NCBI GenBank assembly: GCA_033762255.1
Contig: JANRLT010000070.1
Span: 134,548-198,547 of the forward strand
Direction: 5' to 3'
Source: Pirellulales bacterium
GTDB taxonomy: Bacteria; Planctomycetota; Planctomycetia; Pirellulales; JALHPA01
Length of the DNA: 64,000 nt
Shown: positions 1 through 64,000 of the stretch, piece after piece
Layout: each line of letters starts with the position of its first letter
Position numbering within the stretch: position 1 is the stretch's first letter
The notes under the pieces: generated by a model
Seen by the model: only the letters and a program-made list of their open reading frames with translations
What the model was told of the DNA's origin: nothing
Databases searched by the model: none
Translations under genes and position numbers: made by a program

Positions 1-527
1 CTTTCACCGATCTTTTGCATACCGATGAATTTTACATAGCGCAAGAGAGGCCGCTCCACCACCTGAAAGGTCACCAGCAGACCATCTTGCAGGGTTTGGT
101 AACGGGGCTTGATCGAAACAAATTTTCGCGTCCGGTCCAGTGCCCGTACGTCATCCTCGATCGTCTTGGGATCGTACAGCGTCCCCGCCCGGGTGGACAT
201 CTTGGGTAGGGTGCCCACATTGCTGGCCCCTTCGATGCGGACCTCGATCACGCGGTCGGTTCCGGCAATGGGGGCCGGGACGGCGTTGGCGGCGGCATTA
301 CCGCCAGGCGCAGCGCGCGGCGTGGCGATGGTCTCCACCGGAGGGGGCAAATTTGCCGGAAACGTCCCGGCGGGTGACCCAACGGCGGTCCCCGCCGCGG
401 GGTTGGTCAATGCCGGGCCGCTGCCGGCCAATCCCTGGCCGCTGGCGAAATTTATTTGGCATCCAAGCGCAAACCAGCTTAAAGCCAGCAGGCCCAGTGC
501 TTTGCCATGACGCATCATGCCCAGCAT
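1..527 (-). CDS. BamA/TamA-like outer-membrane assembly protein, 5' part only (runs off window start)
   Basis: Reading the minus strand from an ATG at 527 gives an open frame that leaves the window at base 1, so only about 175 N-terminal residues are visible. Residues 10-23 form a hydrophobic stretch ending ALGC, an approximate lipobox, so the protein may be a lipoprotein. A Pro/Ala-rich linker follows. From about residue 95 the sequence VIEVRIEGASNVG, then a helix-like segment and a strand ending VTFQVVERP, fits a POTRA domain; a second one starts at LLRYVKFIGM. POTRA repeats precede the beta-barrel in Omp85 proteins that insert outer-membrane proteins. The barrel is outside the window, so the Omp85 call rests on POTRA pattern alone. 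No clear Shine-Dalgarno sequence precedes the ATG; an in-frame ATG at 518 is an alternative. Confidence 0.6.
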   Translation of the reverse strand, partial: MLGMMRHGKALGLLALSWFALGCQINFASGQGLAGSGPALTNPAAGTAVGSPAGTFPANLPPPVETIATPRAAPGGNAAANAVPAPIAGTDRVIEVRIEGASNVGTLPKMSTRAGTLYDPKTIEDDVRALDRTRKFVSIKPRYQTLQDGLLVTFQVVERPLLRYVKFIGMQKIGE

Positions 528-836
528 CCGTTTCTGTAGTTGCGGGAAAGCGGCTATAGCAACCGCGAAAAGTCCCGTGCGCAAAAAAACCATTACAAAA
601 CTTGGCCGCTTGCTTTCCCGGGGTTCAAGCGGACAATGTGGTCGAAAAGAAATACCGCAACCCGTCAATTGCGACAAGGGAGATTTGGGGGGTTGCCGAT
701 AGTCATTTAAGAAATATTGTAAAATTACAATAAATTCATTTAGGTTCGGTCCGCCTCCCTGGGGAAATATATTCGCAAAAAAGCAACTCGCGGGATCTCC
801 CATCAACACGCGGGTGGACGGGCAGAGCATGGCCGC
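528..836. promoter_or_regulatory. Intergenic region with an inverted repeat upstream of the BamA-like gene
   Basis: This 309-nt gap lies between the GT4 gene stop and the BamA-like start. The clearest signal is a perfect inverted repeat at 716-731, ATTGTAA-AA-TTACAAT, in an AT-rich patch about 190 nt upstream of the start. It could be a regulator site, but I see no confident -35/-10 pair. No credible gene is present; short frames here are poor coding candidates. Confidence 0.35.
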
Positions 837-2153
837 TCAAGCCGCCCGACGCGCGGCCAGGGTGTTCCTGGGCAAGGTTTCCGCCAGCACGCTGGCATAC
901 AGTTCCTCGTATTGAGCGATAATCCCTCGCGGTTCATGCCGCGCAAACGCGATTCGCCGCGCGTTTTGGGCTAACCGCGCGGGTTGCGGGTCCGCTAGCA
1001 CGGTGAATATGCCGCGAGCCAGGTCCCGTGGAGCAAAATCCCCGGCCAAATAGCCCGTTTGGCCGGTGTGCACCACTTCCCCCGCCACGCCTGTGTCAAA
1101 TGCCACCACCGGCGTTCCGCATAACAGCGACTCGCTAATCATCATGGGTCCGGCATCCTCTATCGACGGGCAGACAAACAAATCCGCCGCCTGATACGCC
1201 CGCGCTAGTTCTGGTCCATCCCGCAAGCTTCCAACTAACCGCGAGGGAAAGGGACAATGCCGGGCCAAAAATTCTCCCCTCTGACCGATAATCACCAATT
1301 CCACATCTTCCGCTGTGCAGCCGGCGGAGCATTTTTCCTGTGTCATAATCCCACGCAATTGATGCAGGGCCGCGATTAGCTTGGCCCCCCCCTTGCGCGG
1401 CTCATCCAAATATGACGCGCCAAATAGCACCAAGCGCTTATCCAATGGCAGGCCCAACTGTTCCCGCGCTTGCTGGCGATCCGCCGGGATAAAGACCGTG
1501 GTATCCAATGGCAGGGGGATTTCCGCGATCCGGTGACCCCCAAATAGCGAACTGGCACGGGCTTTCTCCGCCGCCCAACGCGTGGGGGCAATGATGGTCA
1601 GGGGCAAATCGGCCAAGTGCCGCTGCTTTTGTTGCCATACTTGCCGTGATACGTCATTCGGAGAAGGCTCCGCCAACAAGGGACAATTCCCACAGTTGAC
1701 GGTAAATCCCTGACAGCCAAAAGAGTAATGACATCCCCCTGTTAGCGGCTCTTGGTCCAGCAAATGCCAAAAGAGGGGCACGCCCAGACGGGATGCCAGT
1801 TGGCGGATTTGCCCGGAAGACAAAAAACGGGTGATCCAGTGCAAAAAGACCACGTCCACCTGTCCCCGCTGCGCAGCTAGCGTACGGTCCAGGTCGACGC
1901 CAATCTGGCGGTCATGGTTAAAGGTAAACTTGGTCTGGGGCGTCCCCCAGCCGGGAAGATGACGCAGAAATTTGTGCCAAGTGGCCAACACTGGCGAGAT
2001 GGCGGCGGCGACCACGCTGTCATCGGAGGATTGTTTATCCCGCACGATCATTCGTGAGGCATGGCCGTACTGCTTTAGAGATTGATGCAGGCGAAACGCG
2101 ACCTTGGCGGCTCCGCCATGCTGGTCAGCCGTCGAAAAATGCAGCACGCGCAT
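837..2153 (-). CDS. Glycosyltransferase family 4 (GT-B fold)
   Basis: The 438-residue protein begins MRVLHFSTADQHGGAAKVAF, the usual GT4 N-terminal Rossmann strand with a Gly-rich turn. Around residues 330-345 lies SIEDAGPMMISESLLCGTPV, the E-x7-E nucleotide-sugar motif of retaining GT4 enzymes. Residues about 137-160 carry a Cys-rich patch (GGCHYSFGC, then NCGNCP), seen in a subset of GT4 enzymes of surface polysaccharide loci. No signal peptide or membrane helix is visible, so it should act at the cytoplasmic face. It is the last gene of a minus-strand set: wecE-like, then wecD-like, then this gene 12 nt after the wecD-like stop. It may therefore transfer the Fuc4NAc-type sugar or a neighbouring sugar. 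Donor and acceptor cannot be read from the sequence. Confidence 0.85.
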   Translation of the reverse strand: MRVLHFSTADQHGGAAKVAFRLHQSLKQYGHASRMIVRDKQSSDDSVVAAAISPVLATWHKFLRHLPGWGTPQTKFTFNHDRQIGVDLDRTLAAQRGQVDVVFLHWITRFLSSGQIRQLASRLGVPLFWHLLDQEPLTGGCHYSFGCQGFTVNCGNCPLLAEPSPNDVSRQVWQQKQRHLADLPLTIIAPTRWAAEKARASSLFGGHRIAEIPLPLDTTVFIPADRQQAREQLGLPLDKRLVLFGASYLDEPRKGGAKLIAALHQLRGIMTQEKCSAGCTAEDVELVIIGQRGEFLARHCPFPSRLVGSLRDGPELARAYQAADLFVCPSIEDAGPMMISESLLCGTPVVAFDTGVAGEVVHTGQTGYLAGDFAPRDLARGIFTVLADPQPARLAQNARRIAFARHEPRGIIAQYEELYASVLAETLPRNTLAARRAA

Positions 2154-2165
2154 GCTAACCCCTGT

Positions 2166-3095
2166 TTATGCCACGCGCTGGCCGGACCAGCCGGACAAAT
2201 TTAGATCGCTGACCAAAGGGGTGGTGGTAGGCCTTTGTCGTGCGGTGGAAATTGTCGCGGAGCGCATTTTTTGGAGTGGCCAAAAATGGTAGTAATTTTC
2301 CCGCTTGGCCAGGGAAAAGCCATGTTTTTCGTACAAACGGCAGGCGGGCAGGTTATGCCGCTGCGTGACCACGCTGGCGGTGTGGCAGGATTGACCCAGC
2401 ATCCATTGCTCGGCGGCGGTAAGCAGCAGTTGTCCCAGGCCGCGTCCCCGTTCGGACTCGGCCACGGCGATCAAGTCGATCTGCCCCACGGCTTCCTTGA
2501 CGGAGATGGTCACGATACCGCGCGGCTGGGCGCTATCCGCCCGATAAGCGGCGAGGACGGCATTGGCCAATTCGCCCTTGACGCTCCGTTCGATCCAAAT
2601 TTTGTATAGTTCTTGAAATTTATCGACGGGAATGTTGGCATCCACGGCGAACCGGCTGCATTGCCCCGCCGCCACCGCCAACTGGTACAAGTCTTCGCAA
2701 GGGAAAAGCTGGGGGTAGCTCTTGACATAATATAGCCCCCCCGCCGCCCAAATGGTCTGGTTAAAATTGGCTCCGGGCGTCAGTTGTTGCTCCGGGGTAG
2801 GAGACGTGGACGCGATCGCCGCGACGCGCGGCAGGGTCATGCTAAAGGTTGTCTTGCAATCAACCAGTTGCCCGGCGAACTCGGCCAGGATTTTTTCAGC
2901 CGGGACACGGTCCGCCCGCGTTGGCCAATACACGAGCGCAAAGCCCCCCGCCCGCATGGCGGTGAGCAAATTCGCTAATTCGGCGTCGCTTAGCTCGGCG
3001 GCAGTGATCCGTCCGACTTGCCAGCCAAAATGGCGCGAATCCCACGCGCGTGGCTCTAGCGGCAGTGGGGCGGTGGTTGGCAGGGATGGTGGCAT
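2166..3095 (-). CDS. wecD: GNAT-family acetyltransferase, WecD-like (dTDP-Fuc4N acetylation)
   Basis: From the ATG at 3095 the protein has 309 residues; a TTG 48 nt upstream is an alternative start. The N-terminal half (EPRAWDSRHFGWQVGRI and following) resembles the extra domain of WecD/RffC. The C-terminal GNAT core has the acetyl-CoA loop-like segment ESERGRGLGQLLLTAAEQW and then ACRLYEKHGF. WecD acetylates the 4-amino group of dTDP-4-amino-4,6-dideoxygalactose, the product of WecE, whose likely gene lies immediately upstream. The pairing is the main reason for the specific name; the GNAT assignment itself is firm. A soluble cytoplasmic enzyme is expected. Confidence 0.7.
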   Translation of the reverse strand: MPPSLPTTAPLPLEPRAWDSRHFGWQVGRITAAELSDAELANLLTAMRAGGFALVYWPTRADRVPAEKILAEFAGQLVDCKTTFSMTLPRVAAIASTSPTPEQQLTPGANFNQTIWAAGGLYYVKSYPQLFPCEDLYQLAVAAGQCSRFAVDANIPVDKFQELYKIWIERSVKGELANAVLAAYRADSAQPRGIVTISVKEAVGQIDLIAVAESERGRGLGQLLLTAAEQWMLGQSCHTASVVTQRHNLPACRLYEKHGFSLAKRENYYHFWPLQKMRSATISTARQRPTTTPLVSDLNLSGWSGQRVA

Positions 3096-3207
3096 GGGAT
3101 CGGTACAAAAGTCGCCGGGGACAAACGTGCGGGGTGGGTCCAACGTGGTCGAAATTGTCTTATTCCTATGAAAAGGAGGGCGGCCGCCGGGCGCGCCGCA
3201 ATGGTTG

Positions 3208-4371
3208 TTAGGCCGCCGCGCGTTTGGTGGCGGTTTGGCGGAGGAATTTTTTGATCTGGCTGGTGACTTCTAATTGATCGGCTTCGGTCAAGTCATAGTA
3301 AAACGGCAGCCGCACCAGCCGATCGCTATAACCTTCGGTAATGGGCAAATCGCCGGCCCGATAACCAAAACTTTGGCCGACCGGGGCGGTATGCAGCGGC
3401 ACATAATGAAACACGGCCAATATGCCCTGCTGTTTTAAATGGTCGATGAGCGCGCCACGGGCCGCCAGGTCAGGGAGCAGCAGATAAAACATGTGGTAGT
3501 TGGTTTGGCAGTTTTCGGGGATGCGCGGCAGGCGGGCCAGGCCATCCCGTTCCAGGTCGGCCAGGTGGAATTCGTAAAATTTATAGATTTCCCGGCGGCG
3601 CTCGGCGATGTGGTCGCGCAGTTCCAACTGACCGTACAAAAACGCGCCGCACAGTTCACTGGGGATATGCGACGAACCAACATCCACCCAGGTGTACTTG
3701 TCCACCATGCCGCGGAAAAAGCGGCTGCGGTTGGTCCCTTTTTCGCGGATAATTTCGGCCCGTTCATAGAACCGTTCGTCATTGACGCACAGCGCGCCCC
3801 CTTCGCCGCAGATGTAATTTTTTGTCTCGTGAAAGCTGTAGCAACCCATGTGACCTAGGGAACCCAGGGCGCGTCCCTGGTACGTGGCATTGACCCCTTG
3901 GGCGGCATCCTCCACCACAATCAGGTTGTGTTGCGCGGCCAATTCTAATATGGGGTCCATCTCGCAAGAGACTCCCGCGTAATGCACGGGAAAAATCGCC
4001 TTGGTCCGGGGAGTGATGGCCGCCGCGATCAGGTTTTCATCAATGTTGAGCGTGTCGGGCCGAATGTCAACAAACACCGGCCGCGCGCCGGTCCGGACCA
4101 CCGCGTTGGCCGTCGAGACAAACGTGTATGAAGGCAAGATCACTTCATCGCCGGGGCCAAGCTCGCACAGTTGGGCGGCCATTTCCAAAGCGGCCGTGCA
4201 CGATGGCGTCATCAAGACATGGGGGATGTTAAACTCCCGCTCCATCAGCCGCGCGCATTCCTTAGTAAAGTGGCCGTCGCCGGCAATTTTGCCTTGGGTA
4301 ACCGCCTGGGCGATATAAAATAGCTCTTTCCCGGCGATAAACGGTCGATTGAACGGAATCCGCGGCGTCAT
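3208..4371 (-). CDS. wecE: dTDP-4-amino-4,6-dideoxygalactose transaminase (DegT/DnrJ/EryC1 family)
   Basis: The 387-residue protein starts MTPRIPFNRPFIAGKELFYI and has the family order: VLMTPSCTAALEMAA (phosphate-binding turn), DEVILPSYTFVSTANAV, then VVEDAAQG, and SFHETKN with the PLP lysine at about residue 182. The length matches WecE/RffA. WecE makes dTDP-Fuc4N from dTDP-4-keto-6-deoxyglucose using glutamate. With the following acetyltransferase this gives dTDP-Fuc4NAc, a sugar used in enterobacterial common antigen and other surface glycans. The rmlA/rmlB genes supplying the keto sugar are not in the window. Other sugar aminotransferases of this family are possible, but the N-terminus and the neighbour favour WecE. 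Confidence 0.8.
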   Translation of the reverse strand: MTPRIPFNRPFIAGKELFYIAQAVTQGKIAGDGHFTKECARLMEREFNIPHVLMTPSCTAALEMAAQLCELGPGDEVILPSYTFVSTANAVVRTGARPVFVDIRPDTLNIDENLIAAAITPRTKAIFPVHYAGVSCEMDPILELAAQHNLIVVEDAAQGVNATYQGRALGSLGHMGCYSFHETKNYICGEGGALCVNDERFYERAEIIREKGTNRSRFFRGMVDKYTWVDVGSSHIPSELCGAFLYGQLELRDHIAERRREIYKFYEFHLADLERDGLARLPRIPENCQTNYHMFYLLLPDLAARGALIDHLKQQGILAVFHYVPLHTAPVGQSFGYRAGDLPITEGYSDRLVRLPFYYDLTEADQLEVTSQIKKFLRQTATKRAAA

Positions 4372-4570
4372 GCCTGTGGCTCCAATCTTGATTTCTGGTG
4401 ACTTATTGTCGATTGCCCGTTCTGTCAGGTAGCGGAATTCGCCAGCATTCCGACTTGTATGATCCTATCCACCATCTTTCCTCGCCCCGCTTCGGAACTT
4501 TTGCAAGTTCCGCTACACCTGGGGCGGCGATTATGCTCGCTCATTTCCCCCGCGACAATACCAAAATTGT

Positions 4571-5659
4571 CTAAAAATGCGGTCCCGCGAGCGGCGCTTT
4601 TCCTCCGGGCGCGGACAGAGTCGGGGACGCCTCCTCGACGCGAGGCTTGCTGGCTTCGATCACAAACCCGCTATCGATATTTGCCGCCGCCGGATGATGG
4701 CGCAACAGCACGTCCAGGTACTTCAATGGTGATAGCACATACGTCAGCGGCATGAGCAGCTTATACAGGGGTCGAATGCCCAATGAGAGCACCATTGCCA
4801 GCCATTCCTGCATGATCCAAACCAAAGCGGATGTCGGCCCAGCGGCGGGTTCCACGCTGGTGATCTGAAAATCGGCGAACAACTGCCGCATGCCGCTGAT
4901 CGTAAAACGCTGATAATCGTACGGCGAGGCATGGTACCCTTGTAAAAATGGGATAAAGCACAGCACCCGCCCCCCGGGTCGCAATACCCGCAGCATTTCC
5001 GCCACATGGGCCTGGGGATGCGTGACATGTTCCAGGACCGCCACGCTAATGACGCCATCCAGGCTATTGGCCGCCAGGGGAAGCTGCTGCAAATCCGTCA
5101 CGAGGTTCACATTTTCATAATTCATGCCATCGCAGCAAATGATCCGGGGGTCATGCCGCAGCGGCCCCGAACCCAAATCGGCGACGAACTCCCGTTGCAA
5201 ATCAAAACTTGCCAAAAAGCGATTGATCCGCCGATTTAAGAACCCGGTGTACACGGGGGAAATCTGGTCGATCGCCAACTGATAGCGCGGACCCAGCACC
5301 CGTTTGGCGGATTCCTTGACTTGGTTAAGCCAGTCGGTTTTGACATCGCTGGTGGTAAAACCCCCGCAACGAATTTGCACATTTTCGGCGCCAGAACGAT
5401 GTACCTGCTGGGCGGTGATGCCACAGGGGTGACATACTAAATCGGGCAACTCCCCGGAGGAAGCAGTTGCTCCAGGATGTGCCGCCTGCCCATTGACAGC
5501 GGAGCTAAATGCCCCCTGGCAGCGGGGACAGCGCAATTTGGCCAGCAGTTTGCTGGCGGGACTATTATCGCTGGCTGGCGTGGCTGGGAAGGAGCCTGGG
5601 CCAGTAACGGGGCGAAGGGGTGATTTGGTGACTTCCGCTGGCAAACTGAGCGTAGGCAT
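4571..5659 (-). CDS. Class I SAM-dependent methyltransferase with N-terminal zinc-ribbon-like segment
   Basis: The 362-residue protein has CPRC near residue 44 and a second Cys pair, CHPC, near residue 76, resembling a short zinc ribbon. The methyltransferase core follows: FVADLGSGPL (motif I), NLVTDLQQLPLAANSLDGVIS, then VLEHVTHPQAHVAEMLRVLRPGG and a FIPFLQGYHASPYDYQRFT segment. A C-terminal hydrophobic stretch could peripherally anchor it. It lies 200 nt upstream of wecE on the same strand and may act on a surface glycan or lipid; the substrate is unknown. Just before the ATG, TGACA and TGTCA form a small stem whose loop holds a GGGA that could serve as ribosome site. Confidence 0.75.
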   Translation of the reverse strand: MPTLSLPAEVTKSPLRPVTGPGSFPATPASDNSPASKLLAKLRCPRCQGAFSSAVNGQAAHPGATASSGELPDLVCHPCGITAQQVHRSGAENVQIRCGGFTTSDVKTDWLNQVKESAKRVLGPRYQLAIDQISPVYTGFLNRRINRFLASFDLQREFVADLGSGPLRHDPRIICCDGMNYENVNLVTDLQQLPLAANSLDGVISVAVLEHVTHPQAHVAEMLRVLRPGGRVLCFIPFLQGYHASPYDYQRFTISGMRQLFADFQITSVEPAAGPTSALVWIMQEWLAMVLSLGIRPLYKLLMPLTYVLSPLKYLDVLLRHHPAAANIDSGFVIEASKPRVEEASPTLSAPGGKAPLAGPHF

Positions 5660-5839
5660 TGTGACATCCCTGTCAAAATATGCGATTTACAAGCATGCGC
5701 AGCGGCATGCCAAATTTGGCCGCGAGTATAGCCCCGATCCCAGGCGGAGGCTAGATAGATTCTTTGGCCAGAGAAAAACCAGGCCCCGGAAGATAATAGT
5801 TGTGCTAGCACCGAATAGGAAAGAGCAGAGCGCGGGGTG

Positions 5840-5863
5840 CAGCACAGTGCTGGGAAAATTATA
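5840..5863 (-). promoter_or_regulatory. Possible -10 element with overlapping palindrome upstream of the methyltransferase gene
   Basis: On the minus strand TATAAT occurs at 5863-5858. Six to eighteen bases further downstream, where transcription would start, lies the palindrome CAGCAC-A-GTGCTG (5840-5852). The -35 match at the right spacing is poor, so this is a tentative promoter/operator only. Confidence 0.25.
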
Positions 5864-5889
5864 CTGCGGGAAAATAGTGCAGTGCGAGA

Positions 5890-7557
5890 TTAACGAAATG
5901 CGGGGGCCAGGGGACGGGCGGGTTTTGCCGATTTGCCGGTTCCTGCCAGATTCGCGGAGGGAGCCACGTTTGCGGCCAGATACTTGAGATAGTCATACAA
6001 GCCATAATCCCGGTCAATCAAATTTCCTTCCACATTAATCGTGGCTTGGTCACTGTATTGGACATATAACTCCTCAATGACATTCGCGACCAGGTTGACC
6101 GTGTCCGCGTTGTTACCGGTATCTATACGGACTTGCTTGAGGGTGCTGCCGCCATTCGCCAGGGCCACGGTCAGGATGTTTTCGGTGGGAACGAATATGA
6201 CAGGATGACCCAACAAAGAGTGGTTTGTCGTCTGGCCCGCCTCGGATAGTTTCAGGTCATTGCGAATCTGCACAACTTCACCCCCCAAAGTGTCTTCTGA
6301 AAAGATACTCTTGGGCTTTGATTCCAACAGCGTGTAATACTTGCCAAAATTGAGGGTGTCGATTCCCTGGCCCAGGTTGATATTCAATTTTCCGTTCACG
6401 ACGGAACGGGCGAACAAAACCTGATCGTTATACAGATTTGGGTTTGCCAATTGGAATGGCGCACCACCGGCAAAATCCGCCACAATTCGCGTGTCGCCAT
6501 CATAGCGATTGACGTCCAAGCCAATGGTGTCGTTACCATAGCCGGTATTGATCGTGACATTCTGGAAAAAATGCGATGAGAAAATGCTGACCAAATTGTG
6601 CCCAAAACCGGTGTCAATGGATGTCGTCCCCAGGACGCGCATTTGTCCCAAGGAGATCGCATCGTTATCGATCCCGCCGGTGACCCGTAAATCATCAAAA
6701 AACGTGGTGAGGGAATAGAAATCGTTGGTGCCATTTCCCAGGTTGATATCCGCGTCCGCATCGCCGTAAATTTGATGCATCAGGATTTGATCGTTGCCAT
6801 CTTGGCCCTGGACTGTCAGGTTTTTTGTAATGACCAACTGGCTAGCATAAGTGGCCATTGCGTTAGGCATTCCTCCCGGCGGAGTATTGGGGAAGCGAAT
6901 GCTTTGAGTGGTTTTGATAATTTGCTGATCAGTATAGTTATTGTAAAATAATGTTAAATATGACCCTTGGTCATAGTAACCAAGTTTAAGAATATCATTT
7001 CCCCCGCCCAATTCCGCCGTCAGGCTTTCTAATACCAAACCATCCACCGAAATTGCATCGCTGGCCCCCCCTAAATCAATCACGACAGACTTCACGGCTT
7101 CCAGATCAAAATGTAAGAAATTGCTTAAACCGTTCAATAATGTCATTTCATAGGCTGGTACCAAAGTGTCACCATCAATAACGATAATACTATTTACATT
7201 AGCATCCCGTGTTACAAAAACATCCCTGGGCCGAGGCACAAAGTTAATCTCTGAATTACTGTTGTACCCCTGCACCACGATTTTTTTACCCAATCGTTGA
7301 AATGTGTTCAGATCATAGGCATCCTGATACGACACACTCAGAAAATTGGCGTCCGCATCGCCGACGATGCTCAACACACCGTCCGCAAGGGTGACGGTCA
7401 CGTTCCCGGCCATGACTGTCCGGGACTCCAGGGATTCAAACTGGCGAGCGGGAGGCTGCGTGGAATACCGATCCCGATAGAGGGGGCGTGGCTGGCTCTG
7501 TGACCGCTGGTAATGTGCGCCGGTAAAAAGACTTAATAGAAATCGCCCGAGTGTCAT
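5890..7557 (-). CDS. Secreted beta-rich surface protein with LEPR-xLL-like N-terminus
   Basis: The 555-residue protein has a basic N-terminus and then FESLESRTVMAG at about residues 41-52. This resembles the planctomycete LEPR-xLL segment found at the start of many large secreted proteins. The rest is rich in beta-forming repeats containing Asn/Asp/Gly turns, such as LGGGNDILKLG, GQDGNDQILM, GNGTNDF, GGIDNDAISLG and GYGNDTIGLD. These look like degenerate haemolysin-type calcium-binding or other beta-roll repeats. No catalytic motif is visible. It is likely a surface or matrix protein. It is divergent from the GT2 gene at 7809, and the short region between them holds a strong hairpin. Confidence 0.6.
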   Translation of the reverse strand: MTLGRFLLSLFTGAHYQRSQSQPRPLYRDRYSTQPPARQFESLESRTVMAGNVTVTLADGVLSIVGDADANFLSVSYQDAYDLNTFQRLGKKIVVQGYNSNSEINFVPRPRDVFVTRDANVNSIIVIDGDTLVPAYEMTLLNGLSNFLHFDLEAVKSVVIDLGGASDAISVDGLVLESLTAELGGGNDILKLGYYDQGSYLTLFYNNYTDQQIIKTTQSIRFPNTPPGGMPNAMATYASQLVITKNLTVQGQDGNDQILMHQIYGDADADINLGNGTNDFYSLTTFFDDLRVTGGIDNDAISLGQMRVLGTTSIDTGFGHNLVSIFSSHFFQNVTINTGYGNDTIGLDVNRYDGDTRIVADFAGGAPFQLANPNLYNDQVLFARSVVNGKLNINLGQGIDTLNFGKYYTLLESKPKSIFSEDTLGGEVVQIRNDLKLSEAGQTTNHSLLGHPVIFVPTENILTVALANGGSTLKQVRIDTGNNADTVNLVANVIEELYVQYSDQATINVEGNLIDRDYGLYDYLKYLAANVAPSANLAGTGKSAKPARPLAPAFR

Positions 7558-7687
7558 GTTTTGCCCCTTGATCCTGTTTAGCCATGCGTCTGAAACCGAA
7601 GGCTTTGAACCGAAAATTGCTCCACGTTGGGTTTAAGTAAAGCATTTCTCCGGTTTTTTTGTATCTTGAGCTTAACCGAATTCCCCG

Positions 7688-7712
7688 ACAAGAGCAACTT
7701 TTTTGCTCTTGT
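7688..7712. promoter_or_regulatory. Strong hairpin in a divergent intergenic region
   Basis: ACAAGAGCAA and TTGCTCTTGT form a perfect 10-bp stem around a 5-nt CTTTT loop. It lies between the starts of two divergent genes (7557 on minus, 7809 on plus) and is not followed by a T-run on either strand, so a regulator site or leader structure is more likely than a terminator. Confidence 0.4.
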
Positions 7713-7808
7713 GATAGGTGGTTCTTCTGACGATAATTCGCGGCCTTTAATTCCGCATGTTTCGGCTCATCAAAATGTAACAAAGCACGTCAAATTTGGC
7801 TTAAGATC

Positions 7809-8933
7809 ATGATACAAAAAGACTTTCGTCAATTGAGCGGGACTGGTAGCGGCAATCGCCTGACCTCGCCCCTGTCCGCAAATAATCCACGGGAAGCCCT
7901 GCCCACCGCGGAACTGACCACGGGCCTGAGCGTAGTGGTCCCCGTCTATCGCAGCCAGGAGACGTTGCCCCCGCTGGTGGCCGAGCTAGCCGCCGTGCTC
8001 CCCCAACTTGCTAGCAAATATGAGCTGCTGTTGGTCAATGATGGCAGCCCCGACGATAGCTGGCCGGTAATTGAGCTATTGTGCCAAAAGTACCCCTGGG
8101 TGCGTGGGATTCGGATGATGCGTAATTATGGCCAGCACAATGCGATTTTGTGCGGGGTCCGCGCGGCCCGTTGCGGCACGATTGTCACGATGGATGACGA
8201 TTTGCAGCATCCGCCAGCGGAAATTTCCAAGTTGCTCGCCAAGCTGGCCGAGGGGCATGACGTGGTGTACGGGACGCCGTCGAATTTGCCCCATTCCTGG
8301 TGGCGAAATTTTACCTCGCGCTTTACCAAACGGGCGTTTGCCCTGGCCACGGGGAATCACACGATCAAGGATATTAACGCCTTTCGCGCGTTTCGCACGC
8401 ATTTGCGCGACGCCTTTGCCGATTTTCGCAGCCCCCAACTGCAAATCGACGTGCTGCTCTCTTGGGGGACAAATAAATTTGCCACCACTCCCGTACGCCA
8501 AGAACCGCGCAGCGTGGGGCGTTCCAACTACAGTTTTATGAAGCTGGTCAACCATACCATGCTCTTATTAACGGGTTTTAGCACGGCCCCTTTGCGGCTG
8601 GCTAGCTTTACCGGATTGGCCTTTACCGCGCTTGGCTTTTTTGTGCTAGCTTATGCGGTCATACGTTACTTTGTGGGGGAGGCCCAGCCAGGCTTTCCGT
8701 TTATCGCGGCGATTATTTCAATCTTTAGCGGGATACAGTTGTTTATCTTGGGGATTATCGGCGAGTATCTGGCCCGCATGTTCAACCGCAGCCTCGAGCG
8801 TCCGCCGTATGTGGCCAGTGAACAAATCGGCCAACTGGCGCTGGGCGACTCCGCCTTGGGGGATCATTCCAGCACCGAAATCGTCGATCCGGCAAACTGG
8901 AAAGGGACTCTCCCCGTTTGCAAAGCCGCATAG
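7809..8933 (+). CDS. Glycosyltransferase family 2 with two C-terminal membrane helices (ArnC/GtrB-like)
   Basis: The 374-residue protein has an N-terminal GT-A domain: VVVPVYRS, then LLVNDGSPDDSW near residue 77, and the metal-binding DDDLQHPP near residue 127. QEPRSVGRSNYSF further on matches the Q-x-x-R-x-G region of polyprenyl-phosphate glycosyltransferases. Two long hydrophobic helices (about 250-280 and 290-318) follow. Such enzymes load a sugar onto undecaprenyl phosphate for use by a GT-C enzyme on the other side of the membrane. The next gene, convergent, encodes a polytopic membrane protein that could be such a partner; this is inference. The exact sugar is not known. Confidence 0.8.
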   Translation: MIQKDFRQLSGTGSGNRLTSPLSANNPREALPTAELTTGLSVVVPVYRSQETLPPLVAELAAVLPQLASKYELLLVNDGSPDDSWPVIELLCQKYPWVRGIRMMRNYGQHNAILCGVRAARCGTIVTMDDDLQHPPAEISKLLAKLAEGHDVVYGTPSNLPHSWWRNFTSRFTKRAFALATGNHTIKDINAFRAFRTHLRDAFADFRSPQLQIDVLLSWGTNKFATTPVRQEPRSVGRSNYSFMKLVNHTMLLLTGFSTAPLRLASFTGLAFTALGFFVLAYAVIRYFVGEAQPGFPFIAAIISIFSGIQLFILGIIGEYLARMFNRSLERPPYVASEQIGQLALGDSALGDHSSTEIVDPANWKGTLPVCKAA

Positions 8934-9166
8934 TTGGACGCTTTTCACGCTCGGCTACGAAAATAATCGCGATAAAAGATCTTATCCAAAATAAATGCCG
9001 CGCGGCATCCGCGGGCCAGACGATGTCAACGATTCGAGGTCAAGGGGACCGCACGGCGGGTTGGGTTTTACAATGCCTGTCGTACTATGTTTTTGGCACC
9101 ATGCATACCATACAATTTGGCCGCGAAGCATATTCTGGCGGTCGTAAATGATACGCTGTTCGTGGG

Positions 9167-11308
9167 TTATTCTTGTTCCAGCAGGCTCAGGCTATTGTCC
9201 AGCGCGGATTCTTGTTGCTGAGGGGACAACCGGGATTCCCGCTCCCACTCTGGCACTTCCTTGACCACCCGGGCCACAATGCACCGGGCGGAGTTAAAGT
9301 GACACACCGATTCGATTTTATGCAGGTAATGCTCTTCGATAAATGGCCCCAGCAGTTGCAAACAGATCGGCTGGGTCACCTGCAGTAGATCGTCGCGGGA
9401 ACACATTTCACGGGCCAGATCGCGAATCCCAAAATGCGCTTTCATTCGCTCGTTAAATGGCGTTCGTTGGGGCCAGCCCAGGGCTAAAATGCGCACACCC
9501 GCCAATTCCCGCTGGCTGGACAGCGGCCCCATCGCCTCATACGGAAAGCAACTGGACCAGCAGACAAACAGGCGTTCCTGCTGGTTGTCGGCTTTCATGG
9601 CGGTCAGCACTTCCTGGTACAACCGTCGTTCTTTGATCCTTTCTCGCCCTCGCCGATATTGCGTATAGACATGCACCGTCAGGCCCACGATCACCAGTCC
9701 GACCAGGCAATTTGCCAGAACACGGTAGGGTTGCAGGCTCATTCCGCGCTTGGCGGTCGAGTGGGTTTCTCCCCAGCGAATCCACAGCCACAAGCGGGGC
9801 TTTCCTTGCGCATAAAACCGCGTTCGCCAATGGGAGTAAAACAAGGTCACGCAAATGGGAAACGCCAAGATGGGCAAAAATACCCGCGGCGGGGGAGTTT
9901 TACGAAAGACAATCAAATAGCATAACAGGGCCACCGCCATTCCCGCGGCCGCGGCGATAACCACAAAATTCATCCGCCGCCGCTCGACAAAAAATAGCGC
10001 TAGCGGCCAGGCCAACAAGAGTCCCTGCGTCGTGCGATGATGAAAAATTTCATAAATTCCTTCCCACACGGTGATCCATGTGGCCCGTTCCGCCTGCCAG
10101 GGATACGCGGCCAGCAACTTTTGCAAATTTTCCTTGCTATAGATCACGGGATCATCGTAAAACCAACACATCATCATGCTAAAATCGGCTTGGGACCAAT
10201 TTACCGTCTGAAACACATGTTCCGTTTCGGGCGTGTAGCGCACCCAGCCTTCGTCATTAAATTTGACCCGCAGTTGATTGTACTGATAAAACGACGCCCA
10301 GCCCGCGTCCTGGGCGTAGTACCACTGATGGTAGCGCTCGGCGGCTAACACACCCAGCGTGGCCAAGCCCAACACGGCGCAGGTTACCGCCGTGGTAACA
10401 AGCCAGCGTCGTTGGCGCAGCCCCGCCAAGAGTAATACCGGCGCGGCCAAGGCCAAAACAAGGAAAAACGCGTCCAACCGCACCAAGCCACTCATCATCA
10501 AGCCACCCGCTGCAAGCAGCGACAAGATCCAGGGGCGTAACCGGTTCCCAGCGCGAAATTTGCCTGCAGCGGGATGGGCAGGCGAAACAGCTCCCCATTC
10601 ACGCTGCGCGGCCAGCAGCAACAGAGCGCCCCCCGCGCCAATCAGGTAACCCGTGGTGGTAAATTGCACGTTATTGAGGAAGTATAAGCCCCCCGTGGCA
10701 AAATAAAGCCAAAAAATCCCCATGCGCAAGCGCGTGTAGCGCTGGCTGATGATCGCATATAACAAAGCGCTATTGGCCAGCCAGTGCAGGCCGTATAAAT
10801 ACATTCCGTACCAGGGCAAATGAGGCAGCGTCTGGTAACAAAACTTCAGCGCGCGGCCGATCAGCACGTTGGTAAACACCAGATGCTCGTCCGGGGCCAG
10901 GGCGATCCCCTTGCCTGAGGCGATCATATTCATGACCGCGTCATCGTTGGTGTCAAACCCCGGCACAAACACGGCAAACACCAAGCCCAACAAAATCGCC
11001 ACATGCGTTAGCGAAAAACTGGCCGGCGACCGCCGGGCCCACCGCTCACAAGAGGCCCAGCCCGAGCGGCCGTAGCCGCGGAGTCGCGCGGCCCAGGGAT
11101 ACGGGTTGGACGTATTGACGGGCGGATCGATTTCGGCGCGACGACCAAAGGGACGTCGCAAGCGCGGGGGACGAAGGGCGGGGCTGTCAACAACAGTGGA
11201 CACGCGGGATTTGCCGGAGAAAAATTTGCCCAAATGATGAAACGGGGCGAAATATAACTCAAACCGGCGGCATTGACCTAGAGCAGTTGCGCGGAAACGC
11301 GCAAGCAA
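9167..11308 (-). CDS. Large polytopic membrane protein, possible GT-C glycosyltransferase
   Basis: The 713-residue protein has about 100 hydrophilic, basic N-terminal residues followed by roughly ten or more hydrophobic helices, then a soluble C-terminal part of about 190 residues. After the first helix comes FVPGFDTNDDAVMNMIASGK, an acidic loop like the Asp-Asp/Asp-Glu motif in the first outer loop of GT-C glycosyltransferases. I cannot assign a family. The true start could be downstream of 11308, since the N-terminus looks poorly conserved in character. It converges on the GT2 gene with a 233-nt gap that holds the 14-bp palindrome ATGCCGCGCGGCAT at 8995-9008. Confidence 0.55.
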   Translation of the reverse strand: MLARFRATALGQCRRFELYFAPFHHLGKFFSGKSRVSTVVDSPALRPPRLRRPFGRRAEIDPPVNTSNPYPWAARLRGYGRSGWASCERWARRSPASFSLTHVAILLGLVFAVFVPGFDTNDDAVMNMIASGKGIALAPDEHLVFTNVLIGRALKFCYQTLPHLPWYGMYLYGLHWLANSALLYAIISQRYTRLRMGIFWLYFATGGLYFLNNVQFTTTGYLIGAGGALLLLAAQREWGAVSPAHPAAGKFRAGNRLRPWILSLLAAGGLMMSGLVRLDAFFLVLALAAPVLLLAGLRQRRWLVTTAVTCAVLGLATLGVLAAERYHQWYYAQDAGWASFYQYNQLRVKFNDEGWVRYTPETEHVFQTVNWSQADFSMMMCWFYDDPVIYSKENLQKLLAAYPWQAERATWITVWEGIYEIFHHRTTQGLLLAWPLALFFVERRRMNFVVIAAAAGMAVALLCYLIVFRKTPPPRVFLPILAFPICVTLFYSHWRTRFYAQGKPRLWLWIRWGETHSTAKRGMSLQPYRVLANCLVGLVIVGLTVHVYTQYRRGRERIKERRLYQEVLTAMKADNQQERLFVCWSSCFPYEAMGPLSSQRELAGVRILALGWPQRTPFNERMKAHFGIRDLAREMCSRDDLLQVTQPICLQLLGPFIEEHYLHKIESVCHFNSARCIVARVVKEVPEWERESRLSPQQQESALDNSLSLLEQE

Positions 11309-11429
11309 TGCTAGCTGATAGCGTAAATTGGAAACCGATTGTGTGACTTAGACTGAAAAAAACATCAGCCCAGGGAAATATAACGCCGCTCTATGAAAAT
11401 AAAATGACTTCGCAATTTATAGACGCGGC

Positions 11430-13256
11430 CTAGTCCCACCACCACGACGCCGCCGCTTGGGGGCGGGTGTGGCCATGGTATTTGTGCTCATTGTGCAAAA
11501 AGCCCTTGGTCTCGGTAAAGAGATTGTCCGGATCAGCTAGCTTGGCGAGATCGACCCGCACCCCGCCGCTAATTCCCACAATGACTTGCTTCTTATTGAC
11601 CACGCGGTGATTCACCACGGATTCCACCCACGCGGGGGCCACATCGCGTTGTGGTTGATAGGAACCCTCCGCGCCAAAGCAGGTCATATGCCACTCCGCC
11701 CGCTGGTCCAGGTCGTGTTGCTGCACAATCGCCCCCAATAGCGCCAGGTCAAACAAATTTCGCAAATCGGCATACACGGGATACTTTTGGGCGAGTTGCT
11801 CAAATTTGGCGGTAAAACTGCTGGTGAATTGGCGGTTTTGGTCGGTGGCGTTTCCCGTGTGCTGGCGCGTGCCGTCCGGGTCCAACAGTTCATTCTCGCT
11901 GAGGACCTGCACCCCCTGACCGCGAATGGCAAAAGCCTGTCCATCCACCGACCGCACCACTTTTTGATAATTCACGGCAAACCACCAGCGCAAGACCTCT
12001 AGCGGGGGGGCGCTTTCGCCCGGAGCGACACGTATCGCGTCCAAATAGTTCGTCACGCCCAGGACACCGGGTTCCAGTCCGATCCCGACCAGTTTCATGC
12101 GATAATCGGCCTCTACCAGCACCCGGGCCGCGCGGGTGCGGGGATCCAAGCCGTAAATTTCGATTTTTTGCCTCCCTAACTGTTGGCGGATTTGTTCCAC
12201 CCAGGCGTCGCGGGCTTGTTTGCCGGGAGGAAGCGGTTTTTGGGTGGACGCGGTCAAAAATTCTTGCGTGGCGGCCAGGCGCTCTTTGGTGGGTGTGATG
12301 GAACAGCCAAAGATGGCGTTTTCTTGACTGAGCATGTGACGCAGGATCACCACGAGATCATCCAAATGCAACACAGGAGCTCCGGTGCGGGTGCTCAGGC
12401 AGCGGCCTTCCGGATCGCGCCGCCAACCCGCGGCGGGACCGGCAATGACAATATCCCGCTGTTGGGGATAAACAAAGATGTACTGAATTCGTTCTAGACC
12501 GGCCAGATAACGCAGATCGTCGGTCAAGGGGCGTCCCTCGGCCAAGGCGCGTTGCACGGCGGCTTCGAGTCGGACTAGGGAGATTTTGCGCAGGGCGCTC
12601 GGTTGTTCGATGGTGCCGCGCGGTTGTTGATTTTCTGTTTGAATTTTTTGTTGCAGGGCCGCCAATTGGGCCGTATCGTCCAACGTGGTGCGGCGTACTA
12701 GCAAACCCGTGGGATCGCAATAGACTCCCCCTTCAAATCCCTGGACATCTCCTTGGCCGCCATTTATTTTCCAGGTGTCGGGGGCGACGGTATTGGTGAT
12801 CAAGTCAATCAACGCGTCAAAATCCGCCTCGGCTCCGCCGGTATTTCCCGCGGCATCGTTGTTGTTGATTTCAGTCGCGGTCTCCACCGGCAAATAGTGT
12901 GCGGGACGGGAGGGACCAATTTCGCGCAGCATTTGTACGCGAACGATATCGCTGGAAAGCTCAAAGGCGGTTCCGATCGCCGCGTTCCGTCCCCCCGCGG
13001 CGGCCTGCGCCGTCGCGATCCGAGTGATGGCCGCATCGCGCTCCGATGGCGATGATATCTTTCGCGCTTGGGCCAGGGCCAGGGAGAACTCTCCCGCCGC
13101 CAGATGATCCGCAATGGTATCGCCAGAGCTGGTCACGGCAGGGGGGCGATCCGCCCCGACTAACGGGGAATTTACCGCCGGTCCGCTGAAAAATACCAAG
13201 AGCGCCAGCATACTCGCGATCGCACCGAAGATCGGACCAAATTGCCTCTCGCGCAT
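11430..13256 (-). CDS. Secreted protein of unknown function, DUF1598-like
   Basis: The 608-residue protein has an N-terminal hydrophobic segment (about residues 8-30) consistent with a signal peptide. A short helical repeat-like region (LAAGEFSLALAQARKIS, then RDAAITRIATAQAAAG) follows. The central part contains GGVYCDPTGLLVRR, a segment YLAGLERIQYIFVYPQQRDIVIAGP, and WWFAVNYQKVVRSVDGQAFA near residue 420. This pattern resembles a planctomycete secreted family annotated as DUF1598, by recollection rather than search. There is no enzymatic motif I recognise. It stands alone between the membrane protein and the hydrolase gene. Confidence 0.6.
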   Translation of the reverse strand: MRERQFGPIFGAIASMLALLVFFSGPAVNSPLVGADRPPAVTSSGDTIADHLAAGEFSLALAQARKISSPSERDAAITRIATAQAAAGGRNAAIGTAFELSSDIVRVQMLREIGPSRPAHYLPVETATEINNNDAAGNTGGAEADFDALIDLITNTVAPDTWKINGGQGDVQGFEGGVYCDPTGLLVRRTTLDDTAQLAALQQKIQTENQQPRGTIEQPSALRKISLVRLEAAVQRALAEGRPLTDDLRYLAGLERIQYIFVYPQQRDIVIAGPAAGWRRDPEGRCLSTRTGAPVLHLDDLVVILRHMLSQENAIFGCSITPTKERLAATQEFLTASTQKPLPPGKQARDAWVEQIRQQLGRQKIEIYGLDPRTRAARVLVEADYRMKLVGIGLEPGVLGVTNYLDAIRVAPGESAPPLEVLRWWFAVNYQKVVRSVDGQAFAIRGQGVQVLSENELLDPDGTRQHTGNATDQNRQFTSSFTAKFEQLAQKYPVYADLRNLFDLALLGAIVQQHDLDQRAEWHMTCFGAEGSYQPQRDVAPAWVESVVNHRVVNKKQVIVGISGGVRVDLAKLADPDNLFTETKGFLHNEHKYHGHTRPQAAASWWWD

Positions 13257-13468
13257 CGCACACCTCTTTAAAAGAAGATACTAGAATAGTCGCGCCTGTT
13301 CCGGGGCGCATCTCTAACCTAAGAGCGCAATATCGCGCGCGGGAGAGGGACTGTCAAGCAAATCCGGCTAGAGATGATTAAAGCTATGATTTTTGCCGCA
13401 ATACGCTAGTTCTTTTACTAACCAGTGGGGGCGATTGACTAGCGCAAGGGGATCGTGGGGGGAAGTTT

Positions 13469-14410
13469 TCATTTGCCGGGCTGGGAATTTAGCACGCCGG
13501 CTTTTTGCAAAAAAGTTTCGATATCTCCCCACGCCGCCATCACGTTGGGGGGGTGGTCGTTATGGCCTCGATCAGTCCAACTAATAAACGTCGCGGCGGA
13601 ATTAGCGGCGGCCAGGGCAGCACCATGCTCATGGGGAACAGTCCAATCAAGTTTGCCGTGCAGAATCAACAGGGGCTTTTGCCATGTGGAAACTGTGGCA
13701 AGATTGTCAAAACGCTCGCTACACAGGGCCCCCGGCAACCAATAGCGCCCCGCCATATCAATCAAGCTGGTATAGGTTGATTCCAAGATCAGCGCCGCCA
13801 GCGGCCGCTCCCGCGCGAGCGCGCAAGCCGCGCCGCCGCCCATGGATCGTCCATGCGCGACGACCCGCGTCGGATCCACATCCGGCCGCTTGATCAGTTG
13901 ATCATAGGCCGCGACGGCGTTGGCGGAGATGGTCGCCTCGCACGGTTCGCCGCTGGAGCGGCCATAGTCGGGATATTCGACCAGCGCGACCCCGCAACCC
14001 CAGCTGCGGTAGGTTTGCAATAGCGTGGGCCAATCGTCAATTAACTCGCCATTGCCATGAAAATAGATAACCAGCGGCGCGCTGGCGGAGGGAACCACCT
14101 GCTTTTTTTCCGGGGAGGTGGCGCTTACAGGATGGATGGCGGCGGGTGGGTTAACGATCTTATTTGGCATCAACGGGGGCAGATACCAAACTTCGACTTT
14201 AGCGCCGTCCCGTTCCAACCAAAAAATTTCCCGCCCGGTATGATCCGCAAGCGGTTCGTTTGCCGACCGATGCCGACCGGGAAACATAATATGTCGCTGG
14301 GAAACGTACATTACGACCACATAAGATCCATACAGCAATCCCAAGAGAATTCCCCATCCCAGCCATCTGCGGGGAATAAATCGTGTTTTGGATTTGGCGT
14401 TTTGTGGCAT
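13469..14410 (-). CDS. Membrane-anchored alpha/beta hydrolase (serine hydrolase)
   Basis: The 313-residue protein has one N-terminal membrane helix (about 17-37) and then an alpha/beta-hydrolase domain. The oxyanion-side motif YFHGNGE is followed by the nucleophile elbow HGRSMGG near residue 187, an Asp in HGKLDWTVP near residue 255, and a His in RGHNDHP near residue 283, completing a Ser-Asp-His triad. It resembles BEM46/ABHD13-type hydrolases. The single helix suggests that the catalytic domain faces the periplasm. The substrate is unknown. A 212-nt gap separates it from the DUF1598-like gene; der ends 114 nt upstream on the same strand. Confidence 0.8.
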   Translation of the reverse strand: MPQNAKSKTRFIPRRWLGWGILLGLLYGSYVVVMYVSQRHIMFPGRHRSANEPLADHTGREIFWLERDGAKVEVWYLPPLMPNKIVNPPAAIHPVSATSPEKKQVVPSASAPLVIYFHGNGELIDDWPTLLQTYRSWGCGVALVEYPDYGRSSGEPCEATISANAVAAYDQLIKRPDVDPTRVVAHGRSMGGGAACALARERPLAALILESTYTSLIDMAGRYWLPGALCSERFDNLATVSTWQKPLLILHGKLDWTVPHEHGAALAAANSAATFISWTDRGHNDHPPNVMAAWGDIETFLQKAGVLNSQPGK

Positions 14411-14524
14411 GGTAAATACGTCTAAAATAGAAATTAGTTTCGGCTTTAATCCGCCGCGCCCAATCCTGTGGCGTGTAAAATTTATCCTGGGTGCCGCTTT
14501 GCGTACTTGCGATAAATCGCGGGA

Positions 14525-16012
14525 TTATCCCCGCGATATTCCCGAGGGGCTTTCTTCTAGCTCATCATTGTAGTCTTCTCCCAACACGTCCTCCGCCAGC
14601 ACGTCATCAAGGCTGTCATCCAGCAATTCCGGTTCTTCCTCGCTAATCATTTCCCGCAACTCCGGTTGCATCAGGTCGGCCGCGCTGTAGGTCCGCTCCT
14701 CCCGCCGACGCAAGTAGAGCTTGATCGGCACTTCGCCAAACGGCAGGTTATCCCGAAACACGCCCAAGAGATACCGCCGATACGTGGGCATGATCGCCAG
14801 GGGGTCGTTGCAAAAGAGCACGATGGTGGGGGGAGCGGCGTCCACCTGGGTGGCGTAGTAAATCTTGAGCCGTTTGTTTTTGACGATAGGGGGGGGATTT
14901 TGCTTGAGCGCGGCTTTGATCACGCGGTTTAGCTCGCCGGTGCTGACCCGCGCTTGGGTTTGCTTAAAAAGCATTTGCGCGTGATTGATCAGCGCCTTCA
15001 TGTTCTTGCCGGTTTTTCCGGTGATAAACGCGATCGGCACGTGATGCATCGAGCGAAACGTGTCGCGCAAATACGTGACCCATTTCTCCGTGGGCAACTC
15101 GCCGTGCAGCAGGTCCCACTTATTCACCACAAAGATGCAAGGCTTGTAATTTTCCTCGATATAGTCGCATAGTTGTTTGTCAACCTTGCTAATCGGCTGC
15201 ATCGGATCAAAAAACAAAAACACGATATCCGCGCGGCGAATGCTGCGTTCGGCGCGGTGCTTGCTGTAAAAGTCGATATCGGTGGTGACGCTTTTGCGGC
15301 GGCGCAACCCCGGGGTGTCGATCGCCACAAAGGTTTTGCCATCCAGTTCAAACCGCACATCAATGCTGTCGCGCGTGGTCCCCGCGATCTCGCTCACTAT
15401 GACGCGCTCCGCCTGCGCCAAGGTATTGATAAATGTGCTTTTGCCCACATTGCGGCGGCCCACAATCGCCAGTTTCATATCGACATCGGCGGGTTGGCCA
15501 TCCCCCGCCGTGGGTTCCGGCAGCCGCTGGACAATCATGCTTAGCAGTTCGCGGCGGTTGCGGTTTTGCAGCGTGCTGACCCGGATCAATTTTCCGCGGC
15601 CTAGCTTATAAAATTCGTCCGCCTGCGTGTCATAAGTGTCATCGTCGGTTTTGTTGGCGACCAGGATTGTCGGGACATCGATATAGCGGAGCCGCTTGGC
15701 CACGTCATAATCAGCCGGAGTCAACCCCGTCCGGGTATCCACCACAAACAAAATCACCGCCGCGGATTCGAGCGCGGCGTCAATCTGGCTTTCCACGGCC
15801 TCATTAAGATTGTCCGGGTCGTCAAATCCCATCCCCCCGGTGTCCACAATTTCAAAAAAGCGGTCATCCTCGCATAATAAATAGGTCAAACGATCGCGCG
15901 TCACCCCCGCCGTCTGATCCACAATGGCTAGCCGCTTGTGCGCTAACCAGTTGAACAGACTTGACTTGCCGACATTTGGCCGGCCAACGATGACGACTTG
16001 GGGAACTGCCAT
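14525..16012 (-). CDS. der: Ribosome assembly GTPase Der (EngA)
   Basis: Two tandem GTPase domains are plain: GRPNVGKSSLFN at the N-terminus and GRRNVGKSTFINTL near residue 180, each with DTGG or DTPG (G3) and NKTD or NKWD (G4). A KH-like C-terminal domain and a strongly acidic tail complete the Der architecture. Der assists 50S subunit assembly. The ATG at 16012 (MAVPQVVIVGRPN) is chosen over one 21 nt upstream because the family begins just before the first G1 loop; this gives 495 residues. It is divergent from ychF, another ribosome-associated GTPase, with a 270-nt shared region. Confidence 0.95.
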   Translation of the reverse strand: MAVPQVVIVGRPNVGKSSLFNWLAHKRLAIVDQTAGVTRDRLTYLLCEDDRFFEIVDTGGMGFDDPDNLNEAVESQIDAALESAAVILFVVDTRTGLTPADYDVAKRLRYIDVPTILVANKTDDDTYDTQADEFYKLGRGKLIRVSTLQNRNRRELLSMIVQRLPEPTAGDGQPADVDMKLAIVGRRNVGKSTFINTLAQAERVIVSEIAGTTRDSIDVRFELDGKTFVAIDTPGLRRRKSVTTDIDFYSKHRAERSIRRADIVFLFFDPMQPISKVDKQLCDYIEENYKPCIFVVNKWDLLHGELPTEKWVTYLRDTFRSMHHVPIAFITGKTGKNMKALINHAQMLFKQTQARVSTGELNRVIKAALKQNPPPIVKNKRLKIYYATQVDAAPPTIVLFCNDPLAIMPTYRRYLLGVFRDNLPFGEVPIKLYLRRREERTYSAADLMQPELREMISEEEPELLDDSLDDVLAEDVLGEDYNDELEESPSGISRG

Positions 16013-16282
16013 AAAAAAATCAGGAAATATCAAATCCGTGCGCTAACGTAAATTTAACTATTATTGTAGTCTAATTGCCCCGGGATTTTTGGGATAGGTG
16101 GTTCCAGGCATGGCTAGAATCTCCTAAGTCAAAATCACGCCATGAGTTAAGTTGCCGCAACCTGGTTGGGCCTTGCCCAATCGCCCGAAAACCATCACAC
16201 TGCCAGTTCGCCCGGCGGCATGTATTCTTTGGGATAAACTTAGCCTGAACGGGTATTTTTTTTGTTACAGGAGCAGCTCCTT

Positions 16283-17374
16283 ATGGAGGCGGGAATCGTC
16301 GGTTTGCCAAATGTGGGTAAAAGCACGCTATTTAACGTGCTTACCAGCAGTCAAGCGGCCCAGGCCGCCAACTATCCCTTTTGTACGATTGAACCAAATG
16401 AAGGGATCGTCAGCGTGCCGGATCCGCGGCTAGATCGGATTGCCGCCTTGATCCAACCCCAACGCATCGTTCCCGCCATGCTCAAGCTGGTGGATATCGC
16501 GGGTATCGTCAAAGGGGCCAGCGAAGGGCAGGGCCTGGGTAACAAATTTCTTAGCCATATCCGCGAAGTTGACGCTATTTTGCAGGTGGTTCGCTGTTTT
16601 GACGATCCCGATGTCACGCACGTCGCGGGCAAGGTGGACCCGCTGTCAGATATCGAAACGATCGAAATGGAGCTAATGCTGGCGGATTTGCAATCGATTG
16701 AGACATCCTTGCCAAAGGCGCAGCGGGCCGCCAAAGGAGGGGACAAAGAGTTAAAACTCAAGGCCGACGCCCTAGAAATCTGCCAAAAGCAACTCGCCGA
16801 AGGATTGCCCCTGCGGACATTAAAGCTAGAGGAAACACTTCGCGCGGCGGTAAAAAGCTACGGCTTTATGACGGATAAACCAATTTTGTTTGTCGCGAAT
16901 GTGGACGAAAACGACCTGCACGGCACGGGACCCCTGGCCCAGAAAGTCCGCGATTACGCGGCGAACCATGGCGCCAATGTGGTTCCGGTTTGCGCCAAGT
17001 TGGAGGCCGAAATTGCCGAACTAGCCCCCGCGGATCGGGCGGAAATGCTGGAATCCGTCGGCCTGACCGAGCCAGCGCTCAGTGTACTAGCGCGCGAGGC
17101 TTACCGCACGCTGGGCCTGCAAAGCTACTTTACCGCGGGAGAAAAGGAAGTTCGCGCCTGGACGATTCCCATCGGAGCAACAGCACCGCAGGCGGCCGGG
17201 GTGATTCATACGGACTTTGAAAAAGGCTTTATCCGGGCCGAAGTCTACAGTTTACCCGATTTGGAAACCTATAAAACCGAAAAAGACCTGCGCGCCGCGG
17301 GAAAACTACGGACCGAAGGGAAAGGGTACGTAATGGCTGACGGCGATATTTGTCATTTCTTATTTAATGTGTAA
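16283..17374 (+). CDS. ychF: Ribosome-binding GTPase/ATPase YchF
   Basis: From the ATG at 16283 the protein has 363 residues and starts [20 protein letters not shown]. It has [20 protein letters not shown] (G3 region) and FVANVDEND, the altered G4 motif (NxxE) that makes YchF prefer ATP. The C-terminal TGS-type domain ([20 protein letters not shown]) is present. An ATG 21 nt upstream is less likely, because YchF proteins start directly before the G1 loop. A GGAG-like sequence lies shortly before the chosen start. YchF associates with ribosomes and affects translation of leaderless mRNA and stress responses in other bacteria. Confidence 0.95.
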
Positions 17375-17703
17375 CACCCGCCGTCAGGGCCGCGGCTAGG
17401 AAATTTACCATATTCGAGGCAGGCTTAACTCATTACCTGGAAATAATTTGCGGCAAACCTTTTTTCCGGCAATTGCCGGGATGTCGGTAAATTGGGTGGT
17501 GAACGCTTGGTTTGAGTAACTTTAACGATTACATAAACTCTATTGCAGTCTCATCTTAAAGCAAAAATCGCGCACCCCGGTGGGTGACTTTTGGCTTGCA
17601 TTTGGCAACAAAACGGCGTAATGTAAAAATTTGGTTGATAGCCCGAGACCATATTTTTACTCTATTTTGACAATTGCGTTGAGCGGTCTCATTCATCATT
17701 CGC
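17375..17703. other. Intergenic region with a 14-bp palindrome
   Basis: This 329-nt gap separates ychF from a membrane-protein gene. It holds CCGGCAATTGCCGG at 17466-17479, preceded rather than followed by a T-run on the plus strand, so it is not a standard terminator for ychF. GAGACC (about 17645) and GGTCTC (about 17685) form a distant inverted pair just upstream of the next start. No gene is supported. Confidence 0.35.
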
Positions 17704-19404
17704 ATGCAAGACATTTTACTTTATTACCAGCAAATCACTCCGACGACTTGGATTTACTTGTCGTCGTTGCTCACGATTAGCTTGTATTTTAAATTCAATC
17801 GCGTCTGGAGCTTAAGAAATTTTGACCTCCTGGCGTTAATTTGTTTCGCCCCGGGTTTGGTCTTGGTTGATTCGGGCAAAAAACTCGCCCGCGCCGATAT
17901 CGAATTAATCGGCTACATCTGGATCTTTGCGGTCATTGGCGTGTTTTGCCTACGGATGCTGCTTGACCCCATGATGGTCCGTCGTCCGCTTTTGGAACCA
18001 AATATGACCCTCGGCGGGATGACATTTTTAGCCGCTTCATTATTAGTATTTCTCATAGCAAAAATTCTGACCGTGGGACCTGACGAGCTGGGTGATAAAA
18101 ATTTGGCAAAGCCCGCCAGCCCGGCTCCTGCTATCGTCGCAAAAGCAGACATAACCGATCTGGGCACTGCCGCGGATTTAGCCAAAAGCAATCTGCCGGA
18201 GGAAAATAAGCGGCCATCCGCACCGCCCGTCTCAAGTGCAGTTCCCCCGACGGCTGCGGTGGAATCACCCCCTCAACAACCATTGGAAAAACCAGCGGCC
18301 TCTAGCGATGTGGCAGCGGTAAAAATTCCGCCAAAGAATGACCTTCCATCCCAAACCGAAAAATCCACGCAAGATATAGCAAATCCGGTTGGGGCCAATG
18401 CTCAAGGGGCGGATGCATTAGTGACGGCCGATCCGTTAGCAATCGCCAAAAGCGAAGCCGATCCCTATGAGCAAGCCAAAAATTCCATCAGCGAAGAAGC
18501 CAAACTAAGCCAAAGTGGGCCTGGATTTTGGTTATTTCGGGTGATTCCCGACATTGCCACCCCCATTTTTACCGATCAATCCGAAAACGCCAGCAAGTCC
18601 GTACAACAACAAAGCGAAGCCCGCAATATTGCGGCCGCCCGCACGCTTTCAATCTTTGGTCTGTTGGCGGTGGTGGCGGGGATTGTGGTGATTGGATATC
18701 AGCACTTTGGCAATCTTACGACCGGGATCGCCGCCGCGCTCTTGTACATGCTGTTACCCTATTCCGCGTTTTATATCTTGTTTGTAAAGCATATTTTGCC
18801 CGCCGCCATTCTCACCTGGGCGATTGTAGTTTATCGCCGCCCCTTGTTGGCCGGATTGATGCTGGGGATGGCCAGCGGCATGGTTTATTATCCGATCTTT
18901 TTATTGCCGTTGTGGGTGTCGTTTTATTGGCAGCGGGGATTGTGGCGATTTGTGGGGGGGGTGCTGGCGTCGATGGCGTTGTTAATGTTGATCACGGCGT
19001 TTTATGCCAGCGGCGTGGATGACTTTTCCAGTAAAATCCGCCTGATGTTGGGATTTATTTTTCCCACGGAGCAACCGGAAGGTTTTTGGGGAGTGATTGA
19101 GCTAAAATATCGCGTCTATCGCATTACTATCTTAGCCGCGCACATCGCGCTGTGTGGCAGTTTTGCCATCTGGCCCGCGCAAAAGAATTTGGGGACGCTC
19201 TTAAGCTGTTCGGCGGCGGTCATGCTCAGCACGCAATTTTGGGCGGCGTTTGGCGGCGCGGTCTCGATGGCTTGGTTTTTGCCGCTGCTGTTGCTGACAA
19301 TCTTCCGTCCCAATTTGGAGGATCGGATCGCGTTGTCGGTCCTAGGCGAGGGGAAATGGCTGACGCGGCGAAGCGTACCGGGAATTCTCAGCCAGGCTGC
19401 GTAA
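17704..19404 (+). CDS. Polytopic membrane protein with long low-complexity insert, function unknown
   Basis: The 566-residue protein has about four hydrophobic helices in the first 130 residues. A hydrophilic Pro/Ala/Lys-rich stretch follows (about 135-275, with runs such as KPASPAPAIVAK and SAVPPTAAVESPPQQP), and then eight or so more helices. Placing a long disordered linker inside a polytopic protein is unusual. I do not recognise a family or catalytic motif. It is 120-200 nt upstream of a GT2 gene and another polytopic protein, so a role in envelope glycan or lipid assembly is plausible by context only. Confidence 0.55.
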   Translation: MQDILLYYQQITPTTWIYLSSLLTISLYFKFNRVWSLRNFDLLALICFAPGLVLVDSGKKLARADIELIGYIWIFAVIGVFCLRMLLDPMMVRRPLLEPNMTLGGMTFLAASLLVFLIAKILTVGPDELGDKNLAKPASPAPAIVAKADITDLGTAADLAKSNLPEENKRPSAPPVSSAVPPTAAVESPPQQPLEKPAASSDVAAVKIPPKNDLPSQTEKSTQDIANPVGANAQGADALVTADPLAIAKSEADPYEQAKNSISEEAKLSQSGPGFWLFRVIPDIATPIFTDQSENASKSVQQQSEARNIAAARTLSIFGLLAVVAGIVVIGYQHFGNLTTGIAAALLYMLLPYSAFYILFVKHILPAAILTWAIVVYRRPLLAGLMLGMASGMVYYPIFLLPLWVSFYWQRGLWRFVGGVLASMALLMLITAFYASGVDDFSSKIRLMLGFIFPTEQPEGFWGVIELKYRVYRITILAAHIALCGSFAIWPAQKNLGTLLSCSAAVMLSTQFWAAFGGAVSMAWFLPLLLLTIFRPNLEDRIALSVLGEGKWLTRRSVPGILSQAA

Positions 19405-19607
19405 CCATGGGCCATTTTTCGATATAAAAGTTTTTGCTAGTGCTAGCCCGGGTTGCTTCCAGCAAACATAATTGAAAATCCATGTAACTAGATGTTATTT
19501 GTTAGAGGAAATCATCGGTAGCTTTGCAACCCACCTCCCTCCCGCCCCCCCTTGCGCTGGCGCTAGCGGGTAACAGTTTTAGCCCCGCCTTTTCGCCGCT
19601 GGTCCCC

Positions 19608-20633
19608 ATGCTCTCCGCCGTAATTCCCGTTTATAACGAAGTCGAGAGCCTGGAACCCTTGTACGGGGAATTGGCCGCGGTCGCGCGGGATCAGCAACTC
19701 GAATTAGAGATTGTGTTTATTGATGATGGCTCCACGGATGGTTCATGGCGGGTCATAGAGGAACTGGCGTTGCGGGACGCGCGGGTGCGGGGGATTCGCT
19801 TTCGCCGCAACTTTGGCAAGGCGGCCGCGCTGTCGGCGGGCTTTGCCGCGGCGCGGGGCGAATTTGTGCAAACCTTGGATGCCGATTTGCAGGACGACCC
19901 GCGCGAGATACCTCGGTTTTTGAGCGCCCTCGAGACCGGCTTGGACGTGGTTAGCGGTTATAAGCAAATTCGTCACGATCCCTGGCACAAGGTCGGACCC
20001 TCCCGCGTGTTTAATGCCCTTGTTAGTTGGTTGACGGGGGTTAAGCTGCATGACCATAACTGCGGCATGAAATGCTACCGCCGCGAAGTCCTGGGAGAAG
20101 TCCGCTTGTACGGCGAATTGCACCGCTTTGTCCCCGTATTAGCCGCGGCCCGCGGCTTCAAAGTGGGAGAGATCGTCATCCAGCACCGCGCGCGAAAATT
20201 CGGCGCGTCCAAATACGGCTTTAATCGCTTTATCAAGGGATTTTTAGACTTATTGACTGTTAAATTTTTGACCGGCTACGGTCAACGCCCGCAACATTTA
20301 CTGGGGACGATCGGACTTATTTCCTTTGGGTTGGGACTGCTGGGGTTGGTGGGTTTGGCGTTGGGCTGGTCGTATGACCAAATCTGGGGCGGGGCGGGGC
20401 AAATCCAGCCATTGCACCAGCGTCCCCTGCTGATGTACAGCATGTGCGCCTTTTTGTTTGGGGCGCAGGTCCTGATGACTGGTTTATTGGCGGAATTGCT
20501 GACCGCCTATTATGGGCCAGATCACACCGCCTATAGCGTGGCGGAACGGACGATGGCGCCCCCGGATGACACCTCCCCGGGGCAACCCGCCGGGTCCATC
20601 CGGCCCCAACATCCCGCGCGGGTAACTCTCTAA
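19608..20633 (+). CDS. Glycosyltransferase family 2 (polyprenyl-phosphate sugar transferase type)
   Basis: The ATG at 19608 (MLSAVIPVYNEVESL) gives 341 residues; an upstream in-frame TTG at 19524 would add a Pro/Leu-rich leader that looks non-conserved. The GT-A motifs are VIPVYNE, FIDDGSTDGSW, the DXD segment TLDADLQDDPRE and HRARKFGASKYGF near the end of the catalytic domain. Two C-terminal membrane helices follow, as in DPM1/GtrB/YfdH-type enzymes. These charge a lipid phosphate with sugar for a GT-C transferase. The next gene, 29 nt downstream, encodes a polytopic protein that may use the product. Confidence 0.85.
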   Translation: MLSAVIPVYNEVESLEPLYGELAAVARDQQLELEIVFIDDGSTDGSWRVIEELALRDARVRGIRFRRNFGKAAALSAGFAAARGEFVQTLDADLQDDPREIPRFLSALETGLDVVSGYKQIRHDPWHKVGPSRVFNALVSWLTGVKLHDHNCGMKCYRREVLGEVRLYGELHRFVPVLAAARGFKVGEIVIQHRARKFGASKYGFNRFIKGFLDLLTVKFLTGYGQRPQHLLGTIGLISFGLGLLGLVGLALGWSYDQIWGGAGQIQPLHQRPLLMYSMCAFLFGAQVLMTGLLAELLTAYYGPDHTAYSVAERTMAPPDDTSPGQPAGSIRPQHPARVTL

Positions 20634-20662
20634 GGCGTAGGATCACATCCCGGGGGATAACC

Positions 20663-22351
20663 ATGCAGCCATCTTCTCTCTTGGATTCCCCCGCGGCATT
20701 TCGCCGCGCGATTTACGCGCTTTTGATTGGTATCGCGGCCGCGCAATGGCTGGGGCGAATCATGGCGGTCAATTCATTGGATGTGATCGGGCTGGAACGG
20801 GACCTCAACAATCCCTCCAATCTGGCCAAGCGGGTCGAAAGCACCCGTAAAAACTGGCAATCCCGCGGAATTCCCTTTTCCGAGGAGCAGCTCCTCGCTA
20901 CTGTAAAGCAATCCGTGCAACTGCAACGCCCGTTTCTAAGCGGTAATGACCGCAGCCGCTGGCTGACCGTCCGGGCGCTCGTGGAAGGGGGAACCTATGA
21001 GATTGATGAATACTTTCAGCAGCCCGGTTGGGATTCGATCGACATTGTGTGCAAGCCCAACGCGGCGGGAGAGTTGCGGTTTTACTCCAGTAAACCGCCA
21101 TTCATGGCCACGGTTATCGCGGGTCAATATTGGCTACTACACAAGTTAACCGGCTGGACCCTGGGGGATCATCCCTACGAGCTAGGCCGAATCATGTTGA
21201 TCACGACCAACATCCTCCCCGCCGTGATTGCGTGGTGGCTGTTGGCCTTGCTAATTGATCGCTGGGCTATCAGTGACTGGGCCAAAATCGCCCTAGTCGC
21301 CGGGCTTTGCTTTGCCACCATGCTCACGCCTTTTATGATCGCGCTCAATAACCATTTGTGGGGCGCCGCCAGCGCGGTTTACGCCATCTGGTGTTGGCAG
21401 GGACTCTTTTTATCCGGCACGCAAAATACTCTCCCCCGGATGTTGTGGCTAGCCTTTTGGACCGGTCTTTGGGCCGGTGTGTGTGTTACCTGCGAACTGC
21501 CCGCCGCGGCTTTTTTGGGGTTATTACTGTTACTTTTGCTTTGGCAATTTGGCCTCCGCGCGGCTCTTGCGGCGACGGCGGGAGCCGTGTTTGTTTTGGC
21601 AATGACGTTAGGATTAAATTATTTGGCGATAGGGACGCTCAAACCGGCCTATGCATTTGGGGCGGGTGATGCCCGCAATAGTCGATTATCTGCCGCAGCC
21701 GATCAAAACCCGGATCCTGCCCCGGACAGTGCCAAAACCTTCAAACGCGATCCCGCGGCCAATCCCAGCTCTTGGGCCCCATTATCGGTCACGGCCCCTA
21801 ATCCTGCGAATTGGTACGATTATAAATACACCCGTAAAATTGACGGGAAAGAGGTTAAAAGCTACTGGCTGGCTCCTAATAATCCCATTGATCAAGGAGA
21901 GCCGCATGTCGGCGTGTATGCATTTCACGCGTTGGCGGGGCATCACGGTCTGTTTTCACTGACACCGCTGTTGTTATTAACGGTGCCGGGGTTAATCATC
22001 TGGCTTCGTCACGGCACCCCGGAACAGCGGCAATTTGCCCTACTTATCAGCGCGGTTAGTGTTATTTGCACCGGTTATTTTATTTTCGGGATGAATCAGG
22101 CCCAGCGGAATTACGGGGGCAACACAACTGCCTTTCGTTGGTTATTGTGGTTGCAGCCGCTGTGGATCATCGCGGCAATTCCCGCGACCGATTGGCTGGC
22201 GGGCCGCCGTTGGGGCCGCTTCGGTTTTTTGGTTTTGCTGGCCCTGTCTGTCTTCTCCGCCAGTTACCCAACCTGGAATCCCTGGGTACAACCCTGGTTA
22301 TGGAATGCCATGCAATATTGGGGCTGGCCGACGATGTCTCTAGCGGCATGA
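20663..22351 (+). CDS. Polytopic membrane protein, possible GT-C/GT39-like glycosyltransferase
   Basis: The 562-residue protein has an N-terminal helix and a large outer loop with NDRSRWLTVRALVEGGTYEID and FYSSKPPFMATVIAG. About ten further hydrophobic helices follow, with a second hydrophilic loop near residues 330-420. The loop with acidic residues after helix 1 fits the general GT-C plan (lipid-linked sugar donor, catalysis on the outer face), but no family signature is certain. It follows the GT2 gene by 29 nt and is likely co-transcribed with it, which supports a donor-synthase and transferase pair. Confidence 0.6.
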   Translation: MQPSSLLDSPAAFRRAIYALLIGIAAAQWLGRIMAVNSLDVIGLERDLNNPSNLAKRVESTRKNWQSRGIPFSEEQLLATVKQSVQLQRPFLSGNDRSRWLTVRALVEGGTYEIDEYFQQPGWDSIDIVCKPNAAGELRFYSSKPPFMATVIAGQYWLLHKLTGWTLGDHPYELGRIMLITTNILPAVIAWWLLALLIDRWAISDWAKIALVAGLCFATMLTPFMIALNNHLWGAASAVYAIWCWQGLFLSGTQNTLPRMLWLAFWTGLWAGVCVTCELPAAAFLGLLLLLLLWQFGLRAALAATAGAVFVLAMTLGLNYLAIGTLKPAYAFGAGDARNSRLSAAADQNPDPAPDSAKTFKRDPAANPSSWAPLSVTAPNPANWYDYKYTRKIDGKEVKSYWLAPNNPIDQGEPHVGVYAFHALAGHHGLFSLTPLLLLTVPGLIIWLRHGTPEQRQFALLISAVSVICTGYFIFGMNQAQRNYGGNTTAFRWLLWLQPLWIIAAIPATDWLAGRRWGRFGFLVLLALSVFSASYPTWNPWVQPWLWNAMQYWGWPTMSLAA

Positions 22352-22545
22352 GGATGTCAGCCGCTTTGGGATTTTAGTTCTGATGGGTTGTTTTTGGCAC
22401 TCCCATGCGAAACATGAGAACCGTCAGCCAGGACAAGCTTGCGTGAAACCGCAGAAAATCGCGGGAGTTCGCTGTATCAAGGTTCTTATTATGTTTTTTG
22501 ACTCTTTCCATCTCTAATTTTATGCAACTTTTAATAAATTCATGC

Positions 22546-23508
22546 ATGGATTTGAACTATTGGTGGGTGCACACCCCGGCGAAGATAAATATCACACTAG
22601 AAGTTTTGGGTAAAAGAGCCGATGGCTATCATGGCATTCGCAGCTTAATGTTGCCGATTGCTCTTTATGACACACTCCGGTTGGACATCCCCCCCCGATT
22701 GGCAAATGAGAACAATTCTCAATTGCAGTTGGATTGTTATTGGTCGGAGCAATTCTTTACGGGGCGAAAATTGGATTGTTACGACACGAAAACAAGCGAT
22801 TCATCACTGCCGGGAAGAGAAAGCTTACCCACGGATCATCATAATTTGGTTTACCGCGCGGTGGAGTTATTGCGAAAAAAAACCGGTTTTTTGCAGGATT
22901 TGCGGTTAACGCTATGTAAGCGCATCCCCACCCAGGCGGGTCTGGGGGGTGGTTCGAGCGATGCCGCCGCGGCGCTCGTGTTGGTGAACCAGGCCTGCCG
23001 GTTAGGGCTGGATTGCCGGACATTGCAGGAATGGGGGGCGGAAATTGGAAGCGATGTGCCGTTTTTTATTAGTCCCGAACCGGCGGTGGTGGAAGGACGC
23101 GGAGAAAAAAAGGTTTCCATTTCTGGCGTTCCTCGGTTACATTGGATTTTGATTAAGCCGCGTGTGGCATTATCCACCGCGGCCGTTTATCGGCGGTTTG
23201 AATTGATGGCGGGTGAACCGCGGGCGACAGTCGATTTTACCTCGGCGGCGACCGCGGCGCTCTTAACCGGTGATGTGTGCTTATTAGGCAAGAATATGCA
23301 CAATGATCTGGAATCGGCGGCGCACGTATTGGCAGCAGAGATTGGCACAATCAAAGATGAATTGCGGCAGGCGGGTTGCATGACCCAATTGATGAGTGGC
23401 AGCGGTTCAAGTTTTTTTGGTCTGGCACGTTCGGCTCGTCACGCCAGGAAGATTGCGGGACGATTGCAAGCCCGTGGCTTGGGTCAGGTCTGGGCATTGC
23501 AGAACTGA
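22546..23508 (+). CDS. ispE: 4-diphosphocytidyl-2-C-methyl-D-erythritol kinase (MEP isoprenoid pathway)
   Basis: The protein has the GHMP-kinase features of Isp[21 protein letters not shown] at the N-terminus, with catalytic Lys and the DGYH signature, and [13 protein letters not shown] near residue 131 as ATP loop. A C-terminal GHMP motif [11 protein letters not shown] completes it. IspE phosphorylates CDP-ME in the MEP pathway. Start choice is uncertain: 22546 gives 320 residues with the usual short N-terminus, while an ATG at 22522 or TTG at 22498 would extend it. No Shine-Dalgarno sequence is seen. A spoVG-family gene starts 40 nt downstream; ispE and spoVG are also near each other in Bacillus. 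Confidence 0.92.
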
Positions 23509-23548
23509 ATTGTGGGCGACCACTCTCATGATTGGATGGAGAGTGCCA

Positions 23549-24157
23549 ATGGATATCACCGAAGTACGCATTAAACTAACCGAAGATAGCAGCGAGCGCT
23601 TGCAGGCGTTTTGCTCGATTACATTTGATCATTGCTTTGTCATTCGTGATCTCAAGATCATCGAGGGGACAAATGGCCCTTTCGTGGCCATGCCCAGCCG
23701 CAAATTGACGGCGCATTGTCCCCAATGTGGCTGTAAAAATCATTTGCGGGCTGGTTATTGCAATCAATGCGGGATGCGATTGCCCCCCGACCGCGTGGTA
23801 AAGGATGAGGATGGCCGGGCCAAGCTTTACGCCGACATCGCCCATCCCATCAATTCTGTCTGCCGAGAAATGATCCAAGAAAAAGTGGTGGCGGAATATT
23901 ATTTGGAGTTGGAACGGGCCAAGCAGCCGGGCTATGTTTCGCGGTATGATGATTACGATTACGAGGATTTTCATCCCGCGCGCAACACCCATGCCCGCCA
24001 TAATCCGCCGCATTACGCCAAATCCGCCGCGCCGGATAAACCCGCCCAGCATGCCCCCCGCGCGCCCCATGTCAAACACCAGCCCCCCCCCAGCGCCAAT
24101 CATCATAACCACCCTCCCGCCGGTCAAGCGGGGGACTTTGGAGCGGGCATTTTTTAA
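23549..24157 (+). CDS. spoVG: SpoVG-family protein with inserted zinc ribbon and His/Pro-rich tail
   Basis: The start at 23549 ([13 protein letters not shown]) has a GGAG sequence close upstream and matches the SpoVG N-terminus; the frame also stays open far upstream into ispE, which is rejected. Residues 1-55 and about 85-115 ([20 protein letters not shown]) are the two halves of the SpoVG fold, a small RNA/DNA-binding regulator. Between them sits [19 protein letters not shown] (about residues 57-75), a four-Cys zinc-ribbon-like insertion absent from Bacillus SpoVG. After residue 130 comes an acidic/Tyr patch and a His/Pro/Ala-rich low-complexity tail. The regulatory target is not known. Confidence 0.85.
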
Positions 24158-24199
24158 GTTTGCTCTTAATTAGGTAATCCATCCTTTAATGCTCAGTCG

Positions 24200-25111
24200 C
24201 TAGCGCGGATCAAGGACTGAACGCGGATTGAGGGTGGTCAGTCGCAAGATATCCCCTGGCTCGAGCGACGTTTCGGTGGACAAACGCTTCGCCGCCAATG
24301 TCAATCCCACCGCCGACCCCACCAGATGCCCCCCGTCCGGCGACCGCGCGACCAGATCGGGACCGATCCGCAATTGCCAGCGGCCCAGCGTATAGTCTCC
24401 CGGTCCCAACCCCGCCGGGGCAATGGCGTCGCTGACCACGATCGCCCGGTCGATCCCAATCAGGCGGAGGTAATTTTCTAGCACAAAAAACGGCACATGC
24501 GCGCCGTCGGCAATCAGCGTGACCAAAAAGTGTTCGCGCAGGGCCAGGACGCGTTGAATGATGTTATCATGCCGGGGTAAGAGAGCCGGGCAGCCGTTTC
24601 CCAGGTGCGTAAAGAGGGTGCAGCCCGCTGCCGCGGCGGCGCGTAATTGCGCTCGACTGGCGTCCGTGTGTCCCGCCGCGACGCACACGTTCCGTTCTGC
24701 TAAAAAACGCGTTACGCGCAGTTGGTCATCCGCCTCGGGTGCCAGGGTCACCAGTCGGACCAGCCCGTTTCCCGCCACGAGCAGTTGTTCCATGCTGGAA
24801 ACATCCGCTGGCAAAATCGCGTCGCGGGGGTGCGCGCCGCGGTAACCGTCGGCCGGATTCAAAAACGGCCCCTCCACATGCAATCCGATCAAACAATCTT
24901 GGATGTGGGGTAGTTCGCCATAATAGGCCGCCAGCCGCGCCAACCGCGCACACATCACGGGTACATGATCGGTGATAACCGTCGCCAAAAACTGTCCCAC
25001 TCCATCCGCCACCAATTGCGCGCAGGCCAGTTCCATCTGCGCCGCGGTTAGTGTGTCACTATTGAAATCCACGCCGCCATAACCGTTAACTTGTAAATCG
25101 CAGGGAAGCAT
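24200..25111 (-). CDS. nagA: N-acetylglucosamine-6-phosphate deacetylase-like amidohydrolase
   Basis: The 303-residue protein starts MLPCDLQVNGYGGVDFN, corresponding to the strand after the small N-terminal sandwich of long NagA, so it is about 80 residues shorter than E. coli NagA. Catalytic-site motifs are present: HVEGPFLNP (Glu ligand), AGHTDAS and FTHLGN (His ligands), DGAHVPFF and VSDAIAPAG (catalytic Asp). The usual THLFNAM next to the active site reads THLGNGCP here, which could change sugar recognition. NagA converts GlcNAc-6-P to GlcN-6-P in amino-sugar recycling. The gene is downstream of folD on the same strand, separated by a pair of REP-like hairpins. Confidence 0.75.
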   Translation of the reverse strand: MLPCDLQVNGYGGVDFNSDTLTAAQMELACAQLVADGVGQFLATVITDHVPVMCARLARLAAYYGELPHIQDCLIGLHVEGPFLNPADGYRGAHPRDAILPADVSSMEQLLVAGNGLVRLVTLAPEADDQLRVTRFLAERNVCVAAGHTDASRAQLRAAAAAGCTLFTHLGNGCPALLPRHDNIIQRVLALREHFLVTLIADGAHVPFFVLENYLRLIGIDRAIVVSDAIAPAGLGPGDYTLGRWQLRIGPDLVARSPDGGHLVGSAVGLTLAAKRLSTETSLEPGDILRLTTLNPRSVLDPR

Positions 25112-25146
25112 GGTTGTCCAAATTTTTGCCCCGTCAGAGTTTTAGT

Positions 25147-25246
25147 GTCGTCATCACACTCCGTGTGATGCATCAAACTGCAATGGCAGCGCAACCTTAG
25201 GGTAATGACCAATTAACACACCCTCTCACGGAGTGAGAGGAGTACA
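25147..25246. repeat. Inverted pair of REP-like hairpins after folD
   Basis: Plus strand: head GTCGT, then CATCACAC-TCC-GTGTGATG (25152-25170). About 50 nt further is CCTCTCAC-GGA-GTGAGAGG (25222-25240), whose reverse complement reads head GT(A)CT, stem, TCC loop. The two are the same kind of element in opposite orientation. The second hairpin overlaps the 3' end of folD and supplies its last codons and TGA stop. Confidence 0.8.
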
Positions 25247-26116
25247 ATTCGTCGCCAGTTGCGCGGCGGTCAGTGTGTTAAGGAGCAGCATGGCCACGGT
25301 CAGCGGCCCAACGCCTCCGGGGACCGGGGTAATGGCTCCAGCAACCTGTTGTACCGCGTCAAAGTCCACGTCGCCGCATAGCTTGCCCATGGCATCCCGA
25401 TTGATCCCCACATCGATGACGGTCGCCCCGGGGCGCACCATTTCCGCTGTCACATACCGCGGCTGGCCAATCGCCGCTACCAAGATTTCCGCCTCGCGCG
25501 TGTGCCAGGCGACTTCCCGCGTTCGGCTATGGCAGACGGTGACCGTGGCATCGGCCCCTTTTTGCAACAGCATATTAGCCAGCGGCTTACCCACGATGTC
25601 GCTACGACCCAGGATCACGACCCGCCGACCCGTCAGAGAAATACCCGATCGCTGGCAAAGTTCTAACACCCCCCGGGGGGTACAAGGAAGAAACCGGGGT
25701 CGTCCCTGCACCAACAAGCCGACATTTTCCGCGTGAAACGCATCCACGTCTTTACGCGGGTCAATGGCGTCCAACACCCGCGTGGTGTCGATATGCGCGG
25801 GAAGGGGCAACTGCACCAAGATTCCATGCGTGGCGGGCTGATCGGCCGCGGGCTGGTTCAGGCGATAAATCAATTCCAATAATTCCGCGGTTGTGGTGGA
25901 CTGCGGCAGGGTGTACAGTCTTCCCCGCATCCCCACTTTTTCACACGCCAGGGCTTTATTGCGCACATAGACCTGGCTGGCGGGATTTTCCCCCACCAGC
26001 ACCACATCCAGCGCGGGGACTACTTTCGTGCGCGTGACAAATTCGGCAACCTGGCCAGCCAGTTCCGCCTGAATTTGCGCCGCACAGGCTTTGCCATCAA
26101 GAATCCGGGCCGTCAT
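25226..26116 (-). CDS. folD: Bifunctional methylene-THF dehydrogenase/methenyl-THF cyclohydrolase
   Basis: The 296-residue protein matches FolD throughout. VGENPASQVYVRNKALACEKVGM carries the catalytic Tyr/Lys region, then VQLPLPAHI, and DPRKDVDAFHAENVG. PCTPRGVLELC and the NADP-binding VVILGRSDIVGKPLA follow, and PVPGGVGPLTVAML is at the C-terminus. FolD interconverts 5,10-methylene-THF, methenyl-THF and 10-formyl-THF for purine and other one-carbon reactions. The final residues (CTPLTP) and stop codon are encoded by a REP-like hairpin, so the C-terminal tail was probably reshaped by repeat insertion. It is divergent from the isomerase-like gene at 26185. Confidence 0.95.
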   Translation of the reverse strand: MTARILDGKACAAQIQAELAGQVAEFVTRTKVVPALDVVLVGENPASQVYVRNKALACEKVGMRGRLYTLPQSTTTAELLELIYRLNQPAADQPATHGILVQLPLPAHIDTTRVLDAIDPRKDVDAFHAENVGLLVQGRPRFLPCTPRGVLELCQRSGISLTGRRVVILGRSDIVGKPLANMLLQKGADATVTVCHSRTREVAWHTREAEILVAAIGQPRYVTAEMVRPGATVIDVGINRDAMGKLCGDVDFDAVQQVAGAITPVPGGVGPLTVAMLLLNTLTAAQLATNCTPLTP

Positions 26117-26184
26117 TGTTCGCCAATCCCTTTATATCGCGGGCGGGGTTTATCCCATGAGCCGATTTGTAGTAGAATTCTACC

Positions 26185-26967
26185 ATGCCCGCCATGCAAC
26201 TGGGAATCGCCTTATCGTCTTTGGGAATGCCGCTGAAGCACGCGCTGCCACTGTGCGCGCATTGGCAACTTTTGTTCGTAGAACTCGACCTGCGCCGGCA
26301 GTTTCAACCCGCTGACTTTGGGCCGAGCGCGATTCGCCAATTTCGCAAGTTATTGGCCGATTACAACGTTCGTGTCGGCCAAGTAAGCTATCCCACCCGC
26401 CGAGGTTTTGGCGAATCGGCCGACCTAGAGGCCCGCTGCGCCGGTATACGCGCCGCGATCAAATTCGCCGCCGCCCTGAACTGTCGACAGATTAGCACCC
26501 AAATCGGTCCCCTCCCCGCGGAATACACCACTGGCGGCGGTCGCCTGTTGGTGGATGTCCTTACCGACCTGGGTCGCTTTGCCGATCACTTGGGCGTGCA
26601 AATTTGTGCCCAATCCGTGGGACAACCCGTGGCGGATTGGCAACAATTGCTGAGAAATATACCAGAAGGCTTGCTGGCGATCGATTTTTGTCCGGCGCAA
26701 CTGCTGGCGGAAGGGATTGACCCCGTGGAGTGGCTGGCCTCCGTGTCCACGGCGATTCGGCTGGTGCGGTTGCAAGACGCCACACGAGGTTTTGGCCGGG
26801 GAAGGGGGCAACTGCTCCCCCTGGGGACAGGCAATGTTCCGTGGCCGGAGCTGTTGGGAACGTTGCAAGAGCACAATTATCGCGGTGGCTTTATGCTGGA
26901 TCTGTCAGGCAGTACAGACCCCGAGCCAGCCCTGGAACAAGCGGTGACATACATCCGCGCGCTCTAA
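26185..26967 (+). CDS. Sugar phosphate isomerase/epimerase-like TIM-barrel protein
   Basis: The 260-residue protein fits the xylose-isomerase-like (AP endonuclease family 2) TIM barrel: LGIALSSLG at strand 1, RAAIKFAAALNCRQISTQIG in the middle, ICAQSV, then LAIDFCPAQLLAEG, VRLQDATRG and a C-terminal GTGNVPWPELLGTLQEHNYRGGFMLDL. The last segment is typical of this family. Metal ligands are only partly clear: the usual E in strand 5 reads as Gln/Ser here, so activity may differ. The substrate is unknown. It shares a 68-nt divergent promoter region with folD. Confidence 0.7.
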   Translation: MPAMQLGIALSSLGMPLKHALPLCAHWQLLFVELDLRRQFQPADFGPSAIRQFRKLLADYNVRVGQVSYPTRRGFGESADLEARCAGIRAAIKFAAALNCRQISTQIGPLPAEYTTGGGRLLVDVLTDLGRFADHLGVQICAQSVGQPVADWQQLLRNIPEGLLAIDFCPAQLLAEGIDPVEWLASVSTAIRLVRLQDATRGFGRGRGQLLPLGTGNVPWPELLGTLQEHNYRGGFMLDLSGSTDPEPALEQAVTYIRAL

Positions 26968-27025
26968 AGGGTTTCTTCCGCTAATTTTTCCATAGAACAA
27001 CAACCACTAACGGCAACGGCGGTTT

Positions 27026-27811
27026 CTATTTTAACAAGCCAGGGGCCGCGCCTTGATTCGCTTGGCGTATCGGGTCGGAGGGAAGTGTGGCCATGGGGCC
27101 ATTTGGCGGAGTGGTGGATGGGGGTGTGTTCGCGGCGGGTTGCTGCGCGGTGACGGTTGTGGTCGTTGCCGGAAAGGTAGTTGCGGTGGTGGTCGCGGGT
27201 GGCGTTGTCCCCAGGGTGGCGGGGGCGGTCCCCGCCGCGGGGGGCACATAATTTGGGTCGCTGCGGCGTTCAATTTCGGCCGCGATCGCCTGCTGCTTAT
27301 GCTCTAAATCGGTTTTGTTCTCAAAATCCATCAGTAGCGGTTCTTCGCCGGGAAACACTTGCAGGGCCATGCCGGCGATTCGCCATCCTTGCTCGGTGGT
27401 GCGCAACGCCCACAGCACTTGCTGCTTTTCCATCGCAGGGTCGCTTTTATCAACGTATTCACAGCCGACGTGGGCGACCATCCCTTTGTCGGTTTGCAAA
27501 AATTGCACGGCCTTGATGCTGTATTCCAGCCCCGGACTGCTGGGAGGGTTAATGTCCAACGAGGTTTGCTGAATCGTTTGGCGAGCCGTGGGAGTGATGA
27601 GGGCGTCGGCGGCGGATTTGTTGCCGGATTTGACCGCGGCCATGAATTCCAAGACGATTTGATCCGCGGTCTTGCCATCGGCAGTTGTCGTGCTAGCAGT
27701 GCCCGATTGCTGGGTAGCGGCGACGGGAGGGGTATTTTCGGCGGACCCGCAACCCACCAGACTTAGCAGTCCGCAGCAACTCCCCACGAGCAAGAAAATC
27801 CTGGAAAACAT
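27026..27811 (-). CDS. Lipoprotein of unknown function with Thr/Pro-rich tail
   Basis: The ATG at 27811 (MFSRIFLLVGSCCG) is chosen because a GGGGA sits about 7 nt before it and it gives a compact lipoprotein signal ending LVGC; longer starts at 27817 and 27883 exist. The mature protein has a folded domain of about 120 residues (ADQIVLEFMAAVKSGNKSAA through VFPGEEPLLMDFEN) that looks like an NTF2-like or similar alpha/beta domain. It then has a low-complexity Thr/Ala/Pro-rich tail of about 80 residues. It is downstream of the giant GspK-like gene on the same strand, but a repeat-filled 412-nt gap separates them. No specific function can be given. Confidence 0.65.
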   Translation of the reverse strand: MFSRIFLLVGSCCGLLSLVGCGSAENTPPVAATQQSGTASTTTADGKTADQIVLEFMAAVKSGNKSAADALITPTARQTIQQTSLDINPPSSPGLEYSIKAVQFLQTDKGMVAHVGCEYVDKSDPAMEKQQVLWALRTTEQGWRIAGMALQVFPGEEPLLMDFENKTDLEHKQQAIAAEIERRSDPNYVPPAAGTAPATLGTTPPATTTATTFPATTTTVTAQQPAANTPPSTTPPNGPMATLPSDPIRQANQGAAPGLLK

Positions 27812-28223
27812 GGCCATTCCCCACGCAGTAAAGGCAAAATAGCGGCATGATCCAAATAGCCGCCAAGCGCAGCGCGACGTCATGCCGCGCCGTCAACACG
27901 GGGAGCGAGATTACTGGAATTTACCCAGCGACGTCAAGGTCAGAAATGCCAGCAAAGCATAGTGTATTTATGTCACTACGTGTGATGAATCGATTAGCGG
28001 TAAAAGTTTTAGCCGCTTAGAGATTACCGATTGTCGTTTTCCCCTCACGGAGTGAGAGGAGGACAATGTAGCCCGCATACTCCGTGTACGGAAAAGCTAG
28101 CGGTGCCGAAAGATCATCGATCCGCGTGTCAATTTCCCCTCCTAGCACACTTGGTTCATCAACCGCCAATGCCATCGGCGGCGTTGTTCCTCTCACGGAG
28201 TGAGAGGAGGACAATTCCGCTAC
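27812..28223. repeat. Intergenic region filled with REP-like hairpins
   Basis: After the giant gene's TAA stop (28224) lie CCTCTCAC-GGA-GTGAGAGG with tail AGGACAAT (28189-28216) and a second near-identical copy at 28041-28067. A GTAG-headed hairpin (GTAG at 28068-28071, stem arms 28073-28080 and 28084-28091, TCC loop) abuts it head to head, and a degraded copy is at about 27970-27988. The rest holds no credible gene. The region probably also contains the promoter of the lipoprotein gene. Confidence 0.7.
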
Positions 28224-31200
28224 TTACTCGATAAATTTTTTGATCAAAAACGCCTTATCCACGTTGTGGTTTTGGCCACGTTCAAAGGCGACGGGGCGGC
28301 TGCGGTCGATAATCGCAAATCCGCGATGGCGCGTGATCTCTCCCGTGTCGCTCCCCAGCTCTTGGCCGATCAAAAACGCCGGCGCTTGCGGGTCACCCGT
28401 GGTGTTGCCATTGGGCGTTACTTCAAAGTAACCGACTGTGACCCAAATGGCGTACACATTGGACCGGGTGGTGACCAGATTTGAAATGCGCTCCATATTT
28501 TGGGTCGCCAGGGGGTAATGCTGCGTGGGATTGCGGTACTCGTCCGTGGCCAGGGATTGCTCGGGACCAAATAGCAGCGTGGCGCCATCTGGTTGGCCGT
28601 TGACGTCGGGCTTGGTCCGCAACAGCGTCACATCCAGCGGATTGAGCGGCGCGTTCCCGGGTTTGGTCGTGCTATAGTTGGGGATCACCAGCGCGTTTTC
28701 ATTAGCCGAGCGGAACGGATTGCCAAATTTGGTGATGGGATTGGCGGCGGCATGTCCCCGACGCGAACTGACCAAATCTGCAAACGTGCCGCCGTATTTG
28801 CCCCGCGTGGGATCATTCCAGCCGTTCATCACGGCATCCCACGCGCGCTGGTTGTTGACCGTGTTGATGTTCACACGGCCCGGCTCGCGAAAATGCGAAA
28901 AACTGTGAAACGGTGGACGAAAACGATTGAGCGGGGACGTCGGGGGGATCACCGCCGCGCCGCTGGTCCCGCCGGGATTCAGCCAATCCTCATTTCCCGC
29001 AAAGCGCGGGGCCGTCGCCACCCAATCTAAAATCCGATAAAAACCGTGGGCCTGTTGGTTAGGCGCTGTGGCGGGCTTGGTCGCAAAAAAGTTCAGCATA
29101 TGGCCATAGGCCGGTCCCGGCGGCGTCGGCGGCGCCCCGCCGTACCAGGGGTTCAGGCTGTTGGCCGTGTTATCCACGAACAGCGGCTGCCCGGGGTTTT
29201 GGGGTTGCAGGTTGAATGCCTCGCTCCCTAGACGACTGGCGGAACAGGCGGGGACATGCATGATTTCGTAGGGATTATGAAACGGGCGATTCGCCCAGGA
29301 CATGTTGGGAAACGCCCGGCGGGGACTGCCGCGATAGCGCTGATTCGTTCCGTAGGTGGCGTCATCGATGGGATCGCCATAGGTTTGGTTCAGGTAGCCC
29401 AGCGATTGGCCGGGCTTGGTATTGGTCTGTTCGATGTCCTCCTTAAAGACCAGCGTCATGCTATTTCCCGTCAGCACGTCGGTCCGGCGTTCGCTGTTTT
29501 GCCGCCAAATGTTGACCTGGTCGGCGCGGGGCGTATTGTTGGGCATGTAACCGGCCAGATCGCCGGGCATGGCCGCGCGCTGTCGCGAGGACAAAACCGG
29601 ATGGGCGTTTTTGCCATTGGGATCATCCGGATCAAAGTCGCTATCATTGAATTTGCCGCTATCGGCCGAGGGGACGCGGTCATCGCCGTTGAACACCGTC
29701 AGGTCGATCGGCAGCCAATCGACCGTGATGTAGGGGTTGCGCTCGGGATGGTAATGGGCCGTCGGGTCCGCCACCCGTTGCAGGACAAGGGTTTTATAGT
29801 TGTCGGTTGTTCGGGTTTCGAGCAGGTTTTGCTGCTTGAGCGGCATATTTCCGCGGCTGTCCAGAGGCTTATCCAAAAAGAGCTTTGTCGTATCGACTTC
29901 ATCCAAGTCGCCGTACGCCTCGTCCAGGCCGGTTTCGGGATTGGTCTCATTTGGCCGGGGATAATAGTTGGCGGCCGACCACACCGGCTCTGAGATGCTA
30001 AAGCCGACATATTCATTCGTCCAATCCGTGCGATTGGCCCCCCCCGCCGCGTGTTTGCTGGTGGGAGATCCAAAACTACCGATCGTAATGAGCGCGGCGG
30101 AATTGTAATTAGCCGTGGGCTGGTTGGGATTGCCCGCGGTGTTAGTGATCTGCACGGTGTTCTTGCCGTTTTGTAGGATAAACTGGTTTTGGTTATTCAG
30201 GCGAAACTTAAACTGCTGGGGACTGCTGACGCGGGCTTCGGGTCCGCCCATCATGGCGGCGGGCTGCAAATCATGTCCCAGGGGAAAACAGCGCAGGCCA
30301 TTCCTGTCAAAGCCCATCTGCCCCGACTTGGTCGTCCCTCCGGGAACGATGACCGCGTATTGCCCGCCAAACAGCGACAGATTATCAATGTCTCCGGGAG
30401 GATTTCTTGTGGGAAAGCTGACCAGACCAGGATTGGGTGGTGTGTTGACCTCGTTATAGCAGTACAGCAAATCATTATCGGGAATTTGCGGATTGATGTC
30501 CTGACGCTGGGCAAAGACCACGATCCGTTCGATATCGGGATATGTCTGTCCCTGGGCGTTGGTTTGAATGGTCGGTGGCAGCGTGGTGCCGTTGGGATTG
30601 GAGGCGGAGTGCATGTTCCCCGTGACAAACTGCGGCGTTTGGTACGTGGCATACAGCGCCTGGTTGGGATCGCGGGACTTGGTCAAAAAGTCGTTGTTGG
30701 GATTGGTGTTGGGCCGGGTTACCACAATTCGCCAGACGGGGATGCCGTCGGGGGTGACTTTGTTCAGTTTGAGCCGCCAGCACTGATTGGCTGTGTCATA
30801 ATCGTACAAATCCGGGCATGCCTGCACGGAAATGGGGCTATGCGTCGCGTACAACTCCACAAACGCTGGCCCACGCGGAATAAGAGCCTGATCCAGATCG
30901 GGATCGTCATCGCGCAACATATCCTTGGGATCGGTGTCATCCATGCCGTTGCTGTCTCGTTTTTTCATTGCCCCGTCGTCATGCTTGGAATCGCGGACGC
31001 GGCGGTCGTGCCAGGCGATACCCTCCGTCAATAAGAGCGCGGGAGCCTCGCACCCCCAGACAATCCGCTTGTCGCTGGATTGGGTATTGTAGGTTTCCAT
31101 CGGGGAGATGATGCCGTTAGCCTCGACATCCCACCCCTGGTTGAGCGGGTTCACATCGTACTCAAACGGCGTCATGATGTTGTCGCTGTCCATGTACTCC

Positions 31201-33806
31201 ACCACATTAATCGCCCATTGCGCGATGCGGCGGCGCAGTTGCTCGCTGGCGGCGGAAACCGTGGTTTGGGCGTTCCCTTCTAGTTCTCCCGTGGACCAGA
31301 GCATGAGCATGTACAGATACTTGGCCACCTGCTGCCGGACCAGCGGATTATCGTTGAAGTCGGCCAGATTGTTGGTGTCGGACAAGTCGTTGACATTAAC
31401 CCCCTGGGTCAACTGCATGGCGTGCGTGCCGTTAATCTGGGCGTTCGCCGCGCTCACGCCATAGGCGGTGTTGAGCGACGCATAATTTAGCTGATGTACG
31501 CTGCTGTTAGCTGGTTGGATCGTCGTGGGGTCGCCGGGGGTGCTGTAATACTCGCTCATTTCATCCACGACGCCGTTGTTATTATCATCCAGGCCATTAC
31601 CCAGCGGCCAATTCAGATTAAACTTTTGCCCGGCCAGCATTTCCGGCGGTAAATACTTGCGAATTTCCGCCTGCTTTTGCGCGGGAGCGACGGTGGAGAC
31701 CAGCGTCGCCCAGGGATTGACCACCTGGTTATTGGCGTTGGCGATGGTCTCTAGCAGATGCGTGGTGGGCTGGCTATTGGCCCCGTTGTTGGGGATATAG
31801 GGCATGTGGACCGGCGTGTGCCAGCTTTCGGTGGTAAAGAGGTTGCGCTCGGGGACGACGCTGGAATTTGCCGCGCTGCCGTCAAAGGGACGCATCCGCC
31901 GCAGCCGCAGCGGCATTTGCAATGAATCAATATCGTTGGCCCGCAGGATCGCTTCTAGCTCGCTGGGGCTAAAGGGATTATCCACCTGGGGACGGGCAAT
32001 CCCGCGAGGCGCGCCCGCATGTAACAGCAGCTCATACGGAGCATTGAGCATCTCTTGATTGGGCAGGGCTTTGGTGCCGCTTTTGATGATGTATAGCGGA
32101 TTTCCCTGAAAGTCGATTCCCGTGGCCAAACGCCCCCAGATATCCGGCGGGGCCGAGCCATACACGCCTAAATAATTTAACCCCGAAGCGTTGGGAAAGG
32201 TCAGGTTAAACGCGGCGGCGGGGCTGCCCGTGTAATCGCGCGGCGTCCCTCCCGCCCGCAGCACCCAGGCCCAATGCGCGGGGCTGGCGATCCCCGCCTC
32301 GCCATTGGCGGCGTAACGACCATTGGGGGCGTTAAAAAAGAGGGCTGGGTCGGCGTTGAGGGCGATGCCCAGGTTGATTTCCGCGGTTCCATAACCCGAC
32401 CCGGCGGGCAAGATAAAGCCCCCCGCCGCACCCCCGGCGGCGGTCGCCAGCGGGGGCATCCCCGGCACGTTCGGACTATTGTAGATGGCCATATCCTGGG
32501 CCTTATTCCCGGCGGTGTTCAGATTAATCCGGCCATCCATGTCCAAAATGAGCGGGGCGATCAAGCGCTTGTACAGGCGGCCATCCTTGGTCATTTGCAA
32601 GGGAAAGTTCGGATCAATCCAGACGCTATCGGTGATGCCGTCGCCATCGTTGTCGACATCCCACTGCAACTGGCGATTGTCCGTCTGATACAGCAGTTGC
32701 AACCGCTGTTGGGGATTGACCGCCGCGTGCGTGGGATTACTGCCGGTAAAGTTGGGGTGTTCCAGCGGATTGGGGCGAAACATCAGCGTCCGCAGCAGCC
32801 TATTATCATTGCCCGCGGAATTTGCCAATGTCCGCAGCAAATCCGGATCATGAAACGAAGGCTTTACCTGTCCCGCGACGTCCAGCCGGATGTTTTGATT
32901 ATTTAAGTCGTAATACGCCAAAAACGCGTTTTGCACGTCCGGGGCGTCGTACGATTCGTTCATGCTCCAGACCGCGGGATTGAGGTGCATGCCCAAGAGT
33001 CCGGCGTTGTTAATAAGCAGCGCCAGCGGCTGGCTATTCATGCTAACAAAAGAGAGCTGGCCGTCGGTCTGATTATAACCCACGCCGGTGCCGGAAAATT
33101 CCCGCCCATTGATGAGAACGGTGTCCCCCTGGAGGGGTTGGACGGCGGCCCCCAGTTGATCGCGAAAGGACTGCACAAACAGGGTAATGCGGTTGGTATT
33201 TTGGGGAGTCTGGGAACTCACAATCCTCGAGCTGAGGACCTTGGCGTGGTTGGCGTTATTGGCGGTGCTAGTACCGATAATGCTAATGACCCGGCCGTCA
33301 TAATAGGCGGGGGTGGTGTTAAAGGACTGGCCATTCTGGGGGACTAAATCCAACGCCAGGACCATATTATTTGTGCCGGGTAGGTTGGCAGTTACCGACA
33401 CCACCTGCGCGCGAACGCTCTGGCTGCCAAAGATATCTTCTAACAGGGACTGGTGGATGAGCGCCGAGCCGGGAGAGAGCTCTCCGCGGAGCAGCGCGTA
33501 GAGCGACATGTCCACTTCGTTTTCCGGCGGGTCGCCGGTGATTTCCAGATTTTTGTACTGGTTGGCCGCGCGGCGGTTGGTATTAGCCACCAGCACAAAC
33601 GTGACGGAAATCATCACAAACAAAAAGAGCAGCGTCAAAACCACCAAGATCAAAATCCCCCTGCGGTTGGCGCGCGCGGGGTGTTTTCGCCGGGGGAGCG
33701 GGGTTTGAGCATCAAAATTCAGAGGGGACATCTCTCGGCTCCGCATAAACGCCGCTTCCTGTTTGGCCCGGAAACGGCGTGGGTGTGTCAGCTTGGTGTG
33801 ATTCAT
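28224..33806 (-). CDS. Giant GspK/PilX-like pseudopilin (1860 residues)
   Basis: The N-terminus has a long basic leader (about 50 residues) ending RRG, followed by ILILVVLTLLFLFVMISVTF, a prepilin-type helix without the Glu at +5. Absence of Glu5 is typical of the GspK tip pseudopilin. GRINLNTA near residue 422 and PGRVNINTV near residue 1642 match the GspK INxNTA signature. Asp-rich calcium-binding-like loops occur near 380 (DVDNDGDGITD) and 735 (DDNNNGVVDE). GspK proteins are usually 300-400 residues; this is about five times longer, with most of the extra length in Asn/Pro-rich beta-like sequence. It ends the pilus-like gene series and likely forms a large tip or exported surface domain. 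Internal starts at Met21 or Met26 are possible. Confidence 0.75.
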   Translation of the reverse strand: MNHTKLTHPRRFRAKQEAAFMRSREMSPLNFDAQTPLPRRKHPARANRRGILILVVLTLLFLFVMISVTFVLVANTNRRAANQYKNLEITGDPPENEVDMSLYALLRGELSPGSALIHQSLLEDIFGSQSVRAQVVSVTANLPGTNNMVLALDLVPQNGQSFNTTPAYYDGRVISIIGTSTANNANHAKVLSSRIVSSQTPQNTNRITLFVQSFRDQLGAAVQPLQGDTVLINGREFSGTGVGYNQTDGQLSFVSMNSQPLALLINNAGLLGMHLNPAVWSMNESYDAPDVQNAFLAYYDLNNQNIRLDVAGQVKPSFHDPDLLRTLANSAGNDNRLLRTLMFRPNPLEHPNFTGSNPTHAAVNPQQRLQLLYQTDNRQLQWDVDNDGDGITDSVWIDPNFPLQMTKDGRLYKRLIAPLILDMDGRINLNTAGNKAQDMAIYNSPNVPGMPPLATAAGGAAGGFILPAGSGYGTAEINLGIALNADPALFFNAPNGRYAANGEAGIASPAHWAWVLRAGGTPRDYTGSPAAAFNLTFPNASGLNYLGVYGSAPPDIWGRLATGIDFQGNPLYIIKSGTKALPNQEMLNAPYELLLHAGAPRGIARPQVDNPFSPSELEAILRANDIDSLQMPLRLRRMRPFDGSAANSSVVPERNLFTTESWHTPVHMPYIPNNGANSQPTTHLLETIANANNQVVNPWATLVSTVAPAQKQAEIRKYLPPEMLAGQKFNLNWPLGNGLDDNNNGVVDEMSEYYSTPGDPTTIQPANSSVHQLNYASLNTAYGVSAANAQINGTHAMQLTQGVNVNDLSDTNNLADFNDNPLVRQQVAKYLYMLMLWSTGELEGNAQTTVSAASEQLRRRIAQWAINVVEYMDSDNIMTPFEYDVNPLNQGWDVEANGIISPMETYNTQSSDKRIVWGCEAPALLLTEGIAWHDRRVRDSKHDDGAMKKRDSNGMDDTDPKDMLRDDDPDLDQALIPRGPAFVELYATHSPISVQACPDLYDYDTANQCWRLKLNKVTPDGIPVWRIVVTRPNTNPNNDFLTKSRDPNQALYATYQTPQFVTGNMHSASNPNGTTLPPTIQTNAQGQTYPDIERIVVFAQRQDINPQIPDNDLLYCYNEVNTPPNPGLVSFPTRNPPGDIDNLSLFGGQYAVIVPGGTTKSGQMGFDRNGLRCFPLGHDLQPAAMMGGPEARVSSPQQFKFRLNNQNQFILQNGKNTVQITNTAGNPNQPTANYNSAALITIGSFGSPTSKHAAGGANRTDWTNEYVGFSISEPVWSAANYYPRPNETNPETGLDEAYGDLDEVDTTKLFLDKPLDSRGNMPLKQQNLLETRTTDNYKTLVLQRVADPTAHYHPERNPYITVDWLPIDLTVFNGDDRVPSADSGKFNDSDFDPDDPNGKNAHPVLSSRQRAAMPGDLAGYMPNNTPRADQVNIWRQNSERRTDVLTGNSMTLVFKEDIEQTNTKPGQSLGYLNQTYGDPIDDATYGTNQRYRGSPRRAFPNMSWANRPFHNPYEIMHVPACSASRLGSEAFNLQPQNPGQPLFVDNTANSLNPWYGGAPPTPPGPAYGHMLNFFATKPATAPNQQAHGFYRILDWVATAPRFAGNEDWLNPGGTSGAAVIPPTSPLNRFRPPFHSFSHFREPGRVNINTVNNQRAWDAVMNGWNDPTRGKYGGTFADLVSSRRGHAAANPITKFGNPFRSANENALVIPNYSTTKPGNAPLNPLDVTLLRTKPDVNGQPDGATLLFGPEQSLATDEYRNPTQHYPLATQNMERISNLVTTRSNVYAIWVTVGYFEVTPNGNTTGDPQAPAFLIGQELGSDTGEITRHRGFAIIDRSRPVAFERGQNHNVDKAFLIKKFIE

Positions 33807-34090
33807 TCACAAAAGGAAACGAAGAAGGGGCTTTTCTGGCTCACTTCACGGACTTCGTTAACTCTTGTTACAGGTAATTTGTTTAACAGGAGAAAGCAGA
33901 GGGAGCGGAGTAATGCTATTCTCCGGTCTCTGCTAACTCTGCTATCTCCTGTTCAAATCTTCCATTAACTTTTGTTCAATTTCTGCCAGCCTTTTGTTTT
34001 GGCTATTTGGCGGCTACATGTCCTTCTGTTCGGCGACGGAGTAGCCTCCTAGGGTCTTTTATTCGGCGACAGAGTAGCCTCCTACAGCCC
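33807..34090. repeat. Intergenic region with long inverted repeat and two REP-like hairpins
   Basis: Between two pseudopilin genes lie an imperfect inverted repeat (arm 33882-33910, arm 33928-33957) built from AACAGGAGA.AGCAGAG-type sequence, and two hairpins GGCGAC-GGA-GTAGCC (34032-34046) and GGCGAC-AGA-GTAGCC (34065-34079). Each hairpin is followed by TCCTAG or TCCTAC (CTAG/GTAG head on the other strand). The hairpins lie just after the stop of the upstream minus-strand gene. Confidence 0.7.
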
Positions 34091-35347
34091 TTAATTCCAC
34101 AAATTTGGACCTTCCAGGTGGATCGTCTTGGTATGGACCATGACCGCGTCATCAAAGATCACCAATTTGCCCGAGACGCCGCCATTGCCGGGGATCATCA
34201 GGTCCGGCCCGGCCAGCGTGATCTGCCGCGAGCGGGTGTTGGGATCAATATTTGACGCGCTGAGAATCTTGACCCATTGATAACGCCGGGGTCCGTTATT
34301 CACCTGATAATGCAAGAGCGCCCATTCTCCCAGCTTGACGAGCAGCCAGTTTTTAAGCGCGGCGTCACTCACGCTAATCGTCGCTTCGCCGCCGCCAATC
34401 CCCGCGCCGGGGACAATGGTCACATCCACTTCCCGTTCGCGGGGAATCCCTTTGTCATTTCCATCCCGATTATCCGAGTCCAGCAGCACCGCCGAGGGCC
34501 GTTTATAAAACACCACAATCGACAGTTGCACCGGCATCCCGCCGTAGGGAATGCCGCGAGCAATGCTGCTTTGCGAACGAGGAAGCATCGAACGGCTGGG
34601 ATAAGCGTCCCCCACCCCCGTGTTAGGGATGGGCTGCAGCATCGCCATCCAAGTGTAGTTCCCCTCAAATGAGCGGCGAATGATGCTAGCGGGGGGAACA
34701 GGTGTGTTAGGCGAAATATTATTCGTGGTATCAAACCGATTGCGCGGGGGGCCGTCCGTGCTAAACGGTGTGTCGGTCAGGGTTTCGTCCTGCAGGGTAA
34801 AGATCGCCTCGATCGGGGCCACTGCTCCTAGGTTATTGGCCAGGCCCACGCTTTTTTGGTTGTTGCTGTCCAGGCGGGTCGATGTCCGGACCGAAATCCG
34901 CGGAAATTGCACACTTGGTCGTGGAAAGGACGGACCCCCCTGGTGCGGCACCATATCGACGCCGGCGGGCCGGGCGGCATTGTCCAGGCCCAGCAGGATC
35001 GGGTCGATAAAGATAGGTTGGGTTAAGATCGCGGGGATGTTGGTCGTGGCGTTGCTTTCGTCATATAGCGAGGTCCCGCTGGCCTGGCACCACAGCCGAT
35101 AATCGGCAAATCCCCGCGTGCGAAACGTCCGCGACGCGTTTAAAGCCAGATTGGCCTTGCGCTCATCCTGGTCCGCCTGGGCGACGTCATTTTGGCCCAG
35201 GGGCAGCAGGGCCGCGATACTCAGCAGGCCCACTGCCAGAATAAAGATCGAGATAAGGACCTCGATCACACTGATGCCGCGTTGGGCGTGCCGGGATGAA
35301 CCCCCCCGGAAAGCGGGGTGTTGTGGGAACGTGGGTAGTGGATACAT
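34091..35347 (-). CDS. Large pseudopilin, GspI/PilV-like
   Basis: The start at 35347 (MYPLPTF) gives 418 residues and lies 2 nt from the preceding gene's stop; an in-frame start 42 nt upstream overlaps that gene. After a basic leader comes QRG-ISVIEVLISIFILAVG, the prepilin cleavage site with Glu at +5. The sequence I-x-V-I-E-V-L-I-S is characteristic of GspI/PilV rather than the major pilin. The rest is a large soluble domain of about 360 residues with many beta-type Pro/Asn turns, far larger than usual GspI (about 120). It belongs to a minus-strand operon with other pseudopilins. Prepilin peptidase is required for maturation but is not in the window. Confidence 0.8.
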   Translation of the reverse strand: MYPLPTFPQHPAFRGGSSRHAQRGISVIEVLISIFILAVGLLSIAALLPLGQNDVAQADQDERKANLALNASRTFRTRGFADYRLWCQASGTSLYDESNATTNIPAILTQPIFIDPILLGLDNAARPAGVDMVPHQGGPSFPRPSVQFPRISVRTSTRLDSNNQKSVGLANNLGAVAPIEAIFTLQDETLTDTPFSTDGPPRNRFDTTNNISPNTPVPPASIIRRSFEGNYTWMAMLQPIPNTGVGDAYPSRSMLPRSQSSIARGIPYGGMPVQLSIVVFYKRPSAVLLDSDNRDGNDKGIPREREVDVTIVPGAGIGGGEATISVSDAALKNWLLVKLGEWALLHYQVNNGPRRYQWVKILSASNIDPNTRSRQITLAGPDLMIPGNGGVSGKLVIFDDAVMVHTKTIHLEGPNLWN

Positions 35348-35348
35348 G

Positions 35349-36506
35349 TTATTGGCCTCCCGCTTGTTTCGCGCCGCTGGCCAACTCACGCGAGGTTTTG
35401 AGATCGTTCAAATTGCGATTTCCTTGCCACATCGCGTTTGTTACCGGCGTGGGGGGGACCGCCTCCGCCACGGTGACCAAACCGGTCGAGGGATTTACCG
35501 CCACCCAGACCGCTTCGGCGTTTAAGTACCGCAGGGAGGGGTTTTGCTCTTGTTCCCGCCGCAGCGTGGTCAACAGATAAATCATCGCCGTGGGCCGGAT
35601 GGCGATGGGTAATCGCCCAGAGGTGGTGTTTTCCACATAAATGACTTGATCGACCCGGCCACTGGGGGCAAAGGTGATAATGAGCGGCCATGAAACGCTG
35701 CCAGCGGTGGCGGTGTCCCGGTCGGCCAGTCGGCTAAAGTCCGCGTCGCGGTTATCCGGGCCGATGCCCGAACTGGTCAAGTCGATAATGGGAAAAGGGA
35801 CATTCCCCGCCAGAGTAACAGGCGGGGCGGCGGACTTGCGCGGTTGGCGAATGATTTGAAATGGGACGCCGGCGTTGGGATTGGTGGTTGCGCCCGTGTT
35901 GGTCTGGGGAGGGGAAATATCCTGCAGCGCGCTCCAACTGATGGTGATCCGGTCGCTACTGGTAAACGGCTGACCAAAGGGACGGGGCCCCAGCCGATAA
36001 TACGGCCCGCGAAAGTTAAAGCGAATGAGATCCCCCCCGCGGACCAGGCTATACAGGCTGGCGTCATTGGGGCTAAAGGTCAGGCTGGCGGTCCCCTGCG
36101 GATTACCGGCGGAGGGCTGCGCCGTGATCCGCACTTGCACGGTGGAATTGAGCGTATCCCCGCTATACGGCGGAGGCGTCTCACACAGGAACATGGTGTT
36201 AGACTCGACCGGTTCGGGCTTATTGGCGTTATAGCCGGTCGCGCCGCTACCCGGGAGCCGCTCGATCCAGATCCCCGCCGGACGACCGGTCTCGACCGCG
36301 CGGGCGCGGGCCAATTCCAAATAGGTGGCGACCTCGCGGGCGGCTTCACGAATTTTGCGGGCATTTCCCGGAGGAGAAAGCAGCGGAATGGTCGCCGCGG
36401 TAATCATGGTCAAGATCACCATCACCACCAACAACTCCACCAGCGTCAACCCGCGCCGCGGGAAACGAAAGGCGCTAGCATCGAATGTTGTTGAATTTGG
36501 GTTCAT
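35349..36506 (-). CDS. Large pseudopilin, GspH/FimT-like
   Basis: The start at 36506 (MNPNSTTFDASAF) gives 385 residues; another ATG 48 nt upstream is possible. The prepilin signal RRG-LTLVELLVVMVILTMI has Glu at +5. The following helix IREAAREVATYLELARARAVETGRPAGIWIE matches the GspH/FimT pattern, in which a long helix is followed by RARAVETG. The soluble domain is larger than usual GspH. Its leader contains AT-rich short repeats (AATTAAGAATGA). It is followed, almost overlapping, by the GspI-like gene, suggesting translational coupling. Confidence 0.85.
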   Translation of the reverse strand: MNPNSTTFDASAFRFPRRGLTLVELLVVMVILTMITAATIPLLSPPGNARKIREAAREVATYLELARARAVETGRPAGIWIERLPGSGATGYNANKPEPVESNTMFLCETPPPYSGDTLNSTVQVRITAQPSAGNPQGTASLTFSPNDASLYSLVRGGDLIRFNFRGPYYRLGPRPFGQPFTSSDRITISWSALQDISPPQTNTGATTNPNAGVPFQIIRQPRKSAAPPVTLAGNVPFPIIDLTSSGIGPDNRDADFSRLADRDTATAGSVSWPLIITFAPSGRVDQVIYVENTTSGRLPIAIRPTAMIYLLTTLRREQEQNPSLRYLNAEAVWVAVNPSTGLVTVAEAVPPTPVTNAMWQGNRNLNDLKTSRELASGAKQAGGQ

Positions 36507-36579
36507 GGGATGACGGGGCGCATTAGTTGATCGAGGGAGTAATTTTATGTTCATTCTTAATTTTTCATTCTTAATTGAA

Positions 36580-37530
36580 TTACGGGTTTAGCAACTCGTG
36601 GTTGGTGATATTGTCATGCCAGTTTTCCTCAACGCCGCCGGGGTCGGTGTCGCCAGCCAGAGTTTTATTCGTGGTGCCGTTTTGGTTTCGCGTGCCCCGG
36701 CCGTTATCGGTAAAGTAGGGGTCGCGGTATTGAAATGGCACATTTTTGACTTCGATGTCATATCCCTGATCCGCGCCGCCGGAATAAATCAAGGGGTAGA
36801 GGGCATAAGCGTGCTCATCCACCCGCAGCAGGTCATACGGGTCATGGTGTTTGTCTAAAAACTGTTGGTTGCGGACGCTGTTTTCCACATCGCGGTTGGG
36901 AAACTGCACCGCCGAATCAAACCGTGGCGCCCAGCGCAAAAAGCTGATCGGGCGCCCCCAGGCGTCTAAAAATTCCTTCATCCCGTCGCCGTCAAAATCG
37001 CCGATTTCGGTCTCGCCAAACTGCGATAAACCGTCCGCCTCTCCCAGTCCGTAAGCCACGATCATGTATAAACATTCGGCGCTTTCAAAGCGGGTAAATT
37101 CGGAATGGCTTTTGCTGGGATTCGCCCGGCTGATATACGCCCGCGTCACCGAGGGAAGCGTGGTAAAAATGTTGGTCGGTTGCAGATAATCGGCGTGGCG
37201 TTCCGGCATTTCCAGGCGCATCAGGTCCCGCAGGGCGTTCAGCCGCAGCAGCGCGGCCTGCCGCGGCTGGGTTTGCGGCGGAATGCTAATCGGCACCCGC
37301 CGCGACATGTAGGAGTCGTATTTCTCCATGATCAGCGTGTGCAGCTTGGCGATGGTGCCGCGGGTTTTGGCCTCGCGGGCGTTGTTTTGGGTGCCGGACA
37401 AACCGACCAGGACCATGCTGGCGATCATGCCCAGGATCACCACCACGACCAATAACTCCACCAGCGTCAAGCCGCGGCGCGCGGCATGACGGTTGCCGAC
37501 AATTGCCGTGAGTGATTGTTCATATTGCAT
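36580..37530 (-). CDS. Large pseudopilin with prepilin N-terminus
   Basis: The 316-residue protein starts MQYEQSLTAIVGNRHAARRG, then LTLVELLVVVVILGMIASM, a class III prepilin signal with Glu at +5. The segment NNAREAKTRGTIAKLHTLIMEKYD resembles the helix end of GspG/PilA-type proteins. The C-terminal part contains FGETEIGDFDGDGMKEFLDAWGRPI, an Asp-rich loop followed by the DxWGRP pattern common in GspG-like pseudopilins. It may be a second GspG-like or a GspJ-like subunit. The upstream gap has ATTAC-type microrepeats (37562-37590). Confidence 0.8.
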   Translation of the reverse strand: MQYEQSLTAIVGNRHAARRGLTLVELLVVVVILGMIASMVLVGLSGTQNNAREAKTRGTIAKLHTLIMEKYDSYMSRRVPISIPPQTQPRQAALLRLNALRDLMRLEMPERHADYLQPTNIFTTLPSVTRAYISRANPSKSHSEFTRFESAECLYMIVAYGLGEADGLSQFGETEIGDFDGDGMKEFLDAWGRPISFLRWAPRFDSAVQFPNRDVENSVRNQQFLDKHHDPYDLLRVDEHAYALYPLIYSGGADQGYDIEVKNVPFQYRDPYFTDNGRGTRNQNGTTNKTLAGDTDPGGVEENWHDNITNHELLNP

Positions 37531-37591
37531 GGTTCTTCAAATTCTTTCCCTGACCCACTTCGTAATTTGTAATTCGTAATTTGTAATTGGA

Positions 37592-38440
37592 TTACGGTTT
37601 TGCATCCCCCAGCGTGCCGGTGCCAAAGTTGGTGATATTGTCAAGGTCTGCGGGGGAGTAGTTTGTGCCGTTGGGATATCCTTTGTACGTGCCAGCCCCG
37701 GAGTCGGTGCCAAAGTCCCCGTCTAAACCGGCCGAAACGATCTGAAATGTTTCGGGGTTGATCGGCACGATGTTATTGGGGATGGTGGTCGCGTCCACAT
37801 ACGCTTTGCAAAAGCCGCTGCCATTTCCCCCCGTGGCGACATAACGCTCGTTATCCAGCGCGTTCTTGAGCGGGGATTGGTCCAGCTTGGACTTGCGGTT
37901 GATGTCAAAATAAAGAAAAGGAGACCCGTTGGTGTGCGGGGCGGTGTATTCGGCAAGTTGAAATTGTATGCCCGAAGGCATGCTGGGCAGATTGATGGTG
38001 CGGGTGAGCCGAATCCGACTTTTGTCAAACGCGTAATCCGGCTCTAGAGGATCGACAAATTTGGTGCTAATGGGTCGGCGGACGTTCTTGCCGTAGCCGG
38101 AAAGGCAAAACACCAAGATCTCGGCCGGGGTAAAGGTTTGCTGTGATAATTCGTTGACGATTCTGCGTTCATTTGCGTCCATGTTTGGAAAGACGCTCAC
38201 CAAGTGCGCCGCCAGGTCGCGGCAGTTCGAAGGCGGATAAGCGCCCCGTTTGGCCTTGTAGCTTTCACATGCGCCGTGCAAGCCGTCGATCTCTTGCTTA
38301 ATCACGGCCCGCCGCGCCGCCGCCAGCGCCCCCATGACCGCCACGCTGACCAGCGCCGTCAAGATTCCAATAATCACAATCACCACCAGCAGTTCAACTA
38401 GCGTAAAACCTGTACGGCGGGAAAGGGCGACACGATCCAT
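37592..38440 (-). CDS. Pseudopilin, GspG-like
   Basis: The 282-residue protein starts MDRVALSRRTG, then FTLVELLVVIVIIGILTALV, the most canonical prepilin signal in the cluster. ALAAARRAVIKQEIDGLHGACESYKAKRGAYPPS follows, typical of GspG/major pseudopilins, in which a helix precedes a Tyr-Pro turn. The remainder, including a GDFGTDSGAGTYKGY segment, is larger than in classical GspG (about 145 residues). It directly follows the pilC gene with a 239-nt gap, and its position is that of the main shaft subunit of the machine. Confidence 0.85.
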   Translation of the reverse strand: MDRVALSRRTGFTLVELLVVIVIIGILTALVSVAVMGALAAARRAVIKQEIDGLHGACESYKAKRGAYPPSNCRDLAAHLVSVFPNMDANERRIVNELSQQTFTPAEILVFCLSGYGKNVRRPISTKFVDPLEPDYAFDKSRIRLTRTINLPSMPSGIQFQLAEYTAPHTNGSPFLYFDINRKSKLDQSPLKNALDNERYVATGGNGSGFCKAYVDATTIPNNIVPINPETFQIVSAGLDGDFGTDSGAGTYKGYPNGTNYSPADLDNITNFGTGTLGDAKP

Positions 38441-38662
38441 AAAATTCGTCCTGAAAATGATGTGTGGTATGAGTTTTCAGTGGTAAGTATTTGGCAAATA
38501 GCCAGGCTCTCAACGTGGTTAATCCCGGGGGAGCGGAGAACCTCCCCCGGAATTACTTCCCCCCCCGAACATGACTCCCCGCCGGTATTTGCCATCATGG
38601 CGATTTAGCGCGGCGGCGCGTATTCTGTGGCGATGCCCTTCTTTGGCAACGATTATCTCTTC

Positions 38663-38683
38663 GGCAACGGAGTTGCCTCCTAC
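38663..38683. repeat. REP-like hairpin overlapping the pilC stop codon
   Basis: GGCAAC-GGA-GTTGCC (38663-38677) is followed by TCCTAC (38678-38683). On the minus strand the head is GTAGGA, and the TAG of GTAG is the stop codon of pilC (38682-38680). A partial copy (TTTGGCAACGATTATCTC) lies 20 nt further downstream in pilC orientation. Confidence 0.75.
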
Positions 38684-40095
38684 TTTTTCTTCTTGCCGCC
38701 GGAGCTGGACAAGGTTTCGATCAGTTTGACCAGGGGCAAAAACAGGGCCGCGACGATAAACAGCACCGCTCCCCCCAGGAAAATAATCAACAACGGTTCC
38801 ATCAGCTTTTGCAGACTTTCGGTCAAAACAGCGACTTCCTCGTCATAGGTGTCGGCCACTTTATACAACATGGTGTCCAGTTCGCCCGTTTCCTCTCCCA
38901 CGTCCACCATGTTCACAACCAGATCATTGACCACGCGGCTGCGGGCCTTCATCAGCCATAGCAGCACCCCCACGGCCACCCCCAGGCCCAGGCACATCAT
39001 GCCCCATTCCAGCTTGTAGAGGGCCAGCCCGGCCCCGACCAGCAATAATGGAAACGCGAACCAAAACATGGAGAGGGCGTTAAAGGGGGGAACCGAGTGT
39101 TCCTTTAACGGTTTGGCGATGCTTTCCCCTTCGCGGATGGATTCGGTTACTTTGATAAACAAGCGCTCGAACACGGCGTTGCCGCAGGTGTCGCGGGTGA
39201 TGTTGAGCGCCTCCAGGATCGGCACGCCGCTGCTGATCATCGTTCCCAGCGTGCGGGTGGAGCGGGCGAGGATGGTTTTTTCCACGATCTGGCCAAAGAT
39301 CGGCACTTTGATCGCAAAGAGGTCCCACCCTTCGCGTCCATACTCAAACATGGTCATCAGCTTGACAAAAAAGTAGATGCCAATCGGAATGAGTGGTAGC
39401 GTGTACCAATAATTCCCCACCCAGTGGGACATATCCCGCAGGAGGATGGTCATTTCGGGCAATTCGGTGTCAAAGCCCTTAAAAATCTTGATAAATGAAG
39501 GCACGATAAAGATCATGATCGCCGTTAAAATGGCGACCGCCACGACCACCACAAAGACCGGGTACATCATGGCCCCCTGGATCTTGCGGCGGAGGGTGAG
39601 CGATTTTTCCATGAATTCGGCCAAGCGGCGGAGAATGACTTCCAGCGCGCCGCCAGCCTCGCCGGCCTTGATCATATTGACATACAGCCGGTCAAAGGCC
39701 TTAGGCGCTTTGGACATGGCCTCGGAGAGGGTGGCACCCCCCTCGATTTCGTCGCAGACATCCATCAGCGAATATTTTAAGCGGCCATTGGGGGCCTGCT
39801 GTTCCAGAATTTTTAAACTGCGCAAAATGGGCAGGCCCGCGTCCTGCAAAATCGACAGTTGGCGGGTGAACATGGTTTTTTGCTTGACGCCAACGCCCCC
39901 GATGGCAAAGCCCCTTTTCTTTTTATTAGAGGGGCCTTTGTTAGCGTCGGCCCGGCTTTTTTTTACCGAGATTTTGGTGACATAGTAGCCCATCGAGCGG
40001 ATCGTGGCCTGCGCCGCGGCTTCGCTTTCGGCATCGATCACGTCACGGATTTCTTGTCCCGTGGCGTCCATGGCCTCAAATTGATAAGTTGGCAT
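38680..40095 (-). CDS. pilC: Inner-membrane platform protein PilC/GspF with extra helical insertion
   Basis: The 471-residue protein has the two GspF domains: first FTRQLSILQDAGLPILRSLK and GATLSEAMSKAPKAFDRLYVNMIKAGEAGGALEVIL near residues 80-165, then the repeat STRTLGTMISSGVPILEALN. The second domain's IKVTESIREGESIAKPLKE is followed at about residues 335-395 by an insertion with two hydrophobic helices (LSMFWFAFPLLLVGAGLALY and MMCLGLGVAVGVLLWLM). VDVGEETGELD then resumes the usual sequence. Classical PilC/GspF proteins are about 400 residues and lack this insertion. The protein couples the assembly ATPase to the pilus shaft. The 5' leader has short A/C repeats and no Shine-Dalgarno sequence. 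Confidence 0.9.
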   Translation of the reverse strand: MPTYQFEAMDATGQEIRDVIDAESEAAAQATIRSMGYYVTKISVKKSRADANKGPSNKKKRGFAIGGVGVKQKTMFTRQLSILQDAGLPILRSLKILEQQAPNGRLKYSLMDVCDEIEGGATLSEAMSKAPKAFDRLYVNMIKAGEAGGALEVILRRLAEFMEKSLTLRRKIQGAMMYPVFVVVVAVAILTAIMIFIVPSFIKIFKGFDTELPEMTILLRDMSHWVGNYWYTLPLIPIGIYFFVKLMTMFEYGREGWDLFAIKVPIFGQIVEKTILARSTRTLGTMISSGVPILEALNITRDTCGNAVFERLFIKVTESIREGESIAKPLKEHSVPPFNALSMFWFAFPLLLVGAGLALYKLEWGMMCLGLGVAVGVLLWLMKARSRVVNDLVVNMVDVGEETGELDTMLYKVADTYDEEVAVLTESLQKLMEPLLIIFLGGAVLFIVAALFLPLVKLIETLSSSGGKKKK

Positions 40096-40224
40096 GGTGG
40101 TGGCTGAGTTGGAGTTTGGTTATTGGTTTTTGGTGTTTAGTGTTTGGTTATTTGTGAAGCTGCGGACAGCCCTTTGGTTAAGCAACCCCATTCTGCATTC
40201 TGAATTCTAAGTTCTGCATTCAAA

Positions 40225-41931
40225 TTACGCCTCGAGGATGGTCTCGCGGATGACTTCCTCGGCGGTGGTGGCCCCGTTGAACATGGCCTCCACCCCGGCT
40301 TGGCGCAGGGTGACCATGCCATACTTTATCGCCCGGTCGCGCAGCTCGTCCGAGGTGGCGTTGCGCATGATCATGTCGCGCATGTCGTCATTCATGATCA
40401 ATAGTTCAAATAATCCCACGCGCCCCTTGTAGCCGGTGCGGTTGCAGGTGTCGCACCCTTTTCCCCGGTAAAACTTTTTCCCCTTGAGTTGCTCGGGTTT
40501 CATTTCCAGGTCGGCCAGAATTTCGGCCGAGGGCTGGATTTCTTCTTTGCAGCCCACGCATATCCTGCGCACGAGCCGCTGCGCGAGGATCGCCTCGACC
40601 GTGGCGGTAATTAAAAAGGGTTGCACGCCCATATCCCGCAGGCGGGTCACCGTGGTGGGGGCGTCGTTGGTGTGCAGCGTGCTAAAGACGGTATGTCCGG
40701 TCAAGCTGGCCTGAATGGCGATTTCGGCGGTTTCATAATCGCGGATCTCACCCACCAAGATACGGTCGGGATCTTGACGCAGGATCGACCGCAGGCAATG
40801 GGCAAACGTATTGCCTATGCCCGCATCAATCGGGACCTGCACGATGCCGTCGATATCGTACTCCACCGGATCCTCGGTGGTGATGATCTTGTCCTCGATG
40901 GAGTTTAGTTCGGACAGGGCGGCGTACAGGGTTGTGGTCTTGCCAGATCCCGTGGGGCCGGTCACCAGGATAATTCCGTTGGGCTTGGTGATGACGGAAC
41001 GGAAGCTTTTTAAGATGGCGGAATTCATACCGACTTTGGTCAGATCGAGCTGCACCACGGAACGGTCCAGCACCCGCATGACGACGCTTTCGCCGAACAT
41101 GGTCGGTAGGACCGCCACGCGCAAATCGACCGGATACCCGCCGATGGATAATTCGATCCGTCCGTCTTGCGGCAGGCGGCGCTCGGCGATGTCCAGGTTT
41201 GCCATGACCTTAATCCGGGTCACCAGGGCCGCGGCCATGTGCCGGGGGGGCGGGACCATCTCGAAGAGAACGCCGTCGGCCTTGATCCGAATGCGAAATT
41301 CATCCTCGAACGGCTCAAAGTGCAAGTCGCTGGCATGGTCCTTGATCGCCATCAAGAGCACCATGTTCAGCAGTTTGCGGACCGGTTCGCTATCGGCCAT
41401 CGCCACCAGATCGTCGATGTTTTCTTTGGTGGAGACTTTGGCCGCTTGAAACGCCTTGTCATCAACCTTGAGGTTTTCAACCAGGTTTTCCAGGCTTTCC
41501 TTGTCCGAATAATACCGATCCAAGGTCTTTTGAATGTCCTTTTCGGTCGCCACGCAACTGCGTATGCTGTACCCCAACAGCGTCCGCAATTCATCCTGCA
41601 CGCTTAGCTTTTGCGGGTCGCACGTGGCGATGGTCAGCGTATCCTCGCGAAAGTCTACCGGCACGATGCGGTACATCTGCGCCATCGTGGGGGAGATTTT
41701 TTCCAGGACATTTTTAGGTATATTGACATCCGACAGGGCGACGGTCTTCATCGCCATTTGTTCGGCCAGGGCCTGGATAAGCTGCTCGTCGGTGATCAGG
41801 CCCAATCCTTCGGCTAATTTACCCAACAACTCGCCCGGGCGACGTTTTTGCTCGATGAGGAGCATGTCGAGTTGTTCGTCGGTGATATAGCCCAAATCCA
41901 CCAGGATTTGGCCGATGCGTCGGATAGCCAT
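40225..41931 (-). CDS. pilB: Type IV pilus/type II secretion assembly ATPase (PilB/GspE)
   Basis: The 568-residue protein has an N-terminal MshE-like N domain (IGQILVDLGYITDEQLDMLL) and then the secretion-ATPase core. It has a Walker A loop GPTGSGKTTTLY near residue 322, the Asp box, VGEIRDYETAEIA as Walker B region and TGHTVFSTLHTND as His box. The two Cys pairs (CVGC near 457 and CDTC near 494) form the zinc-binding C-terminal domain of PilB/GspE. It powers pseudopilin polymerisation at the cytoplasmic face with PilC. A second PilB-like ATPase lies further upstream in the same locus, with PilT between them. Confidence 0.95.
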   Translation of the reverse strand: MAIRRIGQILVDLGYITDEQLDMLLIEQKRRPGELLGKLAEGLGLITDEQLIQALAEQMAMKTVALSDVNIPKNVLEKISPTMAQMYRIVPVDFREDTLTIATCDPQKLSVQDELRTLLGYSIRSCVATEKDIQKTLDRYYSDKESLENLVENLKVDDKAFQAAKVSTKENIDDLVAMADSEPVRKLLNMVLLMAIKDHASDLHFEPFEDEFRIRIKADGVLFEMVPPPRHMAAALVTRIKVMANLDIAERRLPQDGRIELSIGGYPVDLRVAVLPTMFGESVVMRVLDRSVVQLDLTKVGMNSAILKSFRSVITKPNGIILVTGPTGSGKTTTLYAALSELNSIEDKIITTEDPVEYDIDGIVQVPIDAGIGNTFAHCLRSILRQDPDRILVGEIRDYETAEIAIQASLTGHTVFSTLHTNDAPTTVTRLRDMGVQPFLITATVEAILAQRLVRRICVGCKEEIQPSAEILADLEMKPEQLKGKKFYRGKGCDTCNRTGYKGRVGLFELLIMNDDMRDMIMRNATSDELRDRAIKYGMVTLRQAGVEAMFNGATTAEEVIRETILEA

Positions 41932-42011
41932 GACTTCGCTGCCGCAAAAAATGGGTCAAGTTGCCAGATCAAAAAAACAACCAATTTATCAGTTTAAGCG
42001 CGGGGTGGAAC

Positions 42012-43163
42012 TTAGTGTTTGCCGGTGAGCGGCTTTTTGGGTCCCCCCAGGTCCTTGGCCGCGGAGGCCACGTCGTCTTCGTCGTCAAACATCCCGCGTT
42101 TAGCGTTGGCGATGCGCGCGGCCAGTTCGTCGGGGTTATTGGATTTGCTGAGTACGTCTTCCTCGGTGCATTTGTTATCGCGCCACAGCTTAAACAGCGA
42201 ATCATCCATCAGCATCATTCCTTTTTTGGCTCCGGTTTGGATGGCCGAATTGATGCGGAAGGTCTTGTTTTCGCGGATCAGGTTGCCAATGGCCGAATCC
42301 ACCACCAGCATCTCGTAGGCGGCGCAGCGTCCCCCGCCGATCTTTGGCAACAACGCTTGCGAAATCACGCCAATAATCGCCGTGCTTAGCTGCACGCGAA
42401 TCTGGTCCTGCTGGGTCGTGGGAAAAACGTCAATAATGCGGTTGACAGTCCCCTGCGCGCCCGTGGTGTGCAGCGTACCAAAGACAACGTGCCCCGTTTC
42501 GGCGGCGGTAATGGCCGCCTCAATCGTCTCCAGATCGCGCATTTCCCCCACCAAAATCACGTCGGGGTCTTGCCGCAAGGCCCGCCGCAACGCCTCGGAA
42601 AAGCTGGGGACATCCACGCCCACTTCACGCTGGTTGACGGTGGATTTTTTGTTGTTGTGGTAAAATTCGATGGGATCCTCAATCGTGATGATATGATGAT
42701 CCACGTTTTCGTTAATGTAGTTAATAAGCGCGGCCAGGGAGGTGCTTTTGCCCGACCCGGTTGGTCCCGTTACCAAAAACAGTCCGCGGGGGCGCATCAC
42801 TAGCTTTTTAGCCATTTCCGGCAGGCCCAGTTGCTCTGGTGTCAGCAGCTTATTGGGAATTTGCCGCAATACCATCGAGACATTGCCGCGCTGCTTAAAG
42901 ATAGAGACGCGAAACCGGCATAAATCGCCAAAGGCAAAGCCAAAGTCCGAGCCGCCGACCGTTTGCAGTTCTTGCTGGCAACGATCAGGGGCGATGCTTT
43001 TCATTAGACCTAGCGTATCTTCCGGGGTCAGCACCTTTGTGTCCAACCGGCGCATATGCCCATCCAACCGAAAGACCGGCGGTTGGTTGGTGGTGATATG
43101 GATGTCGCTCGCCCCCTGTTTCACGGCGGCGTGCAGCAGTTTGTCAATGAGGATCGTCCCCAT
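42012..43163 (-). CDS. pilT: Pilus retraction ATPase PilT
   Basis: The 383-residue protein starts MGTILIDKLLHAAVKQGASD, then IHITTNQPPVFRLDG, a PilT N-terminal PAS-like domain. It has Walker A GPTGSGKSTSLAA near residue 134, the Asp box EDPIEFYHNNKKS, VGEMRDLETIEAA and TGHVVFGTLHTTGA. The C-terminal AIRNLIRE motif of PilT reads AIGNLIRE here, an R-to-G change that may weaken activity. No zinc domain is present, as expected for PilT. PilT depolymerises pili in classical systems, so its presence argues for a dynamic pilus rather than a pure secretion system. The gene lies 80 nt upstream of pilB. Confidence 0.92.
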   Translation of the reverse strand: MGTILIDKLLHAAVKQGASDIHITTNQPPVFRLDGHMRRLDTKVLTPEDTLGLMKSIAPDRCQQELQTVGGSDFGFAFGDLCRFRVSIFKQRGNVSMVLRQIPNKLLTPEQLGLPEMAKKLVMRPRGLFLVTGPTGSGKSTSLAALINYINENVDHHIITIEDPIEFYHNNKKSTVNQREVGVDVPSFSEALRRALRQDPDVILVGEMRDLETIEAAITAAETGHVVFGTLHTTGAQGTVNRIIDVFPTTQQDQIRVQLSTAIIGVISQALLPKIGGGRCAAYEMLVVDSAIGNLIRENKTFRINSAIQTGAKKGMMLMDDSLFKLWRDNKCTEEDVLSKSNNPDELAARIANAKRGMFDDEDDVASAAKDLGGPKKPLTGKH

Positions 43164-43772
43164 GGCACTCTTCTTTTGTTACAAAAAAACCGCCACAACC
43201 CACCGGACGCACGCGCGTCCGACGATCATGAATACACCTATCTTGGATAACTCACAGTAAACCGCAGTGTCTAAAAACCGCACTGTCTAGTAAAAATGTC
43301 GCAAACCGTGAGGCGCGAACGCTTTACCAAACAGGAGTCGCCGATTGATCCACGACCTGTCACGGCGCTATACACGCCTGACACTTCGTAAAATTGCCAT
43401 TAAGGAAATCTGTTCCAGATCAACACGCCGCCACCGCAGGAAACCAAATAACAAAAAAAGATAAGATTGGTTCCTTTGCGCCGACACCCCGCAAAGCCGT
43501 TTCGTGTTAGGCCATACTTGAAGGCAATGATCTGGCAAATCAAAAAGAAATCCGCGAATCGCGAATCTGCCAAAAAATCAAAAGCCACCAAGGCGAAACC
43601 GCGTTGCTGCCTTGTGCGAGTCACCTTTGGATTATTCACCTCGTTGTGGAAAAACTCAAATTTCAAACGAATGTTGCATCCTCGTTTGTCGACTATGGCG
43701 TAGGTCGTTGCCCCAGCCCCATCGAGACGCCAATCCCCATCCGAATCCCCAGTTAACTACTGGAGATTTGAT
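43164..43772. promoter_or_regulatory. 609-nt intergenic region upstream of pilT
   Basis: This is the longest gene-free gap of the pilus locus. It holds a direct repeat ACCGCAGTGTCTA / ACCGCACTGTCTA (43261-43289, spaced 16 nt), about 100-125 nt upstream of the pilT start, and a short tandem CGCGAAT-CGCGAAT at 43553-43566. I find no convincing sigma-54 or sigma-70 site. Short frames of 78-88 codons occur on both strands but look non-coding. Confidence 0.4.
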
Positions 43773-45485
43773 TTAGCTATCGCGCTTGGCGACGCTGACC
43801 ACTTCTTCCAGGGTGGTAATCCCCCGCATCACTTTGCCAATCCCATCCTGATACAGAGTGCTCATCCCCTGCTCAATCGCGGCCCGGCGGATCACCTGGG
43901 TGGCGGCCCCCTCGAACGCCAATTGCCGGATTTTTGCTGTCATCAACATCATTTCAAAAATTCCCAACCGTCCGCGGTAACCTGACTTTTGACAATTTGA
44001 GCATCCGCGACCCTTCATAAAAGTTGCTTTCTTGGCCATCTCGGGAGTAATGCCAGCGGATTCCAGTGCGGACTCGGGAGGGGTAAAGGGAACCTTGCAT
44101 TTAGAGCAAATGACCCGGACCAACCGTTGCGCCAGCACTGCAATCACACTGCTGGAGACCAAATAGGACGGCACACCCATGTCTACCATCCGTGTAACAG
44201 CACCGGGCGCATCATTCGTATGTAGTGTACTGAAAACCAAGTGTCCAGTCAAAGATGCTTGAATTCCCATTTGTGCCGTTTCGCTATCCCGCATTTCTCC
44301 GACAAGGATGATATTTGGTGCTTGGCGTAACATCGAGCGAATAATACGGGCAAAGTCCAGCCCAATCCCGTGTTTGACCTCTACCTGATTGATCCCGGGC
44401 AGGTAGTATTCCACAGGATCTTCTGCGGTAATAATCTTGACATCAGGGCGGTTTAACTCATTCAAGGCGGCATAGAGCGTAGTCGTTTTGCCCGACCCGG
44501 TGGGCCCTGTGACCAGAATAATGCCGTTAGGCCGACGGATAAGGTTCTTAAAGTTCTTGAAATCTGTTTCGGCAAGGCCCAACTGTCGAATCCCCACCCG
44601 AATGCTGTCTTTATCAAGCACACGCATGACCACGGACTGGCCATGGTTAGTGGGAAGGACGCTAACGCGCAGATCGAGCTGCTTTTCGCCGACGGTGATT
44701 TTTATCCGACCGTCTTGAGGTCTGCGGCGTTCCGCAATATCTAATTTTGCCAAAATTTTTAACCGGGAAAGAACAGCCCCGAGCAGCCGTTTGGGGGGGC
44801 TGTCCCGTTCGACCAGGACGCCGTCGATCCGGTAGCGAATGCGAATTCGATCCTCGAACGGCTCAATATGGATGTCCGAGGCCCGCAGTTGGATGGCCTC
44901 GGTTATGATTAAATGGACCAGCCGGACAACCGGAGCGCTGGTTTCGTCCACATCGGCGTCGTCGGGGCCCGAGGCCGCGTCATCGGTCGTTTCGGTAAAG
45001 TCGATCGCCGTATCCGTGAACTCTTGTAACATCGAGTCCGTGGATTCCCCCTCGGTCTGGCCATAATGGCGATTGATCGCCTCGATGATGTTATCTTTGG
45101 GTGAAATCGCGATTTCGATATTGCGATTCAGGATAAAGCGCAATTTATCGCGGGTTTCGTAGTCCATAGGGTCGCTCATGATAACTTTGAGCGTCCCGTT
45201 ATCCTCCGACATGGGGAGCACGGCGTTTTCGCGGGCGACCGATTCGGGGACTAATTCCACTACCGACGGCGGAATGACCACTTCCTGCAAATTGACATAG
45301 TCCAGGCCGTGTTCCTTGGCCAATGCGCGGCTGATTTCCTCCCCGGTGGCATAGCCCAGGTTGGTCAGTGCGTCGGCAACCTTGATGCCGCGGTCCTTGG
45401 CGACCTTGCGGGCTTCATTGGCCTGGTCAGAGCTAATGATCCGGGTACGCAGCAAAATGTCCAAAAAATCGCCCGATTTGGCCAT
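43773..45485 (-). CDS. Second PilB/GspE-type assembly ATPase
   Basis: The start at 45485 (MAKSGDFLDILLRTR) gives 571 residues and fits the family; a longer frame to 45638 would add a Cys-rich leader with no homology. The N-terminal MshE-like domain includes DALTNLGYATGEEISRALA. The core has Walker A GPTGSGKTTTLY near residue 323, VGEMRDSETAQMG, TGHLVFSTLHTND, and two C-terminal zinc Cys pairs (CSKC and CSNC). It differs clearly from the other PilB, so the locus has two assembly ATPases, perhaps driving different assemblies or a pilus plus a secretion-like structure. It lies 600 nt upstream of pilT. Confidence 0.93.
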   Translation of the reverse strand: MAKSGDFLDILLRTRIISSDQANEARKVAKDRGIKVADALTNLGYATGEEISRALAKEHGLDYVNLQEVVIPPSVVELVPESVARENAVLPMSEDNGTLKVIMSDPMDYETRDKLRFILNRNIEIAISPKDNIIEAINRHYGQTEGESTDSMLQEFTDTAIDFTETTDDAASGPDDADVDETSAPVVRLVHLIITEAIQLRASDIHIEPFEDRIRIRYRIDGVLVERDSPPKRLLGAVLSRLKILAKLDIAERRRPQDGRIKITVGEKQLDLRVSVLPTNHGQSVVMRVLDKDSIRVGIRQLGLAETDFKNFKNLIRRPNGIILVTGPTGSGKTTTLYAALNELNRPDVKIITAEDPVEYYLPGINQVEVKHGIGLDFARIIRSMLRQAPNIILVGEMRDSETAQMGIQASLTGHLVFSTLHTNDAPGAVTRMVDMGVPSYLVSSSVIAVLAQRLVRVICSKCKVPFTPPESALESAGITPEMAKKATFMKGRGCSNCQKSGYRGRLGIFEMMLMTAKIRQLAFEGAATQVIRRAAIEQGMSTLYQDGIGKVMRGITTLEEVVSVAKRDS

Positions 45486-46009
45486 GATGATCCTCAAAAA
45501 CAGGGCTTGGGCGGGCGTGCCCGATACAGGCACAGCAGCCCGCGCGCAAGCGTTACATTCGCCGTGAGATTCCGGATCACGGCTCCCGCGTGAGAAACCT
45601 CTTCCCTCGCGCAATTCGATCACGTGGCTGAAATTCACACCGCTGAGGCTGGTGTTATCACAGCTTTAGCTGAAATTCCGGCAGCGCAGCAAAAGAATTT
45701 TTGCTAAAAAAACATGGTCGCCCGCCGTCCAGGCCAGCTAGCCCATCCCACCTAGCCAGCCCCCGCCCTTAACGCCGCATGTTGGCCCAAAACTGCTGCC
45801 AGGGTGAAATTTCGGCACGATTAGTTCCAACTTGTAGACTAATGAGCGGGGGGAAGAGTGTCAACTGAAAGGAACTGCTAATCTCGGCATTAATCAACGA
45901 TGGCTGAAAATCCTTGCGGAAACCCAGGCAAAATGTCAATAAATTACAGATAATAAATATGCGAAAGAGTCTCGGGAATGGCCCCCCTCGGAAAGTCTAG
46001 AAGCCCCGT
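45486..46009. other. Intergenic region between thyX and the second pilB-like gene
   Basis: The 524-nt gap contains two small inverted repeats, CAGCT-TT-AGCTG near 45660 and AGCAAAA-GAAT-TTTTGCT (45688-45705). The latter is followed by an A-run on the plus strand (T-run before it on minus), so it is not a clear terminator. It is upstream of the second pilB-like gene. No gene is supported. Confidence 0.3.
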
Positions 46010-46912
46010 TTAACCTTCTAAAATACCCAGCCGAATGAGTTTTTCGCGGCATTCGTCCCGCTCCCGGCAGCGGGTCAGTCCCTGCCAGGCGGGATCTTGA
46101 ACAGTCAAAAAGTCTTCTTCCGCGGCGGCGGTTTTGCCTTCCCGGCGCAGTCGTTCTTGCAATCGCGCTACCACCCCCACGTCCAGCCGACTCAGGTCGA
46201 GGGCCTGCACGCGATAATCGATGAACGCCTCCCACACCAGCGGAAAGAGGGGCTGAACCAGTTTTTCCCCAAGGGTTGTCGCATAGCGGCGAATTTCTGC
46301 CTGGGCGTGGCTGTCCATCCGCAGGGCTAAAAAATGCAGCAAATTGTGGAGGTCGATTTTCCAGTAGGCCTCGGTGTAGGTGCATAGCGGCAGGTCCTTG
46401 CGGGCTTGTTCGCGGGCGACGCCTCGGGTGATGCGGTCCTCGTACAATTGTCGGGCCGCGGCCTGAAACGCGGCCTCCGCGGCGGTTAGTTCCTCTCCCA
46501 CTTCTTGAGGCAGGGGCGCGCCGCTTCCCTGGCGATTAGTGGCGGCCTGGGAACGCCACTCTGTCGGCGGGGTGGTCTGGGTGGCAGCAATCGCCAGCGA
46601 ATAACGCGTGCTGTATTCGTTGACATTGGCCGTGCGGTGCCGAATCCATTGACGCCAGCAGTCCATCGGCACCCGGATCAAAAATTTTAACTCCGCCATT
46701 TCAAAGGGTGTCGTGTGCCGATGCCGTAATAAATACCGAATCAGCCCCCGATCGTCACTAACCTGCCGCGTCCCTTCGCCATAACTGACCCGGGCGGCCT
46801 GGACCACCGCCTGGTCATCACCCATGCAATCCACCAGGCATACAAAGCCATCATCCAGAACGGGAAATTTTTGCCAGCGCAGTTGTTCCACAAGAGGTTG
46901 ATTGGTGGGCAT
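46010..46912 (-). CDS. thyX: Flavin-dependent thymidylate synthase
   Basis: From the ATG at 46912 (MPTNQPLVEQLRW) the protein has 300 residues. It carries WIRHRTANVNEYSTRYSLA, the ThyX motif RHRx7S that binds dUMP and FAD, and a C-terminal half with LHFLALRMDSHAQAEIRRYA. ThyX makes dTMP from dUMP with methylene-THF, FAD and NADPH, replacing ThyA. A longer frame to 47104 adds a hydrophobic leader without family similarity and is rejected. The opp ATPase gene lies upstream on the same strand; no functional link is apparent. folD supplies THF intermediates for the same one-carbon pool. Confidence 0.95.
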   Translation of the reverse strand: MPTNQPLVEQLRWQKFPVLDDGFVCLVDCMGDDQAVVQAARVSYGEGTRQVSDDRGLIRYLLRHRHTTPFEMAELKFLIRVPMDCWRQWIRHRTANVNEYSTRYSLAIAATQTTPPTEWRSQAATNRQGSGAPLPQEVGEELTAAEAAFQAAARQLYEDRITRGVAREQARKDLPLCTYTEAYWKIDLHNLLHFLALRMDSHAQAEIRRYATTLGEKLVQPLFPLVWEAFIDYRVQALDLSRLDVGVVARLQERLRREGKTAAAEEDFLTVQDPAWQGLTRCRERDECREKLIRLGILEG

Positions 46913-47119
46913 GGTCGGAGAAATTGGTAATAGCAATCGATGCGAAAATGGCAGGGGAGGCGCCGCGGGGGCAGGCACCCCTTTATAGCAATTTTGGCGT
47001 ATAAGAATAGGAGTAGACGGGTCGCGAACCGGGAACCCAAATTTATGCAAAGCAATGATTGTTGACGAATGTCTTGCTTGCCAGCAGAAATTCAGCGCAC
47101 ACAAAACCCCGGACGACGA

Positions 47120-48151
47120 TCAGAGGGTTTTTGCCGATGGCTCCCCTAACAACTCTTCCGCATAATGGCAGCGCGTGAGATGGCCGGAATTTTGCGGCTC
47201 GGCGGTGTCAGTCAGCACACGCAGCCGCGGCATTTCGCTGGGGCAACGTTCGGCCTTGGCCCAGGCGCAGCGCGGATGAAAATAACACCCCGCCGGCAAA
47301 TTGGCCGCGCTGGGGACCATGCCGGGAATGGAATGCAGGCTGGCGAGGTTGCCGGGTTGCGGCCGGGAACGCAACAGTCCCACCGTGTAAGGATGCAATG
47401 GCTGGTCAAACACCCGCCGCCCGGCGGCGGACTCCACCACCTGCGACGCGTACATAACCGTCACGCTATTGGCCATTTCCGCCACCACGCCCAGGTCATG
47501 CGTGATGAGCAAGATGGCCATGCCGGCGCGGGCCTGCAATTCCCGCAACAAATCGAGGATTTGGGCCTGAATGGTGACATCCAGGGCGGTGGTGGGCTCG
47601 TCGGCGATAAGCAATTCGGGATCGCAGGCGAGCGCGATGGCGATCATCACCCGCTGCCGCATGCCGCCGGAAAATTGATGCGGATAATCGTCAATGCGTT
47701 TTTCCGGTTGGGGAATTTTAACTAGATTCAGCAGCTCCAAAGCGCGAGCACGGGCCGCGGAACTTGAAAGTTTTTTATGGATGCGGAGCGATTCGGCGAT
47801 TTGCTGGCCGATGGTATAGACCGGGTTGAGCGAAGTCATCGGCTCTTGAATAATCATGCCGATCCGTCCGCCGCGAATCCGGCGAATTTGTTCCGTCGGA
47901 GCGGTGGTTAATTCCACATCCCCTCCTTGGTCATGGAGGATGATTCGCCCTCCCGTGACTCGGCCCGGCGGGGCTATCAGTTGCAGAATCGCCATCGCGG
48001 TGACACTTTTCCCACAGCCGCTTTCTCCCACCAGACCCACGGTTTGCCCACGGGGAATCACCAGCGAAACCTCGTTCACGGCCTTGACCAACCCCTCGCG
48101 CGTGGGAAAGGCGACACTGAGATTATCAATGGTGATGAGGGGCTGGGGCAT
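47120..48151 (-). CDS. oppD: Oligopeptide/dipeptide ABC transporter ATPase (OppD/DppD type)
   Basis: The 343-residue protein has Walker [16 protein letters not shown], the signature [17 protein letters not shown] and Walker [26 protein letters not shown] and [20 protein letters not shown] form the Cys-rich C-terminal extension of OppD/DppD. It should pair with a second ATPase (OppF), but none is in the window; thyX follows instead, so OppF may be elsewhere or this ATPase acts as a homodimer. The leader is built of A/C repeats (AAAAACC) immediately before the ATG. A 551-nt repeat-filled gap separates it from the permease gene. Confidence 0.92.
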
Positions 48152-48702
48152 GGGGGATGGTTTTTGGTTTTTAGAGACTGGTTTTTGGTTTTTGGGGGGA
48201 ATGAGCTGAAATCTAAATTTATAGCCACTGAGGTGTGAAGAACACTGAGGAATTCACAGAGCAGATTCTTTGCAAATTCAGGCTTGTTGTAAAAGTGATT
48301 GATTTTTGCGGGCCAAAGGCACTCGATATTTTGCGGGCCAAAGGCCCGACCTATCCCAGCCTAGGGCAAGCGCAGCGTCGCCCTAGGTCAATGGAAATAA
48401 ATAAAAGGGCCAACGGCCCGATTCATAACACCTATTGCAAGTGGCCCGGGGGTCGGGAGTGGCTGGCGCTGAATGCTTACAACCACAAATTAACCGTCGC
48501 TCGCCAGGCACTCCCGTCCCCCTGAAGTCAGCTGTAAGGGGGACTGGAGACTTCCGCGAACAAGCCTCTTTGCCAAATACGCTCTCACCGCGTCAGACTC
48601 CCAACCCCGTGCTAATTCAATTCTTTGGGTTACAGGCTCAAGTCCGCACCACGTATACCTCAGTGCCCTCTGTGCCTCTGCGGCTTATTGTATTTGCCAA
48701 CG
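48152..48702. repeat. 551-nt mosaic of dispersed repeats inside the opp gene series
   Basis: Between oppC and oppD lie several repeat types. CACTGAGGAATTCACAGAG sits near 48243-48261. Three GGGCC-AAN-GGCCC-type hairpins occur at 48310-48320 (partial), 48335-48347 and 48407-48419, around a CCTAGGGC...GCCCTAGG stem (48360-48387). A 21-nt inverted repeat has arms 48448-48468 and 48502-48522 (two mismatches), and a GTGCCCTCTGTGCCTCTG segment is near 48662. No gene is supported. The GGGCC/CCTAGGGC arrangement resembles a widespread planctomycete repeat, from recollection. Confidence 0.7.
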
Positions 48703-49851
48703 TTACCGATTTCGCAACCGCGGGTCGGTTGCTTCTTGTAATCCCTCGCCGATCAGGTTATATGACAAGACCGATAAAAATATCGCCAGACCCGGAAACA
48801 GCACCAGCCACCACATGGTTAAATCTTGCCGCGCGTTATTTAAAAGCGCGCCCCAGCGGGCCGGACTGGCCGAACCGGTCAGGCCCAAGAGGCTCAGGCC
48901 GCTTTCGGTCAAAATGGCGCTGGCAATGCCAAAGGTGATCGGCACCAGAATGGGCGCGAGCGAATTTGGCAAAATGTGCCGCAGCATCACCCGCATGTGT
49001 CCCGCCCCCAAAGCCCGGGCGGCCTGCACATAATCCATCTCGCGCAGGCGTAAAAATTCGGCCCGCGTCAGCCGCGCGATGCCGGTCCACTGGATGCCGC
49101 CGATCACCGCCATCACATGCCAGATCGTCGGATTATTTACCAGCGCGATCACCGCCATGATCAGGACCAAGCTGGGAATGCACATCACCACCTCAATGAG
49201 CCGGCTAACCAGCATATCAACCCAACCGCCAAAATACCCCGCCAGCGCCCCCAGCGGGATGCCAATCATCGCCGCGATGCCGGTCGAGACAAACCCGATG
49301 AGGAGCGCGATCGAGGTGCCGTGGATCATCGCCGCCAGGACATCCACCCCTTCATTCGTCGTGCCAAACCAATGCCACCGCGAAGGTCCCTGGCGAAAAT
49401 CCGTTGGCGGATCTTGCCACGCCGGATCGTCGGTCTTACCCAGATTGGCGGCGGCCTCGGTCAAATCCAGATCCCCCACCGGATCCTGGTAAAACAACGG
49501 CCAGATCACCCAACTGGCGGGGTCCTGCCCTCGCATGGACTCCAGCGAATATCCCTGCAACACGATTCGGTCCCGATAAAAAATATTCGGTTCCCAATCG
49601 GGCGAGTAATACGCCAGCGCGGGAAGGTAATAATTCCCCTTGTAATAGGCCAGGGCTGGCTTGACCCCGGCTAAAAACGGGGCAAACACTCCCACAAATG
49701 TCATGAATACGACAAACACCAGCCCGGCCACGGCCGAGCGGTTGCGGCAAAACCGCTGCCACACATCCCCCCAATAACCGCGCACCCGCGCGCGGAGCGC
49801 GGTGGCTGGGAGGGGAACGGCATCAAGGGGAAGAGTCGCGGCGCTGGTCAC
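48703..49851 (-). CDS. oppC: Oligopeptide ABC transporter permease (OppC/DppC type)
   Basis: The 382-residue protein has a first membrane helix near residues 36-58 and a large outer segment (about 65-165, with GKTDDPAWQDPPTDFRQGP). Five more helices follow, and RARALGAGHMRVMLRHILPNSLAPILV is the EAA loop contacting the ATPase. The outer loop makes it longer than typical OppC (about 300). Its start overlaps the oppB stop by 4 nt (ATGA), showing translational coupling. It forms the channel with OppB for peptide uptake. Confidence 0.9.
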   Translation of the reverse strand: MTSAATLPLDAVPLPATALRARVRGYWGDVWQRFCRNRSAVAGLVFVVFMTFVGVFAPFLAGVKPALAYYKGNYYLPALAYYSPDWEPNIFYRDRIVLQGYSLESMRGQDPASWVIWPLFYQDPVGDLDLTEAAANLGKTDDPAWQDPPTDFRQGPSRWHWFGTTNEGVDVLAAMIHGTSIALLIGFVSTGIAAMIGIPLGALAGYFGGWVDMLVSRLIEVVMCIPSLVLIMAVIALVNNPTIWHVMAVIGGIQWTGIARLTRAEFLRLREMDYVQAARALGAGHMRVMLRHILPNSLAPILVPITFGIASAILTESGLSLLGLTGSASPARWGALLNNARQDLTMWWLVLFPGLAIFLSVLSYNLIGEGLQEATDPRLRNR

Positions 49852-50837
49852 TGCAATTTGATCCGGGGGTCAAAGTACGAATAGAGCAGATCGGCCAGTA
49901 ACTGCCCCAATAATGTCATGATGGAATAGACCAGCACCAGGCCCATGATGAGTGGATAATCACGGGAGGTAAAGGCGTTGTAGAGCAGCTTTCCCATGCC
50001 GGGCCAATTAAAAATTTGCTCTAGAATGACCGAACCGCTAAGCAGCGCGGGCAATGACAGGCCAATCAGCGTGACAAACGGAATCAACGTGTTGCGAAAG
50101 GCGTGATTAAACAAGATGGCCCATTCCCCCACCCCCTTGGCCCGGGCGGTGCGAATGTAATCCTGGCGGATGACTTCGTTCATGTTGGCCCGGATAAAGC
50201 GGGCGTCGTAGGCCAGAATGCCATAAGTATAACAAAATACGGGCAAGATCAAATGCCGCGCGTAATCCAGGATTTGTTCGGGAAAGCTGAGTTGCGCGAA
50301 ATTGTCCGAGACCATTCCCTTGTACGGCAGCTCCAGCCAAGTCCCCTGCAAGCGCTCGCCGAACAAACTTTGTAATAAGATCGCCGTGACAAACGCGGGC
50401 AACGAATACAGCATATACAGCGAAATACTGGTCGTGCGTTCCGCCGTGGTTCCCGCCGCGGCGGCGCAGTACAAACCCAAGGGAATCGACAGGATATAAC
50501 CCAGGGCAAGGGAAATGCCAGTCAGGAGCAGCGTCGGCCCGATGGCGCTGCCAATCACCTGGCTCACGGGTTTTTTCTCGGTAAAGGAATCCCCCAGATT
50601 TCGTTCAAAGATAATCTTTCCCAGCCAATCGCCATAACCGACCACGATGGGCTTATCCAAGCCATATTGCTTGCGCATCCGTTCCAGATCGGCTTGGGAT
50701 ATTTTTTTAAAACTGGTTTCGATTTCGGCGTTGACGGGACTTCCTGGAATAAATCGGATCAAGCAATAGCCCAAGAAGCTCACGACCACCAGGGTGAGCA
50801 GGGCTATGAGGATCCGGCGAATCAGGTAGACGAACAT
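49848..50837 (-). CDS. oppB: Oligopeptide ABC transporter permease (OppB/DppB type)
   Basis: The 329-residue protein starts MFVYLIRRILIALLTLVVVS and has six membrane helices. FIPGSPVNAEI is typical of the OppB N-terminus, and RTARAKGVGEWAILFNHAFRN is the EAA loop. The leader directly before the ATG is made of five copies of a 15-nt unit and contains no G on the coding strand in the repeats. It lies 181 nt from the binding-protein gene and is coupled to oppC by a 4-nt overlap. Confidence 0.93.
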   Translation of the reverse strand: MFVYLIRRILIALLTLVVVSFLGYCLIRFIPGSPVNAEIETSFKKISQADLERMRKQYGLDKPIVVGYGDWLGKIIFERNLGDSFTEKKPVSQVIGSAIGPTLLLTGISLALGYILSIPLGLYCAAAAGTTAERTTSISLYMLYSLPAFVTAILLQSLFGERLQGTWLELPYKGMVSDNFAQLSFPEQILDYARHLILPVFCYTYGILAYDARFIRANMNEVIRQDYIRTARAKGVGEWAILFNHAFRNTLIPFVTLIGLSLPALLSGSVILEQIFNWPGMGKLLYNAFTSRDYPLIMGLVLVYSIMTLLGQLLADLLYSYFDPRIKLQ

Positions 50838-51018
50838 GCGGGGGGGAGTTTGGAGAACTGGAGTTTGGAGGAGTGGAGTTTGGAGGAGTGGAGTTTGGAG
50901 GAGTGGAGTTTGGAGGAGTGGAGTTGGTAGTTGGTGTTTGATTTATGGTGTTACACTCTTCTCTGTGAATTCCCCTGTGCCCTCTGCGTCTCTGTGTCCA
51001 AATTCTCTGTAGCTTAAT
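50838..51018. repeat. Leader repeats upstream of oppB: 15-nt tandem array and AATTCACAGAG element
   Basis: Five tandem copies of GAGTTTGGAGGAGTG (50846-50860 variant, then four exact copies to 50920) lie next to the oppB start; on the coding strand they read as CACTCCTCCAAACTC. Further upstream (50957-50999) is a TCTCTGTGAATTCCCCTGTG-like element of the same kind seen at 48243 and 56105. Similar CT/A leaders precede ruvC and ruvA. Confidence 0.8.
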
Positions 51019-53163
51019 TTACTCCGCTGCGGGCCAGATTGAGCCAAAACCCGGGCTGTAATGGTACGGCCCGCGGGGGCTAAACTGGTACCCCCGCAAC
51101 CGATTGGAAATGCCGTAGTACGAATTGCGATAATATAAAAACGTCACCGGTTGGTCCTGGTAAATCAACTCATGAATTTTGGCGTAAATTTGATGGCGGG
51201 TGGCATCCACCGCGATACCAACCTCACCCAATTTATACTCCGCAAAAATCCGCTCCCGTTCGGCTTTGATCGTGGCGGCGGTGGGTGACAGGTTTTCCGT
51301 TTCCTTGGGGTAGGGTAGCTGCTTGCCCAACTGGTACAACCCGTCAACATAACGGTTGGAATAGCTGACAAAGTTCCGCCCATCGATCGCCGCCTGGGTG
51401 CTCCAGATGTTGTCGGAGGTATCCGGATCGGACCCAGAGCCCCACCCGCCAAAGTACGCGTCAAAGTCGTGTTTTTGTTCCTTGTCAAACAGGGCGCTTT
51501 GTTCCATGGGGCGGATATTGCAGCGGATGCCCAGCTTTTCCAGGCTGTTCTTCATCAGTTGGCACGTGGCGATCCGCAGGGGATCGCTGCTACAGATCAT
51601 GGTAAAGCGAAAGTCGATTTTCTGGCCGTCAATCACTTTATCCAGCACATTGTCGCCGTCGTGGTCCTCCCACCCCGCCTTGGCCAGTATCTCCGCCGCC
51701 TTGGGCAGGTTCTTTTTGTACTGGTAAACGGGCGTTTGGGGAAACATGGGAGACGCGGGATGAAATATCCCCAGGCAAGGCTCGGTCAGATCGTTGTTGA
51801 TTCCCTTGAGCAGGGTCTCGTGCGGGTAGGCGTAGGCCATGGCCTCGCGGACGGCGCGATCCTTAAAAATAATGTGCTTATTGTTCCAGCCAAAATAAAA
51901 ATAGGTCCACTCCGTGCCGCGAATTTTAGTGTTCTTTTCAAAATACTTGTCATCGGTGGTCTGCTTTTTCCATTGAGCGACGCTAATTTCCAATTCGTCG
52001 ATGTCTCCCCGTTTGAGCGCGAGCAGCGCGGTATTGGGTTCTTCGATGATTTCCAGCCGAATTTCCGCATACGTCGGTTGCCGCCGCACTTCTTTACCTT
52101 TGTGCCGGTAATACCCTTCCCGCCGTTTGAGCAGCACATACCGCCTATGGACGCGTTCCACCAGTTCATATTCCCCGCCAACAACCGGCTTTTGCTCGAG
52201 AGCCTTGTGTGCGTCGTGGTTGACCAGCGACACATCCTTGTGCCAGGTCTGGGCGTAAACATGCCGCGGAATCAGCGGGAAATTGATATTCCAAATACTC
52301 GTGGCAAGGGCTTTTTTATGAAAGAAGACCAGTGTTCGGTCGTCGTACGCCTCGATCCAACGGATTTCATCCGTGCCCGACCGCACTGCGGGAATCGGGA
52401 CCTCGGGATGCATGATCACCCGATAGGAAAACACCACATCGTGGGCGGTGATCGGCTGGCCGTCCGACCAGGTCAGGTCGTCGCGCAGAACGACCTTTTC
52501 GTACAAGCCATCCTGGCTGGTGTGCCAGGAGGAGATGAAATCCGCATTTCCATACGGGACCATGTTCCAATCAAAAGAGAACAGACTGACTCCCGTCAGC
52601 CCGTGGTAATCCGACTCCTCGATGGAATTTCTCAACAAAGGATTGAAACTACGCAAGTCCGCCTTGAGTCGCCGGGTGATCTTTGCGTTGGGCTCTTGCG
52701 GATTATCTTTGGAAGGGAGAATGCGCAGCGAAGCGATAATTTTTTCATTTTCATCCGCGTTCAGATTCCGCAGTTTGAGGGCTTCCGGCACACTTAACGG
52801 CGGGGGATTGTCCCGCAAGAAATCCGCAAACCGTTCGAGGCTGTCAACCACGGGTTGCTCCACCCAGGTTGTTTTGGCATCGAGTTCCGCCAAAGTAGGA
52901 GGAGTAAAAGGCTCAATCAGTGTGGGAAACCCTTCATGATCCTTAAAGCCTGGATCGGTAGCGGGCTTTTCTTCCGCGGCCAACGCCAAGAGCGGCGCGC
53001 CTAACCCCCAGAGTAGCAGCAACATTCCCGCCCAGGCGGCTTGTTGGAGTGGTTGGCTCCCGGGTTTCCACTCTTGTGAATACCGAAGACGCGGCTGCAT
53101 CAAGCCGGTTAAACCGGCTGCAAACCTGTTTCTGGCACTATGCTGAAAAAGCTGGGAAATCAT
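51019..53163 (-). CDS. oppA: Oligopeptide ABC transporter substrate-binding protein (SBP family 5)
   Basis: The 714-residue protein has a signal-type hydrophobic segment near residues 45-63 (AGMLLLLWGLGAPLLALAAEE). It then has the family-5 fold: YGNADFISSWHTSQDGLYEK, DLTWSDGQPITAHDVVFSYR, VREAMAYAYPHETLLKGI near the middle and an HDFDAYFGGWGSGSDPDTS segment. It is longer than typical OppA (about 540). It binds peptides or similar ligands in the periplasm and delivers them to OppBC. The length and the N-terminal extra part before the signal suggest that the annotated start may be too early; Met22 or Met47 are alternatives. Confidence 0.88.
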   Translation of the reverse strand: MISQLFQHSARNRFAAGLTGLMQPRLRYSQEWKPGSQPLQQAAWAGMLLLLWGLGAPLLALAAEEKPATDPGFKDHEGFPTLIEPFTPPTLAELDAKTTWVEQPVVDSLERFADFLRDNPPPLSVPEALKLRNLNADENEKIIASLRILPSKDNPQEPNAKITRRLKADLRSFNPLLRNSIEESDYHGLTGVSLFSFDWNMVPYGNADFISSWHTSQDGLYEKVVLRDDLTWSDGQPITAHDVVFSYRVIMHPEVPIPAVRSGTDEIRWIEAYDDRTLVFFHKKALATSIWNINFPLIPRHVYAQTWHKDVSLVNHDAHKALEQKPVVGGEYELVERVHRRYVLLKRREGYYRHKGKEVRRQPTYAEIRLEIIEEPNTALLALKRGDIDELEISVAQWKKQTTDDKYFEKNTKIRGTEWTYFYFGWNNKHIIFKDRAVREAMAYAYPHETLLKGINNDLTEPCLGIFHPASPMFPQTPVYQYKKNLPKAAEILAKAGWEDHDGDNVLDKVIDGQKIDFRFTMICSSDPLRIATCQLMKNSLEKLGIRCNIRPMEQSALFDKEQKHDFDAYFGGWGSGSDPDTSDNIWSTQAAIDGRNFVSYSNRYVDGLYQLGKQLPYPKETENLSPTAATIKAERERIFAEYKLGEVGIAVDATRHQIYAKIHELIYQDQPVTFLYYRNSYYGISNRLRGYQFSPRGPYHYSPGFGSIWPAAE

Positions 53164-53322
53164 CCTGCACCTATGCTAGCGGCGGTTTTGGTTAGGGGTC
53201 AAGCGGATTTGCGGAAGAGCGGAACGTGTTCCGTCAAAAAAGTGTTCCGCCAAGAACTGTAGGGCGGAATGAGTTCCGCCAAGAACCAAAACGGAATCAG
53301 TAGTTCCGGCGGATCTACGTAA
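53164..53322. repeat. REP-like hairpin cluster between the PfkB and oppA genes
   Basis: GTAG at 53259-53262 precedes GGCGGAA-TGAG-TTCCGCC (53263-53280), matching the GTAG-headed class but with a 4-nt loop. GGAAC-GT-GTTCC at 53221-53232 and a looser copy near 53291-53310 flank it. GTTCCGCCAAGAAC is present twice (53244-53257 and 53273-53286). TACGTAAC is repeated in tandem at about 53316-53331. Confidence 0.6.
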
Positions 53323-54276
53323 CTACGTAACTTGTTCTACGCCGGTCAGGCCAAACAGTTCCGCCACCCGGCCACGTTCCCACCGTGCGGGGAGCAGGGT
53401 TTCGGCATTGGCCGCCGCCGCCGCGACACCCCAGCGAATCGCGATTATAGGTTGGCCAGTCAGTTCCATCCCCCAGGCAATTCCCGCAGCCAATGTATCC
53501 CCACAGGCGATAGGATTAACTACCCGAGCCAGCTTTGGCGGGTGAATGATCCATTTTTCGCCCGGTCCTGCGACAAATATGGCCTCTGGCCCGGCGGAAA
53601 TGACCACCCACTGCGCGCCTGCGACTTGTACCTGATGCATTGCCTGCCAGGTATGTTCCGAGGAGTCACAGGGGATCCCGGCGGTTGCGGCTAATTCCTG
53701 CCGATTTGGTTTGACAAGCCAAGGCCGCATAGCGAGCGTGTGCCGCAGTTCCGCCCCCCGCGCGTCCAGAATCACCCGGCAACGACATCCGGTTAAAAGT
53801 TGCGCGTAATAATCACTTGGTGTTCCATTTGGCAATGAACCACTAAGGATGACCGTCTCGCAAATTGGCAATAGTTCTTGAAATTGCCTTAGATACTCGC
53901 TCAATTCGATTGCGGGCAACGCCGCGGCGTTTTCGACCAGTTCAGTTGTACGCTGGCCGGATTGCTCTAATAAAGTCGTGCAAACCCGGGTGGGGACGCT
54001 GCTCTCCACCACTTGGAGGGGGATGCCGTCTTTGGCAAATTCCCGGGCGATCGCTTGGCGGGCCAGCCCCCCCAGGGGTGAGAGTGTCAAGCAGCGTAGC
54101 GGCTGATTCGGCGGGCTTTCCTGGATTAAATTGTGCAGTGCCCGCCCCACGTTTAGCACTTTGCCGCTGCCGCACCACTGCGCGGCCGTGGCGCGGTTGA
54201 CTTCGCCAGGAGTAAGCTGCCGAAACTGTAAAATTTGTTGCCACGCCGGGGTTAATCCCGCTGCCAAAATCACCAC
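53323..54276 (-). CDS. PfkB-family sugar kinase (1-phosphofructokinase/tagatose-6-P kinase-like)
   Basis: The 317-residue protein starts with GTG. It has the PfkB features: the GKVLNVGRALHNLIQ segment near residue 38, VILSGSLPNGTPSDYY, and NPIACGDTLAAGIAWG with the catalytic Asp in the anion-hole motif. The GxGD-type motif reads ACGD rather than GAGD. The NPxxxGD context is typical of the LacC/FruK branch, which phosphorylates sugar phosphates. The start overlaps the Fe-ADH stop by 7 nt, so the two genes are translationally coupled. The substrate is uncertain. Confidence 0.8.
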   Translation of the reverse strand: MVILAAGLTPAWQQILQFRQLTPGEVNRATAAQWCGSGKVLNVGRALHNLIQESPPNQPLRCLTLSPLGGLARQAIAREFAKDGIPLQVVESSVPTRVCTTLLEQSGQRTTELVENAAALPAIELSEYLRQFQELLPICETVILSGSLPNGTPSDYYAQLLTGCRCRVILDARGAELRHTLAMRPWLVKPNRQELAATAGIPCDSSEHTWQAMHQVQVAGAQWVVISAGPEAIFVAGPGEKWIIHPPKLARVVNPIACGDTLAAGIAWGMELTGQPIIAIRWGVAAAAANAETLLPARWERGRVAELFGLTGVEQVT

Positions 54277-55472
54277 AATTCCTCCAAAAATGACCGTAAT
54301 TCCGCCTCAGCAACGGGCCGGGGATTGCCGGATAGGCTATTACCTTGGCTGGCAACGGCGATTTGGGGAAATTGCTCTGGTTGCGCGCCCAAGTCCCGCA
54401 AGCGCGCGGGGATGGCCAGTTCCTGATTTAATTTTTGCAATTCGTCGATGAAGAGCGCGGCAATTTCCTGTGTGTCACCTGTTGATGGCAAATTAACATC
54501 TGTGCCAACAATTTCCTGGGCAATTTCCGCCAGTTCCCGCTCGACCACTGGCAGATTATATCGCAGCGTCGCGGGCAAGACGACCGCGCACGCCAGACCA
54601 TGCGGCACTTGGCAAATCCCCCCCAACCCCGCCGCAACCCCATGCGCCAGGCCCAGGCCCGCATTGGCCAGTGCCACACCAGATAAAAATGCCCCTTGGG
54701 CAAGTTGTTCTCTTGCCCAGCGGGTGTTGCCGTCGGCGTACGCCGCGCGCAGAACGGGGATAAAGTTTTTTAAGCCCACGCGGCAGAGCCCGCGGGTCAG
54801 GGGGGTGGCTTTTTTTGTAAAGTAACTTTCCAAGAGTTGCGTGAGCGCGTCTAAGCCACTTGTGGCGGTGACAGTCGGCGGACAAGAACTGGTTAATTCC
54901 GGGTCGATGAGGACGGTTTGCGGCAGCATCCAGGGGGAGCGCAGGCTTTTCTTGGCAGGGGGATGAAGCGAGGTAATGACGGCGTTTTTGGTCGCCTCGC
55001 TGCCGGTTCCGGAAGTGGTGGGGATTGCCAACAAGGGTAAGGGGCGGACGGTAATGGTCCGACCGGTGCCGATCCCCTCTAAAAATTCCGCCACGCTGGC
55101 GCCGCTAGCATTAGTGATCATAGCCGCGACGGCCTTGGCCAGATCCAGCGCTGAACCCCCTCCCAGGGCCAATATCCAGTGTCCAGCCCCCAGTCCCGTC
55201 CGGTCGAGACCCTGCCGCAATTCGGCCGTGACGCGATTAACATCCTCCACGGTCGGTTCAGAGGTTTGCACGGCGAGTAGCTCGCTCTTGATTCCCGCCG
55301 CCAGCAGGTGTTGCTGAATTTCGGCCAAAATGCCATGCTTTTGCAAATGCCGCGAGCCGCACACGATCCACGCCCGCCCCCCTAGCGCTTGGACAATGGG
55401 TCCGATCTCGGCGCGACGGCCCCAGCCAAATAGGACTTGGCGGGGAAGCAGTAGATCGTAGGTAGTGAGCAT
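54270..55472 (-). CDS. Iron-containing-type alcohol dehydrogenase with changed metal ligand
   Basis: The 400-residue protein has the Fe-ADH layout: GGGSALDLAKAVAAMI (NAD-binding), IPTTSGTGSEATKNAVI, then SGLDALTQLLESY near residue 200 and LGLAHGVAAGLGGICQVPHG near 275. The family ligand set is Asp-x3-His...His-x13-His. Here the first His is Gln (DALTQ), while the last two His are present. The change could alter metal choice or activity. The coupled PfkB kinase suggests a pathway in which a sugar or sugar-alcohol phosphate is both oxidised or reduced and phosphorylated; this is inference. It is divergent from ruvC. Confidence 0.82.
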   Translation of the reverse strand: MLTTYDLLLPRQVLFGWGRRAEIGPIVQALGGRAWIVCGSRHLQKHGILAEIQQHLLAAGIKSELLAVQTSEPTVEDVNRVTAELRQGLDRTGLGAGHWILALGGGSALDLAKAVAAMITNASGASVAEFLEGIGTGRTITVRPLPLLAIPTTSGTGSEATKNAVITSLHPPAKKSLRSPWMLPQTVLIDPELTSSCPPTVTATSGLDALTQLLESYFTKKATPLTRGLCRVGLKNFIPVLRAAYADGNTRWAREQLAQGAFLSGVALANAGLGLAHGVAAGLGGICQVPHGLACAVVLPATLRYNLPVVERELAEIAQEIVGTDVNLPSTGDTQEIAALFIDELQKLNQELAIPARLRDLGAQPEQFPQIAVASQGNSLSGNPRPVAEAELRSFLEELW

Positions 55473-55589
55473 AGTTCAATGATGAATTAAGTATTAAAAA
55501 TTAAGAATGGTGAAGGATATATGTAATTTAGCATGAGATCAAAACCAAACTCCACTCCTCCATTCCTCCAAACTCCACTTCTCCCAACC
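55473..55589 (+). promoter_or_regulatory. ruvC leader with CT-rich microrepeats and no Shine-Dalgarno sequence
   Basis: Immediately before the ruvC ATG (55590) the leader reads CTCC/ACTCCTCC/AAACTCCACTTCTCCC-type repeats (55548-55589) with no G. Further upstream is an AT-rich part (ATTAAGTATTAAAAATTAAG). This resembles the oppB and ruvA leaders. Confidence 0.55.
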
Positions 55590-56075
55590 ATGCTGATCCT
55601 TGGCATTGATCCCGGACTAAACACCACCGGCTATGGCCTGTTGCGGCTGGGTGGGCGGGAGCCGGAGTTGGTAGAGGCGGGTATTATCCGTCCCGGATCG
55701 GCGGAGCGGGAATTTGCCCTCCGATTGCAGGAACTGCATGCGGGCATTGCCGAGATTCTCGCGCAACATCAGCCGGTCGCGCTGGCACTGGAACAATTGT
55801 ATTCCCACTATGAGCATCCGCGCACCAGCATTCTCATGGGGCATGCCCGTGGGGTGATCTGTTTGGCGGGAGCCCAGGCGGGGATACCGGTGATTGCCTA
55901 CAGCGCGACACAAATCAAAAAAACTCTGACTGGCAATGGCCGCGCCCCCAAGACCCAGATGCAATTGGCGATCCAGCGCGAATTGCGATTGCCTGCCCTG
56001 CCGGAACCGGCGGACGTGGCCGACGCCTTGGCAATCGCCTTATGTCACGCGTATGCTGTGAAATCGAGGGTATGA
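55590..56075 (+). CDS. ruvC: Holliday junction resolvase RuvC
   Basis: From the ATG at 55590 the protein has 161 residues starting MLILGIDPGLNTTGYGL, with the first catalytic Asp. ALEQLYSHYEHPRTS (catalytic Glu region), then YSATQIKKTLTGNGRAPKTQMQ and a C-terminal ADVADALAIALCH with the two last catalytic Asp residues follow. RuvC cuts Holliday junctions resolved by RuvAB. A longer frame starting at 55533 is in the repeat leader and is rejected. ruvA follows 167 nt downstream and miaA after it. ruvB is not in the window. Confidence 0.95.
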   Translation: MLILGIDPGLNTTGYGLLRLGGREPELVEAGIIRPGSAEREFALRLQELHAGIAEILAQHQPVALALEQLYSHYEHPRTSILMGHARGVICLAGAQAGIPVIAYSATQIKKTLTGNGRAPKTQMQLAIQRELRLPALPEPADVADALAIALCHAYAVKSRV

Positions 56076-56242
56076 GGGCTTAGGGACATTCCTAAGCCAC
56101 AAAGTCACAGGGTTCGCCGAGGAATTCACTGAGAAGACGTTGTAGTTTTGTAACCTAATACCAAAATCCAAAATCCAAATACCAATCTCCATTCCTCCAC
56201 TTCTCGAAACTCCACTTCTCCAAACTCCCCTTCCCCCCCACC
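56076..56242. repeat. Repeat-built ruvA leader
   Basis: The gap between ruvC and ruvA has GAGGAATTCACTGAGAAGA near 56119 (same element as at 48243 and, on the other strand, 50957). It then has CCAAAATCCAAAATCCAAA (56160-56179), and CT/A repeats such as CTCCAAACTCCCC directly before the ruvA ATG at 56243. No Shine-Dalgarno sequence is visible. Confidence 0.6.
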
Positions 56243-56869
56243 ATGATTACCAAAATTCGCGGCACGATCGCCTTTGTGGGCGAGGAAATTTTGACCCTGA
56301 GCGTCGGGGCGTTTGACTATGAAGTGCTGATCCCTGAATTTGTCCGCCGCCGTTTACAGGGGGAGTTGGGCCGTGAAATTGAATTACACACGATTCAATA
56401 CCTCGAAGGAAATTCAGTAGGAAATAAACTTACGCCACGGCTCGTCGGTTTTTTATCCGACGTGGAACGGGAATTTTTTGACATGATTTGCCAGGTCGAT
56501 GGCGTCGGGGTAAAAAAAGCCCTGCGGGCGATGGTCCGGGCGGTGCGGGAGGTCGCCACCGCGATCGAGGAACAAGACCAAAAGACGCTCGCCGCGCTTC
56601 CGGGTATCGGTCCGGCCACCGCCGAGCGGATGATCGCCAAACTCCGCCGCAAAATGCCCAAATTTGCCCTGCTGGTGGCTCGCGACGACCCCGCCACGGC
56701 CACCGACGCCCCGCCGGATGTCATGCGCGAGGCCTTTGACGCGCTGCTTAGCCTGGGCCATGCCGAAAGCGACGCCCGGCGACTGCTTGATAAGGCCCTG
56801 GCTGGCAAAAAGAAATTCAAGGATGTGCAGGAACTACTCTTGGCGGTGTATGAAGGAAACAAAAAGTAG
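56243..56869 (+). CDS. ruvA: Holliday junction branch-migration protein RuvA
   Basis: The 208-residue protein starts [16 protein letters not shown], the RuvA OB-fold domain. Two helix-hairpin-helix motifs follow: [13 protein letters not shown] and [16 protein letters not shown]. The C-terminal domain III contains [20 protein letters not shown], which contacts RuvB. RuvA binds the four-way junction in complex with RuvB. miaA begins 7 nt after the stop, consistent with a ruvC-ruvA-miaA transcript. Confidence 0.95.
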
Positions 56870-56876
56870 GCCGCCC

Positions 56877-57824
56877 ATGACCAATCCCCTGCATGCGGCG
56901 TGGTATTTGACCGGACCGACGGCGGGGGGAAAGACCGCGGTCAGCCTAGAACTAGCCAGCGCGCTCCAGGCCGAGATTTTATCGCTGGATTCGATGGCCA
57001 TTTATCGAGGAATGGACATCGGCACCGCCAAACCCACGCTCGCCGAGCGTGCGCTCGTTCCTCATCATTTGTTGGACTTGCGCGATCCGCACGAGGAATT
57101 TTCGCTGGCCGAGTATCGCGATGCGGCCCTGGCCGCTGTGAATGAAATACTGGCCCGCGGCAAACTGCCGCTCTTTGTGGGGGGGACGCCGCTCTACCTG
57201 AAATCACTTTTGCGGGGTTTGTATTCCGGGCCCGAACCAAATTGGCCCCTGCGGCACGAACTGGCCGCCCAGGCCGCGAAACATGGCCCCGCATATTTGC
57301 ATGATCAACTCCGCGCGGTCGATCCACACTTAGCCGCCAAGCTGCACCCCGCCGACGAACGCCGCATTATCCGCGGGTTAGAAGTTTATCAACTGACTGG
57401 CGAGCCCCTGAGCCGTCAGCAACAACATTTTGACCAACCCGTTCCCCAAACCCAAGTGCGGGTGTTTCTCCTTGACTGGCCCCGCGCGGAACTTTATTCG
57501 CGCATTAACCAGCGGGTGGAAAACATGTTTACCGCGGGACTAGTCGACGAGACAGCCTCTCTGTTGGCCGCGCCGCATCCGCCGGGCCGCACTGCTCGCC
57601 AGGCGGTCGGTTACCGGGAAGTGATCGAACACTTGCAGGGAAAGCGGTCCCTTGCGGAGACGATCTCCCTGGTCCAGCAAAAAACGCGGAATTTTGCCAA
57701 ACACCAGGCGACGTGGTTTCGCGGATTGTCAGAATGCCGTGTGATTTCGGTAAATTCCCTGCTGGAAACCTCGCAAATCCGAGAAATGGTGCTGCAAGCG
57801 GCTGATTTGCCGCAACATCCCTAG
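56877..57824 (+). CDS. miaA: tRNA dimethylallyltransferase
   Basis: From the ATG at 56877 ([15 protein letters not shown]) the protein has 315 residues. It has the P-loop [14 protein letters not shown] and [20 protein letters not shown], matching the MiaA [16 protein letters not shown] signature. [15 protein letters not shown] and [19 protein letters not shown] are further family motifs. MiaA adds a dimethylallyl group to A37 of tRNAs reading UNN codons, using DMAPP from the isoprenoid pathway to which IspE contributes. A longer frame starting inside ruvA is rejected. Confidence 0.95.
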
Positions 57825-57953
57825 AAAAATATCGAACTTTTTAGCCTACGGTCGCGTATTTGGCGGTAGATTTAAAGACGCGTTTATTTTGGGACACCCC
57901 CGGGCCCCAAAAGCTTTTATGCCCGGTTCACGTTATTTTACGTTGAGCGGCGG

Positions 57954-58859
57954 ATGCCGATGACCGACACTAACGCCGCTACCGATGATTCCGCGCCCCC
58001 CCTCCAGACGTCCCCTCCAGCGCGCCGCTGGTCGCGAAGGAGGTTTTTGCTTAACTCGGTCCTCGCCACCATGGGGACGGGAGTGGCGGCCCTTGGTTAC
58101 AGCGCAATTGAAGCAGGCTGGGTAGGGATTGTCCGCCAACAGGTCGCTATTCCCCGTTTGCCTACCGGTTGGATTGGCGGAACGATTGTTCAGCTCACCG
58201 ATATCCATCATGGCAAGCTAGTCAGTCTGGGTTACATTGGAAGCGTGGTTGACGCGGTCAATGCGTTGCAGCCGGATGTGATTTGCCTGACGGGCGATTA
58301 TGTCAGCCGCGGGGGAGAGTTGGTTGATCCCTGCCTGGATTTACTCGGATGTCTGCGGCCGCGCGTCGGGATCTTTGCCGTGCCCGGCAATCATGATTAT
58401 TATCAGGATGTGCGTCTCTTTTATCAGGCCGTCGAACGCAACAGCATGGTCAATCTAACCAACCGGGGGGAATGGGCGGTTCGCAACGGCAGTCGCCTGC
58501 GCATTGCGGGGGTGGATGACCTGTGGCATGGACAGCCTAACTTTGATGGTTTGCGAGAGATGCAACCGGACGACGCGGGAGCGATTTTACTGTCGCACAA
58601 TCCCGACTTTGTCGAGCAAAACCCCGCCGACCCGCGCGTGGGCTTGGTCCTGAGCGGGCATACGCATGGAGGGCAACTTTGCCTGCCGATCTATGGCGCG
58701 CCGGTGGTCCCCAGCCGCTACGGGCAAAAGTATGTTCATGGTCTTGTGCAAGGCCCACTAAGCCAGGTGTATGTCTCCCGCGGTGTGGGAACCGTGGCGA
58801 TCCCCTTGCGATTTGGAGCCCCGCCAGAAATTACCGTGATTGAGTTGACCCGCGCGTAA
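57954..58859 (+). CDS. Tat-exported calcineurin-like metallophosphoesterase (YaeI/LpxG-like)
   Basis: The 301-residue protein has a twin-arginine signal (WSRRRFLLNSVLATMG, near residues 26-41) followed by a hydrophobic stretch, so it is likely anchored or exported. The five metallophosphoesterase blocks are clear: TDIHHGKL, TGDYVSRG, GNHDYYQD, SHNPDFVE and SGHTHGGQ. It resembles YaeI-type phosphoesterases; the PVC relative Chlamydia uses a YaeI-like enzyme, LpxG, as UDP-diacylglucosamine hydrolase in lipid A synthesis. Whether this protein does so is inference. The Tat signal differs from cytoplasmic LpxH, so another extracytoplasmic phosphoester is equally possible. Confidence 0.8.
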   Translation: MPMTDTNAATDDSAPPLQTSPPARRWSRRRFLLNSVLATMGTGVAALGYSAIEAGWVGIVRQQVAIPRLPTGWIGGTIVQLTDIHHGKLVSLGYIGSVVDAVNALQPDVICLTGDYVSRGGELVDPCLDLLGCLRPRVGIFAVPGNHDYYQDVRLFYQAVERNSMVNLTNRGEWAVRNGSRLRIAGVDDLWHGQPNFDGLREMQPDDAGAILLSHNPDFVEQNPADPRVGLVLSGHTHGGQLCLPIYGAPVVPSRYGQKYVHGLVQGPLSQVYVSRGVGTVAIPLRFGAPPEITVIELTRA

Positions 58860-58924
58860 AAGCGGTCAAGTTTTTTAGCCCGCCGCGTCAGCAATCTCAG
58901 CCCGCAGCGTCAGCAAGGGAAAAT

Positions 58925-59064
58925 GTCATCATCACACTCCGTGTGATGATCAAAAATGATTCACCAGGTATTAGTTTCCTGATCCACAACTCTCAGAGTA
59001 ACCCTTAACGCATATCCCTCTCACGGAGTGAGAGGAGGACAATGACGGAGTCACAGGAGGACAT
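58925..59064. repeat. Inverted REP-like hairpin pair after pyrG
   Basis: Head GTCAT, then stem arms 58930-58937 and 58941-58948 around TCC; the stem extends two more base pairs outward. Some 70 nt further is CCTCTCAC-GGA-GTGAGAGG with tail AGGACAAT (59017-59043). A short third copy TGAC-GGA-GTCA with tail CAGGAGGACAT (59043-59064) ends 2 nt before the pyrG stop codon. Confidence 0.8.
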
Positions 59065-59066
59065 TT

Positions 59067-60695
59067 CTACGATCCCGCCAACAGGCTCCAGTTCGTGGCT
59101 TTATGCTCAATTGTCGCCCCCAGGAACGCCGCAAACAGGGGATGGGCCTGGGTGGGTTTGCTTTTGAACTCTGGATGGTATTGCACGGCCACAAACCATG
59201 GATGATCGGTGATTTCCACAATCTCCACAAGTGTGCCGTCCGGGCTGGTGCCGGTAAATTGCATCCCCGCCGCCTCATAGGAAGAGCGGTAGTTGTTGTT
59301 AAATTCGTAGCGGTGGCGGTGGCGTTCCATGATCCGCTCGGCATTGTAGGCGGCCGCAGCTCGGCTGCCGTCTTGCAACCGCGCGGGCTGCGCCCCCAGT
59401 CGCATGGTTCCACCTTTGTCCGTGATGGATTTTTGCTCATCCAACAGGCAAATCACGGGATGCGGCGTATCGCGGCTAAATTCGGTGGAATGCGCGCCCG
59501 CCAGTTCCAGCGCATTCCGCCCAAATTCAATCACCGCGCATTGCATCCCCAGGCAAATGCCAAAGAACGGCACGTTTCGTTCGCGGGCATAGCGGATGGC
59601 TTCCACCTTTCCTTCGATGCCGCGCTCGCCAAATCCCCCCGGCACCAAAATGCCGTTAAAACCCGCCAATACGCGTTCCGGGCTTTCGCTTTCGAGTAAC
59701 TCGCTTTGAATGCTTTGCACACGCAATTGCGCGCGGTGATGCATCGCCGCGTGGTCCAGCGATTCGTAGATCGACTTATACGCGTCGCGGTGTTCGGCGT
59801 ATTTGCCCACCACGGCTATGCTGACCTCGTGCTCGGGATTGCGCAGTCGATGCAATAAATCCCGCCAGGCGTCCAAATTTGGCACCCCCGTGCTCAGGCC
59901 CAAACGCTTGCAAATAAACTGGTCCAGGCCATTATTGACCAGTGACAACGGGACCTCGTAGATGGAAAAATCCTTGTCTTTTTCCTCGATGACCGCTTCC
60001 AAGGGGACATTGCAAAAGAGCGCGATCTTTTCTCGATCTTCGCGCGAAATCGACCGCTCGCAGCGGCAAATCAGCACATCTGGCTGCACCCCAATCTGCC
60101 GCAAGAGGCCCACCGAATGTTGCGTGGGTTTGGTTTTTAGCTCGCCAGCGGCCTTGAGATACGGCACCAGCGTCAGATGAATGTACAGGCAGTTTTCCTT
60201 CCCCACATCCAGGGCAAATTGGCGAATCGCCTCCAGAAACGGCTGGCTTTCGATATCGCCGACCGTGCCCCCAATCTCGGTAATGACCACATCAACCTCC
60301 GGGGAGGCCAGTTTGTGGATCACCCGTTTGATTTCATTGGTGATATGGGGGATGACCTGTACCGTCTTGCCCAAAAATTCTCCCCGCCGCTCCTTGGTAA
60401 TGACCGACAGATAAATTTGCCCGGTGGTGTAGTTGCTATCCCGGTTGAGCACGCCGCTGGTGAACCGTTCATAATGGCCCAGGTCCAGGTCGGTCTCGGA
60501 ACCATCGTCCAGGACGTACACCTCGCCATGTTGGTAGGGACTCATCGTGCCCGGATCGACATTGATATACGGGTCCAGCTTTTGCATCCGCACCCTTAGG
60601 CCCCGCGACTCCAGCAACATGCCGATACTGGCGCTGCTTAGCCCCTTACCCAGGGAACTCACCACACCGCCGGTGACAAAAATATGTTTCGTCAT
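59067..60695 (-). CDS. pyrG: CTP synthase
   Basis: From the ATG at 60695 ([18 protein letters not shown]) the protein has 542 residues. The synthetase domain has [34 protein letters not shown] and [16 protein letters not shown]. The glutaminase domain has the nucleophile region [17 protein letters not shown] and the C-terminal HPEFKSKP with catalytic His-Glu. It converts UTP to CTP using glutamine and ATP. A start 45 nt upstream is possible but less typical. It is divergent from the TlpA-like gene, and REP-like hairpins immediately follow its stop. Confidence 0.96.
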
Positions 60696-60807
60696 GCTGA
60701 CTTTGGCCTCTACCATGAATGTTGTATACGGACCGCCCAACTTCCCTATTTTTACGAAATTCTCACCTAAGTGCCTAGGAGGGTTTTAAGCTGGGTGAAT
60801 ACGACAC

Positions 60808-60826
60808 GCCCTAAATTGGGCTTTTT
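60808..60826 (+). terminator. Weak hairpin with T-run in the pyrG/tlpA divergent region
   Basis: GCCC (60808-60811) and GGGC (60818-60821) flank a six-base loop and are followed by TTTTT (60822-60826). The stem is only 4 bp, so this is at best a weak terminator or attenuator in the leader of the TlpA-like gene. Confidence 0.2.
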
Positions 60827-60953
60827 GCATTTAGGTGGGGGAGTTGTCGCGGGATGCGGACTGCTTTACAAAAGAAAAAAAACCTGCTGCCGTGCGCTGG
60901 CGTCGATTTTCCCATTTAGCCTTGATCCTTTTTTCGTCCCGGAGAAAGCCACC

Positions 60954-61547
60954 ATGATTCCCACATTAACGCGGCGATTTTCCTTCTGGGGTTTGCTATT
61001 GATTGTTTGCCATGGGTGTGGCGGTTCAATGTCGGCACCCAACGCGCCGGGCAAAAATGCGACAACCGACCCGACGCCTGTAGTCAGCGCGCAGCCTCAG
61101 GTTAAGCTAGAGACCGTCAGCTTTGACCGGTTGCAAACCGAGCTGGCCGGGATGCGCGGCAAAGTGGTCGTCCTGGATTGTTGGGCCACGTATTGCACGC
61201 CGTGCATCCAGGAATTTCCCCATTTAGTCGAATTGAGCGAATCCCGCCCCGCTGACAAGTTGCAATGCGTCTCGCTCAGCTTTGACTATCAAGGGGTGGA
61301 CGAACTCAGCGAATTACAGCCGAAAGTATTAGAATTTTTACAGGCGCAAAAAGCGTCACGGGTGAGAAATTTTTTGTCGAGCGATGAAGATGGCGTTTTG
61401 TATGAAAAGTTTGGGTTTGGGGCGATACCGGTCGTGCGGGTCTATGATCAAACGGGAGCGTTAGTCAAACAATTTAGCAATTCTGGCAAAGAAAAGTTTA
61501 CCTATGCCGATGTCACGGCCCTAGTAAATAAGCTGCTGGCGGAATAA
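60954..61547 (+). CDS. TlpA/ResA-like thioredoxin-fold lipoprotein
   Basis: The ATG at 60954 (MIPTLTRRFSFWG) has a GGAG about 8-11 nt upstream and gives 198 residues. A lipoprotein-type signal ends near VCHGCGG. The thioredoxin domain has VLDCWATYCTPCIQEFP, with the CTPC redox pair, and AIPVVRVYDQTG with the cis-Pro. It should act as an extracytoplasmic thiol-disulfide reductant or oxidase. A longer frame to 60771 is rejected. It is divergent from pyrG. Confidence 0.85.
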   Translation: MIPTLTRRFSFWGLLLIVCHGCGGSMSAPNAPGKNATTDPTPVVSAQPQVKLETVSFDRLQTELAGMRGKVVVLDCWATYCTPCIQEFPHLVELSESRPADKLQCVSLSFDYQGVDELSELQPKVLEFLQAQKASRVRNFLSSDEDGVLYEKFGFGAIPVVRVYDQTGALVKQFSNSGKEKFTYADVTALVNKLLAE

Positions 61548-61895
61548 TTGCGATCGCCAAAAAGTCTTGGGCTAATAAAAACGAGGACTAGTGCCCAGCG
61601 GCTGATCCGCCCAGCTTGAATCGACCGCGTTGGCAAAATGCTAGCCACTCACCAGCTACCACAGCCAAGTCCCCATTTCACTCAACCGTTACAATTGATA
61701 CGCCTTGCGCAGTACGCTCGTCTTGCCTATTTTTCTTAATCATTAAGCAATTTCTCATCCAGAAAATTGCTCAGCGGGACGATTTTATTCTCGGTCAAAA
61801 CGGACTTCTCCGCGAAAGTCGCGTCGTGCGGCTGCCGCATCGTGGCATTTGGAGGCTTTCTTATTTCCGCTACCGCCGTTTGCCCACCCACCCCC
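61548..61895. other. Intergenic region, no feature recognised
   Basis: This 348-nt gap between the TlpA-like and BON genes has short frames on both strands but none with convincing coding character. I see no hairpin followed by a T-run and no clear promoter. Confidence 0.3.
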
Positions 61896-62153
61896 ATGTC
61901 GATCTTGCTTTGCGAATCCCCCCTTCCCGTGACGGCGCCCCTCGCGGCGGACATTACCGCCCGGATCCAGACGGTATTGGCCAGTCAGCCGCAGGACCTG
62001 CGGCGTCAGTTGCGATTTGAGGCGGCCGAGGGCAAAATCACGCTGCAAGGCCGGGTCAAGTCGTACTTTCATAAGCAACTGGCGCAAGAAGCCCTCCGGC
62101 CCCTGCGCGACATGGTGATCGACAACCAGTTGGAAGTCGAATGGCGGGACTGA
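61896..62153 (+). CDS. Small BON-domain protein
   Basis: The 85-residue protein (start MSILLCESPLPV at 61896) consists of a single BON-like unit: ITARIQTVLASQPQDLRRQLRFEAAEGKITLQGRV, then SYFHKQLAQEALRPL and a final VIDNQLEVEW. BON domains bind phospholipid or peptidoglycan-associated surfaces. No signal peptide is evident from this start; a longer frame to 61767 is not convincing. The downstream gap holds three REP-like hairpins. Confidence 0.65.
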   Translation: MSILLCESPLPVTAPLAADITARIQTVLASQPQDLRRQLRFEAAEGKITLQGRVKSYFHKQLAQEALRPLRDMVIDNQLEVEWRD

Positions 62154-62170
62154 ATGGGGCAGGAACCTGA

Positions 62171-62318
62171 GTAGTAGGCACCGTCCCGGTGCCGTAGCTA
62201 TTAATGTAGTCGGCATCGTCCCGATGCCATGACTGCATTTTTCTGATAGCGGCTAATACTCGCGCATTCAGGGCCTATTCGTGCTTTCGCTTTACGGCAC
62301 GGGGACCGTGCCTGCTAC
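62171..62318. repeat. Three REP-like hairpins in a convergent intergenic region
   Basis: Plus strand: GTAGTA then GGCACCG-TCC-CGGTGCC (62177-62193); GTAGTC then GGCATCG-TCC-CGATGCC (62212-62228). The third is reversed: GGCACGG-GGA-CCGTGCC (62296-62312) followed by TGCTAC. Stem bases differ between copies but remain paired. The two convergent genes end on each side. Confidence 0.85.
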
Positions 62319-62321
62319 CCC

Positions 62322-62831
62322 CTACTCTCCCCGAGACACTTCGGCAAATTCCTGCAGTTTCCATGCACCAGCGGTTTTGACAAACAGCAGTTTTACGATC
62401 CCTTTGCCGGATAGACCTTCTTTTAACCGGGCAAAGACCGCCAAGCGCACGCGGGCCAGTTCAGGTTGGGCGATGGGACTCAATTCGATCTGATAATCCA
62501 ACAGGTGGATCGACTCAAACTGAAATTGCCGCATGACCGAGAGCAACCGTTGCACGGAAGGGTCCGCCTGTGGGGCAAACATGGTGGCGGCCCGGTCGGG
62601 ATCATTGGTCTGGACCGCGGCGGCGCCGTCATACAGGGCCTGCTCGACCTGTTCATGGTCGGTGACAATGGCCGACTCGAGCACGCCATAACCCAGGGTC
62701 AAGATCGCGGCCACCCCCGCCCAGACGAGGTACTTGACCAGGCCGGTGTGGTAGAAGATGCCTGCCAGGATTAGGACCGCGAGTCCGCCGATGGCGAGGC
62801 CATAATAAGGATTTTCCATGAGGGTGGACAT
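62322..62831 (-). CDS. Small membrane protein of unknown function
   Basis: The 169-residue protein has two N-terminal hydrophobic helices (about 10-30 and 33-55). A soluble domain follows with EQVEQALYDGAAAVQTNDPDRAATMFAPQADPSVQRLLSVM, which looks like a small NTF2-like or similar alpha/beta domain. No recognisable family. It lies 23 nt downstream of the small gene at 62854-63204 on the same strand and may be co-transcribed with it. Confidence 0.6.
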   Translation of the reverse strand: MSTLMENPYYGLAIGGLAVLILAGIFYHTGLVKYLVWAGVAAILTLGYGVLESAIVTDHEQVEQALYDGAAAVQTNDPDRAATMFAPQADPSVQRLLSVMRQFQFESIHLLDYQIELSPIAQPELARVRLAVFARLKEGLSGKGIVKLLFVKTAGAWKLQEFAEVSRGE

Positions 62832-62853
62832 TGGAATGCTTCACGCCGGTTAC

Positions 62854-63204
62854 TTAATTCAGTTGTGGGCGGCCAGTAAACTCGGAGCGCTGTCCATCAT
62901 AAGGAAAACGCTGCATATGTAAGCCGTGAATTTTTACTTTCCAAAACTTTTGCGAAGGAAACATGAAATTGATGTCGTTAATTTCTTCAAAGTAATCGTA
63001 GTCTTGATCACTGCCATGATATCTAAATCTGTGCTCGTGCCTGTCTTTATAAATGGTTCTATATTCGGCGGGAGTAATCTCCACGGCGCGCTGGGGATCG
63101 AAATCACTTCGCTTGTTAAGGGAAATCATGGTAAACCAAAGTAGTAATGGCGATACAATAAGCGCGATTACAAAGATGTCGGTCTTGTATTTCCACAGCC
63201 ACAT
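62854..63204 (-). CDS. Small single-helix membrane protein of unknown function
   Basis: The 116-residue protein starts MWLWKYKTDIFVIALIVSPL, with one membrane helix near residues 8-28 and a hydrophilic Tyr/Asp/His-rich remainder (YHGSDQDYDYFEEIND). No motif is known to me. It precedes the other small membrane gene by 23 nt. Confidence 0.5.
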   Translation of the reverse strand: MWLWKYKTDIFVIALIVSPLLLWFTMISLNKRSDFDPQRAVEITPAEYRTIYKDRHEHRFRYHGSDQDYDYFEEINDINFMFPSQKFWKVKIHGLHMQRFPYDGQRSEFTGRPQLN

Positions 63205-63548
63205 GCATCCACTCCTATCAGGTCCACTGGGAACATTTCGTTAACCTGCATTCTAACGAATCTTCCTGCCCCTCCCCAACATTGTTTAGGAATTTCGCAC
63301 GGGAATGCCAAACTCTGAGAAAACTCCCGCGGACAATCCCCCGGGGGCGACTCTTCGTAACTCTTGCCAGGGCATAGTATAATAAATTTTTACCGTGCGC
63401 ATCCCCCACTCCGCACTCTCCACCGTTCACTAACCACTATCCGTCCCGCACTTTCTACACACCACCACCCACTCACCACTTCCCCCCCTTACCCTTGCCA
63501 CCCGCCACCAAACCGCCGTTTGCCAAATGTCTGTTGGCTAGTGGGCTG
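63205..63548. other. C/T/A-rich intergenic leader of the kinase gene
   Basis: About 344 nt between the small membrane gene and the kinase start. The last 150 nt are very rich in C, T and A (CACTCCGCACTCTCC, ACACACCACCACCCACTCACC) and poor in G, similar in character to the ruv and opp leaders. No gene or hairpin of note. Confidence 0.35.
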
Positions 63549-64000
63549 ATGACCCCCGCCGATTGGGAGCGGCATGTGCACACGCTGCCGCCGCTGCCTC
63601 CTGAATCTCCCCCCCTACCGGACGAGGCCCTGGCCGATAGCCTGGTCGCCGCCCAGGTCCTGACCCAATTTCAGGCGCAGCAACTGCTGGCCGGCCATAC
63701 AAAACTAACCCTGGGACCGTATGTCATCGTTGATTCCCTAGGCCAGGGGGGGATGGGGCAGGTCTTTTTGGCCAAGCATCAAATGCTGGGCCGGTTGGTC
63801 GCGGTCAAGGTACTGCCCCGCAGCAAGACCACCCCGGAATCCATCGCCAGTTTTATGCGCGAAATCCGCGTTCAGGCACTCCTCGACCACGAGCACTTGG
63901 TCAAGGCGATCGATGCCGGGCATGACGGTAATGTCTATTATCTGGTTTGCGAATATGTGCCAGGGTCGGATTTACGCCGTTACGTGCGGGAAAAAGGGGC
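63549..64000 (+). CDS. Serine/threonine protein kinase, N-terminal part (runs off window end)
   Basis: From the ATG at 63549 the visible part is about 150 residues. It first has a planctomycete-type extension (ADSLVAAQVLTQFQAQQLLAG), then the kinase N-lobe: VDSLGQGGMGQVFLAKH (Gly loop), RLVAVKVLP with the ATP-anchoring Lys, and EIRVQALLDHEHLVKAIDAG (Glu of helix C). The frame stays open upstream, and residues before the ATG (FAKCLLASGL) look like part of the conserved extension, so an upstream TTG at 63495 may be the true start. The catalytic loop and the rest lie beyond the window. Confidence 0.85.
   Translation, partial: MTPADWERHVHTLPPLPPESPPLPDEALADSLVAAQVLTQFQAQQLLAGHTKLTLGPYVIVDSLGQGGMGQVFLAKHQMLGRLVAVKVLPRSKTTPESIASFMREIRVQALLDHEHLVKAIDAGHDGNVYYLVCEYVPGSDLRRYVREKG

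Follow-up and report, generated by a model that had tools for sequence, protein, structure and literature searches.

A predicted zinc ribbon grafted into SpoVG beside the counterparts of its DNA-binding residues across the Planctomycetota

The window analysed here, a stretch of 64,000 nucleotides from a bacterium of the order Pirellulales (Planctomycetota), encodes a SpoVG-like protein in which the middle is interrupted by a segment with four cysteines and the C-terminus is extended by a long tail. This raises the questions of whether the protein is a genuine SpoVG, what the interrupting segment is, how widely it occurs and what it may do. An earlier note on this DNA had read the segment as a zinc ribbon that splits the SpoVG fold at the point where Bacillus SpoVG has a short loop, and had suggested that it provides a new nucleic-acid or protein contact, possibly sensitive to redox state or zinc. 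The features of the locus are collected in Table 1.

Table 1. Coordinates of the features of the spoVG locus (positions of the window)
Feature	Coordinates	Strand	Basis or remark
ispE	22498..23508	+	TIGR00154 188.1 bits, cut-off 138.7; directly upstream of spoVG
Shine-Dalgarno-like GGAGAG	23538..23543	+	5 nt before the spoVG ATG; sequence
spoVG	23549..24157	+	202 aa, predicted zinc-ribbon insert and disordered tail; ATG 23549, stop 24155-24157
R51-K52 basic doublet (= S. aureus K50-R51)	23699..23704	+	phmmer alignment to 2IA9/2I9X
Predicted zinc ribbon, residues 53-78	23705..23782	+	Cys 57, 60, 71, 74; codon starts 23717, 23726, 23759, 23768
Variable linker to the SpoVG fold, residues 79-93	23783..23827	+	lowest conservation; pLDDT 78 at 81-90
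SpoVG C-terminal part, helix 103-124	23828..23920	+	model; Pfam match to residue 117
Predicted disordered tail, His/Pro-rich in the window species	23921..24154	+	pLDDT 46-71 in blocks
C-terminal peptide FGAGIF and stop	24137..24157	+	peptide type in 77/188 tails

The open reading frame is a true SpoVG of the planctomycete form, since PF04026 (SpoVG) covered residues 1-117 with 93.5 bits against a gathering cut-off of 29.6 and the structure model fitted B. subtilis SpoVG at 1.3 Å. It is the one SpoVG of its genome. The alignment by phmmer to 2IA9 and 2I9X ran over residues 1-52 and 94-118 and skipped the middle, with R51-K52 placed on the K-R of 2IA9, and the match to the NCBIfam equivalog NF009749 (septation regulator SpoVG) was likewise split by the insert, scoring 89.3 bits, which is under the curated cut-off of 108. 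The structure model, of the monomer only, was built from an alignment of 63 diverse sequences with 40-67% identity to the window protein, and reached a mean pLDDT of 92.9, with 92-93 in the ribbon and a lower value at residues 81-90. Its core fitted 2ia9_F with a VIA-align Z of 14.3 over 82 residues (45% identity). The Pfam and phmmer alignments, the model and the gap length in other SpoVGs given below all agree with the proposal that the four-Cys segment interrupts the fold where the Bacillus protein has its short loop. An antisense open frame of 183 aa (23576-24127, minus strand) lies opposite spoVG and is most likely a by-product of spoVG codon use.

The insert comprises about 36 residues between R51-K52 and the C-terminal helix, and its cysteines follow the pattern C57-x2-C60-x10-C71-x2-C74 within CPQCG-x9-YCNQCG. 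SpoVG was matched at E 0.001 in 172 of 294 genomes drawn across the phylum and in 55 of 57 relatives from the same order, and the resulting alignment held 195 rows, namely 194 loci of the phylum and the window; two further loci, L001 and L207, duplicate the window and were left out. All four cysteines were present in 194 of the 195 rows and invariant in the set of 63, so the pattern is not a product of chance, and the conservation in homologues on which the earlier note had let its reading stand or fall was borne out. In the sole exception, L058, a frame break follows the second cysteine and the next frame contains the second knuckle. A sequence error in this 77%-complete genome may be the cause. 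The possibility that the insert is an oddity of one gene or an assembly error is ruled out by the same count.

The surroundings of the cysteines were also constrained. The spacing doublet-x4-CxxC-x10-CxxC was fixed in all 163 rows that fit the strict motif, 190 of the 195 rows kept R51 and 184 kept K52, and the invariant columns among the 63 sequences were M48, P49, C57, C60, N64, C71, C74, G75, D96, P100 and R106. The ribbon averaged 2.90 bits per column, the two core parts 3.09 and 2.74, and the linker 1.80. All 63 members matched the DZR family (PF12773) at E 0.1, the best of them at 2.6e-9; the window protein itself matched at E 4.5e-4 with 20.8 bits, below the curated cut-off of 27.3 and over only positions 1-23 of 45. 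Like DZR and the related zinc-ribbon families PF13240 and PF13248, the window protein has two CxxC knuckles 10 residues apart, and both knuckles are kept in its relatives, which is the general mark of a zinc ribbon; it differs from those families in having a single ribbon, embedded in another fold, that scores under their curated cut-offs. The zinc-ribbon nature of the insert is thus strongly supported as a prediction from sequence and model. Two cysteines of the core are frequent in the phylum as well, C22 (23612-23614) in 173 and C105 (23861-23863) in 128 of the 195 rows. Among 116 SpoVGs of other groups, 66 had no cysteine in the first 110 residues.

To place the insert in a wider range of bacteria, the profile of the 63 sequences was searched in five other groups, which comprise 385 genomes with SpoVG and do not include Verrucomicrobiota, Chlamydiota or Lentisphaerota, the sister phyla. 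SpoVGs outside the phylum matched the profile only at positions 1-56 and then separately from about 88 on. No match spanning the insert was found in the phylum of a Syntrophaceae genome (SpoVG in 65 of 247 genomes), the phylum of the Myxococcus genome (76 of 117), the phylum of the WOR-3 genome (32 of 120) or one further group (5 of 5), nor among the matches listed for the phylum of the Eubacterium genome (207 of 299), where the best match scored 71.9 bits over positions 1-53. Among the matches listed for phages (in 8 of 11 records) and for plasmids (in 8 of 10), which were 231-282 nt long, the insert was likewise absent. Weak ribbon-only matches (E 4e-4 to 5e-7) in the phylum of the Syntrophaceae genome lay in other frames, some with internal stops. 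The distance from the doublet to the D..HP motif was exactly 7 residues in 114 of 116 SpoVG ORFs of other groups (none of the 116 had CxxC..CxxC) and 43 residues in 122 of 172 rows of the planctomycete form, which gives the latter 36 extra residues. By sequence comparison, the insert is phylum-wide and absent from the SpoVG matches listed for the five other groups; the search for SpoVGs with CxxC inserts that the earlier note had advised returned them throughout the phylum and, among the matches listed, in none of the 385 other genomes. A tree of the core with the ribbon left out was poorly resolved and did not reject a single clade of insert-bearing SpoVGs (p-AU 0.247); a second tree needs two changes, and its well supported branches force two.

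Several genomes of the same phylum carry additional genes of a divergent SpoVG-like accessory family, of the LLGWAS..FPxK/R type. Eleven such loci (L059, L060, L171-L179) failed the phmmer step and stand outside the 195 rows; the ten that were readable in frame (L060, L171-L179) scored about 22-42 bits to PF04026 and had no ribbon and a different core.

The insert itself is not new to the literature. Gupta et al. (2012; PMC3444138) described a SpoVG insert of 32-36 aa in all detected Planctomycetes and in none outside, and used it as a signature indel. The protein, the size of the insert and its phylum-wide range are the same, so that the window protein is an example of that indel and not a novelty of one gene. 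The paper treated the insert as a taxonomic marker, and its main text contains neither "zinc" nor "cysteine"; here it appears as a four-Cys ribbon beside the counterparts of DNA-binding residues. No description of the SpoVG insert as a zinc ribbon was found in the titles and abstracts of open-licence PMC papers, a collection that mostly leaves subscription papers outside. As far as searches of open-licence PMC papers go, the insert was already known, and its reading as a ribbon and its placement beside the DNA-binding residues are not in print.

The position of the ribbon was compared with what is known of nucleic-acid binding in other SpoVGs, which form oligomers, bind DNA and/or RNA and act as broad regulators (PMC3688583, PMC4959528). 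DNA binding depends on the doublet K50-R51 in S. aureus SpoVG and on R53-R54 in Borrelia, and sequence preference is set by six residues within the C-terminal helix (PMC3688583). The SpoVG of Listeria binds RNA (PMC4959528). R51-K52 and the helix 103-124 are the counterparts of these DNA-contacting elements in the window protein, with the ribbon as the connection between them. By analogy with S. aureus and Borrelia, in which doublet and helix bind DNA, the ribbon would lie inside the nucleic-acid face. The SpoVGs of Bacillus, Staphylococcus and Borrelia (PF04026; 2IA9, 2I9X, 2I9Z) share the core fold, the basic doublet and the C-terminal helix with the window protein, which differs from them in having the ribbon of 36 residues in place of a 7-residue loop, and a long tail predicted to be disordered. 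The contact proposed in the earlier note is plausible from the place of the ribbon beside the counterparts of residues that bind DNA in other species (PMC3688583).

The ribbon was basic throughout the set of 63, with a mean net charge of +3.30 and a minimum of +1 over residues 53-78. Lysine or arginine stood at position 56 in 52 members, at 59 in 34, at 63 in 61 (K63), at 67 in 49, at 69 in 32 and at 77 in 47, and H65 and R67 were frequent. The argument from charge is weak, because the control set consisted of only four ribbons, one of them itself a SpoVG row, with an average charge of +2. In the structure comparison, residues 50-80 of the model gave weak matches (Z about 2-3.5) to RanBP2/NZF-type zinc fingers and superposed on the RadD finger at 0.9 Å over 29 residues (Z 2.2). 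The second SpoVG of one genome (L180 of G012) has the doublet replaced by Leu-Pro and the ribbon intact with all four cysteines, which indicates that doublet and ribbon are not strictly coupled and makes this copy a natural test case for their joint action.

The tail is predicted to be disordered. A full-length model from 21 relatives had only one helix of 4 residues from residue 131 on, with the low pLDDT given in Table 1; it was also poor at residues 91-100, with a pLDDT of 45 as against 88 in the model from 63 rows. The His/Pro-rich tail that the earlier note had described is present, with 10 His and 13 Pro in 85 residues, but this richness did not turn out to be a trait of the family: among the 116 tails of more than 40 aa, for which the median was 0.02, the tail of the window protein had the highest His fraction, which makes the richness mostly a trait of the window species and a few relatives. 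What the tails do share is a peptide at the C-terminus, along with a PH motif in the members from the order. The peptide, F[G/S/A]xG[I/L/V], ended 77 of 188 tails, against a mean of 0.055 and a maximum of 1 in shuffled tails; leaving out the window, 24 of 30 tails from the order carried it, as did 52 of 157 from outside the order, and the PH motif was present in 26 of 30 and 14 of 157, respectively. Ends of the FGAGIF type were also noted at L191, L188, L185, L364, L366-L369, L372, L374, L381 and L384-L386. A search of 57 genomes for the pattern FGxG[ILM]F followed by a stop gave 39 places, of which 30 loci and one place in the window were read. All ORFs of at least 100 aa with this ending in the loci read were SpoVG except one of 445 aa (L365), the remaining places were short ORFs or lacked a stop, and no protein family other than SpoVG was found to share the peptide in these loci. 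At the end of a tail predicted to be disordered, the FGAGIF-type peptide resembles a short motif for docking.

The gene neighbourhood was conserved in part. The ispE stop and the spoVG ATG are 40 nt apart on the same strand, and ispE lay directly upstream of spoVG in the same orientation in 175 of the 192 loci of the phylum with at least 600 nt of DNA; the two genes are likely co-transcribed. No strong third neighbour was common to all planctomycete spoVG loci, the stretch 22300-24300 contained no promoter-like site on the plus strand and no terminator-like site, and Rfam gave no match in 22000-26000. The earlier note had felt reminded of Firmicutes by this pair, but ispE was also matched in the DNA around spoVG in 30 of the 116 loci from other groups, including Nitrospirae, Deltaproteobacteria, WOR-3 and the phylum of the Myxococcus genome, so that the pair is not peculiar to Firmicutes. 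The ORF after spoVG (24200-25111, minus strand) resembled N-acetylglucosamine-6-phosphate deacetylase at 154.5 bits, under the cut-off of 225.65, and had no Pfam match at E 1. Farther along, the N-terminal region of an ORF of 1860 aa (28224-33806, minus strand) includes a hydrophobic stretch that resembles those of pilins.

Taken as a whole, the protein is best explained as a SpoVG with one DZR-type zinc ribbon grafted into the loop between R51-K52 and the C-terminal helix. The four cysteines would hold a structural Zn(II); the net basic ribbon, flanked by the counterparts of two DNA-binding elements of other SpoVGs, may add contacts to RNA or DNA, and these extra contacts would change affinity or the choice of targets; the C-terminal peptide of the tail may dock a partner protein. 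We give this explanation an even chance of being right. A parallel is found in Borrelia and Helicobacter, where zinc ribbons with basic residues have likewise been proposed to contact RNA, but these are separate proteins of another ribbon family and are not fused into SpoVG (PMC13285594). Points against our explanation are that the weak structural matches of the ribbon include binders of ubiquitin and Ran, that L180 keeps the ribbon after losing the doublet, that the argument from charge is weak and that the window protein scores under the DZR cut-off. The model being one of the monomer, any position of the ribbon at the groove of the oligomer is putative. A more far-reaching version, in which the ribbon would read RNA or DNA beside the SpoVG groove and the FGxGIF tail would tether the protein to polymerase, RNase or ribosome, thus making a three-part post-transcriptional or nucleoid regulator rebuilt from SpoVG across the phylum, seems unlikely to us.

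The main rival to a nucleic-acid contact is protein docking, in which the ribbon would bind a partner such as RNA polymerase, the ribosome, an RNase or another regulator while nucleic acid stays on the old SpoVG surface. Most look-alikes of residues 46-81 are RanBP2/NZF fingers, many of them solved with Ran or ubiquitin, and the C-terminal peptide shared by many tails would be a second feature of the docking kind; the SpoVG of Borrelia sediments with subunits of RNA polymerase (PMC13285594). The finger matches, most of them to proteins of eukaryotes, are weak, however; the insert adjoins the DNA-binding doublet, and its conserved basic positions suit nucleic acid equally well. We regard docking by the ribbon as possible but less likely than not.

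Two further explanations concern the cysteines and the age of the insert. If the ribbon were left over from a single ancestral insertion, neutral except for stabilising the fold, its presence in nearly every row, and hence its age, would be accounted for, and the core-only tree leaves room for a single origin. Yet a relic would be expected to have been lost somewhere among 194 sequences, and the ribbon, with a nearly constant K63 and frequent H65 and R67, is conserved to about the same degree as the core, whereas the linker next to it varies. Such a relic is very unlikely. A sensing role, in which the ribbon would switch the activity of SpoVG in response to redox state or zinc, goes back to the earlier note and draws on the four cysteines gathered in one site beside the binding face and on the two frequent cysteines of the core. 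No trait of the sequence separates a sensor from a structural site, though, and the invariant cysteines, kept in all rows but one, fit a structural zinc site equally, which leaves the sensor idea unsupported. Cytosolic ribbons of the tetrathiolate type are mostly structural, which also counts against a sensor, and of the explanations considered we hold this one the least probable.

SpoVG is a widespread regulator in which the differences in nucleic-acid specificity between species have been explained in part. A ribbon grafted exactly between two DNA-contacting elements and fixed throughout a phylum may serve as a natural experiment on how such a regulator changes its targets, and the taxonomic marker of 2012 becomes a testable feature of the protein, in bacteria with little-studied gene regulation.
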